From contig CP036352.1 in the NCBI GenBank assembly GCA_007753915.1, forward strand, positions 1,550,001-1,614,000: a stretch of 64,000 nucleotides of DNA, given 5' to 3'. The notes beneath the pieces are model-generated. The model did no database searches and was not told the origin of the DNA. It was given only the letters and a program-made list of their open reading frames with translations. The position numbers were made by a program, and so were the translations under genes. Within the stretch, counting starts at the first letter, position 1; the number at the start of each line of letters is the position of its first letter. The stretch is from Phycisphaerae bacterium RAS2. Lineage in GTDB: Bacteria > Planctomycetota > Phycisphaerae > UBA1845 > UTPLA1. Positions 1-64,000 of the stretch are shown piece by piece.

Positions 1-1248
1 GTCCGGCGTGACAGCACCGACATCGTAGCCGAGTTGGACGGATTCCCGGTGCATCGTGTCGACACACGCCGAGCCGAGGCGCCGCACTGGTCGCTTCAGG
101 CGCTGGCTCGCCGCGCCGCCGTGAAGCGCGTATTGCGCGGGCGCTCAACAGATTTTGACTTGTTCGTCACATGCCAGCCGGAGGCGGTGCTCGCGCACGA
201 GTCCGGGCGGTCGGCCGCGCCGTGCGTGTTTGTATGCGGCGGCTCGACGCTTCTGCATGACGATGCCCTGGCCGAGCGCATGCTGGATCGCTGCGCTGGC
301 GCACGGCGATTGTGGAATAGCGCGGCGCTGGTCGTCGATCGGTGGTTCAAACGCGACGCAGAACGGCGAGCGATGCAGCGAGCGGACGCCGTGGTGTTCA
401 ACAGCCAGACCACGTTTTGCCGAGCGCGTGAGAGCTACGAGATCGACAGCCCGAAGATGACGGCAATCGTAGGCGGCGTTGATACGCGGGTGTTTCGTCC
501 ACCGACCGGCACGCAACGGGACGCGGCTCGCGCGGCGCTGCGATTGCCCGCCGATTCATTCGTTATCGCGTGGACCGGTCGAATTTCAGCCGAGAAGGGT
601 GTTGAGCGGCTGCTGGAAGCCGCACAGGCGGTGTCCGGTTTGGCGATGACCGTGCTGCTTGCCGGAGATGGTCCGGAGCGAACGGCGATGGAAGCGCTGG
701 CGCGACGGCTCGGGCTGGAAGCGCGAGTTTGCTTTGTCGGTGCGTTGGGTGATGTACGGCCGATACTGCACGCAGCCGACGTATTCGTGTTTCCGTCAGT
801 CGGAGAGTCGTTCGGCAACGCGATGGCCGAGGCGATGGCGTGCGGACTGCCGTGCATCGGACTGCGTTCCGACGGGCGAGGCGTGAAGAATGCGAATATT
901 GAATTGCTCGACGACGGGCGGGCGGGGTTGCTTGTGGACCCGGCCTCACCCGTTGGATTAGCCCAGGCCATTGGACAGCTTGCCGCATGTGCCCGACTGC
1001 GAGAGGAACTGGGTCGGGCGGCGCGTGCCCGCGCCGTGACCGAGTTTTGCTGGCGTGCGGCCGAGGCGCGATTCGTCCGACTGGCCGAGCGCGTGGCGCG
1101 CGTTGCGCGAGGCGCCACTGTTTGCCCGGCCGAATGGGATGCGGCGCCTGCTCCGGGGACTTCCATGTTTTCAAACAGACTCGTTTCGGCCATGCAAGCA
1201 AAGCAGGACGCCGCCGCGCGCGAGCGCCTGCAACTTCGAACTTCGTGA
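1..1248 (+). CDS. Glycosyltransferase family 4 (GT-B), 5' end cut by window edge
   Basis: Transfers a sugar from a nucleotide-sugar donor, probably in assembly of a surface glycan in the cytoplasm. The frame is open to base 1, so the true start lies upstream; the first internal start-like codon is a TTG at 34. The C-terminal GT1-type domain shows IAWTGRISAEKG, the LLAGDGPE turn and the nucleotide-binding ESFGNAMAEAMACGLP motif (E-x7-E) about two thirds of the way along. The stop is 10 bp before the start of an O-glycosylation ligase on the same strand, which supports a shared glycan pathway. The acceptor and sugar cannot be told from sequence. Confidence 0.85.
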   Translation, partial: VRRDSTDIVAELDGFPVHRVDTRRAEAPHWSLQALARRAAVKRVLRGRSTDFDLFVTCQPEAVLAHESGRSAAPCVFVCGGSTLLHDDALAERMLDRCAGARRLWNSAALVVDRWFKRDAERRAMQRADAVVFNSQTTFCRARESYEIDSPKMTAIVGGVDTRVFRPPTGTQRDAARAALRLPADSFVIAWTGRISAEKGVERLLEAAQAVSGLAMTVLLAGDGPERTAMEALARRLGLEARVCFVGALGDVRPILHAADVFVFPSVGESFGNAMAEAMACGLPCIGLRSDGRGVKNANIELLDDGRAGLLVDPASPVGLAQAIGQLAACARLREELGRAARARAVTEFCWRAAEARFVRLAERVARVARGATVCPAEWDAAPAPGTSMFSNRLVSAMQAKQDAAARERLQLRTS

Positions 1249-1258
1249 GGTCCGTTTC

Positions 1259-2686
1259 ATGCGTTTCGCCATTTATGTCGGCATCCTGATCGCGATCATC
1301 CCGCTTGTGTTCTCGCGGCCGTTCTTCGGCCTCTGCGCGTACCTCGTGGTGTCCATCCTTCAACCGAAGTACCTCTGCTGGCAACCGGATTTTCAGGATG
1401 CCTTTCTTGTAGGGCTCCCGCTCGTCATTGGAGCAGTGGCGATCGGCGTCAAGCGGCACGCCGTTCGGCCGGTACGGGATGGACGGGGTCAGGTCACGGC
1501 GTTGAAGTCGATTCAGGAGCGCGCTCCATTGTTTGAAATGGCCTGGCCGCTGCTGGTGCTCGGGCTGCTGATCGCTTACATCGGCGCGACGCGGCCGCTC
1601 TCGGGGTATCCGCTTGCCGAGACCTCGTCGGCGTTTCGAAGTTTGTGCAAGGTGCTAATCGTCACGGCGATCCTGACGGGGATGTGCTCCGAGGCGAAGC
1701 GATTTCGAATCCTTTATGGTGTGGTGGCGGTCTCCGCGGCATTCTGGGCGATCAAAGGGGGATTGAAAGTCGCGCTGCTGGGACCGCATCAGGTTTACGG
1801 CAAGACGTATGACAACAACTTGTTCGCCCTGACGTCTGCGATGGCCTTGCCTATGTTGTTTTATTTCGGGCAGTCGCTGAAGCGACTTCGCTGGCGATGG
1901 CTGTTTGCCGCGGGTTCGGGTCTGACCTGTCTGGCGATCCTCGGGTCTGGCTCGCGCGCGGGGTTTGTGGCGCTGGCGGTCGTCCTGTGGTGCATGGCGT
2001 GGAGCAGCAAGTATCGTTTTCGCGCGATCATGGCGGTGTCTCTATTTGTCAGCATCGTTTACATCGCCGCCGGCGACGAAGTACGCGATCGCGTTGCCTC
2101 GATTATCAATTTTCAGGAGGACAAGTCCGCCAGCTCCCGCTTCGTTACATGGACGGCCGCGCGCGACATGATGGCCAGCAGGCCGGTCTTCGGCGTCGGC
2201 TTCGGCAATTTTGAGACGGCGCGGAAGGCGGCGGGCGGTGGCGGAAAGGCGGCACACAACATCTTCCTGGAGGCCGCGGCCGAATTGGGAATCTTCGGGT
2301 TGATGTTCTGGCTCCTGCTGGTGCTGGGGAGCATATTCAGCCTCTGGCGGTTCATGCGCTGGTCGCGCCGGCTGCCCGCCGATCTGAAATGGGCCTACCT
2401 TTGGTCACGCGGATTGCTGCTTGGGTTGGTGGCGTTCTGTGTGCACGGGCTTTTTCACAACGAGGAATTCCTTGAGCTGATGCTCACGATCATCGGCATG
2501 AACGTCGCGCTCCAGGCAGCCACCCACAGGACCTTGCGGGAGCGGCGATTGCGACGATCTTTGGCAGATCACGGTACCAATTCAGCAGATTCGCTGTCGG
2601 AGTCCGGTCACCCAGGGGCCTCGAGGCTGCCGGCCATACCGCCTGTGGCCGGGGCCTATGCACGGCCTCGCCTTGGCACTGCATAA
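1259..2686 (+). CDS. O-glycosylation ligase / O-antigen polymerase-like (Wzy_C), exosortase-type
   Basis: A 475-aa polytopic inner-membrane protein with about ten hydrophobic segments. The N-terminus (MRFAIYVGILIAIIPLVFSR, followed by a conserved ILQPKYLCW stretch) resembles the ligase subfamily associated with exosortase. The Wzy_C core shows GSGSRAGFVALAV and a periplasmic HNIFLEAAAELGIFGLMFW loop typical of WaaL/Wzy proteins. Such proteins move lipid-linked glycans onto acceptors on the periplasmic side. I start at the ATG at 1259; the longer frame from 1055 overlaps the upstream glycosyltransferase by about 190 bp. A PEP-CTERM protein at 48.6 kb could be a substrate of the same sorting system (inference). 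Confidence 0.8.
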   Translation: MRFAIYVGILIAIIPLVFSRPFFGLCAYLVVSILQPKYLCWQPDFQDAFLVGLPLVIGAVAIGVKRHAVRPVRDGRGQVTALKSIQERAPLFEMAWPLLVLGLLIAYIGATRPLSGYPLAETSSAFRSLCKVLIVTAILTGMCSEAKRFRILYGVVAVSAAFWAIKGGLKVALLGPHQVYGKTYDNNLFALTSAMALPMLFYFGQSLKRLRWRWLFAAGSGLTCLAILGSGSRAGFVALAVVLWCMAWSSKYRFRAIMAVSLFVSIVYIAAGDEVRDRVASIINFQEDKSASSRFVTWTAARDMMASRPVFGVGFGNFETARKAAGGGGKAAHNIFLEAAAELGIFGLMFWLLLVLGSIFSLWRFMRWSRRLPADLKWAYLWSRGLLLGLVAFCVHGLFHNEEFLELMLTIIGMNVALQAATHRTLRERRLRRSLADHGTNSADSLSESGHPGASRLPAIPPVAGAYARPRLGTA

Positions 2687-2731
2687 ACAATTTCGCCAAG
2701 TCGGAAGGATTCACCGCTTATACTCCGGGGC

Positions 2732-4114
2732 ATGTCGCATGATGTTCCGCACCGCTTTCGTCACATCCTGATCTCCCGTGCGGTGGTTGCGATGCCGCTG
2801 GTCGCTGGCCTTGTGTGGACGTTGACCCCGGCTTTTCGGCCGAGTGCGGCAACGTTAACGAGCGAACCGTTGCGATTCTCTTACTGGGGGGGAGTTGACG
2901 ATCACCGCATGTGGTCGGAGATCGTGGACGGCTTTCACGCATCCCAACCCGGGCTGCGCGTGCGAGGCGAGTGGCTGCCGTTGTCAGGCTACAGCGTCAA
3001 GTTGAGTCAACAGTTCATCGGTCGAACCGCGCCGGACATCATTCTTTTTCAGGATGAACCGCTGCCGCGCTATGCGCGAGAATTTGTCGAGCTCACTCGC
3101 TGGGTACAAACTGATCCCATCGTGCAGGCGATTTGTGATGACTTTCAACCCGGCGCGCGCGAAGCCTTGCAGGTTGAGTCGCAATTGCGGGGTGTACCGG
3201 TCATGGGGGGCGTCACGCTTATCTACTGCAATCTGGCCGCGTTTCGGCGCGCGGCTGATTTCCACGGACGGCCGATTCTCAAACCCGGGCCTATGTGGAC
3301 ACTTGACGAGTTTGTCCTGTTGTGTCGCGATCTGACACTCGATCTGAACGGCGACGGGCGAACCGACCAGTATGGGTTTTTTCAGCCGCACTGGGTCTAT
3401 TATCTTCCGTTCGCGTGGTCGTGCGGCGCAAGTCTGACCGATGAATCGGGATCGACCTGGGCCTTGGCGGGCGCGCCGGCTGAACGGGCATTCGCGCTTT
3501 ACGCAGACCTGCGCCATCGTTGGATCGTGACTCCGTCGCCAGGCGATTACGCGGGACAGAATTCCGACACGGCGTTCCTGTCGGGTCGGGTTGCGATGTG
3601 CGTCAATGGTCCATGGTTTCAGACGTTTCTCGCAGGTACGGCGCTGGAAGGCGACTACGCGGTGGCGCCGATTCCCGCCGGACCGGGAGGCTCGGCATCA
3701 CGCGCCACGTGGGACGGGCTGTGCATCTACCGCGGTTGCGAGGGTGAGCGGGCCGCGGGAGCACGGCGGTTCCTCGCCTATGCACTTGGCGAGGCAGCGC
3801 AAACCGTCGTGGCCAGACACCAGCGTGCCATACCGGTCCGCCGGTCGTGCGGAGCAGCATTTGTCGAGTTCGGCGGAGGCGCCGGATCACCGGCAGATGT
3901 GTTTCTCAATGAACTGGCCCGTGCGCGGATGCAGCGCGCCACACCGGACTGGGTTGAAATGAGCCGGTGTGTCTCGCGTCACCTGACATCGGTCCTGCTG
4001 GAGGGCGATGCCCGACGTTCACCATCGGAGGCGATTTCGGCGCTCGCGCGAGAGCGTGTCATACGCGAGCGCTTTTCCGGAGCGCGGGATTCTTCTACGC
4101 GAGAGAAGCCATGA
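2732..4114 (+). CDS. Sugar ABC transporter, extracellular solute-binding protein
   Basis: A 460-aa family 1 solute-binding protein (MalE/UgpB type). It has a hydrophobic N-terminal segment (residues 13-30) for export, then the characteristic beginning LRFSYWGGVDD and a TAPDIILFQDE segment. It would capture an oligosaccharide or glycerol-phosphate-like ligand in the periplasm. No lipobox cysteine is evident. Its stop overlaps the first permease start (ATGA), so the three importer genes form one operon. The ligand is unknown. Confidence 0.85.
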   Translation: MSHDVPHRFRHILISRAVVAMPLVAGLVWTLTPAFRPSAATLTSEPLRFSYWGGVDDHRMWSEIVDGFHASQPGLRVRGEWLPLSGYSVKLSQQFIGRTAPDIILFQDEPLPRYAREFVELTRWVQTDPIVQAICDDFQPGAREALQVESQLRGVPVMGGVTLIYCNLAAFRRAADFHGRPILKPGPMWTLDEFVLLCRDLTLDLNGDGRTDQYGFFQPHWVYYLPFAWSCGASLTDESGSTWALAGAPAERAFALYADLRHRWIVTPSPGDYAGQNSDTAFLSGRVAMCVNGPWFQTFLAGTALEGDYAVAPIPAGPGGSASRATWDGLCIYRGCEGERAAGARRFLAYALGEAAQTVVARHQRAIPVRRSCGAAFVEFGGGAGSPADVFLNELARARMQRATPDWVEMSRCVSRHLTSVLLEGDARRSPSEAISALARERVIRERFSGARDSSTREKP

Positions 4115-5070
4115 GCGACCATTGCTCCGGGAAGCAGGCTGCGCCGATTCATCGTGAGGCCCGCTGGCTCCTCGCGCCGTGGTGGTGCGGGTTGGGGTTG
4201 GTGTTTGGCGCGCCGGTGGCGGGTCTTATTCTGATTTCGTTTACGAACTGGGATGGGCTGGACGTCTCGCGCGCTGAATGGGTGGGGGCGTCGAATTGGG
4301 GACGAATTCGACAGGACTTCATGTTGCATCGCGCGTTTCGCAGTTCGCTGGCTTTCACCGTGCTCAACGTGCCGGTGCAACTGGCTGCAGGATTGGCGCT
4401 TTCTTTGCTTGTTCATCATTCGAAGCGACGCGGATTTTGGGCGACGGCGTTTTATTCGCCGCACGCGCTATCCGGAGTCGCGACCGTTCTCGCGTGGTGG
4501 TGGTTGTTGAATCCACAGGTCGGGCCGATCAATCGAATCATCGAAGGAGGGATCGGTTTGCTCGATGCATTGCTCGCGACCGTCGGATCTCCGGCGACCG
4601 GGTGGCGGGCTCCGACCTGGCTTTTTTCACCGCAGTGGTCCCGGCCGGCCCTGGTATTGATGAACGCGTGGCATGCAGGTGGCGTCATGATGATCTTCCT
4701 CGCAGGCCTGGGTTTGTCGCAGCGGTTTCTCCACGAGGCCGCGGCACTGGACGGCGCTGGGCCGATTCAACGATTTCGATCCATCACGCTGCCGCAGCTC
4801 GCGCCGTTCATCGTGCTGAACGGCGTGACTGGCATGGTCTTCTCGATGCTTGCATTCAACCAGCCGTTTCTGCTATCCAACTTCCAGCAGCAGGACAGCC
4901 TCTTGTTCGTCGTGTACTACATCTATCAAATCGGCTTCGAGCAGAACCAAATGGGGTATGCGGCAGCTTTGTCACTTGCGATGACCGTTTTGCTGTTGGC
5001 ACTGACCGGCACGGCAGTTTGGGGGACTCGCCGTTGGGTCAGCCTCGGCCGAGAAGCGGAGCCGGCATGA
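4111..5070 (+). CDS. Sugar ABC transporter permease, MalF/UgpA type
   Basis: A 319-aa inner-membrane permease with six predicted segments. The cytoplasmic EAA loop that docks the ATPase is visible as HEAAALDGAGPIQRFRSITLP. I chose the ATG at 4111, which overlaps the upstream stop as ATGA; a longer frame from 3967 would run far into the binding-protein gene. It pairs with the following permease, again through an ATGA overlap at 5067. Confidence 0.88.
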   Translation: MSDHCSGKQAAPIHREARWLLAPWWCGLGLVFGAPVAGLILISFTNWDGLDVSRAEWVGASNWGRIRQDFMLHRAFRSSLAFTVLNVPVQLAAGLALSLLVHHSKRRGFWATAFYSPHALSGVATVLAWWWLLNPQVGPINRIIEGGIGLLDALLATVGSPATGWRAPTWLFSPQWSRPALVLMNAWHAGGVMMIFLAGLGLSQRFLHEAAALDGAGPIQRFRSITLPQLAPFIVLNGVTGMVFSMLAFNQPFLLSNFQQQDSLLFVVYYIYQIGFEQNQMGYAAALSLAMTVLLLALTGTAVWGTRRWVSLGREAEPA

Positions 5071-5909
5071 CGAACTTGCCCGATTCAGCATGGCTTGCGC
5101 GGCTGGGCCGATTGCTGCGCGTCGCGGCGCTCGCATGCATTCTGGCGCCGGTCGTGTGGGCGATGTGGGCGTCGTGGGTTCCGATCGAGCGACTGCACTC
5201 CGGGGCGATGCCCTGGGCAGTTGGCGGCGGCCGCGGGGGATGGGCGAATTATGACGAAGCGCTGACACAGTTTCCCTTCCTGAGCTTTGCGGTGAACTCC
5301 ATTGTGCTGTCGGTCGCACAGGTCTGCGGGACGCTTTTGAGTTGTTCGCTGACGGGCTTCGCACTCGCGCAGTACGACCGTCGCGGCAACCGATTCTGGT
5401 TCAGCGTGTTGCTGGCGACGATGATGATTCCCGGGCAGGTGTTGCTCATAGCGCAGTTCGTGGTCTACCAGCAACTGGGCTGGGTCGGTTCGTATCGCCC
5501 ACTCATCGTTCCGGCGTGGCTGGCGGCGTCGAGTTTCTTTGTCTATGTATTCCGGGAGTATTTTCGCAACGTGCCGCGTGCTTACGAAGAGTCCGCTCGG
5601 ATTGATGGCGCGTCGCCATGGCAGGTGTATTGGTATGTGATGCTGCCCATGGCTCGCCCCGTATTGGCGGCGGTGGCATGTTTGGCGCTGCTGGGCGCGT
5701 GGCACGAGTTCTTGGAACCGCTGGTGTATCTCTCTGATTATCGCCGGTATCCCTTGAGCGTGGGACTTCGCATGATGCAATCGATCGAGGGCAGCCGCGG
5801 CAATGTGCTGATGGCCGCCTGCATCCTCTCCATGCTCCCGCCGCTGGCGGCGTTGTTCTGGGCGCGTCGCGCGCTCTTTGGCCGCGCCGAAGAGCCGCCG
5901 TTCGCGTAG
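5067..5909 (+). CDS. Sugar ABC transporter permease, MalG/UgpE type
   Basis: A 280-aa second permease subunit. The EAA loop reads YEESARIDGASPWQVYWYVMLP and sits after the fourth hydrophobic segment, as is normal for MalG relatives. The ATG at 5067 overlaps the MalF-type stop by 4 bp; longer in-frame extensions overlap that gene and are rejected. No ATP-binding gene follows: the next gene is a pseudouridine synthase. The complex must therefore borrow an ATPase from elsewhere, as many MalFG-type importers do. Confidence 0.88.
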   Translation: MTNLPDSAWLARLGRLLRVAALACILAPVVWAMWASWVPIERLHSGAMPWAVGGGRGGWANYDEALTQFPFLSFAVNSIVLSVAQVCGTLLSCSLTGFALAQYDRRGNRFWFSVLLATMMIPGQVLLIAQFVVYQQLGWVGSYRPLIVPAWLAASSFFVYVFREYFRNVPRAYEESARIDGASPWQVYWYVMLPMARPVLAAVACLALLGAWHEFLEPLVYLSDYRRYPLSVGLRMMQSIEGSRGNVLMAACILSMLPPLAALFWARRALFGRAEEPPFA

Positions 5910-5919
5910 AATTCAATTG

Positions 5920-6654
5920 ATGTCCTACTCGGTCTATGCCAACCACCGCGTGCCGTTTGACGTGCTGCACGAGGATGCCGCGCTGTTAGCGGTTAATAAG
6001 CCCGCCGGCGTCGTCACGCAGCCCGGCAAGGGGCACGAGCGAGACAGTCTTCTGAACGGACTTTTTACGCGATATGGCAATGCACTTCAGAACCTCGGTG
6101 AAGACCGCGGCTGGGGATTGCTGCATCGGCTGGACCGCGATACGTCGGGGCTAGTTCTCGTGGCGCTGCGCATTCGATCGTACGAACATCTGCTGGATCA
6201 ATTCAAGCGGCGATTGGTGAAAAAAACCTATTACGCGATCGTGAGCGGGGTGCCGCGAACCCGGCAGGGCGTCGTCCAGTTGCCCATCGCGGAGGTCGTC
6301 GGCACGCGCAAGCGCGCGGTCGCCCGGCGCGACGGCAAGCAGGCGATCACAGCTTACCGCGTGCTCGATTCGCAGCCGCAGGCGTCGCTGATCGAGGCCA
6401 TGCCCAAGACCGGCCGCCTGCACCAGATTCGATTGCACATGGCGGAGCTGGGCCATCCGGTGCTGGGCGATGAGATGTATGGGTTGTCGCGCAGCAAGGC
6501 ATCGGCGGCCCCGCAGATGCGGTTGTGTCTTCACGCCGCCGGACTGTCATTCATTCACCCCGAAGAGGGCCGGCGCATGAATGTGGCGTGCGCGGTTCCG
6601 GGAGATTTTCTTGCGCAATGCAAGCGGCTGGGACTGACTTTTCCACAAACGTAA
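5920..6654 (+). CDS. RNA pseudouridine synthase, RluA/RluD family
   Basis: A 244-aa RluA-type pseudouridine synthase acting on rRNA or tRNA in the cytoplasm. The catalytic aspartate lies in LHRLDRDTSGLVL. Other family blocks are LLAVNKPAGVVTQPG near the N-terminus and the MPKTGRLHQIRLHMAELGHP motif near residue 175. No S4 domain precedes the catalytic domain, so it is closer to RluA/RluC-like short forms than to full RluD. I start at ATG 5920 (MSYSVYANHRVPF), 10 bp after the permease stop. The modified base cannot be assigned. Confidence 0.88.
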   Translation: MSYSVYANHRVPFDVLHEDAALLAVNKPAGVVTQPGKGHERDSLLNGLFTRYGNALQNLGEDRGWGLLHRLDRDTSGLVLVALRIRSYEHLLDQFKRRLVKKTYYAIVSGVPRTRQGVVQLPIAEVVGTRKRAVARRDGKQAITAYRVLDSQPQASLIEAMPKTGRLHQIRLHMAELGHPVLGDEMYGLSRSKASAAPQMRLCLHAAGLSFIHPEEGRRMNVACAVPGDFLAQCKRLGLTFPQT

Positions 6655-6738
6655 CAATTGCACGCGGCCAATAGGGTGGCTGTCGCGTCTTCGGACCCGA
6701 CCTACGGTGATTGCCGTAATTGTGAGCGTGGCCGATCT
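6655..6738. other. Convergent intergenic gap between pseudouridine synthase and sigma factor
   Basis: These 84 bp separate two converging genes. I see only a weak 5-bp hairpin (TACGG/CCGTA at 6703-6718) and no T-tract, so no confident intrinsic terminator. Confidence 0.4.
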
Positions 6739-7701
6739 TCAGCGACTTTCGGACAGGATCTTGTGCAGCTTCTTGAGGGCTTCGGCCTCGATCTGCCGCA
6801 CGCGCTCGCGCGTCAGGCCGATCTTCGCGCCGATGTCCTTGAGGGTCATCGGCTCGGTGTCGTCCAGGCCGTAGCGCAGCTTGAGAATGGTCGCCTCGCG
6901 GTCGTTGTCGAGACTGGCGACGAGGTCCTGGAGTTTCTGAATTTCCGATTCGTCGAACAGTTCCTCGCCCGGTTCGGCGGTTTTCTCGTCGGGGAGCATT
7001 TCGGAGAGCAGCAAGCCGCCGTCGGAGGAGGCGGATTGCGTCGGCGCGGCGTAGGCCTTGAGCGCGCGCTTGATGATTTTCACCTTGCGTTCCGGCAGTT
7101 CAAGCCGTTCGGCGATTTCCTGCATGGTCGGCGTGCGGCCCAATGATTCGTTTAATTCGGTGTGCGCCTGTTTCCAGCGGGCGATCAGTTCCACCATGTA
7201 CGCCGGAATGTGAACCGGCTGAACGGCGTTGATCAGCGCGCGTTTGATCGCCTGCTTGATCCACCAGCTTGCGTAGGTGCTGAAGCGCGAGCCCATGTCG
7301 GGGTCGAATCCCTCGACGGCGCGCATCAGGCCCAGGTTGCCTTCCTCGATCAGGTCTGCCAGCGGCATGCCGCGATTGGAATAACCCTTGGCGATGTTCA
7401 CGACGAGGCGCAGATTCGAGCGAATCATGCGCTCGCGCGCCGCATTCCCCTCGGCTTCGAGCTTGTCTTTTTCCGTCAGCGCCAGTTCACCCCGCGCGAA
7501 CTTGGCCGAGGCCGCCATGCCGCGGGCGATGGCACGCGCGAACTGCTTCTCCTCGTCGGCCGTGAGCAACGGCGAGTCGTTAATCTGCTTGAGGTACTGG
7601 TGCAGTCCCGGTTCGATTGGAATGACGGCGGCCTCCCAGATGCTTCCGGTCCTCGGACCGGACAAACTCCACCGGCCACCACAGCAGGCAGCCGAAGTCA
7701 C
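6739..7701 (-). CDS. RNA polymerase sigma-70 family factor (RpoD/SigA-like)
   Basis: Primary-type sigma factor for promoter recognition. Region 1.2 (LHQYLKQINDSPLLTADEE), region 2 (SNLRLVVNIAKGYSNRGM, then FSTYASWWIKQAIKRAL), region 3 and region 4 (EPMTLKDIGAKIGLTRERVR) are all present. The long non-conserved RpoD region 1.1 is absent, so this resembles a SigA/RpoS-sized group 1 or 2 factor. The start is doubtful. The only conventional start is GTG at 7701, without a Shine-Dalgarno. An ATT at 7623 lies 8 nt behind a perfect GGGAGG and gives a normal short N-terminus. The coordinates show the longer form. Confidence 0.92.
   Translation of the reverse strand: MTSAACCGGRWSLSGPRTGSIWEAAVIPIEPGLHQYLKQINDSPLLTADEEKQFARAIARGMAASAKFARGELALTEKDKLEAEGNAARERMIRSNLRLVVNIAKGYSNRGMPLADLIEEGNLGLMRAVEGFDPDMGSRFSTYASWWIKQAIKRALINAVQPVHIPAYMVELIARWKQAHTELNESLGRTPTMQEIAERLELPERKVKIIKRALKAYAAPTQSASSDGGLLLSEMLPDEKTAEPGEELFDESEIQKLQDLVASLDNDREATILKLRYGLDDTEPMTLKDIGAKIGLTRERVRQIEAEALKKLHKILSESR
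7645..7662 (-). promoter_or_regulatory. 8-bp perfect inverted repeat upstream of sigma factor Shine-Dalgarno
   Basis: TCCGGTCC and GGACCGGA are separated by 2 nt and lie just upstream of GGGAGG (plus-strand 7632-7637) and the ATT at 7623. If translation starts at the ATT, this is a 5' leader hairpin or operator. If translation starts at the GTG at 7701, it is coding sequence. Confidence 0.45.
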
Positions 7702-7940
7702 AGGGCGGATGACGCGAACCTCCGCGCGAATCGGCCCTCTCGGTTGACGAATCTATCGGCGCACCCGGTGGTCGAAATCGGCTAATCCCTTTGCGACCGC
7801 AACGGGCCGCCGAACCGAGAAAGCCGGCGATGGATGCGGGCGTTTCTCGGACCGAATCGGCGAGCGCGCAAAAGCAAGACCCATCGGCCGTGTTCGTTTA
7901 CGGACGAACCCGGTCCATTGAGTATAGTCGCGCGATCGAG

Positions 7941-9761
<1,821 letters not shown>

Positions 9762-10135
9762 GTTGGGAGACTCTCTGATTGCAATCTTCCCGGCTGACCT
9801 CGCGCCGGGAGTCGGCAGCGCGGCCGGGCGGCCCGGATCGTTGAAGACCCGTGCCCTGGTACTTCCTCCCAATCTCCGTCAGCGGACCAACCGCCAGAAC
9901 CGGCCGGGCAGGACAAGCCAAGCCCCGTAGTCTATCGGCGGGGGCAGGGGTGTGCAAACAACGCTGTTGGGAAGGCTTTTTGGGCGAGCGTGAGCAAACC
10001 GTCGGCCCGGCGTTATAATTCAATAGATGTTGAAATATGCGGCCGGCTATCGGTGGGCCGAAGCCATGAATTCGCCCGCTCAACAGCGGCGTTCATCGGC
10101 AATCGGGATCATCGCGGCGGCCGGATGGATGGCTC
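9762..10135. other. Divergent intergenic region between rpsA and the ArsR-family gene
   Basis: This 374-bp stretch holds the 5' leader of rpsA on the minus strand and the promoter region of the SdpR-like operon on the plus strand. Short open frames cross it, but none has a good ribosome site. The clearest signal is TATAAT at 10014-10019. Confidence 0.5.
9991..10019 (+). promoter_or_regulatory. Candidate sigma-70 promoter for the ArsR/SdpI operon
   Basis: A perfect TATAAT lies at 10014-10019. With a 17-bp spacer the -35 would be TGAGCA at 9991-9996, a weak match. The AT-rich stretch just downstream (around 10018-10035) would be a natural place for an ArsR-type operator. Only the -10 is well supported. 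Confidence 0.4.
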
Positions 10136-10546
10136 ATGTTCGGTTTTCAGGAGAGTTTCAAGGCCCTGGCGGACCCGACACGGCGGGAAATTCTCGCGGC
10201 GCTGCGGAACGGGCCTTGCAACGCGGGCGAGCTGGCCGAGCGGCTGGGCATCGCCCCCAACGCGCTGTCGTTTCATTTGAAGGTGCTCAAGACCGGAGAC
10301 CTGATCACCGACCGCCGCCAGGGGCAATTCATTGAATACTCGCTGAATACAAGTGTCGTGGACGACCTGATCCGCTTCTTCATGGAGCATTTCAGCAACG
10401 GAGAGAAGAAGGGGGCCTCGACTGACTCCGGGCGATCTGCGGGGCGCAGCCGGGAGGGCGCGCCCGCCTCGGGTCGGCCGGACGCGGATGAGAGCCATCG
10501 CGGGCAACGCAAACGCCCCAGGAACCAACGGGAGAAAACGCCATGA
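10136..10546 (+). CDS. ArsR-family winged-helix repressor (SdpR-like)
   Basis: A 136-aa regulator. The winged helix occupies residues 1-85: [19 protein letters not shown], then the recognition helix region [20 protein letters not shown], then the wing [12 protein letters not shown]. The usual ArsR metal-binding CxC is absent, as in SdpR-type autorepressors. The last 45 residues are a low-complexity basic tail. It overlaps the downstream SdpI-like gene by 4 bp (ATGA), the same order as the Bacillus sdpRI immunity operon. It probably represses its own operon. Confidence 0.85.
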
Positions 10547-11220
10547 TGTCGCGCAATCACTATCTGCTGATGATTGGAATGATCCTTGCCGGCGCGGCCT
10601 TTGGCGGCGCGTTTTACAACTCGATACCGGACCCGGCGCCGACGCACTGGAACCTGAAGGGCGAGATCGACGGCTACGGCCCGCGCTGGGTGGCGGCGTT
10701 CCTGATGCCGATCATCGCGGCGGGACTGGTCGGCCTGCTTGCGGGTCTGCCGCTGCTCGGGCCGTTTCGCGAGAACTTCGAGCGATTTCGCAGCACCTAC
10801 GGGCGTATCTGCGTCGCCGTGTTGACGCTGATCATGGCGATTCATGTGGTCTTTGTCCTCGGCGCGACGGGGCGGAATATGCAGGTCGGCGCGACGATCT
10901 CGATCATCCTCGGCCTGATGTTGACCCTCCTGGGGAACTACATGGGCAAGGTGCGGCGTAACTTCTACGTCGGCATTCGCACGCCGTGGACGCTGGCCAA
11001 CGATGTCGTTTGGGAACGCACCCATCGCGTCGGGTCGAAGATCATGGTCGCGGTCGGCCTCGTGATCGCTGCGGCGGGATTCTTCTTGAACGATCTGGTG
11101 TGTTTCATCGTGATGATGAGCAGCCTGGGATTCCTCGTCGTGTGGTCGCTGTTGTATTCGCTGATGCTGTACCGGCGACTGGGATCGCGCGATGATCTGA
11201 ACTCGCCGAGTAAGGCGTGA
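10543..11220 (+). CDS. SdpI-family membrane protein (DUF1648)
   Basis: A 225-aa protein with about six transmembrane segments. The DUF1648 signature follows the first segment ([20 protein letters not shown]), and the SdpI domain carries [20 protein letters not shown]. In Bacillus, SdpI confers immunity to the SdpC toxin and relays a signal to SdpR. Here the gene is translationally coupled to an SdpR-like repressor, and no SdpC-like toxin gene is nearby. A role in envelope-stress sensing or toxin immunity is inference. Confidence 0.82.
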
Positions 11221-11359
11221 GTTTGGTTTTTCAATGCTACCGACTCGACACGACACGGCTCCGATTCGACGATTCGGTCGGTCACGCGCAACGATGGGTA
11301 TCGCGCAACGGAATGACAAAAAGCGGGATTCGAAGGCCCGCGCGGTATGATGGGCAGTT

Positions 11360-11947
11360 ATGTCGCGCGGACCGAAACTGACGGCGGACTTGTTGCTGAC
11401 CACCTACACGCAGGGGATTTTCCCGATGGGCGTGGGTGGGCGGATCGGGTGGTTCTGCCCCGATCCGCGGGCGGTTCTGCCGCTGGAGGGGTTTCGGCCG
11501 TCGAAGACGCTGATGCAGACGGTTCGAAGCGGGCGGTACGAGGTGCGCATCGACACGGCGTTTGAGGAGGTGATGCGCGGCTGTGCGGCGCGGGAGGAGG
11601 GGAGCTGGATCAATCAGCGGATTGTCGATGTTTATTGCGAATTGTTTGAACGCGGCTATGGGCACAGCGTGGAGACGTGGCGCGAGGGGCAATTGTGCGG
11701 CGGGTTGTACGGCGTGGCGCTGGGGGGAGTGTTCTTCGGCGAGAGCATGTTCCATCGAGCGCGTGACGCGAGCAAGGTGGCGCTGGTGGGATTGGTGGAG
11801 CGGATGAAGACGCGGGGGTTCACGTTGCTGGACATTCAATATCTGACGCCGCATCTGGAGCGATTCGGGGCGGTGGAGATTCCGCACGCGCGGTTCATGG
11901 AGTTGCTGCGCGCGGGGTTAAGCAGCTCGGCGAAGTTTGGAGATTGA
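11360..11947 (+). CDS. aat: Leucyl/phenylalanyl-tRNA--protein transferase
   Basis: A 195-aa enzyme that adds Leu or Phe from aminoacyl-tRNA to the N-terminus of proteins for the N-degron pathway (ClpAP/ClpS). Family blocks visible are TYTQGIFPMG, IGWFCPDPRAVLPL, SWINQRIVDVY, GGLYGVALGGVFFGESMF and LLDIQYLTPHLERFGAVEI. It is slightly shorter than the E. coli enzyme because of a short N-terminus. It stands alone between the SdpI-like gene and HU. Confidence 0.92.
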   Translation: MSRGPKLTADLLLTTYTQGIFPMGVGGRIGWFCPDPRAVLPLEGFRPSKTLMQTVRSGRYEVRIDTAFEEVMRGCAAREEGSWINQRIVDVYCELFERGYGHSVETWREGQLCGGLYGVALGGVFFGESMFHRARDASKVALVGLVERMKTRGFTLLDIQYLTPHLERFGAVEIPHARFMELLRAGLSSSAKFGD

Positions 11948-12036
11948 AGCGCGCGGGGCACGGTAAAAGGTAAATCGTGAGCGGCGGGCGAAGCTGACGA
12001 ATGGCAATCCGTCGGTTCCTTATGTTGCCGCGCATG

Positions 12037-12073
12037 AAAACGCCCGCCGGTGCGGATCGCATCTCGACGGGCG
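12037..12073 (-). terminator. Possible intrinsic terminator downstream of HU
   Basis: CGCCCG (12041-12046) pairs with CGGGCG (12068-12073). On the minus strand the stem is followed by TTTT (12037-12040). The loop is long (21 nt) and the element lies 80 bp beyond the HU stop, so confidence is modest. Confidence 0.4.
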
Positions 12074-12152
12074 TATCTTATTCGGTCTTGCGGCCGGAAC
12101 GCCGCTCGCGGTTTTGGCGAGCGGGGCGCGGGCCGCCGATTCGAGCGGGCGG

Positions 12153-12449
12153 TTACTTCTTGCCCGTGAGAATGGCTTCCTTGGCGGCCTTGGCCACGCG
12201 AAACTTGACAACTTTCTTCGCGGGGATCTTGATCGCCTCGCCGGTGGCCGGGTTGCGACCCATGCGCGCCTTGCGGTTGACCAGGACCAGTTTGCCGATG
12301 CCCGGCAGCGTGAAGCTGTTCTTCGCCTGCTTGTAGGCGGTGTCGACCAGCGTGTCCATGAAGGCGATGACCTGCTTGCGCGTCATCTCGTTCTTCTCGG
12401 CGAGGTGGCTGATCAGGGCTGACTTGCTCATGCTCTTTGCGTTTGCCAT
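12153..12449 (-). CDS. HU/IHF-family DNA-binding protein
   Basis: A 98-aa nucleoid protein of normal HU length. The start MANAKSMSKSALISHLAEKN is preceded by AAAGGAG with good spacing; a 21-residue upstream extension is rejected. It has the dimerisation helices (residues 9-45), the FTLPGIGKLVLVNRKARMG strand, and the DNA-intercalating arm RMGRNPATGEAIKIPAKKVV with its conserved proline. It bends DNA in the nucleoid. It ends in a Lys-rich tail and is a single gene. Confidence 0.93.
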   Translation of the reverse strand: MANAKSMSKSALISHLAEKNEMTRKQVIAFMDTLVDTAYKQAKNSFTLPGIGKLVLVNRKARMGRNPATGEAIKIPAKKVVKFRVAKAAKEAILTGKK

Positions 12450-12632
12450 CGTGACTCCTTTACGTAGCAATGCGGTGTCAAAGGCCGCGACCATGCGGCC
12501 GTGTGGACGCAAGCCTAAACCCGTCGTGTCGATTTAACAAGCAAAAATAAAGGGAATTCGCGGTACTGGTAGCGCTCGAACCGAGCCGCGCGCGTAAGCA
12601 AGCGGGTTCCATCCATTTGGCCACCCCAACCC

Positions 12633-12655
12633 GGTCCCTCACGGTCGCGGCTCGG
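12633..12655 (-). repeat. Dispersed GC-rich repeat (CCGAGCCGCGACCGT family), copy 1
   Basis: Read on the minus strand this begins CCGAGCCGCGACCGTGAGGG. It matches 21 of 23 positions of a second copy at 45932-45954 inside the TPP riboswitch. I recall this element as abundant in planctomycete genomes (translated fragments such as SRDREG or SLTVAAR), but I could not search for it. Confidence 0.65.
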
Positions 12656-12761
12656 ATTGTCAGGCAAACCCGGCCAGTACCGAGATCGCCGCCCATCGGG
12701 GATCTTGCCGGGGTCGCGAGGGCAAGCGCGGGTCGTGTGGAGCGGCGGATTAGTTTGGCGC

Positions 12762-12797
12762 AAGAAACGGCCCGCGGTCGATGAGGACCACGGGCCG
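12762..12797 (-). terminator. Intrinsic terminator of the dockerin-type gene
   Basis: CGGCCCG-C-GGTC (12768-12779) pairs with GACC-A-CGGGCCG (12786-12797): 7 bp, one mismatch and 4 bp around a short loop. On the minus strand the hairpin is followed by TTTCTTG. It lies 80 bp after the stop of the minus-strand gene at 12877. Confidence 0.75.
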
Positions 12798-12876
12798 GGG
12801 TTGTACATCACAAGAGTGCCCCGCCCGAGCATCGGCGAAGAGAAAGCCGATGACCGACCGGCGGGTTGGAACGGCC

Positions 12877-14403
12877 CTAGCAGCCGCCGCCAATAAGGAG
12901 CAGGTTGACGAACTCATCCACGTCGTCGCTGTTGAGGGGGCCGCTGGCCGGCGGAGCGGTTTGAGCACAAACGCCGACACCCATCGCGCCAATGTACATC
13001 TGCGTGAATTCAGCGATATCGCCGCCATCCACGAAGGTGTCGCCGTTGACATCGCCGGGGCAAGAGCACGTGGGGACGCTGGGAACGACCGTCGAGGCCG
13101 GGAGCGTCTGGGCACCGGGCTTGAATTGAACCAGCGTGGCGTTGCCGGTTGTCGGGGCGACGTTGGCGTCGAACCGGAAGTTGTACATCGTGCCCCATCG
13201 CAGGGCGTTGGCGTTGGGATTCTGGGCGAAGGTGTGCGCACAAGCCCAGGTCACCGCGCCGCCGGAGTTAACGCCGGTCCAATTGGTGCCGTCACGGTTG
13301 ACCCAACTCTCGCCGTCGCCGTCGTTGTACTCGACATCACGGAAGTCGATGTTGGAGACAGTGACGCTCGGATCGACCGGGATGCTGAAGGAGTAAATCG
13401 AGCGGTCGGAATTGAGATTCTGGACCGCGTATTCGTAGTGCCACTGGCCCCCTCCCAGGTCGGTGGCCTTTGCGCCGACGATGACCCGCGCGACCATCAG
13501 ATCGGGATCAGCGTTTGCATCTTCGGGCGTCGTCACGTTTGTGAGGGTGACCGACGAATCGAAGTTCTTCCAAGCCTGGATGCCCGGCTCCTGACGGCGA
13601 GTCTCGGTGTTGGGATTGGTGCCGAAGTAGCCGAACGTCGCGGAGGTCACGTTGCCACCGCCGTCCGTCGTGACCGTGACGGAAACCTGGCGATGTGATG
13701 CGTTGTTGTTCTTGTTCCCTGCTTCGGCGTCGTCGGGTGAGACGTACTGACCTTCGATGTAATAGCGAACAGCGCCGAGTTGAGTCGTCGCCTGCTCCAG
13801 ATCCGTCATGCGGACGCGACAGCGGCGAGCGACGCTGCCGGAGAAGCCGGGAGCGCCGGAGGGGTGTGTGTGCGCGCCGGTGGTCGCGTTCACGGCCCAC
13901 TTGGGGCCGGCGCTGCTTTGTCCGCCGTTTCGGCTGGCCGTGTAGGGATCGGAGCAACCGATGCCGAGCCGCGAGCCGGTGCCGGATGACTGGCAGTTGG
14001 AGCAGCAGGCAGTCTGCTGAAGGGCGGTGAAGCCGTGTTTAAGCCAGCTTTGGCCCACCTGTTCGAAGCGATACGCGCCGTTGACTTGCTTCAATCGGAA
14101 AAGGTTTTGACCGATGACCGGGTGCGTAAGAGACGGAGAAGCATCCCATCGAAGTTGTGCGTTCCCCAGATTGCACGAAGTGGTGCCGACCGACAGCGCC
14201 TCGTAGGGGGAGGCGGCGGAGTAGTTGGCCATTTCCTGGCCGCTTTGAATCTGGCCGAGCGTGCCGACGATGACGTCCGGGCCGCTGGACTGTTGGCCCG
14301 ATCCGGGGCAGCCCTGGGCGAAAACCTCGCCGGGTGCCAGAATCGAGACAGCGATCGCCAAGGCAACCCATCCACCCCACACCTGTTTACAACTTGACTG
14401 CAT
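12877..14403 (-). CDS. Secreted protein with dockerin-like C-terminal module
   Basis: A 508-aa exported protein. A signal peptide of about 29 residues ends in VFAQ. The body of about 400 residues is Asn/Thr/Gly-rich with several cysteines (TACCSNCQ) and no recognised catalytic domain. The C-terminus has a calcium-binding dockerin-type loop (CSCPGDVNGDTFVDGGDIAE) and a second degenerate element. The same module ends the M36 peptidase at 36.0 kb. The start ATG 14403 follows GGGAGTG. It probably acts at the cell surface or outside; its function is unknown. Confidence 0.72.
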   Translation of the reverse strand: MQSSCKQVWGGWVALAIAVSILAPGEVFAQGCPGSGQQSSGPDVIVGTLGQIQSGQEMANYSAASPYEALSVGTTSCNLGNAQLRWDASPSLTHPVIGQNLFRLKQVNGAYRFEQVGQSWLKHGFTALQQTACCSNCQSSGTGSRLGIGCSDPYTASRNGGQSSAGPKWAVNATTGAHTHPSGAPGFSGSVARRCRVRMTDLEQATTQLGAVRYYIEGQYVSPDDAEAGNKNNNASHRQVSVTVTTDGGGNVTSATFGYFGTNPNTETRRQEPGIQAWKNFDSSVTLTNVTTPEDANADPDLMVARVIVGAKATDLGGGQWHYEYAVQNLNSDRSIYSFSIPVDPSVTVSNIDFRDVEYNDGDGESWVNRDGTNWTGVNSGGAVTWACAHTFAQNPNANALRWGTMYNFRFDANVAPTTGNATLVQFKPGAQTLPASTVVPSVPTCSCPGDVNGDTFVDGGDIAEFTQMYIGAMGVGVCAQTAPPASGPLNSDDVDEFVNLLLIGGGC

Positions 14404-14734
14404 AATGACACTCCCTCAAGCAGCAGCGCAATGCCGCTCTCCACGTTCGCGGGCGCGACCATGCGCCAGCGTGTTATCCAGGACTAAAACGAACACCCAC
14501 CTCCAGCGGGATCCACGAGGTTTGCTTCCTCCAGAATACCACGAAACACAGGTCCAAGTCCATGCGGCAGGGCCGAAAATTCACTCGCCTGACAGCCCGG
14601 AGCTACGTGCCTGTGCATGACGGCACTAAATCCGCCCCACGCCGGTGTGCCAGCCAGCCGGGTGTCCCGCTTCGAGTAAAAACCCGCACGGATGAATGAG
14701 AAATTAATAGGCTGATGGAGATTGCGCAGGCGGG
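14404..14734. other. Intergenic region upstream of the dockerin-type gene
   Basis: This 331-bp stretch lies between the end of the GT39-type gene and the start of the dockerin-type gene, both on the minus strand. It presumably holds the latter's promoter. I see no convincing -35/-10 pair, strong hairpin or small gene in it. Confidence 0.4.
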
Positions 14735-16522
14735 TTATGGCAGTGGTTTGTCTTCGATTCTCTCACGCCGGCCATACACCCACGCCACTTCAATTGGTCC
14801 GCGTCGTACCCTGTATGCCACCGTGAATTGAGCCTCCAGCAACGCGATGGGCGGCCAATCAGGCGGTCGGTCGCCATACCCAAGCCGGTTGTTGATGTGC
14901 AGGAGTATCCATTCGGCCTGATGGATGTCAGGTTGCGGTGGAAGTTTGTCGGATTCCTCGGTCAGGCCGCGGGGCGTCAGGTGAACCGGCCGAGGAAGCG
15001 ATGCAAGAACATTTCGCACGATGCGATCTTCCCACAGGAAGCTCACGATCTGATCGGCCGGGCGGACGCGCTCGCTCTTTGCACACCATTGCAACAGCTC
15101 TTCCACGCCGTCACTTGGGGTTTGAATGAGATTGCGATAGCCGCGCGACTCGCGGCCCATCCAGCGGTCGCCGACGCGGTCGTAGCCGTACAAATGGAAG
15201 TATGGAAAAGCGGTCGCGCCTCGGACTCCCAGGTGCACGAGGCATGCGGCGATCAGTGTGGCCGCCAGCGCGGACGCCGGTGCGCTGCGTTGCCGAAGCC
15301 TGCGGACGGTCTCGACAGCGAACGCAGCCGTGAGAACGACGATCAACGGGTACACACCCATCAGGTAGAACGTCTGTCGCAGCGGAAGGAAGCAGATCAG
15401 GACAATGTAAAAAATGATGGCGATGATGCAGGGCCGCCATCGGCCGTCGGTTCGCTCAACGAAGGCGGCATAGAGGAGGGCGACAGCGGTCAGCAGGCCG
15501 AAGGGGATGGAGAGTTTGACGAGGATGATCCCGGCATAGAGTCGCAGGTGATCGCTCCAGAGGGCGAGCGGAATGCTGTTGTCCCACCGCAAGGTGCGGC
15601 GTGCGATCTCGCGGAGAATATCGTGCGAAGTGAGGTGTGCGGGCATCAGGGCGCCGAAGGTCAGACCTGCAAGCATGAGCATGGCAACAAGCCGCCCCAT
15701 GGGGGACGACGGAAGCGAGGAGCCCCTGAAAAGAACTCGAACCACACCCAATAGCCATGCAGCAGCGGCAAATCCCCATGCGACAACCGCCCGATCACGC
15801 GAAGCCATGGCAAGCAAGACAGCGCACAGCGAGGCCGCGAGACCAACGGCGAGCGAGCCCATCAACCATCGATCGATCTTGCGATGCGATGCCGGCTGGC
15901 CGGTGCTTTCAGGAACTGATCGCGGTGAGCGTGAGGAAGTTGCCAGAACGCACAAGACCGGGACAAGAAAGATCGCGAACAACTTCGCGCCGATGGCCAG
16001 CCCGAGCAGAACCCCGGCGATCAGCCATCGCGCCGGAGTCGGACGGCGGAGGTCGTGAAGATAGGCGAGCAGTGCGGCAACGACCGCGCAGGAAAATGCG
16101 ATGTCGCCCTCGGTCATGGCGATTCGTGCGAAGGAGAGGAAGTACGGCGAAGCGGCAAGCAGCGTCGCAGCGAGCAGGGCGGTCCAGCCGCCGAAGAGCA
16201 AGTGCGCGAGCGATGCGGAAAGGACAATGGTGAGACCGCCGAGGACGAGGCTGACATCGCGACAGAGTTGTAAGTCCGAGCGGCCGGTGAGCTTCATGGC
16301 CGCGGCACAGAGGTACATCGGGAGGCGTGTTTGCGAGGCGTCGAGCGCGGGGGACTCGCCTCGGAGCGGGTCATCGCGCAGGGCGACAGCAATGTCGTGA
16401 TCGACCTGTTCGTCCCAAAGTGTTTCGAGCTGCGCGGCGGAGGATCGCGCGATGAGCATCGCAGCCAGCGCGATGATCGCCGCGTAGATCAGGCACGTTC
16501 GATGGGAAGGGCTGTTCGCCAT
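14735..16522 (-). CDS. Membrane glycosyltransferase, GT39/ArnT-like
   Basis: A 595-aa polytopic protein with about 11 transmembrane segments and a C-terminal soluble region. The first periplasmic loop holds the acidic LETLWDEQVDHDIAVAL, in the position of the catalytic D/E pair of GT39/GT83 polyprenyl-phosphate sugar transferases. The family turn SFARIAMTEGDIAFS follows. Such enzymes move a sugar from a lipid carrier on the periplasmic face. I prefer ATG 16522; a TTG at 16555 would overlap the upstream gene. Acceptor unknown. Confidence 0.75.
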   Translation of the reverse strand: MANSPSHRTCLIYAAIIALAAMLIARSSAAQLETLWDEQVDHDIAVALRDDPLRGESPALDASQTRLPMYLCAAAMKLTGRSDLQLCRDVSLVLGGLTIVLSASLAHLLFGGWTALLAATLLAASPYFLSFARIAMTEGDIAFSCAVVAALLAYLHDLRRPTPARWLIAGVLLGLAIGAKLFAIFLVPVLCVLATSSRSPRSVPESTGQPASHRKIDRWLMGSLAVGLAASLCAVLLAMASRDRAVVAWGFAAAAWLLGVVRVLFRGSSLPSSPMGRLVAMLMLAGLTFGALMPAHLTSHDILREIARRTLRWDNSIPLALWSDHLRLYAGIILVKLSIPFGLLTAVALLYAAFVERTDGRWRPCIIAIIFYIVLICFLPLRQTFYLMGVYPLIVVLTAAFAVETVRRLRQRSAPASALAATLIAACLVHLGVRGATAFPYFHLYGYDRVGDRWMGRESRGYRNLIQTPSDGVEELLQWCAKSERVRPADQIVSFLWEDRIVRNVLASLPRPVHLTPRGLTEESDKLPPQPDIHQAEWILLHINNRLGYGDRPPDWPPIALLEAQFTVAYRVRRGPIEVAWVYGRRERIEDKPLP

Positions 16523-16538
16523 CGTCGCCCGGAAACGG

Positions 16539-17294
16539 CTAGGGTTGCGAGGCAATGGCCTGGGCCAGAGGGTTGACCACGAGCGGCACGACCTTCTCGC
16601 TGACCCATTCCTCGGCGCGCAGGGTCAGTTGACGATGAACGTCGAGCAGCGACTCGCCCTCCGTGAACCCCCAGTATTTTCGCACGGTGAGGAAGACGCC
16701 CAGGGGTTGCTGCTCAAACTGCTGCGTTCGCACTTCATAGGTGGACGTGCGGCTCTTGATTTCCAGATAGACCTGCGTGTCGCAATTTTCGGTGATGGCG
16801 ACGCCGAGGAACGGCTGGGCGTCGATCACCTGCGCGGCGGCGTCCTGTGTGACGAGTCCGGCGAGCGGTCCGTCAGAGAAGAACGTGTCCGCGATCAGTT
16901 GATCGTGGTTGCCGCGAAACTCGAGGTCGAAGCCATAGACGACTTCGAGATGATCGTAATCCAGTTCGCCGAGGGTCAGGTGGTATGGGGCCATTTTCAG
17001 GACGACCTGTCCGAAATGCTCGGCGTCGTGGGTCGTGCCGGGGTTGAAGTGTCCCAGGCGAAGAGCGGACTCGTCGAGCCGCAGCCAGCGCCGCGCGCCG
17101 TCGACGGATTCATCCTCTTCGAGCAGCAGGGCGCTGTCTTCGCGGCGGCGAAGCTTGCGCAACGTGGGGAATTCGCGCTTGACGCTGTCAAAAAAGTGGA
17201 GCACGGTCTCGCGCTCCAGGGCCAGATCAAGTTTGAGGAACAGGCGCGAGGCGATATGAAAATCGTCGCAATTGGCACCGAACGCTGCGCTCAT
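16539..17294 (-). CDS. Conserved hypothetical protein, 251 aa
   Basis: Soluble protein with no signal peptide or membrane segment. It starts MSAAFGANCDDFHIASRLFL at ATG 17294. The frame continues far upstream to 18500, but that part is antisense to the S41 protease and is rejected. Visible features are an acidic LLLEEDESVDGARRW stretch, a FNPGTTHDAEHFGQVVLKM segment and a charged C-terminus. I do not recognise a family. It lies 16 bp upstream of the GT39-type gene and diverges from the protease gene. Confidence 0.65.
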   Translation of the reverse strand: MSAAFGANCDDFHIASRLFLKLDLALERETVLHFFDSVKREFPTLRKLRRREDSALLLEEDESVDGARRWLRLDESALRLGHFNPGTTHDAEHFGQVVLKMAPYHLTLGELDYDHLEVVYGFDLEFRGNHDQLIADTFFSDGPLAGLVTQDAAAQVIDAQPFLGVAITENCDTQVYLEIKSRTSTYEVRTQQFEQQPLGVFLTVRKYWGFTEGESLLDVHRQLTLRAEEWVSEKVVPLVVNPLAQAIASQP

Positions 17295-17534
17295 GGCTCC
17301 ATCCTCCCGAGCGGCGGGCCGCCCACTGACGCGTTCATTATGCGGGCGACGTTGTTTGCAGGCAACCCGCGCCGCGTCGCGCGATCGTCCGCGCGCCGGT
17401 GCGCGGGTTCGATCCGCGAATCTTGACGATTTCGCTCGCTCGCGGAACAATTGCGGCGCGGTTCCAATCGGGTCGGCGTTCGAAGCGAGAATGCCCGGCC
17501 GGGTTTGATGCAGTCCCGCCCGGCGTGAGCACCT
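17295..17534. other. Divergent promoter region between the hypothetical gene and S41 protease
   Basis: These 240 bp separate two divergent starts and should contain both promoters. I see no clear -35/-10 pairs. A T-arm-like hairpin near 17404-17420 is not part of a tRNA. Confidence 0.4.
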
Positions 17535-18938
17535 ATGCCCAAACGAAATGTCGCGTGGATTCTGGTGATTGCGGTCATCACGCTGCTGATGTGGCAGCTT
17601 CCGCAGAAAATCGCCGAGCGCGACGTGATTTACCGCGCGTTCGGACCGCTCGCCGACGCGCGGGCGCAGATTCACAAACGCCACGTCAACGTGACCGATG
17701 ACGACGAACTCGTGCGCGCCGCAGTCGATGCCGGCATCCGCGCGATGGTCGCGCAGCTTCACGATTCGCACGCCATTTATCTGACCCAGGCCGAATACGA
17801 GCGCTTCCGCAGCAGGACCGACGGCGTCTTCGGCGGCATCGGCGTCGATGTCTGGTCGACGCCCGCGGGTTTGGAAGTGTTGAGCCGTGAGCCGAATTCG
17901 CCGGCGGCCCAGGCGGGGATTCTGCCGGGTGACATCATCACCCACGTCGATGGTCAGGCCGTTAATAAATTGACACTTGTCGATGCCGTGAACAACCTGC
18001 TCAACGGGCCGCCCGATACCGACGCCGAGCTGACCATCGTCCGCCCGTCGGACTCGGTCGCGAAGCCGCCGCGCGCGATGCGAGTGCGTCGCACCGAGAT
18101 TCACGTGGATTCGATTCGGGGCTGGATGCGGCAGGGATCGGGGGGGTGGAATTACGTGCTGGATCCGGCCGAGCGCATGGCCTATGTGCGGCTGACCAAG
18201 TTCACGCAGGATGTTGACGAGCGGCTGGACAGCGTCATGTCGGGCCTGCTTCAGCAGGGCCTGCGGGGGTTGATTCTCGATTTGCGCGACAACACGGGCG
18301 GCTTGCTGGACAGTGCACGCGAGACGGCCGATCGATTCCTGGACGCGGGATTGATCGTGCGCACGGGCGGCCGTCGCGTGGATGACAAGCAGTGGTTCGC
18401 GATGCGCGACGGGACGTATCCCGCGTTTCCGATGGTGGTGTTGATCAACGGCTCGACGGCGAGCGCGGCGGAGATTGTGGCGGGGGCGCTGCGCGATCAT
18501 CGGCGGGCGCTCGTCGTGGGTGAGCGGAGCTACGGCAAGGGCAGCGTGCAGGAAGTCGTGGAGCTGGACAACAACGGCGGCGCGATCAAGCTGACGACAT
18601 CATACTATTTTCTCCCGAGCGGGCAGTGCATCGATCGGACGTTTCGCGCCGGCGCGAAGGATGCGTGGGGCGTCTTGCCGTCGGTGGAAGTTGCGATGCC
18701 GGATCGCCAGCGGAAGAAATGCGTCGATGCGTGGCGCGAGGTCACACGCGAGCTTGTGCCGCCTTCCACGCAGCCGACCACGCAGCCGGCCGTCGAACCG
18801 GTTGACGCGACCGCCGCGAGCAAGAAGCTGCTTGAGGCCGATCTCCAGTTGAAGAAGGGCTATGAGTTGCTGCTGGAGCGCCTGGCCTCCGGTGTGCCGG
18901 CGGACAGCCCTGCCTCCACTCAACCCGGCGTGAATTGA
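17535..18938 (+). CDS. S41-family C-terminal processing peptidase (CtpA/Prc-like)
   Basis: A 467-aa periplasmic serine protease anchored by one N-terminal hydrophobic segment (residues 7-22). Order of parts: N-terminal helical region, PDZ domain (GGIGVDVW through GILPGDIITHVDGQ), then the S41 core. The nucleophile Ser lies in NGSTASAAEIVAGAL and the general-base Lys in ERSYGKGSVQ. The C-terminus has a Thr/Pro/Gln-rich linker (STQPTTQPAVEP) and a coiled segment. It would trim or degrade envelope proteins from their C-termini. tsaD follows 30 bp downstream. Confidence 0.92.
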   Translation: MPKRNVAWILVIAVITLLMWQLPQKIAERDVIYRAFGPLADARAQIHKRHVNVTDDDELVRAAVDAGIRAMVAQLHDSHAIYLTQAEYERFRSRTDGVFGGIGVDVWSTPAGLEVLSREPNSPAAQAGILPGDIITHVDGQAVNKLTLVDAVNNLLNGPPDTDAELTIVRPSDSVAKPPRAMRVRRTEIHVDSIRGWMRQGSGGWNYVLDPAERMAYVRLTKFTQDVDERLDSVMSGLLQQGLRGLILDLRDNTGGLLDSARETADRFLDAGLIVRTGGRRVDDKQWFAMRDGTYPAFPMVVLINGSTASAAEIVAGALRDHRRALVVGERSYGKGSVQEVVELDNNGGAIKLTTSYYFLPSGQCIDRTFRAGAKDAWGVLPSVEVAMPDRQRKKCVDAWREVTRELVPPSTQPTTQPAVEPVDATAASKKLLEADLQLKKGYELLLERLASGVPADSPASTQPGVN

Positions 18939-18968
18939 AGCAGTTGGGGGCGTCGAGCCGGGATAGGC

Positions 18969-19979
18969 ATGATTCTAGGGATCGAAACATCGTGCGATGA
19001 AACGGCCGCGGCGGTTGTGGCGGGCGGTCGCGATGTTCGCTCCAACTTGATCGCCACCCAATATGACCTTCACTCCAAGTATGGCGGCGTCGTGCCGGAG
19101 CTGGCATCGCGCGCGCACCTTGAGCAACTCGACGCGTTGATTCAGGAGGCGCTTGCCGAGGCGCGCGTGACGCCGGCCGACCTCGAGGGCATCGCGGTGA
19201 CGGTTCGGCCGGGGTTGATCGGCTGCCTGCTGATCGGCGTGACGGCGGCCAAGGTGCTGGCATGGGCCTGGGGCAAGCCGCTGATCGGCGTGGACCACAT
19301 CGAGGCGCACGCGACGAGCGCGGCTATCGCACTGGATCACGATCCGTGGCCGGCGGTGTCGCTTGTGGTTTCGGGCGGGCACACGTCACTGTATCGTGTG
19401 GAGGACGAGAACTGCCTGACGCTGCTGGGCGCCACGGTGGACGATGCGGCGGGAGAAGCATTCGACAAGGTGGCGAGCATCCTGAAGCTGGGATACCCCG
19501 GCGGTCCGGTCGTGGACGCGCGAGCGCGTTCGGGCGATCCGGGGCGCGTGCGGTTTCCGCGGTCGATGCCGGGCGACGGATTGGACTTTTCGTTCAGCGG
19601 ATTGAAGACCGCTGTCTTGTACCACGTTCACGGACCGGGGCGCACGTCCGGCGGACTGGAGCGATTGACCGGGCAGGACGTGGATGACGTGTGCGCGGCG
19701 TTTTCGGCGGCCGTCGTGGATGTGCTCGTGGAACGCTCGATGCAGGCGCTGGACCGAACCGGGCTGCGCACGCTGCTCTTGGGCGGCGGCGTGGCGGCGA
19801 ATTCGATGCTGCGGCAGCGACTGTCGGAGCGGTGCCGGGAACGCGGCGTGACGCTGCATGTGACGCCTCCGGTTTATTGCACGGACAACGCGGCGATGAT
19901 CGCGGCGCAAGGCCATCGGCTCTTGGTTCGCGGACGGCGGGACGATTATCGAATGACGGCATCGGCAAGCCGCGGTTGA
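18969..19979 (+). CDS. tsaD: tRNA N6-adenosine threonylcarbamoyltransferase
   Basis: A 336-aa ASKHA-fold enzyme that transfers the threonylcarbamoyl group from TC-AMP to A37 of ANN-decoding tRNAs, with TsaB and TsaE. Motifs are MILGIETSCDETAAAVV at the N-terminus, the metal-binding HIEAH, VVSGGHTSLY, FDKVASILKLGYPGGP, FSFSGLKTA and LGGGVAANSMLR. Length is normal. The other Tsa genes are not in the window. Confidence 0.96.
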   Translation: MILGIETSCDETAAAVVAGGRDVRSNLIATQYDLHSKYGGVVPELASRAHLEQLDALIQEALAEARVTPADLEGIAVTVRPGLIGCLLIGVTAAKVLAWAWGKPLIGVDHIEAHATSAAIALDHDPWPAVSLVVSGGHTSLYRVEDENCLTLLGATVDDAAGEAFDKVASILKLGYPGGPVVDARARSGDPGRVRFPRSMPGDGLDFSFSGLKTAVLYHVHGPGRTSGGLERLTGQDVDDVCAAFSAAVVDVLVERSMQALDRTGLRTLLLGGGVAANSMLRQRLSERCRERGVTLHVTPPVYCTDNAAMIAAQGHRLLVRGRRDDYRMTASASRG

Positions 19980-20245
19980 TCGGGCCAGGACGGGTTCGAG
20001 AGGGGCTAAACGGTTGAACCGACGGAAGATACGACGTACAATCCACTGAAACCGCGACGAAGACCTTCCAGGCGGACACGGAGTTGTCGGGGTGCGAGGC
20101 GGCCTGTTGTCCGGTAGCATGGATCCTGCGGCAGCAACGACGGACGACGAGTGCAGGTTGCTCATGGGTGGATGAGCGCGGCGGGTGGTCGCCGCCACGC
20201 GTCCGCGAAGACAAACCAGACTTCGAGGCAGCTCAAGACGATCGC

Positions 20246-21967
20246 ATGGCTAAGAAGCGCAAGAAGCTCGGTGAGATCCTACAGGAGCAGGGGCTGCTGT
20301 CGCGCGAGGACGCGGACCGGGCGGCTGTTTACGCGAGCAACAACCAGAAGCGCATCGGCGAAGCGCTGATCGAGCTGGAGATCGCCTCGGAGGACGATGT
20401 TTACAAAGCGCTCGCGAACCAGCATGGACTGGAATACGTCGAAATCACGAAGGGGCTGATCCCTCCCGAAGTGCTGGCCCTCGTGCCGGACAAGATATGC
20501 AAGCACAACCTGATCCTTCCGCTGGCGAGCGAGAACGGTCACATGAAAGTGATCATTCACGACCCGCTCGATCTCGACACGCTGGACATGCTGCGGTTTC
20601 GCCTGGGCGTGAGCGAGGTCATTCCCGTCATCTCGCCCCGGTCGCGCATCAAAGCGTACATCGACAAGTATCTTTCCGGCGCGGAGCGGTCGCTCGACGA
20701 GTTGTCGCGCAGTCTGGATGCCTCGGTCGACGCCTCGCTGGATCAGGACGCGCGCGGAGCCAAGAAGACCTCGGCGGCCGACGAAGACCCCGACGCTCCC
20801 ATCATCAAACTCATCAACATGATGATCAGCGAGGCCGTGCGAACGCGAGCCAGCGACATTCACGTCGAGCCGATGAACGACCGCGTGCGCGTCCGGTATC
20901 GCGTGGACGGCGTCTGCCTCGAACGGGAAAACGTGCCCAAGCGCCTGCAGAACGCCGTGACCACGCGCATGAAAATCATGGCCGGCGTGGACATCGCCGA
21001 GAAGCGCGTGCCGCAGGACGGTCGCATCAAGATGCGCATCAGCGGCAAGGACGTCGACTTTCGCGTGAGCTGCTGCCCGGCGGTGCACGGCGAGTCGATC
21101 GTGCTTCGTATCTTGCGGCCTGATTCCGCGGCCGTCGGCGTGCAGCAATTGGGCTTCGAGACAGACGACTACGAGCGATTCACGAAGATCATTTCGCGGC
21201 CGAACGGCATGTTCCTTGTGACCGGTCCGACCGGCTCCGGCAAGACGACCACGCTCTACGCCGCGCTGCAGGAACTGAATCGACCCGACAAGAAGATCAT
21301 CACCGCCGAAGACCCGGTTGAGTACGTGTTCCCCGGCATGAACCAGTGCCAGGTGCGCGAGGACATCGGCCTGGGGTTCGACAAGATTCTGCGTTCGATG
21401 TTGCGCCAGGCACCGAACATCATCCTCGTCGGTGAAATCCGCGATCTGTCGGTCGGCGAGATCGCTGTGCAGGCCGCCCTCACCGGTCACCTTGTGTTTT
21501 CGACGCTGCACACGAACGACGCCCCCAGCGCCCTGACGCGACTGACGGACATGGGCATCAAGCCGTTCCTGATCGCGAGCAGCGTGCAGGCGATCATGGC
21601 CCAGCGCCTCGTGCGCATCCTCTGCAAGGAGTGCCGCCAGCCCGACACGAATCCCGATCCCATCCAGTTGAAACTCTGCGGTTTCAAGCCCGGGCAACTG
21701 GAGGGCAAGACCATCTATCGCCCCGGCGGATGCTCGGCCTGCAGCAACACGGGGTACCGCGGCCGGCGCGGCATTTTTGAGATGCTTCTCATGAACAGCG
21801 AGCTGCGTGAGCTGGCGTTCAACCGGGCCTCGGTCACGCAGGTGCGCCGTGCGGCCAAGGCCACGGGCATGCGCACCTTGCTGGAGGACGGGCAGCGCAA
21901 GATTCTCGCCGGATCGACATCCGTCGAGGAGATCCTCCGCATCGCACAGGACGAGGTCAGCGGCTGA
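20246..21967 (+). CDS. Type IV pilus / type II secretion ATPase, PilB/GspE family (first copy)
   Basis: A 573-aa hexameric extension/secretion ATPase. An N-terminal MshEN/GspE-N domain (residues 1-150) leads to the core with Walker A GPTGSGKTTTL, the Asp box around TAEDPVEY, Walker B IILVGEIRD, and the His box TGHLVFSTLHTND. A four-Cys zinc site follows (CKEC ... CSAC), the PilB/GspE hallmark absent from PilT. I start at ATG 20246 (MAKKRKKLGEILQEQG). A pilT-like gene and a second PilB/GspE gene follow on the same strand. Confidence 0.93.
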   Translation: MAKKRKKLGEILQEQGLLSREDADRAAVYASNNQKRIGEALIELEIASEDDVYKALANQHGLEYVEITKGLIPPEVLALVPDKICKHNLILPLASENGHMKVIIHDPLDLDTLDMLRFRLGVSEVIPVISPRSRIKAYIDKYLSGAERSLDELSRSLDASVDASLDQDARGAKKTSAADEDPDAPIIKLINMMISEAVRTRASDIHVEPMNDRVRVRYRVDGVCLERENVPKRLQNAVTTRMKIMAGVDIAEKRVPQDGRIKMRISGKDVDFRVSCCPAVHGESIVLRILRPDSAAVGVQQLGFETDDYERFTKIISRPNGMFLVTGPTGSGKTTTLYAALQELNRPDKKIITAEDPVEYVFPGMNQCQVREDIGLGFDKILRSMLRQAPNIILVGEIRDLSVGEIAVQAALTGHLVFSTLHTNDAPSALTRLTDMGIKPFLIASSVQAIMAQRLVRILCKECRQPDTNPDPIQLKLCGFKPGQLEGKTIYRPGGCSACSNTGYRGRRGIFEMLLMNSELRELAFNRASVTQVRRAAKATGMRTLLEDGQRKILAGSTSVEEILRIAQDEVSG

Positions 21968-22023
21968 CGGGATTTGGATCACTAAACCAGCATGAACGCG
22001 GGCGACGGACCCGGTAAGCATCC

Positions 22024-23169
22024 ATGGCAACGATTCACATTGACCGTTTGTTGGAGACCTGCATCAAGAAGGGCGGGTCGGACATCCATATTTCCGTCGG
22101 AAGGCCGCCGGTCATTCGACTGCATGGTCGATTGCGCCAGCTCGAGACAAAGGTGCTCGAGCCGGAAGACTGTGTCGCGCTGATGAAGTCCATCACGCCC
22201 GACCGCAATCAACAGGAGCTGCAAGAGGAAGGCGGCACCGACTTCGGCTTTGCCTTCGGCGATGCAGGCCGTTTTCGTGTTGCCGTCTTTCGACAGAAGG
22301 GCAACATATCCATCGTCCTGCGTCTGATTCCCAGCCGGTTTCTGTCGTTTGAAGACATCGGTCTGCCGCCCATCTGTCGCGCCCTGTGTCGCCGGCCGCG
22401 CGGATTGTTTCTCGTCACGGGGCCGACCGGCTCCGGAAAGACGACCACGCTCGCGTCGATGTTGAACTACATCAACAACGAGATGGATCGCCACATCGTG
22501 ACGGTCGAGGACCCGATCGAGTATTACCATCAGCACAAGAAGAGCCTGATCAATCAGCGCGAAGTGGGGAACGACGTTCCCAGCTTTGCCGAAGCGCTTC
22601 GGCGCGTGCTGCGACAGGACCCGGACGTCATCCTCGTCGGTGAAATGCGCGACTTGGAGACGATCTCCAATGCCATCCTCGCGGCCGAAACCGGCCACTT
22701 GGTCTTCTCCACGCTGCATACTACGGGTTGTCAGGGAACGGTGAATCGTATCATCGATGCCTTCCCGCACGAGCAGCAGGATCAGATTCGCGTGCAGCTT
22801 TCGACCTCGCTGATCGCCGTGTTGAGCCAGGCCCTCATGCCGCGCAAGCCGTCGGGCATGGTCGCGGCGTACGAGTTCATGGTCGTGACGCCCGCCATCG
22901 CGAACCTGATCCGTGAGAACAAAACCTTCCGCATCGATTCGGCCATTCAGACCGGCAAGAAGTACGGCATGCAGTTGCTCGATGAGCACCTGTGGTCGCT
23001 GTATGAGCGAGGCTTGATCGAGGCCGATGAAATGCTCGACAAGGCGCGCCACGCATCGGAACTTCAGGAGAAGCTGGAAAAGGCCGGCAAGCTGCACGAG
23101 GCCGGCGATGCGATGATCACGCTCAAGGACGAAGCCGCCGGCGCCGAGGGCGAAAAGGGCAAGGAATAG
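22024..23169 (+). CDS. pilT: Twitching motility / pilus retraction ATPase, PilT family
   Basis: A 381-aa retraction ATPase. The N-terminus lacks a GspE-N domain and starts directly with the PAS-like N-domain (GGSDIHISVGRPPVIRLHG). Motifs are Walker A GPTGSGKTTTLASML, Walker B ILVGEMRD, the His box AETGHLVFSTLHTTG, and the PilT signature RIIDAFPHEQQDQIRVQL. There is no zinc tetracysteine. The last 30 residues are a charged tail. It lies between two PilB/GspE genes, 56 bp after the first and 76 bp before the second. Confidence 0.92.
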   Translation: MATIHIDRLLETCIKKGGSDIHISVGRPPVIRLHGRLRQLETKVLEPEDCVALMKSITPDRNQQELQEEGGTDFGFAFGDAGRFRVAVFRQKGNISIVLRLIPSRFLSFEDIGLPPICRALCRRPRGLFLVTGPTGSGKTTTLASMLNYINNEMDRHIVTVEDPIEYYHQHKKSLINQREVGNDVPSFAEALRRVLRQDPDVILVGEMRDLETISNAILAAETGHLVFSTLHTTGCQGTVNRIIDAFPHEQQDQIRVQLSTSLIAVLSQALMPRKPSGMVAAYEFMVVTPAIANLIRENKTFRIDSAIQTGKKYGMQLLDEHLWSLYERGLIEADEMLDKARHASELQEKLEKAGKLHEAGDAMITLKDEAAGAEGEKGKE

Positions 23170-23245
23170 CAAACGTAGAGTCATTGGACTTGATACCGCC
23201 GGCGGCCGCTCGATGCGGTCCATCCGGCGATGATGGAAATGCGAT

Positions 23246-24997
23246 ATGTCCGCTGCCGCACCTGCACCATCGACACGCGAGTTCAAGGGTCGCCTCCTGG
23301 GGCGCATCCTCATCAAAATGGGGAAGGTCAATCGCACGCAGGTGCATGAGGCCCTGGGCGTGCAGAAGACCAAGCGCGGCCCGCTCGGCCAGATTCTCAT
23401 CGACCTGGGCTACATCACCGAGGCCGATCTGAAACTCGCCCTCGCCGCGCAGATCGGCATGGAGCCGATCAACCTCGATGCGATGGACGTGCAGGCCGAC
23501 GTGGTCAAGCTCGTTCCGAACCAGATGGCCAATACCTATCGCATCATTCCCGTTGCCTACGATTCGGCTTCGAACACATTGAGCGTCGCCATCGCCTCGC
23601 CCGACAACTTCCAGGCGACCGACGATCTCCAGAAGCTGCTGGGCTACAACATCCGCCCGATGATCGCGTCGGAAGATCAGATCGCGACCGGGTTGAATCG
23701 GTATTACCCCGAAGGCTCGGCCCAGTCGATCAACGACCTGCTCACCGAGATCGGCGGCGACGCGGAGCTGTCCAAGTTCGAGGGTCGCGGCGAATCCATC
23801 GACCTGGAAGAGCTGAAAGAGCTGGTCAACACCAACCCGGTCAAGCAGCTGCTCAACCTCGTGCTGCTGCGAGCGATTCAGGACCACTCCAGCGACATCC
23901 ACTTCGAGCCGTTCGAGAATGAATACAAACTGCGCTATCGAATCGACGGCGTGTTGTACGAGATGGTCCCGCCGCAGCGATTCCTGGCCATGGCCATCGC
24001 CAGCCGCATCAAGGTTATGGCGAACCTCGACATTGCCGAGCGCCGCCTGCCGCAGGACGGTCGCATCAGCCTCACCGTCGCCGGCAACCCGGTGGACCTC
24101 CGCGTCGCTGTTCTGCCGACCCTGTTCGGCGAGTCGGTCGTGTTGCGTATTCTCGACCGCAGCAACGTGCAGCTCGACATCGACCGCATCGGCATGCGCG
24201 AGGACGATCTGAACGTTCTCAAGCAACTCATCAATCGCCCGCACGGCATCGTCATCAACACCGGCCCGACCGGCTCCGGCAAGACGACGACGCTCTACGC
24301 ATGCCTGAATCACCTGAACTCGCCCGATACCAAGATTCTCACCGCCGAGGACCCGGTCGAATACGACATCGACGGCATCATCCAGTGCCAGGTGAACGTC
24401 GACACGGGCATGACGTTCGCCCGCGCCCTGCGCAGCTTTCTGCGACAGGACCCGGACGTGATCCTCGTCGGTGAAATCCGCGACCTGGAGACGGCCCAGA
24501 TCGCCATTCAATCCTCACTCACGGGCCACCTAGTCTTCTCCACGCTGCACACCAACGACGCGCCGTCGGCCGTTGCCCGCTTGCTCGATCTGGGCGTCGA
24601 GCCGTTTCTGATCACCGCGACATTCGAGGCCGTCGTGGCGCAGCGCCTCGCGCGGCGCGTGTGTAAGAACTGCAAGCAGCCCTACACGCCGACGCCCGAG
24701 CAGCTCATGGAATTGCAGCTTCGCCCGGAGGACGTCGAGGGTCGCACGTTCTACTTCGGCGCCGGCTGTGACTATTGCAACGGCACCGGCTATCGCGGCC
24801 GCGTCGGTATTTTTGAGACGATGGTCTTTAATGAAGAAATCCGCGACTTGGTCATGAACAACGCCTCGACCGGCCTGCTCCGCGAGGCCGCCCAGCGCAA
24901 CGGCATGCGCACCCTGCGCGAGAGCGGCCTGCTGGCCATTTATGACGGTGTCACGACAATTGAAGAAGTCGTGAAGGAGACGGTGCTGACGGAGTAG
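23246..24997 (+). CDS. Type IV pilus / type II secretion ATPase, PilB/GspE family (second copy)
   Basis: A 583-aa PilB/GspE ATPase, clearly a divergent paralog of the gene at 20246. The N-terminal MshEN domain (LGRILIKMGKVNRTQVHEAL) leads to Walker A GPTGSGKTTTLYA, TAEDPVEYDI, Walker B ILVGEIRDLETAQIA, and the zinc cysteines CKNC ... CDYC. The sequence RQDPDVILVGEIRD is closer to classical PilB than the first copy's RQAPNIILVGEIRD. One copy may serve pili and the other a type II secretion system; which is which cannot be decided here. Confidence 0.93.
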   Translation: MSAAAPAPSTREFKGRLLGRILIKMGKVNRTQVHEALGVQKTKRGPLGQILIDLGYITEADLKLALAAQIGMEPINLDAMDVQADVVKLVPNQMANTYRIIPVAYDSASNTLSVAIASPDNFQATDDLQKLLGYNIRPMIASEDQIATGLNRYYPEGSAQSINDLLTEIGGDAELSKFEGRGESIDLEELKELVNTNPVKQLLNLVLLRAIQDHSSDIHFEPFENEYKLRYRIDGVLYEMVPPQRFLAMAIASRIKVMANLDIAERRLPQDGRISLTVAGNPVDLRVAVLPTLFGESVVLRILDRSNVQLDIDRIGMREDDLNVLKQLINRPHGIVINTGPTGSGKTTTLYACLNHLNSPDTKILTAEDPVEYDIDGIIQCQVNVDTGMTFARALRSFLRQDPDVILVGEIRDLETAQIAIQSSLTGHLVFSTLHTNDAPSAVARLLDLGVEPFLITATFEAVVAQRLARRVCKNCKQPYTPTPEQLMELQLRPEDVEGRTFYFGAGCDYCNGTGYRGRVGIFETMVFNEEIRDLVMNNASTGLLREAAQRNGMRTLRESGLLAIYDGVTTIEEVVKETVLTE

Positions 24998-25136
24998 GGG
25001 GCGCGGCCGGGGCGGGGGTCCAAGAGGGGGCCGGGGTCGGGCTGCCGTTGCAATAAGCAATGGCCAATTCTCGAAGGCGTTCGCTCCAATTCGCCACTTC
25101 TTGAAGCCGTGGCACACATCGCCGACGCGCGGCATA

Positions 25137-26615
25137 TCAACAGCGTTGTCGTAGCTTTTGCAGCAAGATGCCGGTCTGCACGCCGCACAGGACGAGGCCC
25201 CAGCAGAACAGGCCGCCGTCGAGGAGCCTCTCCGCGGCGTCGTCGCCGATGAGTCCTTCGCTGCCGACAACGAGCAGGAAAAGCTGCGCCACCAAGCCGC
25301 CGACGAACCAGGCCCGGAATCGGTCGGTCCAGTCGATGGTGACGAGAACATACCAGACGGCGATGAACACAAGCGGCAGCGTCGTCGCGTGATGCTTCCA
25401 CGTGCGCTCGCTCATCAGCAGCATGGCGACGAGGACGACGGAGAATTCCAGCCACAGGGCGGGGTTGGTACGCGTGCGAGTCGGCGAAGAAGAGTGAGAC
25501 GATCCACCTTCACCCCAACCCTCTCCCTTAGAGGGCGATGGCGTTTCAATTGAGCCGGAAGTCGCCATTTGTTTCGCCCGGCAGAGCCACGCCAGCGCGA
25601 GAAGGATGCTTAGCGAAATCATCGGACGAAGGAGTCGACCCACGGCGGTGGCGGGGCGGGCCATGTCTTCCATACCGGCTTGCAAGGCGCGCTGAGTGGG
25701 CATGTGTTCGATGGAGAGAATCCCCGCGTTACCGAGTATGCGCAGGAGCGTGCCGTACAGCGACTGGTTGGCGATTTCAATCGTCGCGAAGCCCTCCAGT
25801 GCGTAGGGCCGGGCGAGCATGTCGAACCAGGTGCGCAGCCATTCGATGTTTGTTTCGAATCCAATCGTCAGGCCGGGCAGGAGAAGGAGCAGCACGGCGA
25901 GCGCGACGAGCGTCGCCGCGACAACCCGCCATTGACGTTTGTAGAGGAAATAGACGAGCAGCAATCCGGGCGTGATTTTTGTCACGATGGCCAGCGCGAC
26001 AAACACGCCAGCGGCCGCGTCACGCCCGCGCACGAAACAGCCCCACGCCAGCGCGAGCCAGATGAGCATGAAAAGGTTCAGATTGCCGTGCTGGATGTCG
26101 GAGATGACCGGTCGAATGGAGAATGCCGCCGCGACGAGAAGCACGCCGATGGGCACGGCGCGGCCGGTCGTGCGAAACCCAGAGACAAAATAGGCCATCG
26201 CGCCGAAGAAACCGACAAGCTTCGCGATGGACCACGCGACGCCCGCGCCGAAGTAGCCGAGCTTGGCGAGCGGGGCAGCGGCGAGCAGCACCGGCGGTGT
26301 CGTCGGGAACCAGTGGCCGTAGCCGTAGGGGTTGGCGGCGTCTTTGCCCTCGAACACAAGTTCCATGGTGGGGAGCCAGCGACCCAGGGCCGTGCGATGG
26401 CGCGAGCCTTCGGCCCGGAACAGGCTCGAATCGATTTCCTGGATGCGTTTGCAGAACTGGACCGTGGGGACGACCAGGGCAGCCAACAGGCCGATAGCGA
26501 GGGCGATTCGCACGTATGGCGTGTCAAGGTACTGCCGGTCGAAGCGGCCCAGAAGCGTCTTCTGATAAGGGTCGGTCTGGGGCGGCTGCGGGGCGTATTC
26601 AGCAGGTGTCGGCAT
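25137..26615 (-). CDS. Membrane glycosyltransferase, GT87 family (DUF2029)
   Basis: A 492-aa polytopic protein with about ten hydrophobic segments, resembling DUF2029/GT87 polyprenyl-phosphate mannosyltransferases. Family-like features are the early loop ANPYGYGHWFPTTPPVLL, SDIQHGNLNLFMLIWLALAW, and a VTKITPGLLLVYFLYKRQW segment. A cytoplasmic or periplasmic loop around plus-strand 25500-25545 carries SPSKGEGWGEGG, the translation of a dispersed repeat. It starts 67 bp from a divergent outer-membrane gene. Confidence 0.75.
   Translation of the reverse strand: MPTPAEYAPQPPQTDPYQKTLLGRFDRQYLDTPYVRIALAIGLLAALVVPTVQFCKRIQEIDSSLFRAEGSRHRTALGRWLPTMELVFEGKDAANPYGYGHWFPTTPPVLLAAAPLAKLGYFGAGVAWSIAKLVGFFGAMAYFVSGFRTTGRAVPIGVLLVAAAFSIRPVISDIQHGNLNLFMLIWLALAWGCFVRGRDAAAGVFVALAIVTKITPGLLLVYFLYKRQWRVVAATLVALAVLLLLLPGLTIGFETNIEWLRTWFDMLARPYALEGFATIEIANQSLYGTLLRILGNAGILSIEHMPTQRALQAGMEDMARPATAVGRLLRPMISLSILLALAWLCRAKQMATSGSIETPSPSKGEGWGEGGSSHSSSPTRTRTNPALWLEFSVVLVAMLLMSERTWKHHATTLPLVFIAVWYVLVTIDWTDRFRAWFVGGLVAQLFLLVVGSEGLIGDDAAERLLDGGLFCWGLVLCGVQTGILLQKLRQRC
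25505..25545. repeat. Dispersed repeat inside the GT87 gene (CCCTCTCCCTT...AGAGGG)
   Basis: CCCTCT (25519-25524) pairs with AGAGGG (25530-25535) and is preceded by CACCCCAACC. On the coding strand it reads SPSKGEGWGEGG, a string I recall from many unrelated bacterial ORFs that carry this repeat. It adds residues without a frameshift. Confidence 0.6.
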
Positions 26616-26641
26616 AGTGCGAATTTCCCGGCGGCGGGGGC

Positions 26642-26679
26642 TTGACAGCTGATCGTCGCCGATGTAGCCTTGGCTACAT
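26642..26679 (+). promoter_or_regulatory. Promoter with overlapping 18-bp palindromic operator
   Basis: A perfect TTGACA (-35) lies at 26642-26647. Exactly 17 bp further is TAGCCT (26665-26670) as a poor -10. The perfect inverted repeat ATGTAGCC-TT-GGCTACAT (26662-26679) covers the -10. The ATG at 26683 is only 4 bp beyond the palindrome, so the transcript would be nearly leaderless. A repressor binding site is the natural reading; the regulator is unknown. Confidence 0.5.
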
Positions 26680-26682
26680 ATT

Positions 26683-27636
26683 ATGGCGACGGATACTTTT
26701 CCACGTGCGTTTCAAGCTTTCGGACTTGCCGCGATGGCAAGCCTCTGCCTCACTGTATGCGCGGCGGCGCAGGATGCAACGGACGGCTCGGTCTCCGCGC
26801 CGCCGGCGGAGCAGTCGTCCAGCCGCGAGAAGGCGGAGCAGCAAGCCGCGACGCCCTCGCGCAACTTCCTCGGGCTGGAAGCCGATCCGTTCGACGGGCC
26901 GATTGTGACCGATCGGCCGGATTTCACCGAGGCGACGGCCGTGATGCCGCGCGGGCGCGTGCAGTTGGAAAGCGGCTACACCTTCACGGCGAACGACGAC
27001 GATGGCGTGCGGTCGGCGGATCATCTCTTCCCGGAGTATCTGCTGCGCGTGGGTGTCGTGAAGGATGTCGAACTGCGTTTTGTGTGGCTGGGCATGTCGC
27101 TGACCGAGAGCATGTTCGGCGAAGTGAATGATGCCGGCCGGCGCGTGCGATCAATCGATCATCAGGATGGCGCGACGGACATGTCGGTGGGCACGAAGTT
27201 TCATATTGCCGATGCGGACGGGCTCATGCCCGATTTAAGCATGATCGCCGAACTGGGTGTGCCGACGGGAACCGACAACAAGACGGCCGGCGACGTGGAA
27301 CCGGGCGTCAAACTGCTGTGGGCATACGCTCTGACGGAGCGGCTTTCGCTGGCGGGCAATTTGAACTTCGCCGTGCTGATGAGCGAGCGGGGGCGATTCG
27401 TGCAGCCGGCGGCGTCGCTCACGCTGGGCTACGCGCTGGCGGAAGGCGTCGGGACGTACGTGGAATACTTCGGGTTGTATCCGAATGACCGCGGGACCGA
27501 TGCGGCGCACTACGCGAACGGCGGGTTTACGTTTCTGATTACCGACGACGTGCAGTTGGACATTCGCAGCGGCGTCGGGCTGAACCATGAGGCCGATGAC
27601 TTCTTTACGGGCGTGGGCCTGTCGTTTCGATTCTGA
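26683..27636 (+). CDS. Outer-membrane channel-like protein (MetA/phenol-degradation transporter family)
   Basis: A 317-aa protein with a signal peptide (about 30 residues, ending CAAAQ) and alternating beta strands ending in a C-terminal aromatic residue (VGLSFRF), as in outer-membrane barrels. The segments IVTDRPDFTEATAVMPRG and VQLESGYTFT match the start of the Phenol_MetA_deg family. Proteins of this family are widespread and rarely characterised; a role in uptake of small molecules is only a guess. A 43-aa hydrophobic peptide gene follows 47 bp downstream. Confidence 0.75.
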   Translation: MATDTFPRAFQAFGLAAMASLCLTVCAAAQDATDGSVSAPPAEQSSSREKAEQQAATPSRNFLGLEADPFDGPIVTDRPDFTEATAVMPRGRVQLESGYTFTANDDDGVRSADHLFPEYLLRVGVVKDVELRFVWLGMSLTESMFGEVNDAGRRVRSIDHQDGATDMSVGTKFHIADADGLMPDLSMIAELGVPTGTDNKTAGDVEPGVKLLWAYALTERLSLAGNLNFAVLMSERGRFVQPAASLTLGYALAEGVGTYVEYFGLYPNDRGTDAAHYANGGFTFLITDDVQLDIRSGVGLNHEADDFFTGVGLSFRF

Positions 27637-27683
27637 CACGAAGCAGGGCGCAGGTCGCCCTCGCCAATTGGGAGAACCGAGAA

Positions 27684-27815
27684 ATGAACTTCGCGCTGGA
27701 TCTGATCTTCACGTCGTTTCAGGGAATCTTTGTCAACGTCTTCACGGCGATCTTCCAGGTACCGCTGGACATCATCACCGCCATCCTGACGGCGATCTTT
27801 GTCCCGGCGGCGTGA
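27684..27815 (+). CDS. Small hydrophobic peptide, 43 aa
   Basis: ATG at 27684 is preceded by GGGAGAA at good spacing. The product begins MNFALDLIFTSFQGIFVNVF and ends in IFVPAA, with one continuous amphipathic or membrane-spanning stretch containing Asp residues and no Cys, Lys or Arg. It shares orientation with the outer-membrane gene upstream, 47 bp away. It resembles no family I know. A second peptide of similar character lies at 52418. It could be a membrane-embedded modulator or a toxin-like peptide; this is speculation. Confidence 0.55.
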   Translation: MNFALDLIFTSFQGIFVNVFTAIFQVPLDIITAILTAIFVPAA

Positions 27816-27919
27816 TAGCAAAGCGACCGTTCCGCGGGCAATCGAACCACGACGATGGCACTCGTCGGCTCTCGATCGCTTGCACGATCGGCTCGTTGGG
27901 GAGCGATGGATTGGGGCGA

Positions 27920-28366
27920 TCAGACGAGCGTTACGGAATCACCGACTCGGAACGATCCCGCCTTGACCACGCGGCCATAGACGCCGGCTCGCACGTCCGG
28001 TGTGAGCGCCGCACGCAAGCCGTTGTGCAGCTTGTCCATCAGGCCGCACGGACGCGTCTCGGCGATGACCTGCAATTCCACGTTGCCAAGCTGAACGCGC
28101 CGGCCGATCAGGTGCGCGAGTGAATCCGATTCCACCAACACATTGGCCCGCCGCGTCCACCAGGGCAGGCTCGCACCAAGTTGATCGGTCACCAGCTTCC
28201 ATTGACCAGCAGCAAGGAGCGTCACGCCGCGGTCCGGGCTGGACGGCGGGTCTCCCACGAGGCCGCCGTTCTCGACGGCCGTAGCGTTAGCGACTTCGTG
28301 CATGACGGACTTATCAGCGTCCCGAAGGGCGATCGCGAGGACTTGACCGACCGATTGCACTGACAT
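27920..28366 (-). CDS. MOSC-domain protein
   Basis: A 148-aa protein with the molybdenum cofactor sulfurase C-terminal fold: ENGGLVGDPPSSPDRGVTLL, ANVLVESDSLAHLIGRRVQLGNVELQV, then the cysteine-containing RPCGLMDKLHNGLR and the GVYGRVVKAG segment. MOSC proteins bind sulfur carried on a cysteine for metallo-sulfur cofactors. I prefer ATG 28366 (MSVQSVGQVLAIAL). A TTG at 28432 would add residues encoded by a dispersed repeat also found at 63916. It ends the ndk-sucD group. Confidence 0.78.
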   Translation of the reverse strand: MSVQSVGQVLAIALRDADKSVMHEVANATAVENGGLVGDPPSSPDRGVTLLAAGQWKLVTDQLGASLPWWTRRANVLVESDSLAHLIGRRVQLGNVELQVIAETRPCGLMDKLHNGLRAALTPDVRAGVYGRVVKAGSFRVGDSVTLV

Positions 28367-28408
28367 GATGCGTTGCTCGCTGGCGGTGCCGCTCTGCGCC
28401 GGTGAATT

Positions 28409-28432
28409 CGATTGCTCACGCAATCGGCTCAA
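28409..28432 (-). repeat. Palindromic repeat CGATTGC...GCAATCG, copy 1
   Basis: CGATTGC (28409-28415) and GCAATCG (28420-28426) form a 7-bp stem with a 4-nt loop. The minus-strand sequence TGAGCCGATTGCGTGAGCAA recurs at 63916 with one mismatch. It lies directly at the sucD stop codon. Confidence 0.65.
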
Positions 28433-29326
28433 TCAGGCCAGACCCAGCGCAGTCGCGGCGACCGCGCCGATGTCGGCCGGTGAATCCGCCACGTGAATGC
28501 CTGCGGCCTTCAGTGCGGCGATTTTTGAGTCGGCCGTACCCTGCCCACCGGAAATGATCGCGCCGGCATGACCCATACGTCTGCCGGGCGGGGCGGTTCG
28601 GCCGGCGATGAAGGAAATCACGGGTTTCTTCACAATCTTCTTGATATAGGCTGCGGCGTTTTCTTCGTCGTTGCCGCCGATCTCGCCGATCATGATGATC
28701 GCGTCGGTTCGCGCGTCCTTGTCAAACAGTTCGAGCAGCTCGATGAAATTCAGCCCTTTGACCGGGTCGCCGCCGATGCCGACGCACGTCGTCTGCGCGA
28801 TGTTGCGGGTTGTGCATTGCCAGACGGCTTCGTAGGTCAGTGTTCCGCTGCGAGAGATCAGGCCGATGGCCTTGCCGCTGTCGCCCGCGGGCTTGTGGAT
28901 GTAGCCGGGCATGATGCCGATCTTGGCCTGCCCCGGCGTGATGATTCCGGGGCAGTTGGGGCCGATCAGCCGGGCGCCGCATTCGTCGATGAACTTGCGC
29001 GCGCGAATCATGTCCTGCACCGGGATCCCCTCGGTGATCAGCACGATCAGCTTCACGCCTGCGGCGGCCGCTTCCATCGCGCTGTCAGCCGCACCGGGCG
29101 GCGGGACAAAGATCATCGAGCAGTTCGCCCCGGTCTCGCGCACGGCTTTCTCGACCGTGTCGAAGATCGGCAGGCCGTGCTCGCTCTTGGTGCCGCCCTT
29201 GCCGGGGGTGACGCCGCCGACCATCTTGGTGCCGTATTCGAGGCACTGCTTGGTATGAAACGCGCCGGCCTTGCCGGTGATGCCGTGTGTGATGACGCGT
29301 GTGTTCTTATCGACCAGGATGCTCAT
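28433..29326 (-). CDS. sucD: Succinate--CoA ligase, alpha subunit
   Basis: A 297-aa TCA-cycle enzyme subunit catalysing succinyl-CoA + ADP/GDP + Pi to succinate + NTP + CoA. Motifs are the N-terminal CoA-binding Rossmann fold ([20 protein letters not shown]), [21 protein letters not shown], and the phosphohistidine loop [20 protein letters not shown]. Length is normal. The beta subunit gene sucC, usually adjacent, is absent; a 66-aa gene sits immediately upstream instead. Confidence 0.95.
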
Positions 29327-29367
29327 GGTGGGGTGTCCGGGTTGAAGTCCTTCGAATCGCGGCCGGG

Positions 29368-29568
29368 CTATTCATCAGACGCATGACCTTCGGCTGCCGT
29401 GGTCGCTTCCGCCGTCGCGCCGATGATCTTCGACTTGACCTCACCACCCAGGCCGAGGACCAGTTCCAGGGCCTTGCCGGTGCGAGAGCAGGTCATGTGA
29501 ATCGTCGTCTCCGGCATGTCCAGCACGTGTGAATGCTTGCAGGCCGGGCAGGTAAATCGGACTTGCAT
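29368..29568 (-). CDS. Small Cys-containing hypothetical protein, 66 aa
   Basis: Starts [20 protein letters not shown]. The CPAC motif plus a further Cys (MTCSRTG) suggests a half zinc ribbon, with an Ala/Thr-rich acidic tail. It lies 6 bp after ndk and 41 bp before sucD, clearly in the same operon. The two-thirds zinc site could be completed by dimerisation. Function unknown. Confidence 0.7.
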
Positions 29569-29574
29569 GGGGTC

Positions 29575-30045
29575 TTACTCCGGCGCGCCGCCCGATACGT
29601 CGTAAATCCACTTCTCCGCCGCGCGCTCGTAGGTCAGCAGGTCTTCGGGTTTGAAATACAGTCCGATCTCAAACGCCGCCGCTTCCGGTGAATCCGACCC
29701 GTGAATCAGATTGAAACTGTTCGAGACACCGAAGTCGCCGCGAATCGTCCCCGGCTCGGCCTTCGAACCAAATGTCGCACCCATCATCTTGCGACTGATC
29801 GTGATGGCATTCACACCCTGCAGCACGATGACAATCACCGGGCTGCTGGTGATGTACTGCACCAGCCGATCGTAGAATGGCTTGCCTTTGTGAACGGCGT
29901 AATGCTTCTCGGCCAGGTCTTTCGAGACCTTCATCGCCTTCATGGCGGCGATTTGCAGGCCCTTTTCCTCGAATCGCGTGATGATCCGGCCTGCAAGCCC
30001 GCGCTGGATCGAGTCGGGCTTGAGGATGATAAGTGTTTTCTCCAC
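29575..30045 (-). CDS. ndk: Nucleoside diphosphate kinase
   Basis: A 156-aa enzyme that balances NTP and dNTP pools by phosphate transfer through a phosphohistidine. Motifs are EKTLIILKPDSIQRGLAGRI at the start, MMGATFGSKAEPGTIRGDFG in the middle, and the active-site His in NSFNLIHGSDSPE. It is first in a minus-strand operon followed by the small Cys protein and sucD. Linking NDK with an NTP-forming succinyl-CoA ligase makes metabolic sense. Confidence 0.96.
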   Translation of the reverse strand: MEKTLIILKPDSIQRGLAGRIITRFEEKGLQIAAMKAMKVSKDLAEKHYAVHKGKPFYDRLVQYITSSPVIVIVLQGVNAITISRKMMGATFGSKAEPGTIRGDFGVSNSFNLIHGSDSPEAAAFEIGLYFKPEDLLTYERAAEKWIYDVSGGAPE

Positions 30046-30097
30046 CGTGCTTTAACCTCGCTCAATTCGTTTGTGACAACTTTCACGAAGCTGGATT

Positions 30098-31189
30098 CTA
30101 AGGGCGGGCTTCATCGCTGGGAAGGGCGGCGGTCCGGTCGTGCTGTTGATCAATTTCTTCCGCGGATGCTTCGCCGCCCGTGCCCGTAATGAGGGAAGTC
30201 TGGAGAAGGGATGCCTGCAGGTCGCTGTAGGCGGTTTCGACAAATGGGTCGCAGGGGTGCAATGAATGAAAGTCGTGCAGAATCTCGATCGCGGCATGCG
30301 GGTCGCCGAGGGTCTCCCACGCGGCAGCGATATTGATACGAATGCCTTGGTCGTTTGGGGCGAGTGCGGCGGCGCAGGAAAAGTCAAACAGCGCGCCGAT
30401 CGGGTCGTCCAAATCGAATCGCACGAGGCCGAGATTGAACCAGCCGTCAGCGACGTCCGGCTGGAGTGAGGTGAATCGCTCCCACGCGTCGCGCGCTTCG
30501 GTCAGCCGACCGTCGCGCTGGGCAAGGCCGGCGAGATTGAACCAGGCGCGCGCGTCGCCGGGGCGCAGCGCGACGACTTCCCGAAATTGCTCGGACGCCT
30601 CCGTGAAGCGGGACAGCCGATAAAGCAGCGCGCCGAAGTTGTAGCGCGCGTCCGCGTCGTTGGGCTGCAGCTGCGCGGCGCGCTGAAGCGGGGAGATGGC
30701 CTCGTCGAATCGTTGAAGCCGCGCGAGTGCTTCAGCGCGGCCCTTGAGCGCGGCGGGATCGTTCTCGCTGCGTTTGAGCACGCGATCAAACTCGGCCAGG
30801 GCAGCGTGCGGCCGATCGGCGTCAAGGTGCGCCCAGCCGACCGCGGAACGGGCGAACGACGAATCGCCCGCCCGCAACCGTAAGCGAACGGATTGTTCGT
30901 CGACGCGTTCGCCCAGTGCTTGCCAATTAACTGGAGGTAGCGAGGGCGAACGAGCGAGGGGTTCCCGACGGCGTTTCGAACTTTGGAGTGCCGGCGGCTT
31001 TCTCTTTGTACCAGCATTTGCCGCAATCACTGAAGTGGTGGGCCTTGCTGCGCGAATCTCATCCAGCTCGTCCAACGCGACCCGTTCGAGCGTCACCTGC
31101 TTGTGGGTCAACGAGAGCCACGCCCACAGCGCCGTGGTGATGAGCGCAAACGCCGCGAGCGAACCGGGAATGATCCAGCGCGTTTTCAC
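30098..31189 (-). CDS. Tetratricopeptide-repeat protein with N-terminal membrane anchor
   Basis: A 363-aa protein with one N-terminal transmembrane segment (residues 8-26), a basic linker, and at least five TPRs from about residue 105: SAVGWAHLDADRPHAALAEF, ALKGRAEALARLQRFDEAIS, ARYNFGALLYRLSRFTEASE, AWFNLAGLAQRDGRLTEARD and GWFNLGLVRFDLDDPIGALF. It probably scaffolds a periplasmic or membrane complex. The linker REPLARSPSLPP looks like a translated low-complexity repeat. Partner unknown. Confidence 0.82.
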   Translation of the reverse strand: MKTRWIIPGSLAAFALITTALWAWLSLTHKQVTLERVALDELDEIRAARPTTSVIAANAGTKRKPPALQSSKRRREPLARSPSLPPVNWQALGERVDEQSVRLRLRAGDSSFARSAVGWAHLDADRPHAALAEFDRVLKRSENDPAALKGRAEALARLQRFDEAISPLQRAAQLQPNDADARYNFGALLYRLSRFTEASEQFREVVALRPGDARAWFNLAGLAQRDGRLTEARDAWERFTSLQPDVADGWFNLGLVRFDLDDPIGALFDFSCAAALAPNDQGIRINIAAAWETLGDPHAAIEILHDFHSLHPCDPFVETAYSDLQASLLQTSLITGTGGEASAEEIDQQHDRTAALPSDEARP

Positions 31190-31225
31190 GCGAATATGCT
31201 TGAAGAGATGGCGCGCCCTGTCAAT

Positions 31226-33558
<2,333 letters not shown>

Positions 33559-33562
<4 letters not shown>

Positions 33563-34149
33563 GGGCGCACCTCATCATGCGGGAGAACCAACTGGCAACC
33601 AAAGACCGGGGATGTGCTGTGCTTAGGCGGTTGGCCGCGAGCGATGGCGTGAATGGCTTCGGTGCCGATGCAATCGCCTTCGTGTCCGCGCGAGCCGGTC
33701 GTGCCGCCGTGGAAGAGCAAGGTTCCATCGGCGCTGTAAATGTATGTTTCGCCCGAGCAGATAGCGCCAAACCGCGAGGCGATTCGCCCGTCGATGTCCA
33801 CCAATCGCTTAGATTGCGGAATCTCCGCGGCCATGTCCCAGACGACACCGTGGCACCATGAATCCGGCTCGTGAGCCGGTTTCGTGAAGACGAACCAGGT
33901 TCGCATCGTGTCGGTGTGGCCGCCCTCGGCCTGTTCAATCATGCGAAGACTGGCCGTGCTGCATGGGCACTTGGGATGGAGAAACATCACGAGGGTCGGG
34001 CGCGTCGCATCGCGTTCGAGGGACACGGCTTGCGGCCATGACCGGCTCGCGACGGCGCTGTCCTTGGGGGTCGTGGAATAATTGACGAGCGCGAAATATC
34101 CGGCGGCGATCGCAAGGATCCATGCGAAGAGAAAACCAAGCGACCTCAT
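33559..34149 (-). CDS. RedB-like thiol protein, membrane-anchored
   Basis: A 196-aa protein with one N-terminal transmembrane segment (residues 5-24) and a thioredoxin-like domain outside the membrane. The redox motif is LHPKCPCSTASL with Cys61 and Cys63 (CxC rather than CxxC), and further Cys residues occur in DSWCHGVVWD and AICSGETYIY. It overlaps the histidine kinase start (ATGA), so the two are translated together. It may supply a redox signal to the kinase (inference). I start at ATG 34149; an upstream 45-residue extension is unlikely. Confidence 0.72.
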
Positions 34150-34412
34150 GCCAGCCTCAATTGCCCGCCGTGCGATGCCACGAGTGACATCAACAAGACA
34201 CTCTACGGCATCCGTGGCGTTTTCGGAGCATGCCGTGACACACCGCTCTGCACGTATCGGCAAGGCGAAAGGCCCGGCTGACATTGCGGAACCGGTTGAT
34301 CAGTCGTCCGAAAAGGGGCGGAATTGACAGGGAATAGGCCGTTTCTCGACCCGAAGCGTCTTAAATACTACATTTATCTTAAATGGGTTCGGCCGCGCAT
34401 TGCGTTTATCGG
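34150..34412. other. Intergenic region upstream of the RedB-like gene
   Basis: This 263-bp region presumably carries the promoter of the RedB-kinase operon on the minus strand. It contains an AT-rich patch with the direct repeat TCTTAAAT at 34359-34366 and 34377-34384, 18 bp apart. Confidence 0.4.
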
Positions 34413-35777
34413 TCATTTCTCGCGGACGGCGAAGACATGCCCGTTCGTGCGGAAAAACAGCGTATCGCCAGCGATGGCCGGCGTCGCCATGCAGACTTCG
34501 CCCAGGTCATTCTTCGCGAGTTTCTCGAAGGTCTTACCAGCGCGCACGACAAACACTTCGCCCTCTTCGCTCGTGAAGTAAAGCAGGTCTTCCGCCGCGA
34601 CAGCCGAGGCCGTGAACCCGGTGCCGCTTTCCAGTCGCTCGCGGTATTTCTGCTCGCCCGTCTTGGCGTCGTAGCACGTCAGCACGCCATTGTCTCGGCA
34701 GCAGTAGAGCAGCCCGTCATGAACAATGGGTGTTTGCATGTAGATCCCCGTGCGGTCGCTCCACCACGCGACGTTCTTGTCCTTGGCATCCGACGTGGCC
34801 AGCCGAATACGCCCCGAGGCGGCTGTCTTGATCGCATAAACCGGCGCCATGCTTCCGTGCGCATTGGTGATGTACACCAGCCCCTTCGACACCACCGGAG
34901 TCGGCACGGGGATATCCCCGCCGCCGCGAAGCCGCCAAAGCTCCTTGCCCGTCGTGAAATCGTACCCACCGATGTGCTTGAAGCCGTTCACGATGACTTG
35001 CGTGCGGCCGTCGCTCGTGTCCACGGTCGGTGTGCTCCAGGTCGGCACTTCGTTCCGCGGCGTGATCCACACCTCGTCGCCCGTCTTGATATCCAGCGCC
35101 GCGAGGAATGAGTTCTTCTGCACGTCGCACTGCACAATCACGCGGCCGTCGTGGATGATCGGCGAGCTGGCGAAGCCCCATTGCGCGTCGGGCACCATGT
35201 AAAAGCCCGAGTCGAGGAGGCCCAGGTCCTTCTTCCAGAGCAGCTTGCCCTGCATGTCATAGCAATACAGCCCCTCGCTGCCGAAGAACGCGACGAGATG
35301 CTTGCCGTCGGTCGCCGGCGTTGAGTTCGCGTGGCTGCTCTTGGCGTGGCGCTTGACCTTGGGAACGCCCTTGCACGCTTCCTTGTCCCAGAGCACCTTG
35401 CCGGTCCTGCGATCCAGGCACAGCACGCGGAAGCTGTGCGATTCCGGCTCGTCCAGCGATTCAATATTGCCATACAGCCCGACCTTTACCTCGACCTTGT
35501 CCAGCTCGGTGTTGACGGCCGTCGTGATGAACAGTTGGTCGTCCCAGATGACCGGCGAGGAGTAACCCAGCCCGGTGATCGGCGTCTTCCATGCGATGTT
35601 GGTCCCCTTGGCCACGTCCCAGGTGATCGGCGTCGTCTGCCCTTCGCCCACGCCGCTCGCCTGCGGCCCGCGAAACTGCGGCCACCGCGCGGCGTTCTTC
35701 TCTCCGGCCTGTGCCACCGGCTGCAAGAACGCGGCGAACACCAGCACGAACAAGGCGGGTTGAACGAGTCGGAACAT
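34413..35777 (-). CDS. PQQ-like beta-propeller repeat protein (BamB-like), secreted
   Basis: A 454-aa exported protein. The signal peptide ends QPVAQAG. The start of the mature part, WPQFRGPQASGVGEGQTTP, is typical of planctomycete PQQ-propeller proteins. Repeats include GKVLWDKEACKG, GKLLWKKDLGLL, GDEVWITPRNEVPTWSTP and GKELWRLRGGGDIPVPTPV. No PQQ-dehydrogenase catalytic residues are evident, so a binding or assembly role is more likely than an enzyme. I start at ATG 35777 (MFRLVQPALFVLV); the longer TTG-like start is less likely. Confidence 0.82.
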   Translation of the reverse strand: MFRLVQPALFVLVFAAFLQPVAQAGEKNAARWPQFRGPQASGVGEGQTTPITWDVAKGTNIAWKTPITGLGYSSPVIWDDQLFITTAVNTELDKVEVKVGLYGNIESLDEPESHSFRVLCLDRRTGKVLWDKEACKGVPKVKRHAKSSHANSTPATDGKHLVAFFGSEGLYCYDMQGKLLWKKDLGLLDSGFYMVPDAQWGFASSPIIHDGRVIVQCDVQKNSFLAALDIKTGDEVWITPRNEVPTWSTPTVDTSDGRTQVIVNGFKHIGGYDFTTGKELWRLRGGGDIPVPTPVVSKGLVYITNAHGSMAPVYAIKTAASGRIRLATSDAKDKNVAWWSDRTGIYMQTPIVHDGLLYCCRDNGVLTCYDAKTGEQKYRERLESGTGFTASAVAAEDLLYFTSEEGEVFVVRAGKTFEKLAKNDLGEVCMATPAIAGDTLFFRTNGHVFAVREK

Positions 35778-35884
35778 GGCAACGGGCCTCCGGGTCAATG
35801 GGCGCGCGATCCAACCGCGGGCTGTGCATCATGCTAATCGAGGCCCCGTAGCCCGTCTTTCGCGTACGTTCGTTCGATTTGAAT

Positions 35885-35915
35885 AAAAAAGCCTCGCCGG
35901 TGTGAGCGGCGAGGC
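35885..35915 (-). terminator. Intrinsic terminator of the M36 peptidase gene
   Basis: GCCTCGCCG (35891-35899) pairs perfectly with CGGCGAGGC (35907-35915) around a 7-nt loop. On the minus strand the stem is followed by TTTTTT (35890-35885). It lies 134 bp after the M36 stop and upstream of the beta-propeller gene. Confidence 0.85.
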
Positions 35916-35937
35916 ATTGTGAATTGCTTTCTTCCGA

Positions 35938-35985
35938 GCCCTGGCCCCCACCCCGATTCTCCCTTTGAAAAGGAGTTGCCAGGGC
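35938..35985. repeat. 48-bp palindromic element with 8-bp terminal inverted repeats
   Basis: GCCCTGGC (35938-35945) and GCCAGGGC (35978-35985) flank a smaller imperfect palindrome (CTCCCTTT / AAAGGAG, about 35959-35974). The left arm CCCCCACCCCGATTCTCCC resembles the CACCCCAACCCTCTCCC element at 25510. It lies between the M36 stop and its terminator. Confidence 0.55.
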
Positions 35986-36049
35986 GGGCTGGCCCAGCGC
36001 CGCACTTGATCCAGGTCCGCACAGCAGACCCTGCACAAGTTGCGATGTG

Positions 36050-38908
36050 TTATGGCTGCGTGAGCAGCGCGGTCACGAAGTCATCAATGTCGCCGATGTC
36101 GAGGTCGCTGCTGGTGTTGAAGTCCCCGGCGCAGATTTGCGCGGGCGACGGCGAACCGAGCAGCGCGGTGGTGAACGACGAGACGTCCTGCCCGTCGATG
36201 AACGTGTCACCGTTGATGTCTCCCGTGGCTGCGCCGCAGGGCACGGCGCAGACGAAGTCATCAATGGAGAATGCATCGATGGCGGCTTCGACGACGCTGC
36301 CGCTGCCGGTGTCCGAAGCGACGAAACGGATTCGGAACTGCGTCGTGGCCTCGTTGAAGCTCGCAATATCTGCAAGGCGGTACTGCTTGACGAACCAGCC
36401 GCCCGTGACCTCGGGATTCGGCGACGCAGTCGTGGGTCCGACGACCTCCAGCGCGATCCAGCTTCCGCCGCCGTTATCGGAGATTTCCACATTGAATGTG
36501 TCGGCCTGCGGTGCATCGCCGGCGACGTTGCTATACCAGCGGGCGTAGCGGACGACCGGGCTGGCCAGTGCGCTCAAGTCGAAATTCTGAGAGGTGAGCG
36601 TCGTGGAGCCGCCGTCCACGTCGGAGTTGCAGGCGCTGGCGGAACTGTTGTCGGTGAGCCAGCAGCGGCTGGAGCCATCGAAGTCGGCCGGGGGATCGCC
36701 GCGATTGCAATTGACGGGGATTCCGGGGTTGGTGTCCCACTGGCCGTCGGTGGCGGTCGAGGTAACGGACCAGCCGGGGTTGGTCTCAAAGTTGTAAGCA
36801 ACGACGTTCTGGGTAGATGACGCCGACGTGGCACCGAAGACACCGGTCGGGGCGTTGGGCGGGTCGGTGACGGTTTGCAGCGTCGTGGACTGCGCCGAGA
36901 CGTAGTACTGAATCAACTGCGGGCAGGGCGTGGCCGGCAGCGTCGCGTCGTATTCGTTGGGCGCGTGCTGGGTCATGGCGACCTGGGTGAACGGGCCGCT
37001 GTTGCCGATTCGGTAGAACAGTTGGCCGGTGCCCGGCTGGGGCGTGCCGGTGAGCGGCTGCGCCACGACATCAATCACGAAGGGCGTGTTCGGCGGCACA
37101 ATCGACGGTCGCCCGTTGGGATAACTAAAAAAGAGCGCCGGCAAGGCGGGCGCGGGCATGTTGTGCGAACCGAACCCCGCGGCGATCTCGTTGTAGTGCG
37201 GCGTGCCGTTGTTCAGGTTTGCGTCGTTGTCGTCGAGCGTGAGAAAGTCGATGGTGATCTGCGGGGTGATGCTTGTGCCGGTGTGGAGCGGGACACTGTT
37301 GATGGTGAGCGAGCCGATGATGTCGCGATAGGTACCGGGGTTGGTGATGAGCAGCTGGTTGCGCGTGTTCCAGACGCAGCCGGAGATAAGCTGGCCGCAG
37401 GTATGGATGGCGCTGCCGCAACTGGAGCAACCGGTCGTTTGATAGTTGCAGTTGTTGTTGGCGTTTCGGATGCCGGACGCGCAATTGTTCTGGAAACCGA
37501 TGCCGAGGGCGGATTGGTCGGTGATGATCACGCCCATGCAGTCGCCCATTCCCTCGCCGTAGGCGCCCTGGCCGCTGCCGGCGACTTGCACGACGTGGTG
37601 GCCGTACTCGTGGTGAACGACGTCACCAAATCCGCTGTTGGCGCAGCCGCCGCCGGATCGGTAGAAGTTGATCGACGTCAACGGGCTGTAAAAGGCGTTG
37701 CAGGTAATGTTGATGTTTGTATTGATCGGGAAGTCAACCTGATTGGCGATGGTCGGATAGGCCGGGTTGTAGGAAAGCACCATGTCTCGCACGATGTTCG
37801 CCTGAAGGTAGGCGTTGACCGAGGCCCGGTTGAACTCGCTCGTGTTGGCCGCGTTGTGCATGAAACTGGCCGGACCGGGTGGCGTAACGTTGGTCGTCAG
37901 GATCGGCGTCGAAGCGCCTTGATCGGTGACGATAAACCGGCGACCACGCACGCCGGATTCGACGGTGACAGGCGTGACCCCGCCGTTGGGAATCGTGAAG
38001 TTGCCGTTCACGTCGGCATAGACATTCGCGCCGCCGGGCGTGATGTTCACGCGGGCGTAGGGAAGTCCTTGCGGGTTTTCCGGCAGACAGATGTCGGCCC
38101 CGACCAGATCGGTCGCGATGCCCTGCACCTGGCCCGACACGTCCTCGGTAATGACCCAGTTCTCCTCATGAAGAATCTCACCAGTCATCGCGTCCGCCAC
38201 GAACAGATGCCGTTCATACCCTTGCGGGCTGACCGGATCGTCGCTCTCGGCCGTGAACTTGTAGGCCAGCGTCGGGAGGGCGTCGCGCTCTTCCGCGCCG
38301 GCGAAGATCACTTCTTCCATGTCGCTGAACTTGGTCAGCCGCGCCGATTTCTGCCGCGCCGACTCGCGCGCCAGGTCGGGATTCGCGCCGGCCCGCTGGA
38401 CGGCAAAATCACCCAGCGGATGCATGCTCGATCGCGCCAACACAACCGGAAAACCCGGCTCATTGCGCACCAGCACGCGGAAATCGCTGTGGAAAACCGA
38501 CACACCGTCACGCTGCTGCTCGTACGTCACGAGTGTGAACTTGTACGTGTCGGTTGCCTTGTCGTACATCAGGGGCACAAAGGTCGGCCCGCCTGCTTCG
38601 AGACTCTTGGCGACGACCGTTCCGGCCTCCACGCCAAAAAGTCCTGCGTAGCGGTTTACAAACTGATCGGCGGACTGAAAGGCATCGGCGCCCTCACTCA
38701 TGGCGACGCCGTATGCCGTGGTGACCTTTTGCTCCATTTCGTAGAACGCTACGCCGGGGCGATCGACTTCCAACCTCGCCTTGGCCTCGAACTTGCTCAT
38801 CTCGGCCTCGGCTTTCAGGGCATCGAGGGTCGGGGCGGCGGCGACATGCGACGCATGAAGGCCCAATGTGAATGCGAATCCAATGACGGCGAGTTTGCGC
38901 AGAATCAT
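36050..38908 (-). CDS. M36 (fungalysin-type) metallopeptidase with dockerin-like module
   Basis: A 952-aa secreted zinc protease. The signal peptide ends HVAAA, followed by an FTP-type propeptide of about 250 residues. The catalytic HEYGH lies at residues 433-437, and the third ligand Glu at about 452 in AYGEGMGD. Downstream is a beta-rich, Thr/Asn-rich region, then C-terminal calcium-loop modules (GDINGDTFIDGQDVSS and a weaker GDFNTSSDLDIGDIDD). It probably degrades extracellular protein. The start ATG 38908 follows GGAGTG; the longer frame to 39124 is rejected. Confidence 0.88.
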   Translation of the reverse strand: MILRKLAVIGFAFTLGLHASHVAAAPTLDALKAEAEMSKFEAKARLEVDRPGVAFYEMEQKVTTAYGVAMSEGADAFQSADQFVNRYAGLFGVEAGTVVAKSLEAGGPTFVPLMYDKATDTYKFTLVTYEQQRDGVSVFHSDFRVLVRNEPGFPVVLARSSMHPLGDFAVQRAGANPDLARESARQKSARLTKFSDMEEVIFAGAEERDALPTLAYKFTAESDDPVSPQGYERHLFVADAMTGEILHEENWVITEDVSGQVQGIATDLVGADICLPENPQGLPYARVNITPGGANVYADVNGNFTIPNGGVTPVTVESGVRGRRFIVTDQGASTPILTTNVTPPGPASFMHNAANTSEFNRASVNAYLQANIVRDMVLSYNPAYPTIANQVDFPINTNINITCNAFYSPLTSINFYRSGGGCANSGFGDVVHHEYGHHVVQVAGSGQGAYGEGMGDCMGVIITDQSALGIGFQNNCASGIRNANNNCNYQTTGCSSCGSAIHTCGQLISGCVWNTRNQLLITNPGTYRDIIGSLTINSVPLHTGTSITPQITIDFLTLDDNDANLNNGTPHYNEIAAGFGSHNMPAPALPALFFSYPNGRPSIVPPNTPFVIDVVAQPLTGTPQPGTGQLFYRIGNSGPFTQVAMTQHAPNEYDATLPATPCPQLIQYYVSAQSTTLQTVTDPPNAPTGVFGATSASSTQNVVAYNFETNPGWSVTSTATDGQWDTNPGIPVNCNRGDPPADFDGSSRCWLTDNSSASACNSDVDGGSTTLTSQNFDLSALASPVVRYARWYSNVAGDAPQADTFNVEISDNGGGSWIALEVVGPTTASPNPEVTGGWFVKQYRLADIASFNEATTQFRIRFVASDTGSGSVVEAAIDAFSIDDFVCAVPCGAATGDINGDTFIDGQDVSSFTTALLGSPSPAQICAGDFNTSSDLDIGDIDDFVTALLTQP

Positions 38909-39029
38909 CACTCCACTCCAAATGGGGGTCAGGACGACCGGGCGGTCGTCAAAACGTGGGTTGCTGGGGTGCTTTTCAATCCACTCCACCTTGGCTCTAT
39001 AGTACCGTTTTTCGGGCCTGTATACCAGC

Positions 39030-40844
39030 GTGAGGGCATGCTTGAACGCTAAAAAAAGCGAAGGCGCGGACCATCCACCGAAAGGGCCAAACGCTTTGAG
39101 GTGGGGCGTTATTGCTACCGGCATGGCGGTTTTCTTGGTCGCTTTGGCGGTTCGAGTTTCGTTCTTGTACGCATCGCCCGATCGAAACTGGCCGCACGGC
39201 GCACTTTACGAGGGCGACGCCCCTCTGTGGATACGCTTCGCGCAGGCGCTTCGAGCGGGTCAGCCGTTTGAGCTGGACTTGCCGATTCACGCGCCGGGAC
39301 TGGCCTACGCGCTGGCATATCTTTGGCCGGGTTCGCTCGACGAGCTGGCGACGGGAAGGGGGTTCATCGCGCTCAAAGCGATGTGGTGCGTCGTCGGCGC
39401 GGCGGTCTGCGGAGGAGTGTTTCTCGTTGCGCGGGGTCATTTCAACGGGCGCGTTGCATCCGTCGCCGCGCTGCTGTCAGCTTTGTCGTTTGCGCTGACG
39501 GTTCAATCGACCAGCCTCAACAACGAAGCGCCGTACACGCTGTTTCTGATCTTGCTGATCGGCCTAACCGGGTCATTGGTCGAGCGACCGGGCCGAAGCC
39601 GACTGGTCGTGTGGGCGGCACTGAATGGCGTGGCGGCGCTGTTTCGTGTCGAACACACGTTGCTGGTAATCCTCTGGGGAGCGTGGCTGGCGTGGCGGTG
39701 GCGTAGCGATCGAACGAACGCAGGCCACGAGGCACAAAGGCACGGAGGCGCGGAGGCGCGGCGAGAGCAACGACCGACTGAAGGTTCGGGGGAGATTCGA
39801 ATTGTGGCAGCGCGCCTCGTGCTGATCGGCGCGGTCTTCCTGCTCGTGCTGCTGCCGTGGAATGTTCGAGCGTATCGTGCGATCCAGCGGTTCAATGAAA
39901 CCGCGGCCGGGCCCATCGATTATGCCGGCGCGCCAGTCGTGTGGCGCCCGGATGCGCGAGCGTATCTGGAAGCGTTGCCGCCGTTTGTACAAGAGCCGTG
40001 TTTCCGTGTCATCAGTGAGCAGGCGCGAGCCGCGTCGCGCGTGGAAGTGGACGAGCCCTTTGTGCAGGCGTTCTTCTCGGAACAAATGCGCTACGTTCCG
40101 CGGCCGTTTTCGCCGTGTGTCCTCATCAGCGCGCAGGGGCCGCTGGCGTTCGCTTTGGCCAACCATCCGGGCGGCGACGGCGGCTTCTCCACCGAGCCGT
40201 TGGGCGGAGCCGATACCCTGAATCTCGCCGATCCGCGCCATTTGCGCCTCGTGCAGGACGGCTATCGCGTCGGTTGGGAAGGCCTTTCACGCCCGGGCGA
40301 GGCGCGGCGGCTGATAACAAGTAAAATGTCGCTGTTCGCGGCCGGCTGGACTCAAGGCTTCACGCTCCCGAACTGGCCCGCGGGGCTGGTCGGCACGCGG
40401 CGGCCGGTCGATCAGTTTGCCGCCGACGACATCCCGCCTGGTTGGAGCGCGGCGGTGCTGGGTCTGGGGATGGTCGGCGCGGGAATCTGCCTGGTGCGCC
40501 GGCGCGGCGGCGTTTGGATATTGGTTATCGTCTATAAGCTGGCCATCGCGGCAGCGTTCTTCGGTTACGCCCGTCAGGCCGTGTCGATCCTCCCGGTGTT
40601 TTACGTCCTGGTCGCCACAGCGCTGGATACGCTGCTGCTGCGGCATGTGGCGAAATGGTTTGTGGGGTGGCCGGGTCGGCTGAAGCTGGCGGCGCTGGGC
40701 GCGTCGATCGGATTGCTGCTGATGAATCAGGCGGGCCGGCGAATTGACTACGACGTGACCGGAGACGCTGTTCCCGCGCCACAATGGGGCCGTGGCGCGT
40801 TCGAGTCGCATGAGCCTTTGCGAATTGAATTGGTCTTTCGATAA
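39030..40844 (+). CDS. Membrane glycosyltransferase, GT39/GT83-like
   Basis: A 604-aa polytopic protein with about ten transmembrane segments. The first periplasmic loop carries LYEGDAPLWIRFAQAL, with the acidic residues expected of polyprenyl-phosphate glycosyltransferases. A cytoplasmic stretch (residues about 226-255) is a translated dispersed repeat (AGHEAQRHGGAEARREQRPT) inserted between two hydrophobic segments. The C-terminal third is soluble. GTG 39030 is the first start in frame; the exact start is uncertain. Divergent from the M36 gene with a 121-bp gap. Confidence 0.72.
   Translation: MRACLNAKKSEGADHPPKGPNALRWGVIATGMAVFLVALAVRVSFLYASPDRNWPHGALYEGDAPLWIRFAQALRAGQPFELDLPIHAPGLAYALAYLWPGSLDELATGRGFIALKAMWCVVGAAVCGGVFLVARGHFNGRVASVAALLSALSFALTVQSTSLNNEAPYTLFLILLIGLTGSLVERPGRSRLVVWAALNGVAALFRVEHTLLVILWGAWLAWRWRSDRTNAGHEAQRHGGAEARREQRPTEGSGEIRIVAARLVLIGAVFLLVLLPWNVRAYRAIQRFNETAAGPIDYAGAPVVWRPDARAYLEALPPFVQEPCFRVISEQARAASRVEVDEPFVQAFFSEQMRYVPRPFSPCVLISAQGPLAFALANHPGGDGGFSTEPLGGADTLNLADPRHLRLVQDGYRVGWEGLSRPGEARRLITSKMSLFAAGWTQGFTLPNWPAGLVGTRRPVDQFAADDIPPGWSAAVLGLGMVGAGICLVRRRGGVWILVIVYKLAIAAAFFGYARQAVSILPVFYVLVATALDTLLLRHVAKWFVGWPGRLKLAALGASIGLLLMNQAGRRIDYDVTGDAVPAPQWGRGAFESHEPLRIELVFR
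39714..39782 (+). repeat. Dispersed GGCACGGAGGCGCGG-type repeat inside a glycosyltransferase gene
   Basis: The stretch contains GAGGCACAAAGGCACGGAGG followed by GCGCGGAGGCGCGG, a tandem GGCACnnAG pattern. It is read in frame as HEAQRHGGAEARRE, a string I recall from other planctomycete ORFs that host this repeat. Confidence 0.6.
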
Positions 40845-40971
40845 CGACGCGCGTCATGTTTCAACAGGGACGCCGCCCTCGGCGTGCGCCGCGGCCGGTT
40901 GTTGCGAGGATCGAACCGATCCATAATGGTCGGCGTAAGATCGCGGCGGCGAGTCGCCGGGAGGGCAAACT

Positions 40972-42024
40972 GTGTCACTGGGAACATTCCGCGAGTTGTT
41001 CGCGTACAACGATTGGGCGTGGGACGCTGTCGCGGGGCCGGCGGCGGAATTGCCGGCCGACAAACTCGATCAGGTCTTCGACATGGGGCCGGGCACGATC
41101 CGCAAGACGCTCCATCACATCTGGGGTGCGGAGAAAGTCTGGCTCGACCGCTGGCGGGAGGGGGGCAAGCCGCCGTTTGCCGAGTTTGACCCGGCGACGT
41201 CGATCAGTGGACTCACGACGCTGCGCCGCGAGACGTGCGCCCAGCGTGAGTCGTTTCTGGCGACGCTCACCGACTCCGACCTGCCGCGCGAGATCACGTT
41301 TACCACGATCCGCGACAACACGACGTACACCCTCCCGCTCGCGCCGCTCATGCTGCACGTGTGTCATCACGGCGTGCACCATCGGGCGCAGGTGCTGAAC
41401 ATGCTCAAGCGGGTCGGCGCGACGATCCCTCCGCGCGGCATCGATTACCTTTTCATGAAAATGAAGGCCCTCAAGGCGGACCCGGCCGAGACCGATCGGC
41501 CGCGCTTGAGCCTTCTCATGATCCGCGAATTGTTCGACAACGGCGACTGGGCGCAGCAGCGCGTGCTCGCGGTGGCCTGCAAACTCCCTGCGACGGCGCT
41601 GGACCGCGAATTTGACATGGGTCTGAAGACGATCCGCGCGACGCTGCTGCATGTGCTCTACGCCGAGTCATGGTGGCTGGAGAATTGGATCGGAAAGACG
41701 AAGCCCGAGTTCAAGGAGTTCGACGCGAGCCTTGCCATGGAAGACCTGCCGCGCCGGCACACCGAACACGCGGCCGCACGAAATGCGTTCCTGTGTTCGC
41801 TTAGCGACGGCGATTTGAATCGCATGGTCCACACGCAGCCCGCACCGGGCAAGGAATTCGTCTTCCCGCTGGGGCCGTCGATGCTGCAATTGTGGCACCA
41901 CGGGGCGCACCATCGGGCGCAGCTGGTGAACATGCTGCGCCACGTCGGCGTAGCGCTGCCGGAGGTGGACGTGATCAAGTGGCTCTTGGAGAAGCGCGTC
42001 GCGGGCGAAGGAGGGCGTGCATGA
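40972..42024 (+). CDS. Tandem DinB-superfamily protein (two domains)
   Basis: A 350-aa protein with two four-helix DinB domains (residues about 1-160 and 175-335). Each carries the metal-binding histidines: LHHIWGAEKVW with CHHGVHHRAQ, and LLHVLYAESWW with WHHGAHHRAQ. Each starts with the related FDMGxxTIRxTL helix, showing an internal duplication. The family includes thiol-dependent S-transferases and damage-inducible proteins of unknown chemistry. GTG 40972 is preceded by GGGAGGG. The next DinB gene follows with an ATGA overlap. Confidence 0.85.
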   Translation: MSLGTFRELFAYNDWAWDAVAGPAAELPADKLDQVFDMGPGTIRKTLHHIWGAEKVWLDRWREGGKPPFAEFDPATSISGLTTLRRETCAQRESFLATLTDSDLPREITFTTIRDNTTYTLPLAPLMLHVCHHGVHHRAQVLNMLKRVGATIPPRGIDYLFMKMKALKADPAETDRPRLSLLMIRELFDNGDWAQQRVLAVACKLPATALDREFDMGLKTIRATLLHVLYAESWWLENWIGKTKPEFKEFDASLAMEDLPRRHTEHAAARNAFLCSLSDGDLNRMVHTQPAPGKEFVFPLGPSMLQLWHHGAHHRAQLVNMLRHVGVALPEVDVIKWLLEKRVAGEGGRA

Positions 42025-42518
42025 CCGTCGAATCGTTTGCCCCGCTGTTTGAATACTCCGACTTCGCCAACGCCGCGCTATTGGATGCGAGCAAGGGTTT
42101 GAGCGATGCGCAGCTCGACACCTCGTTCGATATGGGCATGGGCACACTGCGAAAGACTCTGAAGCATATTCTCGATGGCGAAGCTGTGTGGTTGGCACGG
42201 TGGAAGGGGGAGGCCGAGACACCGTGGCCGCCATATGAAACGGCAATGTCTGTTGCGGAGTTGCGCGATGCCTTCGCAGCGACGAGTCGGGCACGTGGCG
42301 CATTCGTGGCGAAACTGAAGGACGCCGATCTGGCTCGGGTCATCACCTATCGCGACTCGAAGGGCAGCCTCTTCTCCGCGACGCTCGGCGACATGCTGAT
42401 CCAGGGCTTCGTGCACTCAACGCACCATCGGGCGCAGGCCGTCAACATGCTCCGCCGCCTCGGCGCGGGCCTGGTGGAGCTGGATTACATGACGCGCGTG
42501 CGCAAGGCCGTTACGTGA
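42021..42518 (+). CDS. DinB-superfamily protein (third tandem domain)
   Basis: A 165-aa single-domain DinB protein. Histidines lie in LKHILDGEAVW and FVHSTHHRAQ, and the FDMGMGTLRKTL helix is shared with the neighbour, so it is a third copy of the same duplication. It overlaps the upstream two-domain gene by ATGA and the downstream methyltransferase region closely. Possibly acts with the neighbour as one complex. Confidence 0.83.
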   Translation: MTVESFAPLFEYSDFANAALLDASKGLSDAQLDTSFDMGMGTLRKTLKHILDGEAVWLARWKGEAETPWPPYETAMSVAELRDAFAATSRARGAFVAKLKDADLARVITYRDSKGSLFSATLGDMLIQGFVHSTHHRAQAVNMLRRLGAGLVELDYMTRVRKAVT

Positions 42519-42535
42519 TCGGAGGCATTGCTTCA

Positions 42536-43366
42536 ATGCCCGAATTCATCGACCTGTTCTCCCATCACGCCGCCTTGTATGCGAAGGCGCGGCCGCACTA
42601 TCCGCCGGAGTTGTTCGAATATCTCACGGGGTTGTGTACCCCGCGGTCGCTCGCATGGGATGTCGGCACGGGCAACGGGCAAGCGGCCCTCGGGCTTGCG
42701 GCGCACTTTGAGCGAGTGATCGCCACGGACGCCAGCGCCGAGCAGCTCAAGCACGCAGCGCCGCACGTGCGCGTGAGCTATCACGTCGCCACGGCTGAAG
42801 ATCCCTCCCTCGTCGCCGCAGACGGAATCATCCAACCGGCCAGCGTCGACCTGGTGACGATCGCGCAGGCGTTGCACTGGTTGGAATTCGACGCATTCTA
42901 CTCCAACGTGCGTCGCGCGCTGCGGCCCGGCGGTGTCATCGCGGCGTGGTGTTACACACTGCCGCGCGTCGATGCACGCATCGACGCGGTGCTGGACGCG
43001 TTCTATCACGGCGTGACCGGGCCGTACTGGGAACCGCGCCGGCGTTACATCGACGAGCGGTTTGCAACGATCCCGTTTCCGTTCGCAGAACTGAATCCGA
43101 GCCGCGACCGCCTGCCCATGACGATGCCAAGCATGGTTAAGAGTGAGGGAGCGGGTTCTCCGTTCGCGTGTCGCAGCGAATGGACCCTGGCGGAATATCT
43201 GGCGTACATCGAGTCGTGGTCGGCGGTGCAGAAGTACCGCCGCGAGCGCGGGAGCGATCCATTGGATTCGATCCGCGATGATCTGTCGCGCGCGTGGGGC
43301 GACCTGGCGCAGCGGCGCTTGGTTCTCTCGCCGATTCACTTGCGCGTGGGAGCAGTGAATAGATGA
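42536..43366 (+). CDS. Class I SAM-dependent methyltransferase
   Basis: A 276-aa Methyltransf_11-type enzyme. The glycine-rich motif I reads LAWDVGTGNGQAALGLA, then motif II VIATDASAEQL and QPASVDLVTIAQALHW before motif III. The ATG at 42536 lies 10 nt after GGAGG; a GTG at 42515 overlapping the DinB stop is possible. It belongs to the DinB operon and may methylate a small molecule made or processed there (inference). Substrate unknown. Confidence 0.82.
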   Translation: MPEFIDLFSHHAALYAKARPHYPPELFEYLTGLCTPRSLAWDVGTGNGQAALGLAAHFERVIATDASAEQLKHAAPHVRVSYHVATAEDPSLVAADGIIQPASVDLVTIAQALHWLEFDAFYSNVRRALRPGGVIAAWCYTLPRVDARIDAVLDAFYHGVTGPYWEPRRRYIDERFATIPFPFAELNPSRDRLPMTMPSMVKSEGAGSPFACRSEWTLAEYLAYIESWSAVQKYRRERGSDPLDSIRDDLSRAWGDLAQRRLVLSPIHLRVGAVNR

Positions 43367-44064
43367 TTCGTCGCTCGGGTTCAACTAAAGTTGCGCATCA
43401 ATTCCCCTTGCTCGCGCTCGCATGTGGCTTGATTCAGGGCGATGACATTTCCGAACTGAAGATTCAACGTGACGCGGCGAAGGTGCAGGAAACGCGGTTG
43501 AGACGGATTTGCTCACAGAATCCACTTGCCAAGCGGTATCTGGGTGGCAACCTTCACGACAGCACGCTCATGGGAGTGCGCATCGAGCCGAATCATGTGG
43601 AGCTCATCATGGATGAGTTTTCCACACATTGTCTCTTTGATGTACTCGCAAGACACATAGGCCTGACGACGCGAGCGTGCTACAAACATGCCGCCCCACT
43701 CCATATCAGGTTCTCAGGCGTCAAGTGCGTCGAATCACTTCGAATCGGAACGAATGGCGCACTGCGGAAATGCAATCCGCCCACGGCACGATCGTTGATG
43801 GAGTGGATTGCTGACGAATTCGTCAGCGTGGGTCCGCGCGGATTCTGCCTTGGAGTGCTCTTTTGCAGCCGCGCGGGGAAATACCGGTTGCTGATAATTG
43901 AGGCCGTGAAGATGCATTTTGTCGAAAGGCAGAGGCAAGCATTCTTAGCTGCATTCGGGCGACGTCGCCTTCAGGTCTTCGAACGATATTGGAAAGCTCG
44001 ATCGCACCGTCCGTTTGATTGTTCCAGTGTGAGAGAATTTCTGGACGACGCATCGCGGGGTTGA
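43363..44064 (+). CDS. Hypothetical protein, 233 aa, lower-GC
   Basis: No recognised domain. It starts MIRRSGSTKVAHQFPLLALA at the ATG overlapping the methyltransferase stop. A charged region leads to a segment GVRIEPNHVELIMDEFSTHC and later SVGPRGFCLGVLFC. Base composition appears lower in GC than the surrounding genes, judged by eye. With the next unknown gene it forms a small atypical islet that may be recently acquired. Confidence 0.5.
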   Translation: MIRRSGSTKVAHQFPLLALACGLIQGDDISELKIQRDAAKVQETRLRRICSQNPLAKRYLGGNLHDSTLMGVRIEPNHVELIMDEFSTHCLFDVLARHIGLTTRACYKHAAPLHIRFSGVKCVESLRIGTNGALRKCNPPTARSLMEWIADEFVSVGPRGFCLGVLFCSRAGKYRLLIIEAVKMHFVERQRQAFLAAFGRRRLQVFERYWKARSHRPFDCSSVREFLDDASRG

Positions 44065-44130
44065 TGAAGGGACAGTCTTCGCAGGGGCCAAAGAGATTGA
44101 TTCGTAGGGCCACTGCAAGAAGGTTCAGTC

Positions 44131-44143
44131 GCCCCTTCGGGGC
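44131..44143. repeat. GCCCCTTCGGGGC hairpin repeat
   Basis: A 5-bp stem with a TTC loop. It resembles small GC-rich hairpins found repeatedly in intergenic sequence. Too short for certainty on its own. Confidence 0.4.
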
Positions 44144-44169
44144 TGGTCGAGTACTTGTTCAGCCACATC

Positions 44170-44189
44170 CCACGGGCTTGCGCCCGTGG
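44170..44189. repeat. CCACGGGC-TTGC-GCCCGTGG palindromic repeat
   Basis: A perfect 8-bp stem with a 4-nt loop and no following T-tract, so not a terminator. I recall this sequence type as repeated many times in planctomycete genomes. Confidence 0.6.
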
Positions 44190-44410
44190 CCACATTCAGA
44201 GGCCCCGTTGAGGCCGGTGGCCCTTGCAATGAGTGGTTTGCGAGTTCTTCGACGGAGCAGTTAATCTTCTCTCGATCCCTGTGCAAAATAGTTTGGCTGT
44301 ACAATGCACTTGGCAATCTTGATTCGTATCGCATCAACCAATTAATTGATTTTGCAGAGGGCCGTGCGGGCTGGTTATGACATGTTTCAGTATTCGAAGG
44401 GTAGATAGTT

Positions 44411-45121
44411 GTGGGCAGGGCAAACGAACTTCGTCGCAAGCTTCAACTGGTGTACGCGGCGACGGGCCCCGCGCCATGGTATTTTCACAAGTTCCCGCCG
44501 TGTTCATGTCCCGACGGCGGCACGCTCGCATGGGCACAGGTATCCTCGTGCGATGGCCGCCAGTCGGCAACCGTACTCCACGCCCCAACACATCAGTCCA
44601 CACCATTTCTTGCCGTTAGAATATATACAAGAGTATATTCACTGGGGCCAGGTCTTCTCGGTATGTGGTGGCCGGAGGATCGCCGAATTCGATTTGCTGC
44701 GATTGACATATCCCGGCTGAAGGAGTTTCCCATTGAAGACTTCTGGGGCGACGAGGACAAACGACCAAGGGGATTCCTTGAGGTTGGCGAGCCCGTCAGC
44801 GAGTTCGAGGTCAGCGCGACACTACCAGAAGGACAGCATCGTGTTAATGTACCGGATGTATTTAGAGCGGTGCCGGAAGTTTTTGCACCGATCCCGGCGA
44901 ACCGCCTAGATGCCATAGCGTCCATCTGTTGTTTCAACATGACGGAGTCCGAGTTGCGCGTAATAGATCAGCCCTGGACACGCGATTTTGACGCGGGCTA
45001 TCAATGGATTACTCGATTGATACGCGATCCCAAGACGGGATTGATTTGCGGCGACGGCATCAGGATTCGTGCGTTTGAGCTGGATGAGACAGATACGCGA
45101 ATCAAGTCATGGCTAGAATAA
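44411..45121 (+). CDS. Hypothetical protein, 236 aa, lower-GC
   Basis: Starts at GTG 44411 (MGRANELRRKLQLVYAATGP). No family recognised. It contains two Cys-containing stretches (PPCSCPDGGTL, SICCFNMTESELRVI) and several aromatic residues. Its base composition and codon use look unlike the ribosomal and metabolic genes around it. It might be foreign; the evidence for it being a gene is only its length and its lack of competition on the other strand. Confidence 0.45.
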   Translation: MGRANELRRKLQLVYAATGPAPWYFHKFPPCSCPDGGTLAWAQVSSCDGRQSATVLHAPTHQSTPFLAVRIYTRVYSLGPGLLGMWWPEDRRIRFAAIDISRLKEFPIEDFWGDEDKRPRGFLEVGEPVSEFEVSATLPEGQHRVNVPDVFRAVPEVFAPIPANRLDAIASICCFNMTESELRVIDQPWTRDFDAGYQWITRLIRDPKTGLICGDGIRIRAFELDETDTRIKSWLE

Positions 45122-45196
45122 CTTGATCGTTCCTGGGACGAGTAACTGCTTCCCAAGGCAACACGGATATTCGGGAATTGACGAGGAGTGTCGAGA

Positions 45197-45784
45197 ATGC
45201 CAACGCGATATGATCTCAACCACGCCCTCGAACTTCTCCAGCGCACCCCGCGCATCCTGCGAACCTGGCTCGATGGTTTGAGCCGCGAATGGACCCACAC
45301 CGACTACGGCGAGGGGACTTTCACGCCCTTCGATGTCATCGGTCATCTGATTCACGGCGAGAAAGCTGATTGGATCGTCCGTACGCGGATCATTCTGGAG
45401 CATGGCCCCGCGCGGCCGTTCGACGCTTACGATCGATACGCTCAATTCGAGGAATCGCGTGGCAAGACGCTTTCGCAACTGCTGGACGAGTTCGAGCGAT
45501 TGCGGTCGGACAACATCGCTGCATTGCGGGCGATGTCGCCCACGGCCGAGCAGCTGGCGGCGCGCGGCACGCACCCGCGGCTGGGAAGCGTGACATTGGA
45601 AAACCTGCTAGCGACATGGGTGGCGCACGATCTGAACCACATCGCCCAGATCGCCAAGTGCATGGCCACGCAGTACGACGCGGCGGTCGGCCCTTGGCGG
45701 CAATACCTGACAATCCTCCAGACGCCGGTAACGCCGATGGATGAGGATGGCCAACGGCGGGCGAAGGCAGCGCGGGGTGAATAG
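45197..45784 (+). CDS. DinB-superfamily protein (separate subfamily)
   Basis: A 195-aa four-helix DinB protein distinct from the trio at 41-42.5 kb. Histidines lie in DVIGHLIHGEKADWIV and WVAHDLNHIAQIAK. ATG 45197 lies 8 nt after GAGGAG; the GTG at 45188 is within the Shine-Dalgarno region. It is 212 bp upstream of the riboswitch-controlled operon and is not part of it. Confidence 0.8.
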   Translation: MPTRYDLNHALELLQRTPRILRTWLDGLSREWTHTDYGEGTFTPFDVIGHLIHGEKADWIVRTRIILEHGPARPFDAYDRYAQFEESRGKTLSQLLDEFERLRSDNIAALRAMSPTAEQLAARGTHPRLGSVTLENLLATWVAHDLNHIAQIAKCMATQYDAAVGPWRQYLTILQTPVTPMDEDGQRRAKAARGE

Positions 45785-45846
45785 ATGCTGCTGGGCATGT
45801 CACACGCGCATTGTCATTCCGCGCTGGCCACACTACGATGCAAATG

Positions 45847-45993
45847 TTCGCTAGGGGTGTCCACTCGAATGGACTGAGATTCGGCTCCGAGCAGCCGGAA
45901 CCCTTGGAACCTGATCACCGAAGCGTCAGTTCCGAGCCGCGACCGTTAGGGAGCGGGCTTTCGGTGCTGCGACAAGGTGCGTAGGGAAGCGAA
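45847..45993 (+). promoter_or_regulatory. TPP riboswitch with repeat insertion in P4/P5
   Basis: All the conserved aptamer blocks are present: AGGGGTG, CTGAGAT (45874-45880), ACCCTT (45900-45905), GAACCTGATC (45907-45916) and GCGTAGGGA (45979-45987). P1 is formed by TTCGCT (45847-45852) and AGCGAA (45988-45993). Between CACC (45916-45919) and GGTG (45976-45979), where about six loop nucleotides are usual, there are 56 nt containing a dispersed repeat. The aptamer ends 3 nt before ATG 45997, so there is no room for a separate expression platform. The AGGGA at 45983-45987 is the only plausible Shine-Dalgarno, which implies direct translational control. Confidence 0.85.
45932..45957 (+). repeat. 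Dispersed GC-rich repeat (CCGAGCCGCGACCGT family), copy 2
   Basis: Begins CCGAGCCGCGACCGTTAGGG and matches 21 of 23 positions of the copy at 12633-12655 (opposite strand). It lies inside the TPP aptamer's P4/P5 region and accounts for about half of the 56-nt insertion. Confidence 0.65.
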
Positions 45994-45996
45994 GGC

Positions 45997-46371
45997 ATGT
46001 CCGAGCGTCGCCCACTTCGCATCGCAGTCGCCGGGCCGTACACCGCGGCCACCGCATCCGAGCGCAAGGTCAACCTCGACAAGATGAATCAGGCGGCCGC
46101 GCGGCTGCTGGCCGCTGGGCACATTCCCTTGATCGGCGTGAATGCGGCACTGCCGGTGGTCGATCAGGCTGGGATGCCCGATCCGGAGAACGACCTACCG
46201 TCGCCGCAACGGCGTGAAGCGATAATGAAAATGTCCATGGCATTGATCGAGGCATGCGAAGCCATTCTCATCATCGGCGAATCTCCCGGCGCAAACATGG
46301 AGCGAGATCGAATCGCTTCAAAGGGGCTGCCGGTGTACAAGTCATTCGCCGAGATTCCGCCTGCTCGATGA
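45997..46371 (+). CDS. DUF4406 / nucleoside 2-deoxyribosyltransferase-like protein
   Basis: A 124-aa protein. The N-terminal [15 protein letters not shown] matches the IYLAGPYT start of the family and the C-terminal [13 protein letters not shown] holds the Glu that serves as nucleophile in related N-glycosidases and deoxyribosyltransferases. Relatives such as Rcl/MilB cleave N-glycosidic bonds of nucleotides. It is directly under the TPP riboswitch and 19 bp before thiC, so a role in thiamin pyrimidine metabolism is a fair inference, but no such function is known to me. The start ATG 45997 is fixed by the riboswitch position. Confidence 0.75.
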
Positions 46372-46390
46372 AAGTACAGGAGCTTGCACC

Positions 46391-48010
46391 ATGACCCAAC
46401 TCGAATCCGCCCGAAAGGGCGTCATCACACCCGAAATGATCCGCGTCGCGCAGCGCGAATGCACCACGCCGGAATTCATTCGTGACGAAGTCGCCCGCGG
46501 CCGCCTCGTCATCCCCGCGAACGTGCGGCACCTCGCCGGCAGCGGCGGACTCAAGCCACAGGCTACAAGCCCCAAGCCCCAATCAGCCACCGGCCATCCC
46601 GGCCACCGCGCCGATGCGTCATTCTGGGTGAATCAATCCGTCGCCCAGCGCTGGGCCGTCATCAGCGACCCGGACTATTCGCGCGGCGAGCGCGCCCCCA
46701 AGCGGCTCGACCCAATGGGCATCGGCCGCATGGTGACTACCAAGATCAACGCCAACATCGGCGCATCGCCGGTCGCCAGCGGCACGCATGAGGAAGTTGA
46801 GAAGCTCATGTGGGCGCAGAAATACGGCGCCGACACGCTGATGGATCTCTCCACCGGGGGCAACCTCGTCGAATGCCGCCAAGCCATCATCGACCACAGT
46901 ACCATTCCCATCGGCACGGTGCCGATCTACAGCATGATCATCGGCCGAAGCATCGAAGAATTGACGTATGACGATATTCTCCGCGAGGTCGAGCGGCAGG
47001 CACAACAGGGCGTGGACTACTTCACCATTCACGCCGGCGTGCTGCTGGAGAATCTGCACCTGATCCGCAAACGCATCACCGGCCTCGTTTCGCGCGGCGG
47101 CTCGCTGCTGGCCAAGTGGATGATTCACCACAACAAGCAGAACCCGATGTACACGTTGTTTGACGACATCTCCGCCATCATGCGGCAGTACGACGTGACG
47201 TATTCGCTGGGCGACGGCGTGCGGCCGGGGTGCCTGGCCGACGCCGGAGACGCGGCGCAAATTGCGGAGTTGCAAACGCTCGGCGAGCTGACACATCGAG
47301 CGCGCGAAGCCGGCGTGCAGGTCATGGTCGAGGGGCCGGGCCACGTGCCGCTGCACGAGATCGCGTGGAACATGCAGATTGAGCAGCGCATCTGCGACGA
47401 TGCGCCCTTTTACGTGCTCGGCCCGCTCGTGACCGACGTCTTCCCCGGCTACGACCACATCACCAGTTGCATCGGCGCGACCGAGGCGGCCCGCGCCGGT
47501 GCGGCCATGCTCTGCTACGTCACGCCGAAGGAGCACGTGGGCCTGCCGAAGGCCGACGACGTGAAGCAGGGTTGCATCGCGTACAAGATCGCGGCTCACG
47601 CGGGCGACATCGCGCGCGGCGTGCAGGGCGTGCGGCAGTGGGATGACGACATGAGCAAGGCCCGGGCGGCGCTGAACTGGCCGAAGCAGTTCGAGATCGC
47701 CTTTGACGGCGAGACGGCCCGGGCGCTGCACGATGAGGACCTCGACGTTGATACGGATTTCTGCGCGATGTGCGGCCACGACTGGTGCAGCATGCGCATT
47801 AGCAAGGAGATCACCGATTGGGCCAGCGGCAAGGCCGACGGGTTTGTGCCGCTGAAAGTCGCGGCGAAATCACCCGGCCTGACGCCGGAGCAGGTTCATT
47901 ATCTCGCGCACCGCGGCAAGAAGCACGACTGTCACAGCGACATCGTGGCGGACGATGAGGAGGCGAAGCGCGTGCAGCGGGAGTATGTGCAGCTCAAGGC
48001 CAATGCATAG
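46391..48010 (+). CDS. thiC: Phosphomethylpyrimidine synthase
   Basis: A 539-aa radical SAM enzyme converting aminoimidazole ribotide to HMP-P, the thiamin pyrimidine precursor. Blocks visible are [65 protein letters not shown] and the [4Fe-4S] motif CAMCGHDWC (CX2CX4C) near the C-terminus. Residues about 47-106, between IPANVRH and LDPMGIGR, form an insertion of about 60 residues relative to the ThiC sequences I recall; part of it is the repeat-like [19 protein letters not shown] lies 8 nt before ATG. Controlled by the upstream TPP riboswitch. Confidence 0.96.
46547..46606 (+). repeat. Repeat-derived segment inside thiC
   Basis: The stretch CAAGCCACAGGCTACAAGCC followed by CCAAGCCCC has tandem AAGCC units and is read in frame as [12 protein letters not shown] (residues 53-64). 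I recall similar AAGCCTCAAGCC-type elements from other bacterial genomes. It lies in a nonessential-looking loop of ThiC. Confidence 0.5.
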
Positions 48011-48030
48011 AAGTTTACCAAGTTTCGTAG

Positions 48031-48055
48031 GGTGGGTCGGCCGTATCGACCCACC
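48031..48055. repeat. GGTGGGTCG...CGACCCACC palindromic repeat
   Basis: A perfect 9-bp stem (48031-48039 and 48047-48055) with a 7-nt loop, preceded by CGTAGG. It lies 20 bp after the thiC stop without a T-tract. I recall this 'TAGGGTGGGTCG' element as a common dispersed repeat; it could also weakly terminate the operon. Confidence 0.6.
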
Positions 48056-48144
48056 AAAGAGTGATTGATTGAATAGGCCGATCCGATGCTTCGTCGCTAC
48101 TTGGCGCAAACTCACCGCGAATCGTCGAAAGTGAGAGTGGGACC

Positions 48145-48510
48145 ATGAACGCTATCTCAATCAAAGAAAAACTCGCCGCCTTCTCCGAACACTGGTCCCC
48201 CAAAATCGTCGGCGAACTGAACGGCCAGTACGTCAAGCTCGTCAAGTTTCAGGGCGAATACGTCTGGCACCATCACGCAAATGAAGACGAATTGTTCCTC
48301 GTCATCGAAGGCCAAATCGAGATTCACTTTCGCGATCGCGTCGTCACGCTCAACAATGGGGAATTCTGCATCGTGCCGCGCGGCGTCGAGCACAAGCCCG
48401 TCGCCGCGAAGGAGGCGTCTGTCCTGCTCTTCGAGCCGGCCGCCACGCGCAACACGGGCAACGTCGATCACGACTACACGATTGAACCCGCCGCGCTGGA
48501 GCGGATTTGA
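48145..48510 (+). CDS. Cupin-domain protein
   Basis: A 121-aa single cupin. Motif 1 reads WHHHANEDELFLVIEGQ (metal ligands His, His, Glu), and motif 2 is GEFCIVPRGVEHKP with the fourth ligand His. The charged N-terminus MNAISIKEKLAAFSEHWSPK is typical of small mannose-6-phosphate-isomerase-like cupins. It follows thiC by 134 bp and the GGTGGGTCG repeat, so it may be outside the operon. Substrate unknown. Confidence 0.85.
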   Translation: MNAISIKEKLAAFSEHWSPKIVGELNGQYVKLVKFQGEYVWHHHANEDELFLVIEGQIEIHFRDRVVTLNNGEFCIVPRGVEHKPVAAKEASVLLFEPAATRNTGNVDHDYTIEPAALERI

Positions 48511-48551
48511 GTTCCATTGAGGCGGCTCAACGACGATGCGGCTGGCGCATT

Positions 48552-48580
48552 AAAAAACCCGGAGCAAATCGCTCCGGGTT
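48552..48580 (-). terminator. Intrinsic terminator of the PEP-CTERM gene
   Basis: AACCCGGAGC (48556-48565) pairs perfectly with GCTCCGGGTT (48571-48580) around a 5-nt loop. On the minus strand the hairpin is followed by a TTTT run (48555-48552). It lies 30 bp after the minus-strand stop and 42 bp after the converging cupin stop. Confidence 0.88.
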
Positions 48581-48610
48581 CTTGGGATTGCAATTCTATT
48601 GGAGCCGCTG

Positions 48611-49399
48611 TTACCGTCGGCGGCGGGCCAGCGCAACCAGGCCGATGGCCATCAGGCTCAACGTCGCCGGCTCGGGGATGTACATCAGACCGAGCAGGTT
48701 GCCGGTGCCGGTCGAGCCGACGAGGTTCGCCTGGCCGGTGGCTCGATCGATCTTGTAAAGGTTGTCGGTTGACGAGTCGACCATGAAAAGGATGTCGGCG
48801 TCCCAATCGTAGGCGAGGCCGTGCGGATTCGTCGGGCCATTCAGCGGGCCAATCAGCGTTGCCACTCCGTTTGCTCGGTCGATCTTGTAGAAACTGTCCG
48901 TGCCGCTATTGGTCGCGTACAGGATATCGGCGGTCGAGTCATAGCCAAGGTTGGTGAACGATGTCAGGCCGGACGTGCCAACCAGAGTTGCCGCGCCGGT
49001 GACCTTGTTAATGTTATAGAGCCCGCCGTTGTGAGACGAAGCGCCATAAAGAATGCCCGTGCTTTCATCATACTCGATGCCGTGCATGACGATGGCTGAA
49101 TCACCGTAGGCGCCGATCAACGTCGCGTTGCAGGTCGAAATGTTCAGCGAATACACCGAGTCGTTTCCAGTCGACGTCAGGTAGACAACGTTGTTCACCC
49201 GGTCGTATGCCAACCCGCCCGTTGTGCCGGCATTGGAACTCACCGTGCAAAGCAGGGTCTTCGCGCCGGTGTTCATATCGATGTCGTAGAGTGACCGATT
49301 GCTGTCGACCGCGATAAGCTGCGGCTGGGCCAGCACGGTGGTTGCCCCGATGGCGATGATGGCTCCCGTCAAGGCGAGCAGGGTGGTCGTGTTTCGCAT
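48611..49399 (-). CDS. PEP-CTERM secreted protein with repeated beta units
   Basis: A 262-aa exported protein. The signal peptide ends TTVLAQ. Seven-bladed-propeller-like repeats follow (ITVDSNRSLYDIDMNTGAK-type, LAYDRVNNVVYLTSTGND, IEYDESTGILYGASSHN, LGYDSTADILYATNSGTD and LAYDWDADILFMVDSSTD). The C-terminus IPEPATLSLMAIGLVALARR is a PEP-CTERM tripartite signal (PEP motif, hydrophobic stretch, Arg cluster), processed by exosortase. An exosortase gene is not in the window, but its associated O-glycosylation ligase may be at 1.3 kb. Confidence 0.85.
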   Translation of the reverse strand: MRNTTTLLALTGAIIAIGATTVLAQPQLIAVDSNRSLYDIDMNTGAKTLLCTVSSNAGTTGGLAYDRVNNVVYLTSTGNDSVYSLNISTCNATLIGAYGDSAIVMHGIEYDESTGILYGASSHNGGLYNINKVTGAATLVGTSGLTSFTNLGYDSTADILYATNSGTDSFYKIDRANGVATLIGPLNGPTNPHGLAYDWDADILFMVDSSTDNLYKIDRATGQANLVGSTGTGNLLGLMYIPEPATLSLMAIGLVALARRRR

Positions 49400-49630
49400 C
49401 GCTCTCTCCCTCTCATGAATCGGCCTCGTCCCGGTCACGTTTTGCGTACCCGGTTTGAGGCACCCTTCGATTGATAACGGTATCTTAACCCAAAAAACCC
49501 GCAGGTTGCAAGCCCTGGGCTGAAAAATCAGCGATTTCGAGCGGTTTTTGACTCGGCGCCTAAGTGGCGTTGAAATCGTGATTTGGCGGGCTGGATTGCC
49601 CCGCCGCCCGTCAGAAACGTGAGAAAACCT

Positions 49631-50116
49631 GTGCAAGACACCCGCAAAATCACAGACCGCCGCGAGCTGCGATTCCGCACGATTGATGAGGTCCTCGAAG
49701 ACGTCGACCGAATCGTCGCCTCCGACAAGGCCGGCACGCTCCGCACGTCGGGCAACTGGACCGCGGGCCAGGCACTGGGTCATGTCGCGTCGTGGGCAAC
49801 TTATCCCTATGAAGGGTTCCCGCTGGGCAAGCCGCCGTGGTTCGTGCGAGTGATTCTCCGCATGATCGGCAAGCGGATTATCCGAAAGGGCATGACGCCG
49901 GGCGTGAAGATTCCAAAGGTCCCCGGCGGCACGTTTGGCATCGAAGTGATCAGCACGGAAGAGGGAGCTGCACGGCTGCGCGCGGCCTTCGAGCGCATGA
50001 AGCGCGGCGAACCGGCGAAATACGACAGCCCGGCGTGGGGCAACATGACCGATGAAGACCGACTCGGGCTGAACCTGCGCCACGCCGAGTTGCATTTGAG
50101 TTTTCTGCATCCTTAG
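49631..50116 (+). CDS. DUF1569-family protein
   Basis: A 161-aa DinB-superfamily relative. Family features are ITDRRELRFRTIDEVLEDVDRIV, then SGNWTAGQALGHVASW (metal-binding His) and NLRHAELHLSFLHP near the end with the paired His residues. The start is uncertain: GTG 49631 follows TGAGA and gives a normal N-terminus, GTG 49619 and TTG 49583 are alternatives. No signal peptide. It is the fifth DinB-fold domain in this 10-kb part of the window. Confidence 0.7.
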   Translation: MQDTRKITDRRELRFRTIDEVLEDVDRIVASDKAGTLRTSGNWTAGQALGHVASWATYPYEGFPLGKPPWFVRVILRMIGKRIIRKGMTPGVKIPKVPGGTFGIEVISTEEGAARLRAAFERMKRGEPAKYDSPAWGNMTDEDRLGLNLRHAELHLSFLHP

Positions 50117-50213
50117 CCTTGCGAGCTTGTCGACAAGCGTGTAGCGTGGCGCATGCGGTGCGGTCCGTTCGGGCATGCACGGCGCGACAGGTCATTTCAG
50201 CGGAGTACCAATT

Positions 50214-50795
50214 ATGAGCATGGGACGAATCCTCGGCGCAGGGCTGGCGGGCGGCGTGGCGATGTTTGTCTGGGGCGCGGTGCATCACATGGCGACGCCG
50301 TTCGGCGAGATGGGGATGAAGTCGCTGCCGGGCGAGCAGATGATCCTGCCGGCATTGAGATTCTCGATCAAAGAGCCGGGTTTCTACATGTTCCCCGGCA
50401 TCGAGAAGGAGGACATGAAGGATGAGGCCAAGTGCAAGGAATGGGAAGCTCGTGTGAAGGCGGGGCCGCAGGGCGTCGTCATCTTCAACCCGCACGGCGG
50501 CGACGTGATGTCACCGGCTCAACTCGGTCGCGAGTTCGGCAGCAACACGCTGGCATGCCTCGTGCTCGCGATGATCCTCGCGCGGATCGGCGGCGGCAAG
50601 GGCACCAAGATGGCGTACGGCCTGCTGGCGGGCCTTTTCGCGTCGCTCTCAATCGACGTTTCGTTGTGGAACTGGTACGGATTCCCTGGCGAAATGGCCG
50701 TGGGATCGTTCGTTGAGCAGATCGTGGGGGGAGCGCTGTCGGGCCTGGTCATCGGCCTCGTGCTGGGTCGCGCCAAGCCTTCACCGGCGATGTAG
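50214..50795 (+). CDS. Four-helix membrane protein, hypothetical
   Basis: A 193-aa protein with a first hydrophobic helix (residues 6-24), a central hydrophilic segment with GFYMFPGIEKEDMKDEAKCK, and three further helices near the C-terminus (SNTLACLVLAMILARI, MAYGLLAGLFASLSID and a Gly-rich helix ending VIGLVLGRA). No family is recognised. It starts at ATG 50214 (MSMGRILGAGLAGG). Its end abuts the converging FG-rich gene at 50799. Confidence 0.65.
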   Translation: MSMGRILGAGLAGGVAMFVWGAVHHMATPFGEMGMKSLPGEQMILPALRFSIKEPGFYMFPGIEKEDMKDEAKCKEWEARVKAGPQGVVIFNPHGGDVMSPAQLGREFGSNTLACLVLAMILARIGGGKGTKMAYGLLAGLFASLSIDVSLWNWYGFPGEMAVGSFVEQIVGGALSGLVIGLVLGRAKPSPAM

Positions 50796-50798
50796 GAT

Positions 50799-52184
50799 TC
50801 AGCCGCCCGACGAATTGCGCGACGAGCCGCCGGAGCCGAACCGGCTGTTCGAATTGCGGTTGCCGCTACCGAAGCCGGAGCTTCCGGACCCAAATCCGCC
50901 GCCGCTATTGCCGAATCCCCCGGAACCGAAGCCGCCGGAATTTCCAAATCCGCCCGATCCGCCAAATCCACCGCCGCCGAACCCGCCGGAGTTTCCGAAT
51001 CCGCCGCCGCCAAATCCACCGCCGGAGTTGCCAAACCCGCCGCCAGACTGGCCGAAGCCTGAGCCTTGATTGCCGTTTCGGCCGTTGTTGCGATTGTTGC
51101 GCCCGCCGCGACTGCTGCCGCCCATCATGCCCGAGCCGCTTCCGCTCGAGGCCGTGCTGATCGGGCCGGACCCGCGTGACATTCCGGATCGGGAACTGCC
51201 GCCCCCGGATCGACTGGATGAGCCGCCTCCGCCGCCGCGCTTCGCGACCGGGTTGCCCATCGGCCGGCTGCTTTCCATCATCTCCGCCATGGCGAACAGT
51301 TTGTCCTGTAAGACGAGTGTCAACATCGGAAACTGCGCCGCGCTGGATTCCAGGAAATCGAGCTTCGAGACGCGCGCGTTGGCGGGCGACTCCTTCACGA
51401 ACGCTTCGTAGGCCCGCACGAACTTCGCGTGCTCGGCGAGCAGCATGGCCCGCTCGCTCGTGTCACCGACGAAATCGCCCGGCAGCACTTCCTGATTCGT
51501 CGCGAACCACAGATCGACCGACTGGCGGAAGTCGCCGGGGTTGCGCTCGCGCTCCCATTGATCGACGATCTCGCTGGCCAGGTCGGGGCACATGTCCGCT
51601 TCGACGAGCACGTGCTTGACCAGCCGCTCTGACGGGAGGCCTGGCTTCATCAACTCCGCCTGCGTGCCAAGCTGGGACGCGACCTGCTGGTATTGTTGCG
51701 ATGCCAGTTTGTTCTGTTGAAGCCGTTCGGCCCACGCGCGCGTCGCTTCGGCTGCTTCGTCCGCCTGGCGCGTATGAAGGCTGGTCATGATTTGATCAAT
51801 CGCCGGTTTCTGGTCGGCATAGACCTGGCCCAGCAGCGATGCGCCGAGCAGTTGACCGCTCATCTGCTTGAGCAGCTCGGGGTTCCGCACGACTTCGCGC
51901 GCCGCGGCTTGCAGCACGGGCGGCGCCGATGCAACAGCGGCTTCAACGTTCGGCGCGGCAGCAAGCTGCGACAGCACTTCGGGAAACTGCGCGAGTTGGA
52001 GCGCGGCCGATTGCGTTTCGGCGGGGTAGGTCAGAAGCTTGGTGAAGAGATCGCGGGCATTCTGGCGGGCGACGTCGAGTCGCGCGTCGATCTGCGACGT
52101 GACGAAGGCGAGTTCCTGCCCGCGCGTGATCGGTGCGAGAGCGAGCAGGATAACAACGGCGGCGATTGCGGTTCTGGAACGCAT
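50799..52184 (-). CDS. Secreted protein with FG-rich low-complexity tail
   Basis: A 461-aa exported protein. The signal peptide ends PITRGQ. An alpha-helical Ala/Gln/Leu-rich region (residues 25-300) follows, then a Ser/Gly linker and a tail of about 75 residues made of GGFGNSGG-like repeats with 12 Phe-Gly dipeptides. Such FG tails are prone to phase separation or gel formation. The start MRSRTAIAAVVILLALAPIT is clear. No recognised domain. The protein might build an extracellular or periplasmic matrix (inference). Confidence 0.65.
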   Translation of the reverse strand: MRSRTAIAAVVILLALAPITRGQELAFVTSQIDARLDVARQNARDLFTKLLTYPAETQSAALQLAQFPEVLSQLAAAPNVEAAVASAPPVLQAAAREVVRNPELLKQMSGQLLGASLLGQVYADQKPAIDQIMTSLHTRQADEAAEATRAWAERLQQNKLASQQYQQVASQLGTQAELMKPGLPSERLVKHVLVEADMCPDLASEIVDQWERERNPGDFRQSVDLWFATNQEVLPGDFVGDTSERAMLLAEHAKFVRAYEAFVKESPANARVSKLDFLESSAAQFPMLTLVLQDKLFAMAEMMESSRPMGNPVAKRGGGGGSSSRSGGGSSRSGMSRGSGPISTASSGSGSGMMGGSSRGGRNNRNNGRNGNQGSGFGQSGGGFGNSGGGFGGGGFGNSGGFGGGGFGGSGGFGNSGGFGSGGFGNSGGGFGSGSSGFGSGNRNSNSRFGSGGSSRNSSGG

Positions 52185-52417
52185 AAGTCGTTACTCCACA
52201 AGCGTGTAGGGCACTTCCTTCTTATCGTCGGCCGGCCGGGGTGGAATCCAAGCGCGAGCAACCCCACGGGTATTTTATACCGTCGGGCAATGGATTCGTT
52301 TCAAAATGCCTGACTAATCACCCCCTCGCATGCAGCCGATACAAGAAGTGTGGTTCATCGCTAACTCTATCGATTCCAGCGAGTTAGGCGACAGCACCAC
52401 GAAAGGACGATGCGACA
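52185..52417. other. Intergenic region with 7-bp inverted repeat upstream of a small ORF
   Basis: These 233 bp contain CTAACTC (52361-52367) and GAGTTAG (52381-52387), a 7-bp stem with a 13-nt loop, ending 30 bp before the 50-aa ORF. Promoters for the FG-rich gene (minus) and the small ORF (plus) must lie here; none is obvious. Confidence 0.4.
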
Positions 52418-52570
52418 ATGGGTATTGCCTGTGCCCCGATCAATCTTTTTGCCGGGATTCTCCAATTGACTCTGGAAGTATTCTATTTCTTCATGCAGCT
52501 CATCGGCTTCGGGCCGACGCCGGTGGTGAGCGACGTGATCGGTTCGATCTTTGGCTGCAACTTGATGTAG
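52418..52570 (+). CDS. Small hydrophobic peptide, 50 aa
   Basis: ATG at 52418 is preceded by AAAGGA at usable spacing. It begins MGIACAPINLFAGILQLTLE and ends GSIFGCNLM. Most of it is a hydrophobic helix with two Cys and one Glu. It resembles the 43-aa peptide at 27684 in size and composition, without close sequence identity. It converges with the CAP-domain gene. Confidence 0.5.
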   Translation: MGIACAPINLFAGILQLTLEVFYFFMQLIGFGPTPVVSDVIGSIFGCNLM

Positions 52571-52598
52571 GGGCGATAGATCAATGCCGGAGCAGGCA

Positions 52599-53252
52599 TT
52601 ACGCACCGGGCTTGGAGGTCGGTGCGGAAGATGCCGACGGGTGAGGATGCTCCGATCCGCCCTGATCGGTCACCGAGTCGGGCGATTCCGAGACGGGCCT
52701 GCCGAACTCCTGGACCCAGTAGATTCCCAGATCGCCGCCGATTTTCACCGAGATGCCGATTTCGGTGTAGGCGGCGTCGAGGATGTTCGCGCGATGCCGG
52801 GGCGAAGCCATCAATTCCGCCATGGCGGCATCCACGGTGGGCTGACCTGCGGCGAGGTTCTCCCCGATTTTCCAGAAGGCGTAGCCGAAATTGGCAGCGC
52901 GGACATCCAGCGTTGATCCTTCGAACGGGTCGCGATGGCTGAAGAACGCGCCCTCGATCAAGCGACAGGCGTAGAAATCGGCAATCTGTTCGAGATCATT
53001 CGACGGACGCAGCGGCGACAGATCGCGTTTGGCCCGCTCTCGGTTGATGGCGTCGAGCATGGCGCTGACCAGCCGCGCGCCGTCGGGGGGATCCATGCAG
53101 GAGTCGGGAAAGAGCGCGCGGGCAGCCGTCGCCGCGGGCTTCATTTCGGAGCGGGAAAGCGGCAACACGCCGTCTTCACAACCAGCCGCCAGCATGAGCG
53201 GGCCGATCGCAAAGGGCACTCGCGCGATGTGTCTGATGGCAGTCCGGGTCAC
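52599..53252 (-). CDS. CAP/SCP-domain lipoprotein (YkwD-like)
   Basis: A 217-aa exported protein. The lipobox LMLAAGC with Cys25 predicts a lipoprotein anchored in a membrane. The CAP domain follows: INRERAKRDLSPLRPSNDLE, FYACRLIEGAFFSHRDPF, and MASPRHRANILDAAYTEIGI. GTG 53252 is preceded by GAGGCGAC; a TTG at 53303 is less likely. The domain occurs in bacterial surface proteins of mostly unknown function. A Ser/Pro-rich tail follows. Confidence 0.78.
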   Translation of the reverse strand: MTRTAIRHIARVPFAIGPLMLAAGCEDGVLPLSRSEMKPAATAARALFPDSCMDPPDGARLVSAMLDAINRERAKRDLSPLRPSNDLEQIADFYACRLIEGAFFSHRDPFEGSTLDVRAANFGYAFWKIGENLAAGQPTVDAAMAELMASPRHRANILDAAYTEIGISVKIGGDLGIYWVQEFGRPVSESPDSVTDQGGSEHPHPSASSAPTSKPGA

Positions 53253-53547
53253 GTCGCCTCGCCTGTTGCACAGGCCACCGGTCAACCGAGCGGGCCAATG
53301 CAACCACTGTCGTAGACTTCAACGGCACTCACGGCCCAATCGTTCGTTTCTTCGACACAAAGGCCGTAATCCCTTCTCGAATTAACTATTCTATCGGTCG
53401 CTGGGCCGGGCGGTTCACTCAAAGGGGCTGCAATTCTTAATTCAATCTGCCAAAAGGAATTACGACGGCGGGCGCGGCCTGTTGGCAACATGGCTTGGCA
53501 CTATACTCCGCCGGAGGGCCGGAAAGTTGAAACGGGCGGTTTCCACC

Positions 53548-54270
53548 ATGTCGTGGAGCATGAAAGACACGATCCATCTGGTCTCGAATCGAGCCCGCCA
53601 GGCAGACTTGTCATTGGGCGCCCGACGCCGCTCGATGATCGCGGACCAACTCATGGCGCGGGGGATTCGAGACCCGAGCGTGCTGGAGGCGATGGCATCG
53701 ATTCCGCGCGAGGCGTTTGTCCCGACTCACCTGTTTGACCGGGCATACGAAGATTGCGCGCTGCCATCTGAAGCGGGCCAGACCATCTCGCAACCCTTCA
53801 TCGTGGCGTACATGACGGAATGCCTGCGCCTGGAACCCCATCATCGCGTGCTCGAGATCGGAACCGGCACGGGATACCAAACCGCAATTCTCGCCCGGCT
53901 GGCTGCCGAGGTCTTCACGGTCGAGCGATTGGGGGCGTTGTCGCATCATGCCATGATCCGACTGGCGGGACTGGAAGCACGTAACGTCCGGATGCGCGTG
54001 GGTGATGGGACGCTGGGCTGGACGGAGCGATCGCCGTTTGACCGCATCCTTGTGACAGCCGCCGCGCCGACGGTTGTCCTGCCATTGGTTGAACAACTCG
54101 CCGTGGGGGGCCGTATGGTGCTTCCGATCGGCCCGGAAGATCGGCAGCATCTTGTTGCAATAGACAAGTTGCCGAACCGATATGTCGAGACGCCGCTGCT
54201 GCCTGTGGTGTTTGTCCCGTTGGTGGGGGAAGCCGGCTTTGCCGAATTAGTCTTGAAGCACGGCGGGTAA
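53548..54270 (+). CDS. pcm: Protein-L-isoaspartate O-methyltransferase
   Basis: A 240-aa repair enzyme that methylates isoaspartyl residues. Motifs are the substrate-binding PSEAGQTISQPFIVAYMTE, SAM motif I RVLEIGTGTGYQTAILARL, and the acidic motif II around VGDGTLGW. I start at ATG 53548 (MSWSMKDTIHLVSNRARQ), though a TTG at 53482 would add 22 residues and the ATG at 53560 is possible. The length fits the family. An HtrA-type gene follows 146 bp downstream. Confidence 0.9.
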   Translation: MSWSMKDTIHLVSNRARQADLSLGARRRSMIADQLMARGIRDPSVLEAMASIPREAFVPTHLFDRAYEDCALPSEAGQTISQPFIVAYMTECLRLEPHHRVLEIGTGTGYQTAILARLAAEVFTVERLGALSHHAMIRLAGLEARNVRMRVGDGTLGWTERSPFDRILVTAAAPTVVLPLVEQLAVGGRMVLPIGPEDRQHLVAIDKLPNRYVETPLLPVVFVPLVGEAGFAELVLKHGG

Positions 54271-54415
54271 CTCACCGTCTTGTTTGCGACCGGCAAGGCA
54301 GGGGCGTGCTCCGCTTGCTGGGCTGGACGATATCATTCAGACTACGACCGCAAAGAGACCGGGGGGCCGGGCCGATCGGACCGCCTCGAGAGCAGCGCAG
54401 CGAAAGGAAGACGCC

Positions 54416-56581
54416 ATGTCGTTTTCACGTCGATTGTCGGTGGCCGGCTGGGTGATGGTGCTCCTGTTGACGGGGAGCGCGTGGTCGCGTGCGGAGGACG
54501 GGCCGGAAGCCGGCGATCGCGCGGCGCGATTTCGTGAGGACATGAAGAAGACGATCCAGACCGCGCGGGACAAGGTCTTCCCCGCGTTGGTGAACATTCA
54601 TGTCGTCACCGTGAATTACTGGGACGGCAAGGAGCAGAAGGGGCGCTCGGTCGGCAGCGGCACAATCATCTCCGCCGAGGGTCACATCATCACGAATCAG
54701 CATGTCACGAGCCAGGGGAAGCGATTTCGCTGCACGCTCGCCGACAAACAGGAGATTCCGGCGACGCTGGTCGGGGAGGATCCGCTGACGGACCTGGCCG
54801 TGATTAAGCTTGATCTGTCTAAATTGAAGAGTCCGGGCACGCCACTGCCGACGGCGAGCTTCGGGAATTCGGACGAAATCGAGGTCGGCGATCATGTGAT
54901 GGCAATGGGATCGCCGCTGGCGCTCTCGCGATCGGTCACGCTGGGGATCGTGTCGAACACCGAGCGTGTCTTCACCGGGAACGATGAAAGCGAAATGGAG
55001 CTGGAGGACGGTCAGCGCACGGGTTTGTTCACACGGTGGATCCAGCACGACGCGTTGATTCACCCCGGCAACAGCGGCGGTCCGCTCGTGAACCTCAAGG
55101 GCGAGATCATCGGCATCAACGAACTGGGCGGCAATTCCATCGGCTTCGCGATCCCCAGCACGCTCGCGGCGCACGTGACGCGGCAGTTGATTGATAAAGG
55201 CGAGGTGGCGCGGAGCTGGATCGGCGTGAGCTTCAAGTCAATCGAAAAGACGGGCCTGGAAAAAGGCGTGCTGGTCAATTCGATCGTGAAGGGCGGCCCG
55301 GCTGACAAGGCGGGAATTCAGGCGGGCGATGTGTTGCTTCGCCTGAACGGCGACGCGGTGACGATTCGATTTGCCGAGGAGATACCGCCGCTCATGAAGC
55401 GGCTGGCGGACCTGCCGATCGGCTCGGAATTGCGCACGTCGTACGATCGCAGCGGGGCCGTGAGCGACGCCGTGATCGTGACCGAAAAGCTGCAGAAGGA
55501 CCGCGGCGATGAAACGGCGCTTCGCTCGTGGGGGCTGACGGTGCGGGAGATTACCGAGAAGCTGGCGCGCGACCGCAAGTTCGAAAGCACGCGAGGTGCG
55601 TTTGTCAGCAGCGTGCGTTCGGGTGGACCGGCAGCGCTGGCCGAGCCGTCAATCGCGTATGGCGACGTCATTCTCCGAATTGATGACAAGCCCATTGAGT
55701 CACTGTCGGGGCTGGTGGATGCATACAAGACAATCATGAAGGCCGAGTCGCTGCCCGAGTATTTGCTGGTGGAATTTGATCGCGAGGGGAAAAAGCAGCT
55801 CACGTTGATCAAGCCGAAGCCGGAAGACGATGAAGATCCGCCGCGCGAAGTGCCCAAGGCGTGGATCGGCGTAGCGACCCAGCCGGTGCTGGACAAACTG
55901 GCGAAGAAACTGGGTCAGCCGCAGGGCACGGGTTTCCGAATTACGCGCATTTATCCGAAGACGGCCGCCGCGGAGTCGAGCCTGCGCGTGGGCGACATCA
56001 TCCTGAAGGTGGCCGACACGCGTGTGCAGCCGCGCGGCATGCAGGACGCCGGCCTGTTCGCGCGACAGGTGCGCCGCATGACGATTGACCAAAAAGTGGA
56101 TTTGTCGGTGTTGCGCGATGGGCAGGTCATGACCGTTCCCGTGACACTGGAGCGCACGCGGCCGACGCAGGACGAGGCGCGCAAGGAGAAGAACCGAGAC
56201 TTCGAGTTTTCCGTGCGCGAGGTGACGTTTTTCGACCGCGACGAGAACCGCTGGGATGAGACCACCAAGGGCGTCATCGTGACACAGGTTGAGTCCGCCG
56301 GCTGGGCGGGTCTGGGCGGGCTGGATTCGGACGACCTGATCCAGCGGATCGAAGGGCAGGAGATCAAAGGGCTGAAGAGTTTCCGTCGCGTGATGGAGGA
56401 GGTCACCAAGTCGCAGCCGAAGCGCGTGGTGATGGTCGTGTTGCGCGGCGTGCAGACGCGATTCTTGTACATCGAACCGGAGTGGAAGCCGGTCTTGAAG
56501 GAAGGTGACGACGAGGCCAGCAGTCAACCCGCCGGCGGGGTTGGTGCAACGGGCACAACGCAACCGTCGGACGAGGACTAA
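54416..56581 (+). CDS. HtrA/DegP-like serine protease with several PDZ-like domains
   Basis: A 721-aa exported protease. The signal peptide ends SAWSRAE. The trypsin-fold domain has the catalytic triad His96 (NQHVT), Asp126 (LTDLAV) and Ser220 (PGNSGGPL). At least three PDZ-like domains follow: around GVSFKSIEKTGLEKGV, GLTVREITEKLARDRKF and GVATQPVLDKLAKKLGQ, with a fourth near GWAGLGGLDSDDLIQRIEG. This is longer than DegP (two PDZ). It ends 2 bp before a related gene that lacks catalytic residues. It probably degrades misfolded periplasmic proteins. Confidence 0.9.
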   Translation: MSFSRRLSVAGWVMVLLLTGSAWSRAEDGPEAGDRAARFREDMKKTIQTARDKVFPALVNIHVVTVNYWDGKEQKGRSVGSGTIISAEGHIITNQHVTSQGKRFRCTLADKQEIPATLVGEDPLTDLAVIKLDLSKLKSPGTPLPTASFGNSDEIEVGDHVMAMGSPLALSRSVTLGIVSNTERVFTGNDESEMELEDGQRTGLFTRWIQHDALIHPGNSGGPLVNLKGEIIGINELGGNSIGFAIPSTLAAHVTRQLIDKGEVARSWIGVSFKSIEKTGLEKGVLVNSIVKGGPADKAGIQAGDVLLRLNGDAVTIRFAEEIPPLMKRLADLPIGSELRTSYDRSGAVSDAVIVTEKLQKDRGDETALRSWGLTVREITEKLARDRKFESTRGAFVSSVRSGGPAALAEPSIAYGDVILRIDDKPIESLSGLVDAYKTIMKAESLPEYLLVEFDREGKKQLTLIKPKPEDDEDPPREVPKAWIGVATQPVLDKLAKKLGQPQGTGFRITRIYPKTAAAESSLRVGDIILKVADTRVQPRGMQDAGLFARQVRRMTIDQKVDLSVLRDGQVMTVPVTLERTRPTQDEARKEKNRDFEFSVREVTFFDRDENRWDETTKGVIVTQVESAGWAGLGGLDSDDLIQRIEGQEIKGLKSFRRVMEEVTKSQPKRVVMVVLRGVQTRFLYIEPEWKPVLKEGDDEASSQPAGGVGATGTTQPSDED

Positions 56582-56583
56582 AC

Positions 56584-57513
56584 ATGCGACATCGAATAGG
56601 GTTTTCCGCCATGGTGTTTGCCCTGGCGTGGTCAGCCGTGACGACGAGCGCGGTGCGCGCCGATGAGGGCGCGATGCTGCGCGACGCGGCGACGAAGTTC
56701 GCGGCGCCGTTCGTGACCATTAAGTTCGTACTCAAGATGGAAGGACAATTCGGCGACCGCGAAAACGAGACTGAGGCGACCGGAGTCATGATCGAACCGG
56801 ACGGCCTCGTTCTGGCTTCGAGCAGCCAGTTGGGCACGCCGCGGTTCATGCGGCAGTTCGGCAACGCGCGGCCGACGGATTTGAAAGTGCTGATCGGTGA
56901 CGACACGGAGGGCCTGCCCGCAACGGTCATGGCGCGGGACACGGAACTGGACCTCGCGTGGGTGAAGCTCAAGGAGCCGTCGAAGAAGAAGCTGGAGTAC
57001 ATGGACCTCACAAAGTCGGGCAAGCCGCAGGTGGGCGATTCGCTCGTGTTCCTGCGTCGCATGGGCAAGTACTTCGATCGTGCGGTGACGGTCGGGCAGT
57101 TCCGCGTTGCGGGCAAGACGACCAAGCCGCGTGAGTTGATTGTTCCGGGCGGTGGGGCATCCCTGGAGCCGGGTCTGCCCGCGTTCACGTCGCAGGGCGA
57201 GGTGGTTGGATTTGTCGTGCTTCAACTGCCGGATGCGGAGGAGTTGGAGAGCAATTTCGGGGCGTTTGCCGGGCTTGGGAGGGACATTGGCTCGGGCCTG
57301 ATTCTCCCCACGGCGGATGTCATCAGAGCGACCGAGCGGGCGAAGCGCGGCGAAATCAAGGGCGACGCGGAGGAAGCGGCCGCCGCGAAGTCGGACGCCA
57401 AGAAGAAGCCGGTCGATGATGAGGATGAAGACGAAGCCGGCGAAAAGGATGCCAAGCCGGCCCCACAGCCGAAGAAGCCCGCAAACGACGACGAGGACGA
57501 AGAAGACGAGTAG
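56584..57513 (+). CDS. HtrA-like pseudoprotease with acidic tail
   Basis: A 309-aa exported protein with a signal peptide ending SAVRAD. Its trypsin-like fold aligns with the upstream protease: GVMIEPDGLVLASSSQLG takes the place of GTIISAEGHIITNQHV (His missing), ELDLAWVKLK keeps the Asp, and SLEPGLPAFTSQGEVVGF replaces the HPGNSGGPL serine loop. By my hand alignment the nucleophile Ser is Pro. No PDZ domain is present. The C-terminus is very acidic (DDEDEDEAGE and DDEDEEDE). It may regulate or present substrates to the protease encoded 2 bp upstream. Confidence 0.72.
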   Translation: MRHRIGFSAMVFALAWSAVTTSAVRADEGAMLRDAATKFAAPFVTIKFVLKMEGQFGDRENETEATGVMIEPDGLVLASSSQLGTPRFMRQFGNARPTDLKVLIGDDTEGLPATVMARDTELDLAWVKLKEPSKKKLEYMDLTKSGKPQVGDSLVFLRRMGKYFDRAVTVGQFRVAGKTTKPRELIVPGGGASLEPGLPAFTSQGEVVGFVVLQLPDAEELESNFGAFAGLGRDIGSGLILPTADVIRATERAKRGEIKGDAEEAAAAKSDAKKKPVDDEDEDEAGEKDAKPAPQPKKPANDDEDEEDE

Positions 57514-57534
57514 CCAATTCGCGGCGAGACTTCG

Positions 57535-58308
57535 TCAGGCGCGGGATGCGGCCATCGCGCGGTTTTCTGCGATGGCATCGCGCACTTCCTGCATGACAAC
57601 GTCGCCGTGGATCACGCCGTCGCGAAACGTGACGACACGCTGGGCGTGCGCGGCGATGTCCATTTCGTGCGTGACGACGGCAATGGTCAGGCCGGTGTCG
57701 CGGTTCAGTTCCTGCATGAGTGCCATGATCTCGACGCTGGTTCGGCTGTCGAGGTTGCCGGTTGGTTCGTCGGCGAGGAGCAGGACAGGGCGCGTGACCA
57801 GCGCCCGGGCCACCGCGACGCGCTGCTGCTGCCCGCCGGAAAGCTGATTCGTGTGATGGTGTGAGCGGTCGGCCAGCCCGACGCGGTCGAGCATCTCGGC
57901 GGCCAGCCTGCGGCGCTCGCGCCGAGAGACGCCCTGATACGTCAAGGGCAAAGCGACGTTGTCGAGCACGGTCGTGCGCGAGAGCAGATTGAAGCTTTGA
58001 AACACGAAGCCGATCTTTCGGTTGCGCAGCGCCGCCAATTCGCGTTTCGACAGTCCGGCGATGTCCACGCCGTCAAGCATGTACAAGCCGCGATCGGGCC
58101 GATCGAGGCAGCCGAGCAAGTGCATGAACGTGGACTTGCCCGAACCGCTGGGCCCCATGATGGCGAGGAACTGGTGGCGCGGGACATCAATGCTGACGCC
58201 GCGCACGGCCGGCACGGCGATGTCGCCGACGTAGTAGGTCTTATGCACGTCGTGCGTGTGGATCAGCGCGGCGCCGCCGGAGCGATGCGATGGGGTCGAA
58301 TCGGGCAT
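57535..58308 (-). CDS. ABC transporter ATPase, MacB/LolD type
   Basis: A 257-aa ATP-binding subunit. Motifs are Walker A MGPSGSGKSTFMHLLG, the Q-loop FVFQSFNLLSRTTVLDNV, the signature LSGGQQQRVAVARALV, Walker B LLLADEPTGNLD and the H-loop VVTHEMD. The LDNVALPLTYQGVSRRER segment is typical of MacB/LolD-type ATPases. It lies 2 bp after the MacA-like adaptor gene. The FtsX-type permease expected next is absent: the next gene (57513) converges from the other side. Confidence 0.92.
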   Translation of the reverse strand: MPDSTPSHRSGGAALIHTHDVHKTYYVGDIAVPAVRGVSIDVPRHQFLAIMGPSGSGKSTFMHLLGCLDRPDRGLYMLDGVDIAGLSKRELAALRNRKIGFVFQSFNLLSRTTVLDNVALPLTYQGVSRRERRRLAAEMLDRVGLADRSHHHTNQLSGGQQQRVAVARALVTRPVLLLADEPTGNLDSRTSVEIMALMQELNRDTGLTIAVVTHEMDIAAHAQRVVTFRDGVIHGDVVMQEVRDAIAENRAMAASRA

Positions 58309-58310
58309 GA

Positions 58311-59504
58311 CTAACCTCGCGGCGGGCGCATGGAGCGTGACGGGTCGGGTCGGGCGCCGCCGGGGCCGCCCATCGCGCGATCCGTGATGACCAGCATGCC
58401 CTCTTTGACGCCGTCGCCGCGCACTTCCGTGAAGACGCCGTCGCTCAATCCGGTCTCCACTTCAATCGGCTTTGCCTCGCCTTTTTCGGGGATGTACAGA
58501 CGTGGCTTGCCGATCCTGCCGCGGAGGATTCCAGCTGTGCCGGGGGCGGGTGGATTAGGGTCGAATCGCAGTGCCGCGTTGGGAACGCGGAGGGCGCCGG
58601 CGGCCTTGGCGACCTCGAAGGTGACGTTGGCGGTCATGCCGGGGCGCAGGGCGAGGTCGTCGTTGAACACCTCGATCAGGGTGACGTAGGTCACGACGCC
58701 ATCGACAATTGTAGCATTGTAGCGAATCTGCGAAATCTTGCCGGTAAACGTGCGCTTGGGGTAAGCATCGACCGTGAAGATCGCCGGGCCGTTTTCCTGG
58801 ATCAGGCCGATGTCCGACTCGGCGACGTTGGCGTTGACCTGCATGTGCTTCAGGTCGTTGGCGATGATAAACAGCTCCGGCGCCTGCAACGAGGCCGCGA
58901 CGGTCTGCCCCACGTCGATCGTGCGAGAGATGACCACGCCGTCGATTGGCGAGCGAATCTTGGTTCGCGCCAGGTCCACCTGCACCGCGCCGAGAATAGC
59001 CTCGGCCGACTTCACGCTTGCCTGTGCGCCCTGCCAGACCGCGCGGGCCGCTTCTTCCGCCGCGACGGCCACGAGCAGCTCGTTTTCGCTGGCGTTCTGC
59101 GCCTCGGCCAGCTTCTCAATGCGAGCGCGCTCGCGGGCCGCGTCCTTGTGGCGAACCAGCGACTCCGCCTCGCGCGCTCGGGCCAGCGCCAAATCGGCTT
59201 CGGCCTGCTGAACGGCGGTTTCAAAGCGGTCGGGCTCCAACTCGGCGAGCAAATCGCCTTCCTTCACAACGGCGTTGAAATCGGTGTACCAGCGGTGAAT
59301 CTTGCCACTGACCTCCGAGCCGACGATGACCTTGGTTACCGGGTCGATGGTTCCCGTCGCGGAGATTGTCTGAACGACATCCCCCCGGTCGATCTCGCGC
59401 GTCATGAAAGCGGAAGCCCCGTCGCCGTGGGCCAGCCGGCTGTACCCGAACCAGCTCCCTGCGCCGACCACGACCACCGCCGCCAACATACCCAGCGTTT
59501 TCAT
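58311..59504 (-). CDS. MacA/HlyD-type periplasmic adaptor
   Basis: A 397-aa membrane-fusion protein. One N-terminal transmembrane segment (residues about 4-22), then the lipoyl-type half motif VIVGSEVSGKIHRWYTDFN, a long coiled-coil hairpin (LALAREAESLVRHKDAARER onward), the second lipoyl half (IRSPIDGVVISRTIDVGQTV) and beta domains. Adaptors of this type connect an ABC permease to an outer-membrane channel. The start ATG 59504 follows AGGGA. A TATAAT lies upstream at 59588-59593 (minus). Confidence 0.87.
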   Translation of the reverse strand: MKTLGMLAAVVVVGAGSWFGYSRLAHGDGASAFMTREIDRGDVVQTISATGTIDPVTKVIVGSEVSGKIHRWYTDFNAVVKEGDLLAELEPDRFETAVQQAEADLALARAREAESLVRHKDAARERARIEKLAEAQNASENELLVAVAAEEAARAVWQGAQASVKSAEAILGAVQVDLARTKIRSPIDGVVISRTIDVGQTVAASLQAPELFIIANDLKHMQVNANVAESDIGLIQENGPAIFTVDAYPKRTFTGKISQIRYNATIVDGVVTYVTLIEVFNDDLALRPGMTANVTFEVAKAAGALRVPNAALRFDPNPPAPGTAGILRGRIGKPRLYIPEKGEAKPIEVETGLSDGVFTEVRGDGVKEGMLVITDRAMGGPGGARPDPSRSMRPPRG

Positions 59505-59620
59505 TCGATTCCCTGTGCTCACTCGAAACCCGTGCCCGCGCGCTACCCTTTGCCCCGCACGAGAACTCCACTCACTCCAGCGGCGGAATTATAAGGCGCG
59601 ACTTTCACGTCGGCTAATCG

Positions 59621-61600
59621 TCAGAACAACGTCTCGCGGCCGTACTGGCCTCCGAAGAGCAGGTCGTACTGCAACAGGCGGTATTCGCGCAGCCACTCGC
59701 CTTGCTCGTCCGGCCGCTGTGGGTTGAATCGTCCTGCGCCGTCAACTTGGAACATACCGGTGAGCACGGGCCATTGACGCGACAGATCGTTCAGGAAGTT
59801 GTGGAACGGTGGGAGCGGTTCGTTGAGCAGGGAGAAAACTCGCGGACCGAGAAACTTGATTGACAACTCGGGCACTGCAATCGCGCCGCGGCGCGTGTCG
59901 TGGATCAGAATCGGCACCTGGCGAATTCGGTATTGCTCCTCCGGGGTCAGGCTTTCGGTCGCGGGATCGAGGAAGCCCGTGGCTCGATAGACGCCAAAGT
60001 GGTTGCCCAGCACGGGCAGGTGATCGCCGAAGAAGACCAGCACCGAAGGGCGCTCGCGTTTCTCCAAGTTGGCGATCAGCCATTCGAGGGCCGCGACGGA
60101 TTCGCGCGCGCCTTGCGAATATCGCAGCAGCAGATCGCGATCTTCCTCCTCGAGCATGTCGGCCTGGATGGTCAGCGGCTCGTCGGGATGGGCGCCGGCC
60201 AGATAGGGCCAGTGATTCTGCATGGTCACGGCGAAGATGAATGTCTCGGATTTGGCCTGATCCAGGATGGACGCGACTTCGCGCATCAACGTTGCATCGG
60301 TGACATAGGTGCCCTTTCGCTGCGGCTCGACAAGATCGTCCTCACCGATGAATCGGGAGAATCCCAGAAGGGGATACACGCGGTCGCGGTTCCAGTACCA
60401 CTTGAAATACGGGTGAATCGCCACGGCATCGTATCCGCGCCGCCCGAGCAGGCTTGCGAGCGACGGAATCTCATGCATGACGTATTGCTGATACGGATTG
60501 GCCCCGGCCGGCAAGGGCGTCAGGCTCAAGCCGGTGAGAAACTCGAATTCGACGTTGGACGTCTGGCCGCCGAATGAGGGTGAGACGGCCGTTTGAATTC
60601 TGCCGCCGGGACTGCGCGCGCGCAGCGCCGCCAGGGGATCCGACGAAAACACGACGCCGGGCAGGAGCATCGGATCCCAGAACGCCTCGCTCATGATGAC
60701 GACCAGGTTGGGGCGCAGCGGCGAGGGCTGTGTCGCGGGGCTCGCCGGTGTGCCGTTGGTTCCGGCAGACGTCGCAACCAGTGCATCGGCTCGCGCGCGA
60801 ATGGTCTCTGCAAGACCCATGATGCGCGGGGCGCTGTAATCGGCGGGGCGCTTAATGAGGCACAGGCGCGCGTTGCTCGCGAAGGATACGAGCTGCCCGT
60901 TGATGCGATAGTTTTCCGGCTGATCCCATGGGACAAGCCGATACCAGTTTCGCAGCGGCGTATCGCTGTAAAAGACCATCGCATAGGGCCACACCGCCGC
61001 GAGGAGCCCCGGCAAGAGCCGGTATCGCAGTTTCGCGCGACCGCGCGGCAGCTTGATGACACTCCACGCACATGCAAACAGCAGAATCGCCAGCGATAGT
61101 CCTTCCCAGCCTGTGAGGGACGCGGCGTCGGTAAAGAGACCGGGCAAATGCGTCACCTGTTTCGCGAGGAAAATTTCCCAGGGGAACAGCGGCTCGCCGA
61201 GTGTCTGCCCCTTGATGGCGCTGCCCAGTCCCACGAAGAACGCAACGGCGATGGCCAGCATCGCGCCCAGCCGCAGCCGCCCGAGCAGCATCCAGCCGAT
61301 CAGCAGAAGTGCCAGAATCGTGACAACATTCAGGCCGGCTTCGACGGGATGACTCCACACCCACTGAAACGGCGTGACGAGTGAATTGCGCGCGATGGCC
61401 TCGGTCGCGAACATTGCGACGATGCAGAACATGAGGATGCGGACAGGGGGGCCGATGATTCGGCGAAGTAAACTCGGCCGCGCGGGTGAGGGCAGCGAGG
61501 CCCGGCCAACGGCGGCGTTCAGCGATGAGTTGGCGGGCGGCGTACCTTCTCCGACCCTGGTTTCGGCGGGTGGCGGAGATTGGGGCGACCCATGTTCCAA
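59621..61600 (-). CDS. LTA-synthase-like phosphoglycerol transferase (sulfatase superfamily)
   Basis: A 659-aa protein with five N-terminal transmembrane segments (residues about 50-230) and a large extracytoplasmic alkaline-phosphatase-fold domain. Metal and catalytic residues appear in NLVVIMSEAFWD, the Thr of SFGGQTSNVEFEFLTG and FFGDHLPVLG. In LtaS-type enzymes the Thr attacks phosphatidylglycerol. A diderm organism has no lipoteichoic acid, so periplasmic glucan or a lipid-linked glycan is a likelier acceptor (inference, as for MdoB). The TTG start 61600 is uncertain. Confidence 0.83.
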   Translation of the reverse strand: MEHGSPQSPPPAETRVGEGTPPANSSLNAAVGRASLPSPARPSLLRRIIGPPVRILMFCIVAMFATEAIARNSLVTPFQWVWSHPVEAGLNVVTILALLLIGWMLLGRLRLGAMLAIAVAFFVGLGSAIKGQTLGEPLFPWEIFLAKQVTHLPGLFTDAASLTGWEGLSLAILLFACAWSVIKLPRGRAKLRYRLLPGLLAAVWPYAMVFYSDTPLRNWYRLVPWDQPENYRINGQLVSFASNARLCLIKRPADYSAPRIMGLAETIRARADALVATSAGTNGTPASPATQPSPLRPNLVVIMSEAFWDPMLLPGVVFSSDPLAALRARSPGGRIQTAVSPSFGGQTSNVEFEFLTGLSLTPLPAGANPYQQYVMHEIPSLASLLGRRGYDAVAIHPYFKWYWNRDRVYPLLGFSRFIGEDDLVEPQRKGTYVTDATLMREVASILDQAKSETFIFAVTMQNHWPYLAGAHPDEPLTIQADMLEEEDRDLLLRYSQGARESVAALEWLIANLEKRERPSVLVFFGDHLPVLGNHFGVYRATGFLDPATESLTPEEQYRIRQVPILIHDTRRGAIAVPELSIKFLGPRVFSLLNEPLPPFHNFLNDLSRQWPVLTGMFQVDGAGRFNPQRPDEQGEWLREYRLLQYDLLFGGQYGRETLF

Positions 61601-61717
61601 CGAGTGGCTCCTGGCTTGTTCGGGACCGCGCCGACGGCCCGCATTGCCATGTTAGAGCCAATCCGATGCTTTTGTCATCATCAAAACTTAACAATTCTTG
61701 CAGTGCGCGTCGCACCG

Positions 61718-62149
61718 CTAAGCGATGATTCGCGTCGTCTCCGGCGGGCGCACGATCGCGTTGCCGATTGCCACGTCTTCACCGGATTGATTGGTGCAGG
61801 CCACCATCAGCCGGATGCGCTTCGGATGAATGATCTCCATGACGGTCGCCGTCGCGGTGATGGTGTCGCCGATGAACACGGGCGCGAGAAAGCGAATGTG
61901 CAATTCTCCGAAAATCGTCCCCAGGCCGGGGATCTCGCCGCCGAGCACGGTGCTGATGATGCCGGCCGTGAGGATGCCGTGCGCGATGCGGCGGCCAAAC
62001 TTGCTGCGGCGCGCGTATTCCTCGTCGATGTGCAGTGGGTTGAAATCGCCGGACGCGTCGGCGAAAGAGAAAATGTCTTTCTCGGTGATCGTCTTGACGA
62101 ACGAGCCGCTGTCGCCGAGCTGGAGCGTTTCGCGCGTGCGCGGAGTCAT
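61718..62149 (-). CDS. MaoC-family (R)-enoyl-CoA hydratase-like protein
   Basis: A 143-aa hot-dog-fold protein. The hydratase motif is DFNPLHIDEEYARRSKFGRR followed by IAHGIL: the Asp and His catalytic residues are present. A RIRLMVACTNQSGEDVAIGNA strand completes the fold. It probably hydrates crotonyl- or longer enoyl-CoA in fatty-acid or polyhydroxyalkanoate metabolism. No PHA genes are nearby. A start at ATG 62149 follows a weak ribosome site. Confidence 0.87.
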   Translation of the reverse strand: MTPRTRETLQLGDSGSFVKTITEKDIFSFADASGDFNPLHIDEEYARRSKFGRRIAHGILTAGIISTVLGGEIPGLGTIFGELHIRFLAPVFIGDTITATATVMEIIHPKRIRLMVACTNQSGEDVAIGNAIVRPPETTRIIA

Positions 62150-62194
62150 GGCTGGTATTAGACGCCCCGTGCGGCCGTTCGTAAACTCGGCCCG

Positions 62195-63010
62195 ATGCTA
62201 CGGCGAATCATGCGATGGCTGCGGGGTTCATCGTCGGATGCGGACGGGATTCCGGCCGGCCAACCTCCGCGCGCGGGCGAGGATTTGGACGCCGCCGCGC
62301 GGGATGTGCTGCGCCGCGCCGTGCAATTCTACCCCGCGCTGCCGGAGGCCCAACGCGATCGGCTGCATCGGTTGATCGCGCAATTCCTCGTTGAGAAGGA
62401 TTTCTGGGGCTCGCAGAATCTGACGGTCACGTTCGAGATGAAGGTCTATATCGCCGCGCACGCCTGCCTGATGCTGCTGGGCCTGCCGCGTCTGGGGCTG
62501 TACCCGACCGCGCGCGAGGTGATCGTTTTCCCGTCGCACTTCGGCGAGTCGATCGAGTGCATCGCGCCCGACGGCCGCAGGATCGTGATCCACGATCACT
62601 TCATCGGCCAGACGTGGCGGCGCGGGCCGGTGCTGTTGAGCTGGGATCACATTGACCCCGCGTCGCGCGGCATGATGGCGGGGCACAACACGATCTATCA
62701 CGAATTCGCGCACGTGCTGGATCTGCTCGACGGCGAGGCCGACGGTGTGCCGCCGCTGGAGTCGGCCGATCAGTTGCCGGGGTGGCAGCGGGTGATGCGC
62801 GCGGAGTTCGAGAGCCTCGTGGCGGCCGACCGGGCGGGCCGGCGGAGCTTTCTCGATCCGTACGGCGCGCAGGACCCGGCGGAGTTTTTTGCGGTGGCCA
62901 CAGAACAATTCTTCGAGCAGCCGCGACGATTTCAGCGCTTGCACCGCGCGCTGTATGGGCAGTTAAGGCAATTCTACAAACAGGACCCGGCGGCGTGGAT
63001 GGTGAGCTAG
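62195..63010 (+). CDS. mtfA: Zinc metallopeptidase MtfA (M90)
   Basis: A 271-aa peptidase. The HEFAH zinc motif is at residues 169-173 (NTIYHEFAHVLD), and a second acidic block with DPAEFFAVATEQFFEQP lies about 60 residues further. Earlier blocks are FWGSQNLTVTFEMKVYIAA and YPTAREVIVFPSHF. In E. coli MtfA binds the repressor Mlc and affects glucose transport; here that context is not visible. Its stop overlaps the converging MotA-like gene by 4 bp. Confidence 0.9.
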   Translation: MLRRIMRWLRGSSSDADGIPAGQPPRAGEDLDAAARDVLRRAVQFYPALPEAQRDRLHRLIAQFLVEKDFWGSQNLTVTFEMKVYIAAHACLMLLGLPRLGLYPTAREVIVFPSHFGESIECIAPDGRRIVIHDHFIGQTWRRGPVLLSWDHIDPASRGMMAGHNTIYHEFAHVLDLLDGEADGVPPLESADQLPGWQRVMRAEFESLVAADRAGRRSFLDPYGAQDPAEFFAVATEQFFEQPRRFQRLHRALYGQLRQFYKQDPAAWMVS

Positions 63011-63810
63011 ATCACCGGCCTCATGCTGATCATCATGATTCCGAACGCGATGAGCGTGGTGAGCGAGCCTGCGATGAGAGTGAGGCCGCCGGCGGTGGCG
63101 GCGCGGCGGGCGAGGGGCTTCATTGCGCCCATCGCCGCGTGACGGCGGGCGATGAAGGCCGCGAGCGCCAAGCACGTTACCGCGAGGCAGACGCCGTACA
63201 TCTGGCTGATGAGCGCGGCGGCGACACCGGGGCCGAGCTGGGTCGGGCTTCGCAGATTGGCCAGCGACACGATCAGGCCGACCACCGTTGCGAGAAAGCC
63301 GAACGCCAGACAGAACGCCGCGGCAACCTGAAAGAAGACGACGGCTTCCTCCGCAGGGGTTGATACGGTGTCATGCCCGTTGAAGGCGTTGCGCTCGTGC
63401 CGATGCGCCGCGGGGTTCATCGCGCTAAGTGATTCGATTTCGAGAGAATCGTTCTCGCACGCTTGATCGGCCGCGCGAGCTGAAGCTCGCAGCTCATTGG
63501 CTCGCGGCTCATGGTTACGCGGCGAGCGGACGATCCAGGCGAAGGCATCGACGATTCCGGCCGGGCCGTAAACCGCCAGCAGGATGACGACCGGCGATCC
63601 GACGATCAGCGCGGCGGCGTAACCGCTGACAAAGGTCGAAGCCTGGGGCGCGAATCCTGTTCGAAAGAAGGCGTGACCCCAGAGAAAGAGGAATCCCACG
63701 ATGCCCGCGGCGGCCGTGGCGATGCAGCCGCCGGTCGCTTGGGCGCGTGGCGCGGTGGGATCGGTTTCGCGTGGGAGGTCGGAAACAGAGTGAGCGGTTG
63801 CGGTGCGCAC
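63007..63810 (-). CDS. MotA/TolQ/ExbB-like proton-channel protein
   Basis: A 267-aa protein with transmembrane segments near residues 33-52 and 62-85, and two more after residue 150. The conserved core AAAFCLAFGFLATVVGLIVSL and GPGVAAALISQMYGVCLAVT match the family. The loop between segments 2 and 3 carries SPRNHEPRANELRASARAAD, which looks like translated repeat sequence. No partner (MotB/TolR/ExbD) is adjacent. It could drive envelope processes using proton motive force; which one is unknown. Confidence 0.65.
   Translation of the reverse strand: MRTATAHSVSDLPRETDPTAPRAQATGGCIATAAAGIVGFLFLWGHAFFRTGFAPQASTFVSGYAAALIVGSPVVILLAVYGPAGIVDAFAWIVRSPRNHEPRANELRASARAADQACENDSLEIESLSAMNPAAHRHERNAFNGHDTVSTPAEEAVVFFQVAAAFCLAFGFLATVVGLIVSLANLRSPTQLGPGVAAALISQMYGVCLAVTCLALAAFIARRHAAMGAMKPLARRAATAGGLTLIAGSLTTLIAFGIMMISMRPVI
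63470..63515. repeat. Repeat-like palindromic segment inside the MotA-like gene
   Basis: GCGAGC-TGAA-GCTCGC (about 63476-63491) and a related ctcgcggctc unit give a local palindrome. It is translated in frame as NHEPRANELRASARAA. It lies in the loop between transmembrane segments 2 and 3. Confidence 0.35.
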
Positions 63811-63914
63811 GGCGAGGCCCCCGGAGTCCAGCGTTCTCGGTCTGGGGAAGAATCGGACGCGGCGCGGGGGCGGTTTACATATCTGTGTGAATGGCGTAGC
63901 GGGGATAATTGAAA
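63811..63914. other. Divergent region at right end
   Basis: About 104 bp upstream of the MotA-like gene and of a possible gene running off the window. It has an AT-richer patch (gtttacatatctgtgtgaat near 63871) that could carry a promoter. Confidence 0.35.
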
Positions 63915-64000
63915 ATGAGCCGATTGCGCGAGCAATCGGTTCCCGGGGAACGGCGATTGGCCGCCATGGCGATTCTTCGACGTGCGCGAGCGGCCTTTCG
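63915..64000 (+). CDS. Possible start of a gene running off the right edge
   Basis: An open frame from ATG 63915 (MSRLREQSVPGERRLAAMAI) continues to the end of the window. The first eight residues come from the palindromic repeat, so the later ATG at 63966 (MAILRRARAAF) may be the true start. Without the rest of the gene nothing more can be said. Confidence 0.3.
   Translation, partial: MSRLREQSVPGERRLAAMAILRRARAAF
63916..63939 (+). repeat. Palindromic repeat CCGATTGC...GCAATCGG, copy 2
   Basis: CCGATTGC (63920-63927) and GCAATCGG (63932-63939) form an 8-bp stem. The stretch TGAGCCGATTGCGCGAGCAA matches the minus strand of copy 1 at 28409-28432 with one mismatch. Confidence 0.65.

Follow-up and report, generated by a model that had tools for sequence, protein, structure and literature searches.

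A dispersed REP-like repeat in the extended P5 arm of the TPP riboswitch aptamer that precedes thiC, and repeats in the same loop of related Planctomycetota

The window, i.e. the whole stretch of 64,000 nucleotides analysed here (G000:C1:1550001-1614000, from a genome of 4.32 Mb in one contig), carries a TPP riboswitch aptamer with an extended P5 arm (45847..45993, plus strand, like all the elements of this paragraph). Directly 3' of it lies an ORF of 124 aa (45997..46371), similar to DUF4406 at 20.2 bits for a cut-off of 22, and then thiC (46391..48010; 539 aa, PF01964, 593.5 bits): the aptamer is linked to a thiamine gene, found beyond the first ORF. P1 pairs TTCGCT (45847..45852) with AGCGAA (45988..45993), in the fold (pair probabilities 0.40-0.91) as in the alignment to our model R1 described below. 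The conserved CTGAGA block (45874..45879) is recognised by its sequence and aligns to both the RF00059 and R1 models. P5 pairs CACC (45916..45919) with GGTG (45976..45979) at a probability of 0.98-1.0 and is backed by pairing counts among relatives, its third pair being changed among 68 aptamers. Inside P5 we propose a helix P6, GCGTCAG (45923..45929) with CTGCGAC (45967..45973), drawn from the MFE fold and present in the consensus fold of seven relatives. The P6 loop holds a singlet of a repeat, REP1 (CCGAGCCGCGACCGTTAGGGAGCGG, 45932..45956), without mismatch to its pattern and with a hairpin predicted at 45932-45964. Finally the AGGGA of the aptamer (45983..45987), 9 nt before the ATG at 45997, probably serves as a ribosome-binding site.

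The sequence-only reading described a TPP aptamer with all its conserved blocks and the P1 TTCGCT/AGCGAA, in which a repeat found elsewhere in the window might have landed; this observation, a TPP aptamer carrying a dispersed repeat, is confirmed. The P5 strands enclose 56 nt, and the conserved blocks, P1 and P5 are all present. RF00059, proposed by that reading as a check, finds the aptamer as its sole match in the genome at E 0.001, but with 38.7 bits (E 6.9e-6) it stays under the gathering score of 54.3, at which no match occurs over the whole window. The alignment covers model positions 1-105, and the 3' J2/4-P1 strand is misplaced onto the TAGGGAGCGG of the repeat. We built the model R1 from seven repeat-free aptamers of the same family with a short P5 arm, leaving the window sequence out. 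Over the window R1 gives one match, with the same ends as the aptamer (45847-45993) and P1 at both true ends, at 86.8 bits and an E-value of 6.8e-21—rough, as for all home-built models of this kind; the alignment takes in all 112 positions, with the conserved blocks and P1-P5 in order.

A second copy of REP1 lies on the minus strand of the window (12631..12655, one mismatch); the two regions, 12630-12656 and 45931-45957, are complementary at 93% over 27 nt; a match between them, at 21 of 23 positions, had been noticed from the sequence. The repeat had also been supposed to be dispersed and of a mobile type, and the genome bears this out: with up to 3 mismatches allowed, the 25-mer occurs 86 times in the 4.32 Mb of G000, 43 per strand, and the reversed-pattern control not once. 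Eleven inverted doublets are found within 200 nt, nine of them measuring 116-118 nt in total, when random placement yields a mean of 0.097 and a maximum of 3 (1000 runs); no pair occurs in the opposite order. A hairpin is predicted for the window copy and for the dispersed copies alike. One of the eight Y1_Tnp loci (L036/L165) is flanked on both sides by inverted REP1 copies, and its open frame contains NHLHVVV, which we take to be the HUH motif; of the remaining seven, six are without any REP1 match and one has a single distant match with 4 mismatches. A short dispersed palindrome, inverted doublets of near-constant spacing and a Y1_Tnp gene between copies are the features of REP/REPIN families: by these sequence features the repeat is a REP of a REPIN/RAYT-type family, its riboswitch copy being a singlet and not a doublet. 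The REP1 copies displayed start with CCGAG, CAGAG or near forms. When 40 of the 89 repeat loci (REP1, REP3 and REP4, no REP2 locus) were scanned for known RNAs at gathering score, only two tRNAs appeared; L002 contains both of them, at over 100 nt from its REP. The family maximum of the REP1 pattern belongs to the relative G012, with 231 matches when no more than 1 mismatch is allowed, tandem clusters included. Elsewhere in the window, three similar segments spaced by about 520 nt (41333-42484) are probably tandem paralogous genes, and three others (21180-24613), one of which encodes a stretch similar to GPTGSGKTT, are probably ATPase paralogues.

To place the arm among relatives, we note that RF00059 matched 13 of the 17 genomes of the window's family (f1) at E 0.001 and, at E 0.01 with stricter filters, 71 of the 114 genomes of the order, of which only 8 pass the gathering cut-off. 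The aptamer of G006, two loops of which contain repeats, and the aptamer of G012 were not reported by it; both were found by motif, the latter at the thiC locus. The set comprises 74 aptamers from 73 genomes, of which 71, belonging to 70 genomes, fitted the parsing pattern; the unparsed ones, L138 (G004), L105 (G088) and L121 (G018), are left out of the arm-length, pairing and enrichment counts. Each of the 71 parsed aptamers, and hence each of the 15 parsed from the family, has an extended P5 arm, with 13-120 nt inside P5 (median 36) for about 6 nt in the RF00059 consensus. An extension unique to G000 is thus ruled out. In the family, eight repeat-free aptamers have 19-26 nt inside P5 and six repeat-bearing ones 54-79 nt; G012 has 81 nt and the unparsed G004 about 46 nt by eye, in both cases with no repeat recognised. 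The sequence-only reading was right on the 56 nt but not on their origin: the REP replaced no short canonical loop, and since the repeat-free arms of the family already measure 19-26 nt, no more than about 30 of these 56 nt are an addition. To judge from these arms, the extension is older than the REP. An extension common to relatives together with a repeat that is not dispersed would speak against a mobile repeat; here the extension is shared and the repeat is dispersed. On the whole the earlier interpretation is partly supported.

Pairing was counted over 68 aptamers, the P1 pattern having failed in G005, G066 and G076 as well. The parsing pattern demands CA...TG, so that pairs 1 and 2 of P5 are paired by construction and uninformative. 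At the third pair, 12 aptamers have C-G and the other 56 have G-C; a change that always keeps the pairing speaks for P5. At the fourth, 52 of the 68 are paired. Over its four pairs 94.1% of the cells of P5 are paired versus a mean of 79.7% with shuffled partners; for P1, picked as the best-pairing candidate, the figures are 84.3% and 63.7%. P6 undergoes two-sided changes in four of its five pairs among the seven relatives; broken cells also occur, and the covariation term of this fold is only -0.2. The seven short-arm relatives retain CACC and CGA-GGTG beside P5, the base ahead of the 3' P5 strand differing in G000 (CAA for CGA); as a guess, these elements may form a docking element. With R1, the repeat-bearing aptamers score 95.4 (G015), 93.4 (G002), 88.9 (G013), 80.4 (G006) and 79.5 bits (G009), and those of the CAGC type 31.5 (G004), 25.3 (G011) and 18.7 bits (G012). 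In G001, the closest and sole same-genus relative, RF00059 has no match at E 0.001, and neither a motif search of the 12 kb that precede thiC nor R1 on L164/L053 brought up an aptamer; the switch is therefore dispensable in this genome. A gene that looks by eye like a transposase stands there on the opposite strand, just ahead of thiC (L053, L164).

The P5-P6 loop holds a dispersed repeat in six of the 15 parsed family aptamers: REP1 in G000, G015 and G006, REP2 (GGGAGAGGGNNNGGGYGAGGG) in G013 and G009, REP4 (GAGGCCTGAGGCTTGAGRCC) in G002. In other families a further repeat, REP3 (TGTGGCACCGGTTTNNAACCGGTG), occupies the loop of G046 (0 mismatches), G081 (2) and, only at 4 mismatches, G021; in G041 and G030 degenerate copies were judged by eye, the palindrome of G041 having one extra base. 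The host genomes, counted with their own riboswitch copy where the pattern fits, have 86 (G000), 28 (G006) and 6 (G015) matches for REP1, 22 (G013) and 2 (G009) for REP2, 78 (G046), 130 (G081), 16 (G041), 12 (G021) and 19 (G030) for REP3, and 48 (G002) for REP4; with so few copies, G009 and G015 are weak as dispersed cases. Every reversed control gave 0, except for one match in G014, in the REP1 count covering G015. The aptamer of G006 (L166, 2374-2573, minus strand) combines an inverted REP3-like pair in L3 with REP1 in L5.

REP1-REP3 are matched in the loops of 7 of the 70 parsed aptamers (3554 loop bases, G006 not counted), versus a mean of 0.01 and a maximum of 1 matching aptamer with shuffled loops (100 runs), an enrichment with a bias, since it was in these very loops that REP2-REP4 were recognised. 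The rest of the aptamers has no match in 6131 bases; in the 350 nt upstream (23881 bases), L112 is the one locus with strong matches, three in number with 0-1 mismatches, and four further loci have a weak match each, with 3-4 mismatches. Counted by class and family, the sequences call for at least five separate insertion events: REP1, REP2 and REP4 in f1, REP3 in f3 and REP3 in f8. The loop thus seems to be a site of repeated intake of genomic repeats, the core of the switch being left intact.

For REP1, these events might be fewer than its three hosts suggest, if a single entry into the loop took place in an ancestor shared by ten family genomes, followed by loss or replacement of the repeat. 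G000, G015 and G006 are indeed alike in the position and orientation of the repeat and in its P6 flanks, and the six repeat-bearing family genomes belong to a single group of ten genomes in the thiC trees (88/87 on DNA, 85/93 on protein), which are based on one gene and poorly supported at depth. We nevertheless regard a single entry as doubtful, though conceivable: G015 groups with the short-loop G014 and G016 (100/100 on DNA), the riboswitch copy of G000 is the common form of this genome, with no mismatch, and the CAGAG form of the G006 copy is common within G006. In any case REP2, REP4, and REP3 in two families require separate events.

The loop might also be more than neutral, either attracting repeats, with hairpin DNA as a transposition target, or keeping those that stabilise the arm. 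The distribution reported above—seven of 70 loops, nothing elsewhere in the aptamers and one strong upstream locus—would agree with this, as would the single orientation of REP1 and REP2 in five aptamers; besides, the three riboswitch REP1 hairpins have 10-12 further flank pairs, when 68 dispersed copies have a mean of 6.9. On the other hand, the enrichment is biased as said, a repeat-free core is explained by purifying selection, and a shared orientation in five of five cases, even when these are independent, would arise with a two-sided chance of 1/16. As for the flank pairs, 10-12 falls inside the 0-15 range of the dispersed copies, and is therefore no clear sign of structural adaptation. 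An active role of the loop is thus unlikely. We lend as little credit to the idea that the P5-P6 hairpin is a true target of REP-type transposition, in which the docking arm would have been repeatedly rebuilt from mobile palindromes, some of them becoming structural.

More unlikely still is a REP that broke or rewired the switch, by offering an alternative partner to P5 and a decoy 3' strand to P1 (TAGGGAGCGG), with an abnormal response as a consequence. The letters for both alternatives are present, RF00059 itself is drawn to the decoy, and G001, the closest relative, is without aptamer match. However, the fold predicted for G000 retains P5 at 0.98-1.0, P4 at 0.88-0.89, P1 at 0.40-0.91 and P2 at 0.98, and its P1 is not weaker than in the repeat-free G014 and G016. 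The pairing of CACCGAA (45916-45922) with TTCGGTG (45960-45966), which the sequence-only reading saw as a competitor of the normal closing pair, does not survive this prediction: its probability is 0.000 at all seven pairs, versus 0.98-1.0 for the four normal P5 pairs, and the decoy P1 is likewise at 0.000. To judge from its score with R1, the core has kept the conservation seen in repeat-free relatives, and the repeat-bearing G015, G002, G013, G006 and G009 score well with this model too (79.5-95.4 bits). For the repeat-bearing G015 the predicted helices are weaker (P5 0.49-0.69, P4 0.68, P2 0.40-0.46), so that the prediction does not make every insert harmless. In G000, the folding model indicates that the REP most likely stands as a hairpin of its own on the arm.

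That the loop hairpin be a lineage-specific P5 extension resembling the repeat by chance deserves practically no credence and is refuted by the copy counts: the P5 arms of the order do vary greatly in sequence and from 13 to 120 nt in length, but 25 of the 25 pattern positions fit an 86-copy family whose reversed control is 0, and shuffled loops do not come near the seven matches observed.

We thus favour, as fairly probable, a translational OFF switch that tolerates a REP hairpin on its P6 loop, other lineages having independently taken other repeats. The aptamer would bind TPP and govern the translation of the gene ahead of thiC: with TPP bound, P1 and the J2/4 strand would close and hide the AGGGA placed 9 nt before the ATG at 45997; with TPP absent, this ribosome-binding site would be free. 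The P5 arm would, in this order of Planctomycetota, extend beyond P5 into an additional helix, P6. In G000 a REP singlet, presumably inserted by a transposase, would form its own hairpin in the P6 loop and be tolerated there in a probably neutral way, with the pocket, P1 and P5 unmoved; different dispersed repeats would have entered the same loop independently in other lineages. An ATG is found 3-10 nt past GGGAA in 12 of the 15 family aptamers, a GTG in one and no start codon in two. The closeness of the ATG in these 12 is the reason why we consider the AGGGA of the aptamer as probably a ribosome site, hidden on TPP binding. The start codon behind the f1 aptamers mostly reads ATGTC.

In 9 of the 12 family aptamers with an ATG, the frame that it opens is just 15-45 aa long, so that the control of thiC may be indirect; in many relatives, to go by these frames, the switch may act via a leader ORF as expression platform. 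The identity of the gene behind the aptamer changes between genomes. In L040 (G014) the first long frame behind the aptamer starts, after upstream residues, with MPGTHSKLLYHVVFSTKRRQMM, and by eye resembles an IS200-type transposase. ThiC itself has an N-terminal linker, from LAGSxG to GHPGHR, strongly variable in length and sequence across the 17 family genomes; in G003, G004, G005, G006 and G010 it bears repetitive-looking in-frame insertions, e.g. ISNLKSEISNFKS in G004, which give the impression that dispersed repeats made their way into the coding sequence as well.

Taken separately the parts are ordinary, a known riboswitch class and an arm extended throughout the order; what is unusual is their recurring conjunction with dispersed repeats. 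The window aptamer shares with the TPP riboswitch RF00059 the conserved blocks, the order of P1-P5 and the place ahead of thiC, and differs from it by 56 nt inside P5 instead of about 6, a score below gathering and a 3' end that leads straight into a start codon. Dispersed repeats are tolerated within functional RNAs or protein genes elsewhere: STRR repeats sit in the RNase P RNA of cyanobacteria, and Rickettsia palindromic elements in genes. Here the host is a riboswitch, and several unrelated repeat classes share one loop.

REPINs, according to PMC3116915, are inverted doublets with transposase genes nearby; REP1 has in common with this REP/REPIN-RAYT system a short dispersed palindrome, inverted doublets of near-constant spacing and copies beside a Y1_Tnp gene, and differs in the window by a singlet copy inside a structured regulatory RNA. 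PMC3733652 counts Planctomycetes among the reported hosts of small palindromic repeats tagged GTAG or CGTC; REP1 is likewise a small palindrome, the displayed copies of which start with CCGAG or CAGAG. We recognised no report of a REP or other dispersed repeat inside a riboswitch in the literature searched, which covers a minority of subscription journals. The present aptamers also point to a blind spot of detection, RF00059 having missed G006 and G012 and only 8 of 71 matched genomes passing its cut-off.

In the Arabidopsis TPP aptamer, the docking of the L5 arm with P3 completes ligand binding, according to PMC4775224. The unrelated repeat classes found in the L5 arm, in three families of one order, are natural insertion variants of a riboswitch, and could show how a peripheral RNA domain grows and what docking tolerates.
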